Shown: positions 1 through 13,547 of the stretch, one piece after another
Layout: each line of letters begins with the position of its first letter
Position numbering within the stretch: the stretch's first letter is position 1
Origin: Candidatus Hydrogenedentes bacterium CG07_land_8_20_14_0_80_42_17
Lineage (GTDB): Bacteria > UBA8481
DNA: 13,547 bases
Assembly (NCBI GenBank): GCA_002780065.1
Contig: PEWQ01000151.1
Span: 1 to 13,547 of the forward strand
Direction of reading: 5' to 3'
Notes under the pieces: generated by a model
Databases searched by the model: none
The model's input: the letters and a program-made list of their open reading frames with translations, nothing else
What the model was told of the DNA's origin: nothing
Program-made: the position numbers and the translations under genes

Positions 1-15
1 ATAATTGAAAAATGA

Positions 16-56
16 AAATTGGAAAAATAAAATTTTCAATTTGCACTTTCCAATTT
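16..56. repeat. AT-rich inverted repeat
   Basis: A 10-bp arm at 16-25 is exactly complementary to 47-56, and short AATTT/TTTGCA words recur around it. No coding function is apparent. Such low-complexity repeats are common between genes, and this one stands just left of the minisatellite in a gene-free stretch of 194 bases. Confidence 0.5.
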
Positions 57-102
57 GCAATTTCAAATATAACGGGAGATGTCATGGAGGCACAGGCGCG
101 TC

Positions 103-187
103 GCGTCAATGGGCGCTCCGCGTCAATGGACGCTCCGCGTCAATGGGCGCTCCGCGTCAATGGACGCCACGCGTCAATGGACGCCTT
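103..187. repeat. Five-copy 17-bp minisatellite made of small hairpins
   Basis: Units start at 103, 120, 137, 154 and 171. The consensus is GCGTCAATGGRCGCTCC; the fourth unit ends in CAC, and the fifth is complete only for its first 15 bases. R alternates G, A, G, A, A. Every unit can form a 5-bp stem (GCGTC with GACGC) around an AATG loop; where R is G, a G-T wobble replaces the A-T pair. The array is bordered by an 8-bp inverted repeat, GCACAGGC at 90-97 and GCCTGTGC at 188-195. Because the period is 17, the reading frame shifts at each unit, so it is unlikely to be coding. It ends against the stop codon of the minus-strand glycosyltransferase gene (195-197). Confidence 0.85.
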
Positions 188-194
188 GCCTGTG

Positions 195-1532
195 CTAGCT
201 AACGGCGAGGCTTACCAGAAGTAAAGGATAAAGAAAGAATTCAGGGCGAGTCCATAGAAGAAATGGGAAGCTTTCATAAAATCCGAATCCGAACCAAAGT
301 ATTAAAATGAGTGCTAGTAGTGAAATGCGTTCGGTTTTTTTCGACTGCGCTATGCTTAGCAATACTGCAAAAGGCACGAGCAGAAAAACTTCGTACTGAA
401 TCAAAACAAATTTAGAAATCAAGAGAGGACCGATGAGCGCCATTGCAGTTCCACTACGAGGAGAAGAGGCGAGATAAGCTCTCCATCGTGGATGAAGAAA
501 TAACCAGCCATAGATTAATAGAATGGCACCGATATAAAATGTGTGAAGTAATTTCAGAATGTTAGAATCCGCATCGAGAGAAAACCAGCTTGCTAACGCG
601 GCGGCGGCGGAGCGATTTGCCGGAGAAAAAAGAGTGTAAGTGTATGAGCCGTACCAAACCGAAAAACTTTTAAGCCACTCTAGCCAGATTCCAGAGCCAA
701 GTAATAATTCGAAAAAAAAGACTACGAAAGAAATTCCTGCAATTACCCCGCAAATTTCTTTTATAGCTCGTATTCGCGGCTTAACAAAAATAATACTCCA
801 AATAAGAAATATTAAAAGTCCTGCGGCAAGAGGTTTAATTGCGATTGAAATGCCCAGTGCAACTCCGGCTAAAAAAAGCTGAGGCTGTGGCTTGACGCGA
901 AGGTAAAGAAAGATGGAGGTTGTAAGCAATGCGATCTCCGTGAATTGGCCGTAGACAAATGATGATCGGCACGGATCAAACCAGAGTGCGACGACTGCCA
1001 AAATCTCGAATGGGATCGTCTCAATACCTGCGAATTTACGAAGCAGAAAGATAGAACCCAAAAGCGACAAGAGCGTTACTAAATTCCAGATTCGATATCC
1101 GTCGCGAAATCCCAAGCGATCGATTCCGAAAACTCTTAATAGTCCGAATGTTGCGGGAGACACTTTCGAATATGGATTGTTTGACAGCTCATGAAGAGAT
1201 GACCATTCAGGATAATAACGCAAGGGCAGGAAAGAGCGAAATCGAGGATCAGGCAGTCGAGGCACAACGTATTGAACCCACGTCTCGTCCACTTTCCAAT
1301 TTAATTCTTGCCGCAATTCTTCGCTTAAGGCAGAGCTTTCGATTGCGATCAGTTTATCCTGTGAGTGATAGAATAGCGGCCCAGCGACCTGTCGTGAAAG
1401 TTGAGCCAGCGAGCGATAATAAAAAAAGTCTTGGCCATAGGTTTCATGCGCCGGATGAAAAAGATAGATGCAAATCGTTGCGGCAAGTGCTATACAGATG
1501 AGAGTTCGCCACACAATTTTACTTTCTATCAT
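195..1532 (-). CDS. GT87-like polytopic membrane glycosyltransferase
   Basis: About 445 residues with a hydrophobic helix close to the N-terminus and roughly eight to ten further membrane segments. Features typical of the GT-C class, GT87 (DUF2029) group are an acidic motif after the first helix (GQDFFYYRSLAQ), a later NPYSKVSPATFGLLRVFG stretch, and a YGQFTEIALL segment followed by AGVALGISIAIKP. Such enzymes use polyprenyl-phosphate sugars and act on the outer face of the membrane, probably on a lipid or cell-envelope glycan; the substrate cannot be read from the sequence. I chose the ATG at 1532. A TTG at 1556 in the same frame would add eight residues, and neither start has a good ribosome binding site. 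The gene is divergent from rplU and ends against the minisatellite. The family call is moderately secure; the specific function is unknown. Confidence 0.7.
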   Translation of the reverse strand: MIESKIVWRTLICIALAATICIYLFHPAHETYGQDFFYYRSLAQLSRQVAGPLFYHSQDKLIAIESSALSEELRQELNWKVDETWVQYVVPRLPDPRFRSFLPLRYYPEWSSLHELSNNPYSKVSPATFGLLRVFGIDRLGFRDGYRIWNLVTLLSLLGSIFLLRKFAGIETIPFEILAVVALWFDPCRSSFVYGQFTEIALLTTSIFLYLRVKPQPQLFLAGVALGISIAIKPLAAGLLIFLIWSIIFVKPRIRAIKEICGVIAGISFVVFFFELLLGSGIWLEWLKSFSVWYGSYTYTLFSPANRSAAAALASWFSLDADSNILKLLHTFYIGAILLIYGWLFLHPRWRAYLASSPRSGTAMALIGPLLISKFVLIQYEVFLLVPFAVLLSIAQSKKTERISLLALILILWFGFGFYESFPFLLWTRPEFFLYPLLLVSLAVS

Positions 1533-1578
1533 TTTTATTACACTATCTTTTTCCAAAGCTTTTTAATTTTTTCACAGC

Positions 1579-1599
1579 TTCTCTCAAAGGGCGAGAGAA
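1579..1599. repeat. 7-bp hairpin in the divergent intergenic region
   Basis: TTCTCTC (1579-1585) and GAGAGAA (1593-1599) form a 7-bp stem around a 7-base loop. It lies between the divergent glycosyltransferase and rplU genes, upstream of the rplU promoter. It could be an operator or simply a chance inverted repeat. Confidence 0.35.
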
Positions 1600-1627
1600 A
1601 AAGAATAACTTTTTCAGTAAAAATATG

Positions 1628-1655
1628 TTGCATTTATTTTATTATCGTTTATGAT
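1628..1655 (+). promoter_or_regulatory. Sigma-70-type promoter of rplU, close to the start codon
   Basis: TTGCAT (1628-1633), a 16-bp spacer and TATGAT (1650-1655). Transcription would be expected to begin near 1662, only about 3 bases before the rplU ATG at 1665, and no Shine-Dalgarno sequence is visible. This suggests a leaderless or nearly leaderless mRNA. Confidence 0.55.
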
Positions 1656-1664
1656 TCTCGACTT

Positions 1665-2009
1665 ATGACAGACATAAAAGAAAATAAAGGACAAGTTCCT
1701 TATGCAATTGTTGAGCATAGCGGAAATCAGTACCGAGTTGCAGCAGGCGATATTCTTATAGTGAATAGGATTGATGCAAAACCGGAAACTTCAATCGATT
1801 TCGGGCAGACATTGTATTATGAGAATGGAAGCGATATTAAAATTGGTCGGCCGATTCTTGCAGATGTAAAAGTGAAAGCCACTTTGCTCGATAACGAACG
1901 AGGAGCAAAGATTCTGGTCTTCAAATTCAAGAAGACAAAGAATTTTCGCAGACGCCGTGGACACAGGCAGGAACTTTCCAGAATCCGTATAGATTCCATA
2001 TCTTGCTGA
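1665..2009 (+). CDS. rplU: 50S ribosomal protein bL21
   Basis: A 114-residue protein with the L21 signature: YAIVEHSGNQYRV near the N-terminus, a central beta-rich region with the GRPIL stretch, and a basic C-terminus including NFRRRRGHRQE. L21 binds 23S rRNA in the large subunit. The family usually starts directly at the YAVIxxGGKQY segment and is about 100 residues long; here about 12 residues (MTDIKENKGQVP) precede it. The frame stays open further upstream, but the ATG at 1665 fits the promoter and the family length. It is the first gene of the block; prp follows 6 bases after the stop. Identification is secure, the exact start less so. Confidence 0.93.
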   Translation: MTDIKENKGQVPYAIVEHSGNQYRVAAGDILIVNRIDAKPETSIDFGQTLYYENGSDIKIGRPILADVKVKATLLDNERGAKILVFKFKKTKNFRRRRGHRQELSRIRIDSISC

Positions 2010-2015
2010 CAATCC

Positions 2016-2324
2016 GTGATTCGGGTCGAAATTACTCGAGGATGGATAAAAGTAAATGGACATGCGGGGGCAGGTGCGAAGGGCTCTGATCCTGTTTGCG
2101 CCGCAGTTTCGACGCTTGCTTGGACTTTGATTTACGGTATTTCAGAGGTTCTTGGAATTGAAGTGACAATTTTAAGAGAAGCTAAAGGCGAACTGGAAGC
2201 CGTTTGGAAGAACGACAATTCTCGAGAAGAATTAGTTTTGGTTGAGACGGTTTGCGGTTCGCTCAGAGAGATTGCAAAGAAGAATCCGAAGCGGATCATT
2301 ATGAATGATGAATGCGCAAGCTAG
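2016..2324 (+). CDS. prp: Prp-type ribosomal-processing cysteine protease (YsxB family)
   Basis: 102 residues with the family motif GHAGAGAKGSDPVCAAVS. The presumed catalytic pair is His16 and Cys28, 12 residues apart as in the Staphylococcus aureus enzyme (His22/Cys34), and Asp25 of the motif is also present. In Firmicutes, Prp removes an N-terminal extension from ribosomal protein L27 before assembly. The gene starts with GTG, has no clear ribosome binding site, and lies 6 bases after rplU, so translation is probably coupled. Its place between rplU and rpmA is the classic one. The oddity is that the neighbouring L27 shows no Prp-type extension, so the substrate here is uncertain. Fold and active site are confidently assigned; the role is inferred. 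Confidence 0.85.
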   Translation: MIRVEITRGWIKVNGHAGAGAKGSDPVCAAVSTLAWTLIYGISEVLGIEVTILREAKGELEAVWKNDNSREELVLVETVCGSLREIAKKNPKRIIMNDECAS

Positions 2325-2332
2325 GAAAAAGT

Positions 2333-2375
2333 TTGAGCTTTTGTAAGCTCTATAGTAAGATAGCGTGATTGGAGG
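2333..2375 (+). promoter_or_regulatory. Candidate rpmA promoter, hairpin and ribosome binding site
   Basis: TTGAGC (2333-2338), a 17-bp spacer and TAAGAT (2356-2361) form a moderate promoter. A 6-bp hairpin (GAGCTT 2335-2340 with AAGCTC 2345-2350, loop TTGT) lies inside it. GGAGG at 2371-2375 is 8 bases before the ATG at 2384 and decides the rpmA start against the in-frame TTG at 2369, which overlaps this GGAGG. Confidence 0.45.
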
Positions 2376-2383
2376 ATGGTAAG

Positions 2384-2647
2384 ATGGCTCATAAGAAGGG
2401 AATGGGATCGACCAGAAATGGACGAGACAGTCAATCGAAGAGACTTGGAATAAAGGTATTCGGAGGAGCAGTATGCACAGCCGGAGCCATTCTTGTACGT
2501 CAGCGTGGAACAAAACTTCATCCTGGAGTTGGAGTTGGATGCGGCAGAGATCACACGCTTTTTGCTATGAGAGCAGGAGTAGTCAAACATGAGCGTAGAG
2601 GCAACAGAAATGTTGTTTCCGTTTATGACTCGGCTCAAATTCAATAA
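2384..2647 (+). CDS. rpmA: 50S ribosomal protein bL27
   Basis: 87 residues starting [19 protein letters not shown], the normal flexible N-terminus that reaches toward the peptidyl-transferase centre, followed by the core with [15 protein letters not shown] and DHTLFA. Length and all landmarks fit the family. The start is fixed by GGAGG 8 bases upstream. An alternative TTG start would add only MEDGK, which does not resemble the hydrophobic Prp cleavage sequence of Firmicutes L27. Two cysteines (in AVCTAG and VGCGRD) are slightly unusual. Neighbours are prp upstream and obgE downstream. Identification is very secure. Confidence 0.97.
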
Positions 2648-2666
2648 CATTTTATCAATTCTGTTT

Positions 2667-2695
2667 TTTACCGGTCAATCAGAGTAATTTAGAAT
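2667..2695 (+). promoter_or_regulatory. Candidate obgE promoter abutting the start codon
   Basis: TTTACC (2667-2672), a 17-bp spacer and TAGAAT (2690-2695). The -10 box ends only 4 bases before the ATG at 2700, and no Shine-Dalgarno sequence is visible. A start point at or near the ATG would make the mRNA leaderless. The call rests on sequence resemblance only. Confidence 0.4.
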
Positions 2696-2699
2696 TGCC

Positions 2700-3932
2700 A
2701 TGTGGATCGATGAGATAGAGTTATCAGTTCGATCCGGCGACGGCGGCGACGGAGTAGTTTCTTTCAGACATGAAAAATGTGTCGAGTTCGGCGGACCTAA
2801 CGGCGGAAACGGCGGCAAAGGCGGAGATGTAATCTTCGTTGCCTCAAGACATTTGACCTCATTATTTTCTTTGCGCGGAAAAAAACGTTTGAAGGCAGAG
2901 AACGGTGAGCACGGCGGAACTTCTCTATGCACGGGAAAATCAGGAAAAGAGCTTGTAATAAAAGTTCCGATAGGAACTGTCATTCGCAGAGCGGGCGACG
3001 GAGCCGTGATTGCTGACTTTGTCAATGACGGAGAAAAGTGTTTGGCTCTTGAAGGCGGACGCGGCGGAAGAGGAAATGCGGCTTTTGTGACTTCTGTCAG
3101 ACGCAGTCCGAAAGAGCGCGAGCTTGGCGAAAAAGGAAAGACACTGTCTCTGAAATTTGAACTGCGTTTAATTGCGGACGTTGGATTGATAGGATTGCCT
3201 AACGCTGGTAAATCAACTCTGCTTTCCCGACTTTCAGCCGCCAGACCGAAGATTGCGGATTATCCGTTTACTACTCTGGAACCCTCGCTCGGGATTGTAG
3301 ATTGCGGCGGAAGCTCGTTTACTCTGGCGGATATGCCAGGGCTCATTCGCGGAGCTCATACCGGAAAGGGGCTTGGAATAAAATTTCTTCGGCACATCGA
3401 GAGAACGCGTTTGCTTCTTCATCTGGTTGACTCTACTTCTGAGAATCCTTTAGAGGACTATAGAACAATTCAGGAGGAACTGGAATTATACGGGCACGGA
3501 CTTTTTGCAAAAAAATCAATTCTTGTTTTTACAAAGATAGACGCGGCTGATCCTCCAAATATCGAAGGTGTTAATTCTATTGCAATTTCTTCGCAATCTG
3601 GAAAAGGATTGGAAAAAATAAAGAGAATCGTATTGAATGAACTTGATTCAATTCCGGCAGTGGAGCCTTTGCGAAGCGAAATAACATCTGAAGTGAAAAT
3701 GGAACTTCCTGTGACTGTGCGGAAAGACGGAGACGTTTTTCTGGTGGAAGGAGATGCTGTAAGAAGATATCTTGATAGAAGAAAGCCCGAAGATTTCGAC
3801 GGCTGGAGACGTTTTTGGAATGCATTGGTTAGATGGGGCGTAGCGGATGAATTGAGGCGGATTGGAATCGAAGAGGGCGATACGGTTGTCATCGGAGATA
3901 TCGAGTTAGAGTATTGGGACGAGGACAAATGA
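2700..3932 (+). CDS. obgE: GTPase Obg/CgtA with OCT domain
   Basis: 410 residues. The glycine-rich Obg fold occupies about 1-158 (SGDGGDG, GGPNGGNGGKGGD). The G domain follows with G1 GLPNAGKST at 165-173, switch region DYPFTT, G3 DMPG at 211-214, G4 TKID at 278-281 (Thr where most family members have Asn) and G5 SSQSGKG near 297-303. A C-terminal OCT domain runs from about 337 to the end. Obg is an essential 50S-assembly GTPase linked to stress signalling. The OCT domain is typical of Firmicutes, spirochaetes and related lineages and is absent in proteobacterial ObgE. The stop overlaps the proB start by 4 bases. Identification is secure. Confidence 0.96.
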   Translation: MWIDEIELSVRSGDGGDGVVSFRHEKCVEFGGPNGGNGGKGGDVIFVASRHLTSLFSLRGKKRLKAENGEHGGTSLCTGKSGKELVIKVPIGTVIRRAGDGAVIADFVNDGEKCLALEGGRGGRGNAAFVTSVRRSPKERELGEKGKTLSLKFELRLIADVGLIGLPNAGKSTLLSRLSAARPKIADYPFTTLEPSLGIVDCGGSSFTLADMPGLIRGAHTGKGLGIKFLRHIERTRLLLHLVDSTSENPLEDYRTIQEELELYGHGLFAKKSILVFTKIDAADPPNIEGVNSIAISSQSGKGLEKIKRIVLNELDSIPAVEPLRSEITSEVKMELPVTVRKDGDVFLVEGDAVRRYLDRRKPEDFDGWRRFWNALVRWGVADELRRIGIEEGDTVVIGDIELEYWDEDK

Positions 3933-5047
3933 AGACGAGCTTGCAAAAAATTGTGAAGTCGCGGAGAGTTGTAATTAAAGTGGGAACGAGCCTTCTTTCC
4001 GACTCGAAGATGAATCTCGACAGAAAATCTTTAAGTTCAGTTGTCGAAAATGTTCTCGTTGCAAGAAAAATGGGAAAGTCAGCGGTGCTCGTGACTTCAG
4101 GCGCTGTTGGAGCGGGAATGGGAAAACTTGGGTTAAAGACCCGTCCAAAAACTTCGCTCGAAAAACAGATTTGCGCCGCAGTGGGGCAGTCGCTTCTGAT
4201 GCACGAATACGAGAGAATTTTTTCTGAGAGCGGAGTTGTGACGGCTCAAGTGCTGCTGACCAGAAATGATATTGAAGACAGACGAAAACATCAGAATGTG
4301 CGAAAAGTTATCGAAGGTCTATTAGAAAAAAATGTTCTTCCGATAGTGAACGAAAACGATGTAGTTGCGGACGACGAAATAAAATTCGGAGACAACGACA
4401 CTCTTTCAGGATTAGTCGCAGAAATAATTGATGCAGAGAGTTTAATTATTTTGACAGATGTTGACGGCTTGTATGACTCGATAGAATCGAAAAAGATCAT
4501 TCCTGTTGTCGCCGATATTGATTCCCGCTTGTATGAAATTGCAGGGGGAGCCGGCGGAGAAAATTCTGTCGGCGGCATGATTACAAAATTGAAGGTAGCG
4601 GAGAAGATGACGCGAGCGGGAAGAATAACAGTTATCGCGTCAGGCAAGAGAAGCGATGCAGTCAAAAAAATACTTTCAGGTGAAAATGTTGGAACTCTTT
4701 TCCTGCCTTCGAAGAAGCGAATCGAAGCGCGAAAACGCTGGATTGCGGACCAACTTATTTCGCGCGGAAAAATTATTGTGGATGCCGGCGCGGCTAATGC
4801 GTTGAAGAACAGAGGCGGAAGTCTTTTGCCAAAGGGAATTAAAGGAGTGAGCGGTTCTTTTGTGGCTGGGAGCCCTGTCGAAATTGTTGACGAAAGTGAT
4901 TTAAAGATAGCTCAAGGCTTATCAGCCTACAGCTCCCGCGAACTCGGCAGAATCAAAGGCATTCGAAGCGACAAAATAGAATCGGTTTTAGGATACACTA
5001 GAGGCGAAGAAGCAATACATCGTGACAATCTAGTTGTATTCAAATAA
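3929..5047 (+). CDS. proB: Glutamate 5-kinase with PUA domain
   Basis: 372 residues. The amino-acid-kinase domain starts with VVIKVGTSLL and includes VTSGAVGAGMGKLGL, the conserved NENDVVADDEIKFGDNDTL substrate region and GGMITKLKVAEKM. A PUA domain follows from about residue 270 (GKIIVDAGAANAL to the end). The enzyme phosphorylates L-glutamate with ATP, the first and usually proline-inhibited step of proline synthesis. The ATG at 3929 overlaps the obgE stop (ATGA) with GAGG just upstream; a TTG at 3914 would add five residues and is less likely. ProA, the next enzyme, is encoded 77 bases downstream. Identification is secure. Confidence 0.96.
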   Translation: MKTSLQKIVKSRRVVIKVGTSLLSDSKMNLDRKSLSSVVENVLVARKMGKSAVLVTSGAVGAGMGKLGLKTRPKTSLEKQICAAVGQSLLMHEYERIFSESGVVTAQVLLTRNDIEDRRKHQNVRKVIEGLLEKNVLPIVNENDVVADDEIKFGDNDTLSGLVAEIIDAESLIILTDVDGLYDSIESKKIIPVVADIDSRLYEIAGGAGGENSVGGMITKLKVAEKMTRAGRITVIASGKRSDAVKKILSGENVGTLFLPSKKRIEARKRWIADQLISRGKIIVDAGAANALKNRGGSLLPKGIKGVSGSFVAGSPVEIVDESDLKIAQGLSAYSSRELGRIKGIRSDKIESVLGYTRGEEAIHRDNLVVFK

Positions 5048-5097
5048 CAAACCAAAAAAGTTTCTTACATCATCGTTTCGATCTTGATATTCTCTAA

Positions 5098-5118
5098 TAT
5101 AATAATTTGATCAAGGAG
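5098..5118 (+). promoter_or_regulatory. Consensus -10 box and ribosome binding site upstream of proA
   Basis: A perfect TATAAT lies at 5098-5103. The best -35 is weak (TTTCGA at 5076-5081, 16-bp spacing); the TTGATA at 5084-5089 is too close to serve. AAGGAG at 5113-5118 stands 6 bases before the GTG at 5125 and decides the proA start in favour of that codon over the TTG at 5107. Confidence 0.5.
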
Positions 5119-5124
5119 ATTGCT

Positions 5125-6363
5125 GTGAGAGGAATCGCATTGGAATTAGCAAAACGCGCCAGAAAATCATCGAAGGTTCTTGCTGTGGCAAGAGGCGAAG
5201 AGCGGCGGGCGGCTCTTTTAAAGATTGCCGATATGCTGGAAATAAAAAAAGAGTTTATTCTTTCCGCAAACAAAAAAGATCTAGAACGAGCCGTCGGCAT
5301 TTCTGATGCGTTCAGAGACCGATTGACTCTGAATGACGTTCGAATAAAAGCGATGGCTGATGGAGTTCGCACTGTTGCTTCTCTTCGCGATCCTGTCGGA
5401 GAGGTTGTGACAGGCTGGCGAAGACCGAACGGACTGCTCATAGAAAAGGTGCGTGTGCCGATCGGAGTCATTCTGGTCATCTATGAATCGCGGCCTAACG
5501 TGACTGCCGATGCCGCGGCTCTGACGCTTTTTTCAGGGAATGCGGTAATACTTCGCGGAGGAAAAGAAGCTTTCGAATCGAATCGCGCAATTGCAGAGAT
5601 AATGTCCGAGTCGCTTCTTTTGAGCGGACTGCCTTCAGACTCTATTGTGTTTGTCGACAGAATCGAACGCGAATTTGTATCCGAATTATTGAAGCTCGAA
5701 GGTGAGATTGATATGGCGATTCCGCGCGGTGGAGAAGGACTTATTCGAATGGTCGTCGAGAACTCGCGGATACCTGTTGTCTATCACGGAGCGGGAATTT
5801 GTCACGTATTTATCGACGAGACTGCTGATTTGGACATGGCAATGAAGATTGTCAGGAATGCAAAATGTTCGAGGCCCGGCGTTTGTAACGCAATGGAGAC
5901 GCTTCTTGTGCATGAAGCGATTGCAAAAAAAACATTACCTCGAATTGCAGAGACACTTAATGATGTTGAACTGCGCGGCGATGAGTTCTCACGCACAATC
6001 GTGCCGTCAATGAAACCTGCCGTTGAAGAGGATTGGAGCAAGGAATATCTCGCGAAGATTCTTTCTATTCGAGTAGTGAAGGGCGTTACCGAAGCTGTGG
6101 AGCATATCGAAAGATACGGCTCCCATCTTGCGGATTCGATTGTGACTCGAGATATTAATTCTGCGGAATATTTTTCGCGCAATGTGGATTCGTCGACTGT
6201 ATTCATAAATGCTTCGACGCGGTTTACTGACGGCGGAGAATTCGGTTTAGGCGCGGAGATTGGTATTTCGACTCAGAAACTTCATGCGCGCGGTCCAATG
6301 GGACCTTTTGAATTAACGACAACAAAATATATTGTACGCGGCGAAGGACAGATTCGGGAGTGA
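5125..6363 (+). CDS. proA: Glutamate-5-semialdehyde dehydrogenase (gamma-glutamyl phosphate reductase)
   Basis: 412 residues with the aldehyde-dehydrogenase fold. Landmarks are VPIGVILVIYESRPNVTADAA, ILRGGKEAFESN, the catalytic region CSRPGVCNAMETLLV with nucleophile Cys254, and FGLGAEIGISTQKLHARGPMG near the C-terminus. It reduces gamma-glutamyl phosphate with NADPH to glutamate-5-semialdehyde, the second step of proline synthesis, directly after ProB. I chose GTG at 5125 because AAGGAG lies 6 bases upstream; a TTG at 5107 would add six residues. The stop overlaps the nadD start (GTGA). Identification is secure. Confidence 0.96.
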   Translation: MRGIALELAKRARKSSKVLAVARGEERRAALLKIADMLEIKKEFILSANKKDLERAVGISDAFRDRLTLNDVRIKAMADGVRTVASLRDPVGEVVTGWRRPNGLLIEKVRVPIGVILVIYESRPNVTADAAALTLFSGNAVILRGGKEAFESNRAIAEIMSESLLLSGLPSDSIVFVDRIEREFVSELLKLEGEIDMAIPRGGEGLIRMVVENSRIPVVYHGAGICHVFIDETADLDMAMKIVRNAKCSRPGVCNAMETLLVHEAIAKKTLPRIAETLNDVELRGDEFSRTIVPSMKPAVEEDWSKEYLAKILSIRVVKGVTEAVEHIERYGSHLADSIVTRDINSAEYFSRNVDSSTVFINASTRFTDGGEFGLGAEIGISTQKLHARGPMGPFELTTTKYIVRGEGQIRE

Positions 6364-7472
6364 CAGAAAAAAAACACATTGGAATATTCGGAGGAGTTTT
6401 CAATCCTCCGCATATCGGGCATCTGGCTGTTGCAGAATGTGCACGGGATTTTTTGAATCTTAATACTGTATATTGGGTGCCTTCAGGAAATCCTCCGCAC
6501 AAGAGAATCTCGGATCAGGTATCAAAAGAGATGCGTTTGAAGCTTGTAAATGCAGTTGTCGAAGGAAATAGCTCATTTCGAATCTTTGCTGACGAGATGG
6601 AACGCGGCGGAATCACATATTCGATAGAGACTGCAAGAAAAATAAAGAAACTGAATCCTGATTCCGAAATCTATTTTCTGCTCGGAACAGATGCTTACAT
6701 CTCGCTCCCAACTTGGCAATCTATCGATGAATTAATGAGACTTGTTCATTTTGTTGTCTATCCCCGCGGCCGCGAATCTGCTCCAAATTTAAAATCTTCT
6801 CATGCAATTTTTCTCGATGCGCATAATGTTGATCTCTCATCTTCTGATATTCGCGATAAACTTTCCATTCTTTGCAGTGTGCGCTATCTCGTGCCGGAAG
6901 CAGTATTGCAAATAATTGAAGACGAAGCGCTTTACACTTCCGAGTTGAACAGCGGAATGAGAAAGCATATTGACGCTGTCGAGCGCGCCTCAGTTTATTT
7001 GGCTGAGCTATGGGGAATTCCGCCGTGGGCGGCCAGGCTTGCGGCGAAATACCATGATGCGTATAAATCTTTTTCTGCGGTTGAGTGCGTTAAGATTTTG
7101 GAGCGAAGAGGAGAAATACCCGATGATTTTGAGCGGAAATCGGCTCCGCTTCTTCATGGAAAAGTTGCGGCTGAGCGAATAGAGATGATAGCTCAGAGAA
7201 GGGGATATGATGATTCGATATGGAGTGATATTGCGAATGCTGTTCGATATCATACGACAGGAAGAGAAGGCATGAGCGAGCTGGAGAAACTGCTGATGGT
7301 TGCCGACCGCTTTGGCAAGGATTGGAATGAACTTTCTGAGATACCGGTTAATCCGAAAGTTGCGATCAGGTTTGTGCTGAAACGAAAAATGGAAATTCTG
7401 AAACAAAAGGGAGTAGTTCCTTTACCAGCCGCTATTTCAGCGTGCAGAGAGCACGGAGTGGAAATTCAATGA
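6360..7472 (+). CDS. nadD: Fusion of NadD and a YqeK-type HD phosphohydrolase
   Basis: 370 residues, two enzymes in one chain. Residues 1 to about 195 are nicotinate-nucleotide adenylyltransferase, with the nucleotidyl-transfer motif GGVFNPPHIGH at 11-21 and SSSDIR at 160-165; it makes deamido-NAD from nicotinate mononucleotide and ATP. From about 200 an HD domain of the YqeK family follows: His203, the HD pair His232-Asp233, a later LLHG, then RYHTTGREGMSELEKLLMVAD. YqeK proteins hydrolyse diadenosine tetraphosphate symmetrically. The metal ligands are kept, but the usual end of the last motif (ADxIEPxR) reads ADRFGKDW, so activity may be changed. NadD and YqeK are usually separate adjacent genes. 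The start is GTG, overlapping the proA stop. Confidence 0.9.
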   Translation: MTEKKHIGIFGGVFNPPHIGHLAVAECARDFLNLNTVYWVPSGNPPHKRISDQVSKEMRLKLVNAVVEGNSSFRIFADEMERGGITYSIETARKIKKLNPDSEIYFLLGTDAYISLPTWQSIDELMRLVHFVVYPRGRESAPNLKSSHAIFLDAHNVDLSSSDIRDKLSILCSVRYLVPEAVLQIIEDEALYTSELNSGMRKHIDAVERASVYLAELWGIPPWAARLAAKYHDAYKSFSAVECVKILERRGEIPDDFERKSAPLLHGKVAAERIEMIAQRRGYDDSIWSDIANAVRYHTTGREGMSELEKLLMVADRFGKDWNELSEIPVNPKVAIRFVLKRKMEILKQKGVVPLPAAISACREHGVEIQ

Positions 7473-8467
7473 ATGTTCTTTTGAAACAGGAACCGGTATT
7501 ACGCCGCAGAAAAAATAGATTTGTATTCAAGGACAGAAAAAAATTACTGTTTGCAATAATAATTTTAGGTGCATTTGCGGCTGTATTTGTCGGATACAAA
7601 ATTTTTTATTCCGAGAACCGCGTTTTTTCCGGAGTGCCGAAAAACATGAAGATTTTAGTTGAAGATATTTTTTCAGTTGAGATTAAATGCGGCAAAGATG
7701 CCATTTCGATTAAGATTTTAAAAGACGGTTTGCCCGGCAATAATGAGAATTCTGCTTCTGAAATGAAAATGACTATTGATGGTTTGAAGCGGCTTGCTGA
7801 TGCTCTGGGAGGTATATTGATTAATATTCCCGAAAAAATAGATTATAAAGGCGAGGATAACTTAACTGTGAGAATAGAATCCGGAATGCGCAGACTTGAT
7901 GCGGACAGGGCGGAGTCATATTTCAAGAGACCGAATTCTTCTCCGACAGCTTCGATTCGGGCGATACTTCTCGGAGTTGCATTACGAGCATCTGAGATTA
8001 GAGCGGAAAATGTAGATATAGAATCGTTATTGTCGGCGGCATTGGAGCCAGGGGCAAGAGGCAAAGACGGAAAAAATTCTAGAAGGCTTGCCGCTATTTT
8101 GAATTACGCGGCGACTTTAGGGCCGTCCGATATTGGAATTGAGTGGAAGATTGCTCCGAGGATTGAGTCAACTGCGGCTTCAGAAGAACAGCAGACTAAA
8201 TTGCCGATTAAGATTCGCATTCTAAACGGAGTGGGAAAGCCAGGATTAGCCGCAAGAATTGCGGCAAAGTTTGGTGCTCCGCATTTTGAAATTGTTGAGA
8301 CTGCAAACGCGGATAGGTTCGGATATAAGCAAACGGTTATTCGAACTGCAAATTCGAGCGCTGGAGCGGAACTCAAAGAGATCCTCGGATTAGGCAATAT
8401 CGAGTCTTCAAACAATATCAGAGGAGCCGACATCGAATTAATTATCGGTAAAGATTTGAACCGCTAA
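7469..8467 (+). CDS. Membrane-anchored LytR_C protein with a degenerate LCP region
   Basis: 332 residues with a basic N-terminus, one membrane helix at about 26-47 and an exported remainder. Residues from about 101 to 180 echo the end of an LCP (LytR-CpsA-Psr) domain: MTIDGLKRLADALGGI, then IPEKIDY and GMRRLDADRAESYFKRP. The D..R..RQ catalytic stretch that should follow is absent (SIRAILLGVALRA instead). A LytR_C domain fills about 245-330 (IKIRILNGVGKPGLAARIAAKFG to the ADIELIIGKD end). Active LCP enzymes attach polymers to peptidoglycan; this one looks catalytically dead and may be a structural or binding protein of the envelope. The ATG overlaps the nadD stop, with CGGAG 10 bases upstream. 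A LytR-type gene between nadD and rsfS is a familiar order. Confidence 0.75.
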   Translation: MNVLLKQEPVLRRRKNRFVFKDRKKLLFAIIILGAFAAVFVGYKIFYSENRVFSGVPKNMKILVEDIFSVEIKCGKDAISIKILKDGLPGNNENSASEMKMTIDGLKRLADALGGILINIPEKIDYKGEDNLTVRIESGMRRLDADRAESYFKRPNSSPTASIRAILLGVALRASEIRAENVDIESLLSAALEPGARGKDGKNSRRLAAILNYAATLGPSDIGIEWKIAPRIESTAASEEQQTKLPIKIRILNGVGKPGLAARIAAKFGAPHFEIVETANADRFGYKQTVIRTANSSAGAELKEILGLGNIESSNNIRGADIELIIGKDLNR

Positions 8468-8480
8468 TGAAAAAAATACG

Positions 8481-8510
8481 AATCACTAATGAACACGAAT
8501 TAACACTGAT
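8481..8510. repeat. Three decamer repeats in the gap before rsfS
   Basis: AATCACTAAT, GAACACGAAT and TAACACTGAT follow each other with a period of exactly 10 and consensus roughly NAACACNRAT. An A-rich stretch of about 20 bases follows. The phasing is close to one helical turn, which might bend DNA. No gene is visible here. Confidence 0.45.
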
Positions 8511-8548
8511 AAAAAATAAAAAAATAAAAAATGTTTTGAAGAAAAGGC

Positions 8549-8630
8549 GAAAAGGTGCCTGAAAAGGTGCCTGTCTTATAGTTATATAGTTATTTAAATA
8601 ACTATATAACTATAAGACAGGCACCTTTTC
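8549..8630. repeat. Perfect 70-bp palindrome preceded by a 12-bp tandem duplication
   Basis: Bases 8561-8595 and 8596-8630 are exact reverse complements with no spacer (centre TTTAAA). The outer 15 bp of each arm are GC-richer (GAAAAGGTGCCTGTC); the inner 20 bp are AT-rich and contain TATAGTTA twice. GAAAAGGTGCCT is also present once more immediately to the left (8549-8560), with a shorter remnant at 8541-8548. The structure resembles REP/MITE-type hairpin elements with an AAAAGGTGCCTG end, which I recall from other genomes, often alongside IS200-like (RAYT) transposases; none is encoded here. As RNA it would fold into a 35-bp hairpin and may stop transcription between the LytR_C gene and rsfS. 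Confidence 0.85.
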
Positions 8631-8668
8631 TTCCCCGGTTAAAAATAATGTTAATTTGTGGTTTAGAA

Positions 8669-8697
8669 TTGATTAGAGCTTCGAAAAATTGTATTAT
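8669..8697 (+). promoter_or_regulatory. Promoter of rsfS with start point at the ATG
   Basis: TTGATT (8669-8674), a 17-bp spacer and TATTAT (8692-8697). A start point 7 bases past the -10 box falls on the A of the rsfS ATG at 8704. No Shine-Dalgarno sequence lies upstream of the ATG. This is the clearest leaderless arrangement in the window, and it comes just after the palindrome that cuts rsfS off from the upstream genes. Confidence 0.6.
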
Positions 8698-8703
8698 CTC
8701 ATC

Positions 8704-9090
8704 ATGACAGATAATAATTTAGATTTGCTAACAGATACATCTCCGGAACCGTTGGTAAAAATGCTCGAAGAAGAAAAGGTTGAAAATATCGAAATTTTTT
8801 CCGCTCTTAAAACCGGGCTTGCTGATTGGTTTATTATAGGCACATGTTCTGCGGAAAAACTTATGGATGCTTTGATAGATAAGACACGCAAAAAATATGT
8901 TGGAAAGATTTTAGTGGAAGGAAGCGGAGCGTCTGGCTGGGTGCTAATAGATATGGGTGCGATAGTTATACATCTGATGTCCGGCGAAAAACGAAAGTAT
9001 TATAAATTAGAAGAGCTTTGGGAAACTTTACAGAAATCACGTAAAGATTTGGAGATTGAAAAGGAAATCGGAGGTACTGCAAAAAGATGA
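8704..9090 (+). CDS. rsfS: Ribosomal silencing factor RsfS (Iojap family)
   Basis: 128 residues. The Iojap fold is recognised from the sequence running through NIEIFSALKTGLADWFIIGT, then GKILVEGSGASGWVLIDMGAIVIHLM and the end motif KRKYYKLEELW. RsfS binds ribosomal protein L14 on the 50S subunit and blocks joining with 30S under starvation. Start choice: ATG at 8704 fits the promoter; an in-frame TTG at 8689 would add five residues but lies upstream of the predicted start point. The stop overlaps the start of the next gene (ATGA). It belongs to the same ribosome-related neighbourhood as obgE and nadD. Identification is secure. Confidence 0.93.
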   Translation: MTDNNLDLLTDTSPEPLVKMLEEEKVENIEIFSALKTGLADWFIIGTCSAEKLMDALIDKTRKKYVGKILVEGSGASGWVLIDMGAIVIHLMSGEKRKYYKLEELWETLQKSRKDLEIEKEIGGTAKR

Positions 9091-9584
9091 ACATGAATAT
9101 TTCTGAAGATTTGAATGACAGCAAGCTAAAGGAACGCTTGAATGATAGTCCATTGCTTATCACTCTCACCGTAGAGCAGATAGAACGCTTTTTGTCTTGC
9201 GGTATCATAGAGCGATTTAAAGATGGAGATATTATCGTTCGAGAGGGCGAACTCGGAGATGCTCTTTATTTAATTTTAAATGGAAAGGTGAGTATTAATT
9301 CCAGAGAAGGAAAAGAGCTTACTTCTCTTTCGAGCGACACATCTTTGCAAGCTCAGTATGAAGGAGATTTTTTCGGGGAACTTTCAATTTTAGATCTTGA
9401 AAACAGAAGTGCAGATGTGAAAGCGGTAAATAATTTAGTTCTATTCAAGATTAGTCGAGAAGATCTTTATTCCATTTTCGCTTCCGATGTAGATTTTCAG
9501 GTAGTATTTTTGATGAATTTATCGAGGATATTGTCTCGTCGGCTCAGACGCTCCAATATTCGCCGACTTGAAGATGAAGCCTGA
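9087..9584 (+). CDS. Single-domain cyclic-nucleotide-binding protein
   Basis: 165 residues with one CNB (CAP-like effector) domain at roughly 30-150: GIIERFKDGDIIVREGELGDALYLILNGKV, then the phosphate-binding cassette GDFFGELSILDLENRSADVKA. The cassette keeps the Glu and Arg that contact the cyclic nucleotide ribose and phosphate, so cAMP or cGMP binding is plausible. No DNA-binding helix-turn-helix follows, so it is not a CRP/FNR-type regulator as it stands; the basic C-terminal tail (SRRLRRSNIRRL) may be a partner- or membrane-contact helix. It overlaps rsfS by 4 bases with GGAGGT 11 bases upstream, so the two are co-transcribed. Function is unknown beyond ligand binding. Confidence 0.85.
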   Translation: MNMNISEDLNDSKLKERLNDSPLLITLTVEQIERFLSCGIIERFKDGDIIVREGELGDALYLILNGKVSINSREGKELTSLSSDTSLQAQYEGDFFGELSILDLENRSADVKAVNNLVLFKISREDLYSIFASDVDFQVVFLMNLSRILSRRLRRSNIRRLEDEA

Positions 9585-9620
9585 TATCGCACACAAATCA
9601 CCACGCATTACGCTAAGAAA

Positions 9621-9842
9621 TTATGCGGCTTTTGAAAGCGTGAGATAATTTTCTATTGCTTCTAGGAATCTGCATTCAAGATCGCTGTCGTCGATCTCAA
9701 CTTTGCCGTGCAGAACAATGAACCAGGTTTCGGTCAGCCCTTTTACTGCTGTCCAAGGGATTCTTCCAATCTCTTTACCTATAACTACTCCGCTGGCACG
9801 CTCTTCGTCACGAAAGAAGATTTCGACTTTGTCAACACACAT
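9621..9842 (-). CDS. Small hypothetical protein
   Basis: 73 residues, family not recognised. The reason to believe it is an excellent ribosome binding site: on the minus strand GGAGG lies 7 bases before the ATG at 9842. The protein has a plausible composition with alternating hydrophobic strands (VEIFFRDEE, ASGVVIGKEIGRI, ETWFIVLHGKVEI) and a helical end (LECRFLEAIENYLTL). There is no signal peptide or membrane segment. It is convergent with the cyclic-nucleotide gene and divergent from glnE. A plus-strand frame overlapping it (9708-9923) has a poor start and unlikely composition, so I prefer this one. No function can be offered. Confidence 0.6.
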   Translation of the reverse strand: MCVDKVEIFFRDEERASGVVIGKEIGRIPWTAVKGLTETWFIVLHGKVEIDDSDLECRFLEAIENYLTLSKAA

Positions 9843-9879
9843 TCGGATACCTCCAGAGAATTTAAATTGTTCAGCTTCT

Positions 9880-9899
9880 TGATTCAGTCGCTGATTCAG
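9880..9899. repeat. Direct repeat TGATTCAG in the divergent region
   Basis: TGATTCAG occurs at 9880-9887 and 9892-9899, offset by 12 bp. It lies between the small minus-strand gene and glnE (gap 9843-9999), where a regulator could act on either. Apart from this repeat, and a weak candidate glnE promoter (TCCACA 9957-9962 and TAGACT 9980-9985), I see nothing else in the gap. Confidence 0.3.
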
Positions 9900-9999
9900 G
9901 CTCCATATTCAATATCGGAGTAATTTTAGAAAACATTGATACTCAATAATAAAAACTCCACACTTTTCTTTTATTGATTTAGACTTTCAGCAACTGCAT

Positions 10000-12684
10000 A
10001 TGAAATTTATTGAAGATTTAATTCGAAATTCGAAAGCTCCTGCCAGAGTCAGGATGTCTTTTGATAAATTAATTTCAGCCGGCTGTGATTTGACATTGCG
10101 GGTCGGCCTTCTCGATAAGCTCGCGAAGATATTTGAGGTTTCGCGTTTCGCCGCAGACGTGATCAGGAGTTATGATGACGCATGGAATATTTTAGATAAA
10201 TCTTCTTATTCATCCTCAGTAAATAATTTGAGTGATCACGAACTTCTTAGAAAAGATTTGGCTCTATCAATGTTTTACGTTATTGCGGCGGATGTTCTTC
10301 AATTTGTTCCGTTCGAAGATACTCTGAAGATTATCTCCGATTCAGCCGATCGCTCGCTTGAAGCGGCATGGAGAATAGCTAGAGACGAAATGATTCAGAA
10401 ATACGGAAAGCCGGAAGGCTATTCAGAGAATCGAGAAGGTTTTACTATTCTTGGAATGGGAAAATTGGGCGGAAGAGAACTGAATTTTTCCTCGGATATC
10501 GATTTAGTTTTTATTTACCGAAATGACGGCGAATCTTCTGCAGGGAGTCGAGGAAGGCTTTCGAACGCAGAATGGTATTCGAGAGTTTCTGAGCGGATAA
10601 TCGAATTGCTCTCATCGAAATTATTAGGCAACTTCACATACAGAGTAGATATGAGGTTGAGACCTGAAGGCAGAAACAGTCCTCTCGTTCGTTCTTTGGA
10701 TTCTACGCTTCTTCATTACGAAAGCGCCGGGGAGGCATGGGAACGGCAGGCGTTTATTAGGGCTCGTTCTTGCGCCGGAGATTTAGAGTTGGGAAAAAGT
10801 TTTCTGGAAAAAATAATTCCATTTATCTATAAGAGGTTTCTTGATCGAGATGCAGTTTTGGAGATTGAATCGATAAAGCGGAAGATCGAATCGAAGACCG
10901 TTGAAGAAGGACACAGAAACGTAAAACTTTCCGCCGGCGGAATTCGTGAGATCGAGTTCATTGTGCAGATACTTCAGCTGGCAAATGGCGGCAGATGCGA
11001 GGAGGTTCGAACGGCTTCGACTCTGGAGGCGCTCGAACGGCTGGTTGAGAAGAATTACATTATGGATTCAGATAGAGATTTTCTGAGAGAGTCTTATATT
11101 TTTCTCAGAAGAATCGAGCATAGACTGCAGATGCTCGATGGCCGCCAGACTCATCTTCTTCCCTCAGATTCTGCGGAAATGGATTCCCTCGCTATTGGTT
11201 TGGGTTTTTCAAGCGGCGAAGAGTTGTGGGAAAAGTATTTGAATACTGCTATGCGCGTTAGAGAATTTTATGAGAGTAGATTTTCTCGTTCGAAACAGAT
11301 ATCGCTCACTGAATTGGAGATGCAAGTGATGAAAATTCTCGATTCCAATTCTGAATTGGAGTCGAACTCCGAAGAGCTTTTTTCTGCAACAGCGGCAAAG
11401 GAAATCAGAAATATGGCAAAGTCGGGCAACTCCGATTTTCAATCGTCTTCGGCTACTCTTGCCTTTATGCGTTCCGTTCCGGTTTGGCTGCCGATGATGC
11501 AGAAACTACCGGCCATTGATGATTCGCTGAAGAGGCTTTCCAGAATTGTCGAGCGATATGGCGCCAAAACTGCTTTGTATGAAATCATTACCTCTCATCC
11601 TGCAGTTGCAGAAATATTGGTAAACATTACATCGTTGTCTGAACATCTTTCGAATTTAATTTATAAAGACCCTTCTTCTCTTGAAGCACTCCTTTCACCC
11701 GGCGGAGTGACAGGCGAGCGCGAAATATCTTTTCTTCGAGAAAGATTTCAATCGTTCAATAATGTGATTTCAAATTCGGTTAGGTCCGGGATTGCGATTC
11801 GAGTTGAAGAAGAGTTGCGGATCGGAGTTAGATTTATTCTTGCGATGGCTGATGCTCGAAGAACAGGTATTGAACTCTCGAATATAGCAGAGCTTTTGCT
11901 CGGGGAGCATGATTTTGCGATTGCGGCTTTAGGCAGGTTTGGAAGCAGAGATATAGGTTTTACTTCGGATCTTGATATTGTTTTCGTCACGGATGCTCTT
12001 GATGAAACAATTGTAAAGTCGATTCAGAATTTAATGGAGCAATGGCAGAAGACAGGTTTGAAGATAGATACAAGACTTAGACCTTACGGAAGAACGGCTC
12101 CGCTTGTTGTTGGAACAAAGGCGCTGTCCGATTATTTTGAGAAAGACGCGGCGGTGTGGGAACGAATTGCGTGGGCGCGAGCAAGAGTGATATCGAAGAA
12201 TGTAGAACTTAAACAGAAAGTCGAAGATACGATTCGCAGTTTTTTGTTTGAGAAGAGTTTTGGCAGGAAAGAGCTTTTAGAAGTTATTCGAATGCGCAAA
12301 AAACTTTTAAACGAGTCAAGTTCAGATGATGATATCAAGAGAGGAAGAGGAGGTTCTATTGATATTGATTTTCTTTGCTCTGTCAGAAAGATAATGTCGC
12401 ATTCTGAATCGATAGAACCTGAGATATTGCTTAAAGACAAGCCGGAATTAATAGCTGCTTTTCGATATTTGAGGCTGTTGGATATGAGCGCTCAGATCGT
12501 GACGGGCAAATCGTTCAGAGGAAATGAATCTCGGAGCGATACCGAGCGAATAGAGATAATAATGGAAAGACATGGGCAAAGACTTAATGAACTCGGAGCT
12601 TACAGAAAAAAAATAGAGGAGATTGAGATGAATGATGATGTTGAAAAAATTATATCTGAAATGAAAAACAAAATTAACGTCTAA
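10000..12684 (+). CDS. glnE: Bifunctional glutamine synthetase adenylyltransferase/adenylyl-removing enzyme
   Basis: 894 residues, slightly shorter than the E. coli enzyme of about 946. Two nucleotidyltransferase domains of the GlnE type are visible: an N-terminal one with GMGKLGGRELNFSSDIDL (about 152-169, Asp166 and Asp168) and a C-terminal one with GRFGSRDIGFTSDLDIVF (about 645-662, Asp657 and Asp659). Each is followed by its helical region (RLRPEGRNSPLV and RLRPYGRTAPLV, both typical). By family knowledge the N-terminal half removes AMP from glutamine synthetase and the C-terminal half adds it, under control of PII. Both aspartate pairs are intact, though the second motif departs from the usual GKLGGxE. 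There is no good ribosome binding site before the ATG. The stop codon lies inside the attC-like site. Confidence 0.93.
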   Translation: MKFIEDLIRNSKAPARVRMSFDKLISAGCDLTLRVGLLDKLAKIFEVSRFAADVIRSYDDAWNILDKSSYSSSVNNLSDHELLRKDLALSMFYVIAADVLQFVPFEDTLKIISDSADRSLEAAWRIARDEMIQKYGKPEGYSENREGFTILGMGKLGGRELNFSSDIDLVFIYRNDGESSAGSRGRLSNAEWYSRVSERIIELLSSKLLGNFTYRVDMRLRPEGRNSPLVRSLDSTLLHYESAGEAWERQAFIRARSCAGDLELGKSFLEKIIPFIYKRFLDRDAVLEIESIKRKIESKTVEEGHRNVKLSAGGIREIEFIVQILQLANGGRCEEVRTASTLEALERLVEKNYIMDSDRDFLRESYIFLRRIEHRLQMLDGRQTHLLPSDSAEMDSLAIGLGFSSGEELWEKYLNTAMRVREFYESRFSRSKQISLTELEMQVMKILDSNSELESNSEELFSATAAKEIRNMAKSGNSDFQSSSATLAFMRSVPVWLPMMQKLPAIDDSLKRLSRIVERYGAKTALYEIITSHPAVAEILVNITSLSEHLSNLIYKDPSSLEALLSPGGVTGEREISFLRERFQSFNNVISNSVRSGIAIRVEEELRIGVRFILAMADARRTGIELSNIAELLLGEHDFAIAALGRFGSRDIGFTSDLDIVFVTDALDETIVKSIQNLMEQWQKTGLKIDTRLRPYGRTAPLVVGTKALSDYFEKDAAVWERIAWARARVISKNVELKQKVEDTIRSFLFEKSFGRKELLEVIRMRKKLLNESSSDDDIKRGRGGSIDIDFLCSVRKIMSHSESIEPEILLKDKPELIAAFRYLRLLDMSAQIVTGKSFRGNESRSDTERIEIIMERHGQRLNELGAYRKKIEEIEMNDDVEKIISEMKNKINV

Positions 12685-12732
12685 CAAACCAATCCGGCGG
12701 ACGCTAACGCGCCGCCGATTTTTATGTTAGGC
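12679..12732 (+). other. Integron attC-like recombination site
   Basis: The ends are GTCTAAC (12679-12685, fits RYYYAAC) and GTTAGGC (12726-12732, fits GTTRRRY); they pair over 7 bp with one wobble. Between them an imperfect stem forms: 12691-12693 with 12718-12720, 12695-12700 with 12712-12717, 12702-12704 with 12709-12711, loop 12705-12708. C12694 and A12701 stay unpaired, both on the 5' arm, as expected for extrahelical bases that set strand choice in attC. At 54 bp it is close to short known attC sites. The predicted cut is between G12726 and T12727. The glnE stop TAA (12682-12684) is part of the first core. The GC stem followed by five Ts could also act as a terminator, which is the main alternative explanation. 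Confidence 0.75.
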
Positions 12733-12754
12733 GAAATATAGAGAAACTTAACAA

Positions 12755-12771
12755 TGCGTACGCAATATGAT
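12755..12771 (+). promoter_or_regulatory. Candidate promoter -10 and operator of the toxin-antitoxin pair
   Basis: A 10-bp palindrome TGCGTACGCA (12755-12764) stands directly before a TATGAT (12766-12771). The -35 region is weak. A palindrome between -35 and -10 is where antitoxin-toxin complexes usually bind for autorepression, so this is the likely operator. The antitoxin has its own ribosome binding site (AGGT at 12787-12790, 8 bases before the ATG). Confidence 0.4.
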
Positions 12772-12798
12772 ACGCTTGAGATAGAGAGGTGAAATTTG

Positions 12799-13041
12799 AT
12801 GACTACATTATCTGCTACACAGGCGCGCCGGCGCTTATATAAACTACTGGATTTTGCTGCACAATCCCACGAGCCTATACAAATCACCGGAAAACGCCAT
12901 AATGCGGTACTACTGTCTGAAGAGGACTGGCGCTCTATCAAAGAAACTTTGTATTTGCTTTCCATTCAGGGAATGCGCGAATCCATTCAAAAGGGCATAA
13001 AAACCCCGCTCTCAAAATGCAGTAGAATCCTTAAGTGGTAA
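12799..13041 (+). CDS. Type II antitoxin, Phd/YefM family
   Basis: 80 residues. The N-terminal half is a Phd/YefM DNA-binding fold (MTTLSATQARRRLYKLLDFA, then ITGKRHNAVLLSEEDW); the C-terminal half (YLLSIQGMRESIQKGIKTP) is the toxin-wrapping tail. Such antitoxins neutralise the partner RNase and repress their own operon together with it. AGAGGT lies 8 bases before the ATG. The gene overlaps the toxin by 7 bases, a normal coupled arrangement. It lies between an attC-like site and a second core sequence, so it is probably carried on a gene cassette; toxin-antitoxin pairs are frequent in chromosomal integron arrays. Identification is secure. Confidence 0.92.
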   Translation: MTTLSATQARRRLYKLLDFAAQSHEPIQITGKRHNAVLLSEEDWRSIKETLYLLSIQGMRESIQKGIKTPLSKCSRILKW

Positions 13042-13301
13042 ACTGGCAAATAGTCTACACAAAACAAGCACAAAAAGATGCTAGAAAGCTTTCCGCTTTA
13101 GGATTACGCTCAAAAGCAGAACTCCACTTGGAAATCTTAAGGGTAAATCCTTTTCAAACTTCTCCCCATTTTGAAAAGTTAGTTGGTGATTTGGAGGGCG
13201 CTTACTCGCTCAGAATAAATATCCAGCATCGCCTCGTTTATCAAGTTATTAAAGAATTACAAACTGTAAAGATTATCCGTATGTGGACACATTACGAATA
13301 A
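13035..13301 (+). CDS. Type II toxin, YoeB/Txe family mRNA interferase
   Basis: 88 residues with the YoeB/Txe pattern: WQIVYTKQAQKDARKL, NPFQTSPHFEKLVGDLEGAYS, INIQHRLVYQV and the end RMWTHYE. The residues matching E. coli YoeB Glu46, Arg65 and His83 are all present (Glu47, Arg66, His86), so the toxin looks active: it would cleave mRNA at the ribosome during translation. One change is visible: the usual YSRRI reads YSLRI. It starts with GTG inside the antitoxin gene and depends on coupling. The stop TAA is followed within 20 bases by the GTTAGAT core. Confidence 0.92.
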   Translation: MVNWQIVYTKQAQKDARKLSALGLRSKAELHLEILRVNPFQTSPHFEKLVGDLEGAYSLRINIQHRLVYQVIKELQTVKIIRMWTHYE

Positions 13302-13325
13302 CTAAATTTCTAATAATTGTTAGAT
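13300..13325 (+). other. Short attC-like core after the toxin gene
   Basis: GTTAGAT (13319-13325) fits GTTRRRY. It can pair with AAC at 13300-13302 and close a small AT-rich hairpin (13304-13305 with 13317-13318, 13307-13308 with 13315-13316) that leaves T13303 and A13306 unpaired on the 5' arm, echoing the complete site at 12679. It lacks a full RYYYAAC and is far shorter than a normal attC, so it is at most a reduced or decayed site, or a coincidence. The ATG of the next gene overlaps the core. Confidence 0.35.
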
Positions 13326-13532
13326 GAAAAAAGACACTTTGTTATTTATATCCATAACGACGGTTAGTGTTGTATTTGTGGCAGGGATTATGACGGATAA
13401 TATATCTCAGGCTGTTAGCCCCAGGCCGCAGATACCAGTTATAGATATAGCGCAGTTGCTAATGTGATAGGAAATTCAATCGCTCCTCTCAATGACAAAT
13501 ACTGCTTTTTGGTCAGCCATGGTGATGAGTGA
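13324..13532 (+). pseudogene. Small secreted-protein gene with an apparent frameshift
   Basis: An ATG at 13324 opens a 47-codon frame ending at TGA 13465-13467. It starts MKKDTLLFISITTVSVVFVA, a convincing signal peptide or membrane anchor, then DNISQAV. From about 13419 another frame (one base back) becomes open and reads like protein (ADTSYRYSAVANVIGNS, then KYCFLVSHGDE) to a TGA at 13530-13532. Joined, they give an exported protein of about 70 residues. A one-base deletion, a sequencing error, or programmed slippage near the CCCC at 13419-13422 could explain this. Alternatively the 47-residue product is the real gene. Family not recognised. The rest of the window (13533-13547) shows nothing. 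Confidence 0.35.
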
Positions 13533-13547
13533 CACCATTGCGTCGTA

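Follow-up and report, generated by a model that had tools for sequence, protein, structure and literature searches.

How does an integron recombination site (attC) come to sit on the stop codon of a housekeeping gene? The question is raised by a stretch of 13,547 nucleotides (hereafter the window, which is the entire contig C101 of its genome), in which glnE is followed by an attC-like hairpin and a toxin-antitoxin (TA) gene pair. The field has yet to explain how genes acquire an attC, and a housekeeping gene with one at its end would be a candidate intermediate. The first-pass annotation of the window had proposed a cassette in formation, the edge of an old array, or glnE caught inside an array. 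Our evidence from the window favours an array edge over an intermediate; the second of these readings fits best, and we found no positive evidence for the first. Specifically, we consider it probable (roughly 0.75) that the attC forms the left boundary of a small, integrase-less cassette remnant, ordered attC - phd/yoeB - deltaattI, which abuts glnE.

The attC at the end of glnE

The site (positions 12679–12732, + strand) forms a 54-nt hairpin in the order GTCTAAC-AAACC-AATCCGGCGG-A-CGC-TAAC-GCG-CCGCCGATT-TTTAT-GTTAGGC. Its R'' box (GTCTAAC, 12679–12685) and R' box (G|TTAGGC, 12726–12732) fit RYYYAAC and GTTRRRY and pair at 7/7 positions, one G-T pair included. The L'' arm (AATCCGGCGG, 12691–12700) and the L' arm (CCGCCGATT, 12712–12720) pair over 9 bp and leave one extrahelical C (one of C 12694/12695), while a second extrahelical base, A 12701, lies just before the 3-bp apical stem (CGC/GCG) with its TAAC loop. 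Sequence, folds and alignment place both bulges on the R'' arm. The crossover point is presumably between G12726 and T12727, where established integron biology would put it. Folding of the hairpin was better than that of every shuffled sequence, both as DNA (z = -3.7) and as RNA (z = -5.1). The first-pass annotation had called an attC-like site on the glnE stop, with these exact coordinates, pairing cores of this pattern, a 54-bp span and two unpaired bases confined to one arm, and both the model described below and the folds agree with it.

To score the site we used a covariance model of our own (R1), not that of IntegronFinder. R1 was built from 19 attCs with the window site left out; most of these lie beside integron-integrase genes (intI; 400+ bits, TIGR02249) or in multi-attC arrays, and a few come from other loci with relatives of the TA pair. 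In their alignment 88% of cells were paired, and the covariation score was 0.383 vs 0.150 for shuffled alignments and below 0.1 for slid ones. The window attC scored 48.8 bits on the + strand (E = 2.6e-8 in a search of the entire 2.39-Mb genome) but only 8.6 bits on the reverse strand, which settles its orientation, with R'' toward glnE and R' toward the TA pair. R1 also recovered a class 1 integron attC at its exact coordinates (49.4 bits) and matched nothing beyond it in 97 kb of mixed loci. When eight attCs were aligned, one L-arm pair was G-C in the window only and A-U in the other seven, a two-sided change. The box pattern CTAACN{25,55}GTTAGRY occurs at six + strand places genome-wide, and R1 accepts as attC only the window site and one on contig C82; the strict box pattern was not found in viral contigs, and an Rfam search of the window gave no match. 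A heuristic attC finder, since superseded by R1, had equal numbers of matches on reversed and real sequence. Judged by its sequence and structure, we regard 12679–12732 as a genuine integron attC, with recombination by the integrase IntI as its expected function.

The gene that ends in this site is glnE (10000–12684, + strand), which encodes a glutamine synthetase adenylyltransferase of 894 aa (Pfam GlnE, 1.4e-75; GlnD_UR_UTase). Its TAA (12682–12684) lies within the R'' box, and the C-terminus of the protein is not shortened when compared with 20-odd relatives. The first-pass annotation had found this junction unusual on two counts. A stop codon within the core turned out to be ordinary, since 7/28 other attCs examined have one at the same +5 position of R'' (among them that of a 264-aa HNH-like gene in L066), whereas a 2.7-kb housekeeping gene as the neighbour is indeed out of the ordinary. 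What is truly unusual about the locus is the size and housekeeping role of this neighbour, together with a far end that has a deltaattI-like site instead of an attC.

The toxin-antitoxin cassette and its far end

The attC is followed by a cassette leader (12733–12798, + strand), which aligns with those of relatives, a Phd/YefM-family antitoxin gene (12796–13041, +; PF02604, 9.8e-20) and a YoeB/ParE-family toxin gene (13035–13301, +; PF06769, 7.2e-8; PF05016, 2.3e-6). The two families are adjacent and their genes overlap, as in type II TA systems of the Phd/YefM - YoeB/RelE kind. TTAACA-N17-TACGCT in the leader lines up with TTGACA-N17-TACGYT in relatives and may act as the cassette's own promoter.

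A search of 84,980 species genomes returned 23 relatives of the antitoxin, mostly from Candidatus Omnitrophota and 61–84% identical; relatives of the toxin share 57–72 of 88 residues, and no relatives of the TA pair were found in viral contigs. Among the 21 genomes with antitoxin relatives, five have an intI above the TIGR02249 cut-off (403–415 bits). One locus (L056/L095) holds a complete integron, with intI (- strand), attI, a TPR gene, attC, Phd/YoeB and attC. Another (L051), with the antitoxin that is 84% identical, has an attI-like site, the TA pair and an attC that starts a few bases past the toxin stop, and a third (L072) has an R' half-site ahead of the pair. With homologous attC-flanked TA cassettes beside intI, the typical cassette gene pair that the annotation had seen after the site holds up, and by homology we take the window's Phd/YoeB pair to be a real cassette. 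Omnitrophota chromosomal integrons with phd/yoeB cassettes (e.g., JADHWR010000050.1) share a homologous attC scaffold and the TA cassette with the window but, unlike it, include an intI and an attI, and the pair is flanked on either side by normal attCs. Arrays of attCs linked to intI were also seen in Candidatus Omnitrophota loci L096 (G071:C44; ten attCs within 8 kb of intI), L099 and L098, two intI genes being present in some. No paper came up in a literature search for attC, integron and Omnitrophica.

Past the toxin stop no attC was detected, and the TTCTAATAATTGTTAGAT region scored just 8.7 bits as one. Positions 13308–13325 (+ strand) read TTCTAATAATTGTTAGAT, in which an R'' half (TTCTAA) is joined to an attI core (TAATTG|TTAGAT); attI cores of this group mostly read TATATTAATTGTTRRR. 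Although the site is short and lies in AT-rich DNA, 16/18 bases of 13309–13326 are identical to the attI of L095. It is the best attI match on both strands of the window (14.0 vs 7.9 bits for the next), and for its right half the match was better than at any of 27,069 other positions or any of the 22 attC ends tested. The layout attC-ORF-deltaattI is known from class 1 and 2 integrons (PMC12901181), and the part of that paper which cites Partridge 2000 proposes a crossover between L box and R'' as the origin of such cassettes. Likewise, the window has an attC upstream, an open reading frame, and a short attI core with GTTRRRY in place of a downstream attC. We are moderately confident that the window cassette is of the deltaattI type (attC-TA-deltaattI), a reading that depends on a short site of 18 bp; over that length a truncated attC, the alternative, is hard to distinguish from deltaattI. 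The attI-like sequence after the TA pair is confined to this 18-bp core, and a complete attI beside intI was not found. The published deltaattI cassettes have the same order, in which, at R'', a short attI core with GTTRRRY at its end stands in for the attC (PMC12901181), but they lie in mobile resistance integrons, whereas the window combines an environmental (Omnitrophota) attI core with a chromosome in which no intI was detected. The locus thereby probably extends the deltaattI type of cassette beyond class 1 and 2 integrons.

A short ORF (13324–13467, + strand; 47 aa, signal-like) starts inside the R' box of this far-end site and could belong to the next cassette or to host sequence; no convincing relatives of it were found. 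Between 13324 and 13547 the frame that opens within the GTTAGATG box stops after 47 aa and goes on in a shifted frame, so this may be a broken gene. The contig ends at 13547, 246 bp past the TA pair, and the right edge of the remnant presumably lies beyond it.

A second attC and the genome assembly

The genome (G000) comprises 2.39 Mb in 207 contigs and is 87% complete. The first-pass annotation had suggested looking in it for further attC sites and an intI gene: one more attC was found, and no intI. In this 87% no gene exceeded the TIGR02249 cut-off of 265, and the two best candidates (~62 bits) are probably XerC/XerD. Present-day mobility of the cassette is thus unlikely, barring IntI acting in trans or encoded within the missing ~13% of the genome. 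The locus represents a TA cassette in a lineage without a detected integrase.

The second attC (C82:2754–2815, - strand; 32 bits with R1 over the entire genome) immediately follows a YafQ-like toxin gene and precedes a radical SAM gene. The insert (L125, G000:C82, 2565–3601) consists of a YafQ-like TA pair and the attC between a gene that we call gene X and the radical SAM gene, two genes that are adjacent in the sister genome (G001). Copies of a 114-bp direct repeat (87% identical) border it on both sides, consisting of the last part of gene X and the first part of the radical SAM gene. The closest relative of the radical SAM protein is in the sister genome (57% vs at most 45%), which shows that contig C82 belongs to this lineage; with a TA-attC unit on such a contig, contamination is a less likely source of the window cassette.

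A canonical insertion of a cassette at a site outside att sites (attG) would leave a complete attC at its far end. The first-pass annotation had made the same point for insertion at a chance site. The C82 unit has its attC there, in agreement with normal insertion; the window has none there. Such attG insertions, a name used in PMC12901181, resemble the window in that a cassette lies beside ordinary chromosomal genes, but differ from it in that far-end attC.

Positions 1–75 and 102–184 of the window belong to a high-copy intergenic repeat with ~45 near-identical copies in the genome, many of them exactly at contig ends, which is joined to 17-bp tandem units (CGCGTCAATGGACGCTC) and probably explains much of the fragmentation of the assembly. 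A 53-bp end overlap suggested that C82 and C101 are adjacent, with ~15 kb of housekeeping genes between the two attCs. We rejected this as unproven because the overlap is the ~45-copy repeat and the sister genome is unsupportive, with no match to the window's gene cluster within 6 kb beyond its radical SAM gene.

Origin of the junction and comparison with known systems

To account for both ends of the remnant, we propose that the TA pair would have arrived as a cassette, one of a type that today occurs mainly in Omnitrophota integrons. At some point a crossover of its own R'' box with the L box of attI would have excised it from the first position, after which a truncated attI core, not an attC, is expected at the far end of the cassette. 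IntI would have recombined this cassette at the R' box of an attC that was already beside glnE as a leftover of an earlier cassette. Sequence between glnE and that attC would have been lost, or joined, at R'', such that the stop codon of glnE is now the TAA of the box; the simplest route to the fusion would be loss of what lay between glnE and the first attC that remains. We infer the order of these events, the supplier of IntI and the joining of glnE to R''.

The alternative that survives best, although we regard it as unlikely, is insertion in one step: a TA cassette in circular form, carrying a normal attC, would have undergone recombination between its R'' box and the L side of an attI-like site immediately after glnE. 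A single event would then have left the complete attC next to glnE and deltaattI at the opposite end, and an uninterrupted GTCTAATAATTGTTAG after glnE in relatives would fit it. This explains both odd junctions together, the right half of the far-end site is attI-like, and the crossover is the L-box × R'' one that PMC12901181, where it cites Partridge 2000, proposes for deltaattI cassettes. However, the glnE-side flank is not attI-like past the R'' box (-4.2 bits, a usual score for attC left flanks), and an attI beside glnE without intI would itself be left unexplained.

We give little credence to the idea that integrase attached a ready-made attC to a resident housekeeping gene, at its stop codon, via a non-canonical R'' crossover. 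If so, glnE would belong to a cassette that is nascent and still immobile, and would offer a snapshot of attC acquisition by genes. An assembly chimera, in which the glnE contig was misjoined at 12679 to a cassette fragment of another organism (e.g., an Omnitrophota integron), also seems improbable. The cassette part makes up the final ~0.87 kb of its contig, the assembly is fragmented and 87% complete, the TA relatives are mostly from Omnitrophota, and similar attCs hamper the assembly of arrays (PMC9024848), but the second TA-attC unit is on another contig of the bin, next to the radical SAM gene closest to the sister genome, and G+C of the tail is similar (0.40 vs 0.42).

It is very unlikely that glnE is a captured housekeeping gene inside a cassette or array, as the first-pass annotation had also considered. 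The 3' end of the gene does have cassette-gene geometry, but the R1 search gave one match in the window and hence no attC upstream of glnE, no GTTRRRY occurs in the preceding 100 bp, and the gene follows a normal cluster of L21, Prp, Obg, ProB, ProA, NadD, RsfS and a cNMP-binding protein. Obg, ProB, ProA, NadD and RsfS are names that we presume from sequence. The cluster is ordinary chromosome with normal housekeeping genes, and with GlnE intact, glnE is thus best seen as a neighbour of the cassette remnant, not as proven cassette cargo. In the sister genome the contig stops inside glnE. Beside the L21 gene, the window encodes a 453-aa protein (195–1556, - strand) that is apparently a multi-helix membrane protein and has no Pfam match. 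Finally, a plain intrinsic terminator of glnE with a chance likeness to attC is highly implausible: a GC-rich stem followed by ATTTTTAT and a strong RNA fold would suit one, and the hairpin may serve as a terminator in addition, but its sequence-level match to intI-linked attCs, outer R boxes, one-arm bulges and 48.8 vs 8.6 bits speak against it, no similar hairpin follows other genes of the genome (the second attC excepted), the site is absent from the list of a terminator scan, and its attC identity explains the hairpin sequence.

As a cassette remnant beside glnE, the locus exemplifies a known kind well, and both its left neighbour and its right end are uncommon. It resembles clusters of attC sites lacking integron-integrase (CALINs) and lone attCs in having a real attC and a cassette gene without intI (IntegronFinder; PMC9024848). 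It differs in that it adjoins a 2.7-kb housekeeping gene and has one complete attC, which is below the two-attC reporting threshold; of the at least two close attCs that define a CALIN, the contig holds one, with its end limiting the count, and the other attC is on C82. IntegronFinder reports CALINs from two attCs up, single ones can be real, and draft assemblies often split integrons across contigs (PMC9024848); a survey of archaea also left out singleton attCs (PMC9668308). With R1 at E <= 1e-4, an attC was present in 40/241 diverse genomes, in most cases just one per genome, so lone attCs are common and surveys that require two sites will miss many. Lone attCs in unrelated genomes include L114 (G006:C1:148392), L136, L141 and L145, several of which lie in the middle of long contigs; in the last three, the preceding gene ends inside R''.
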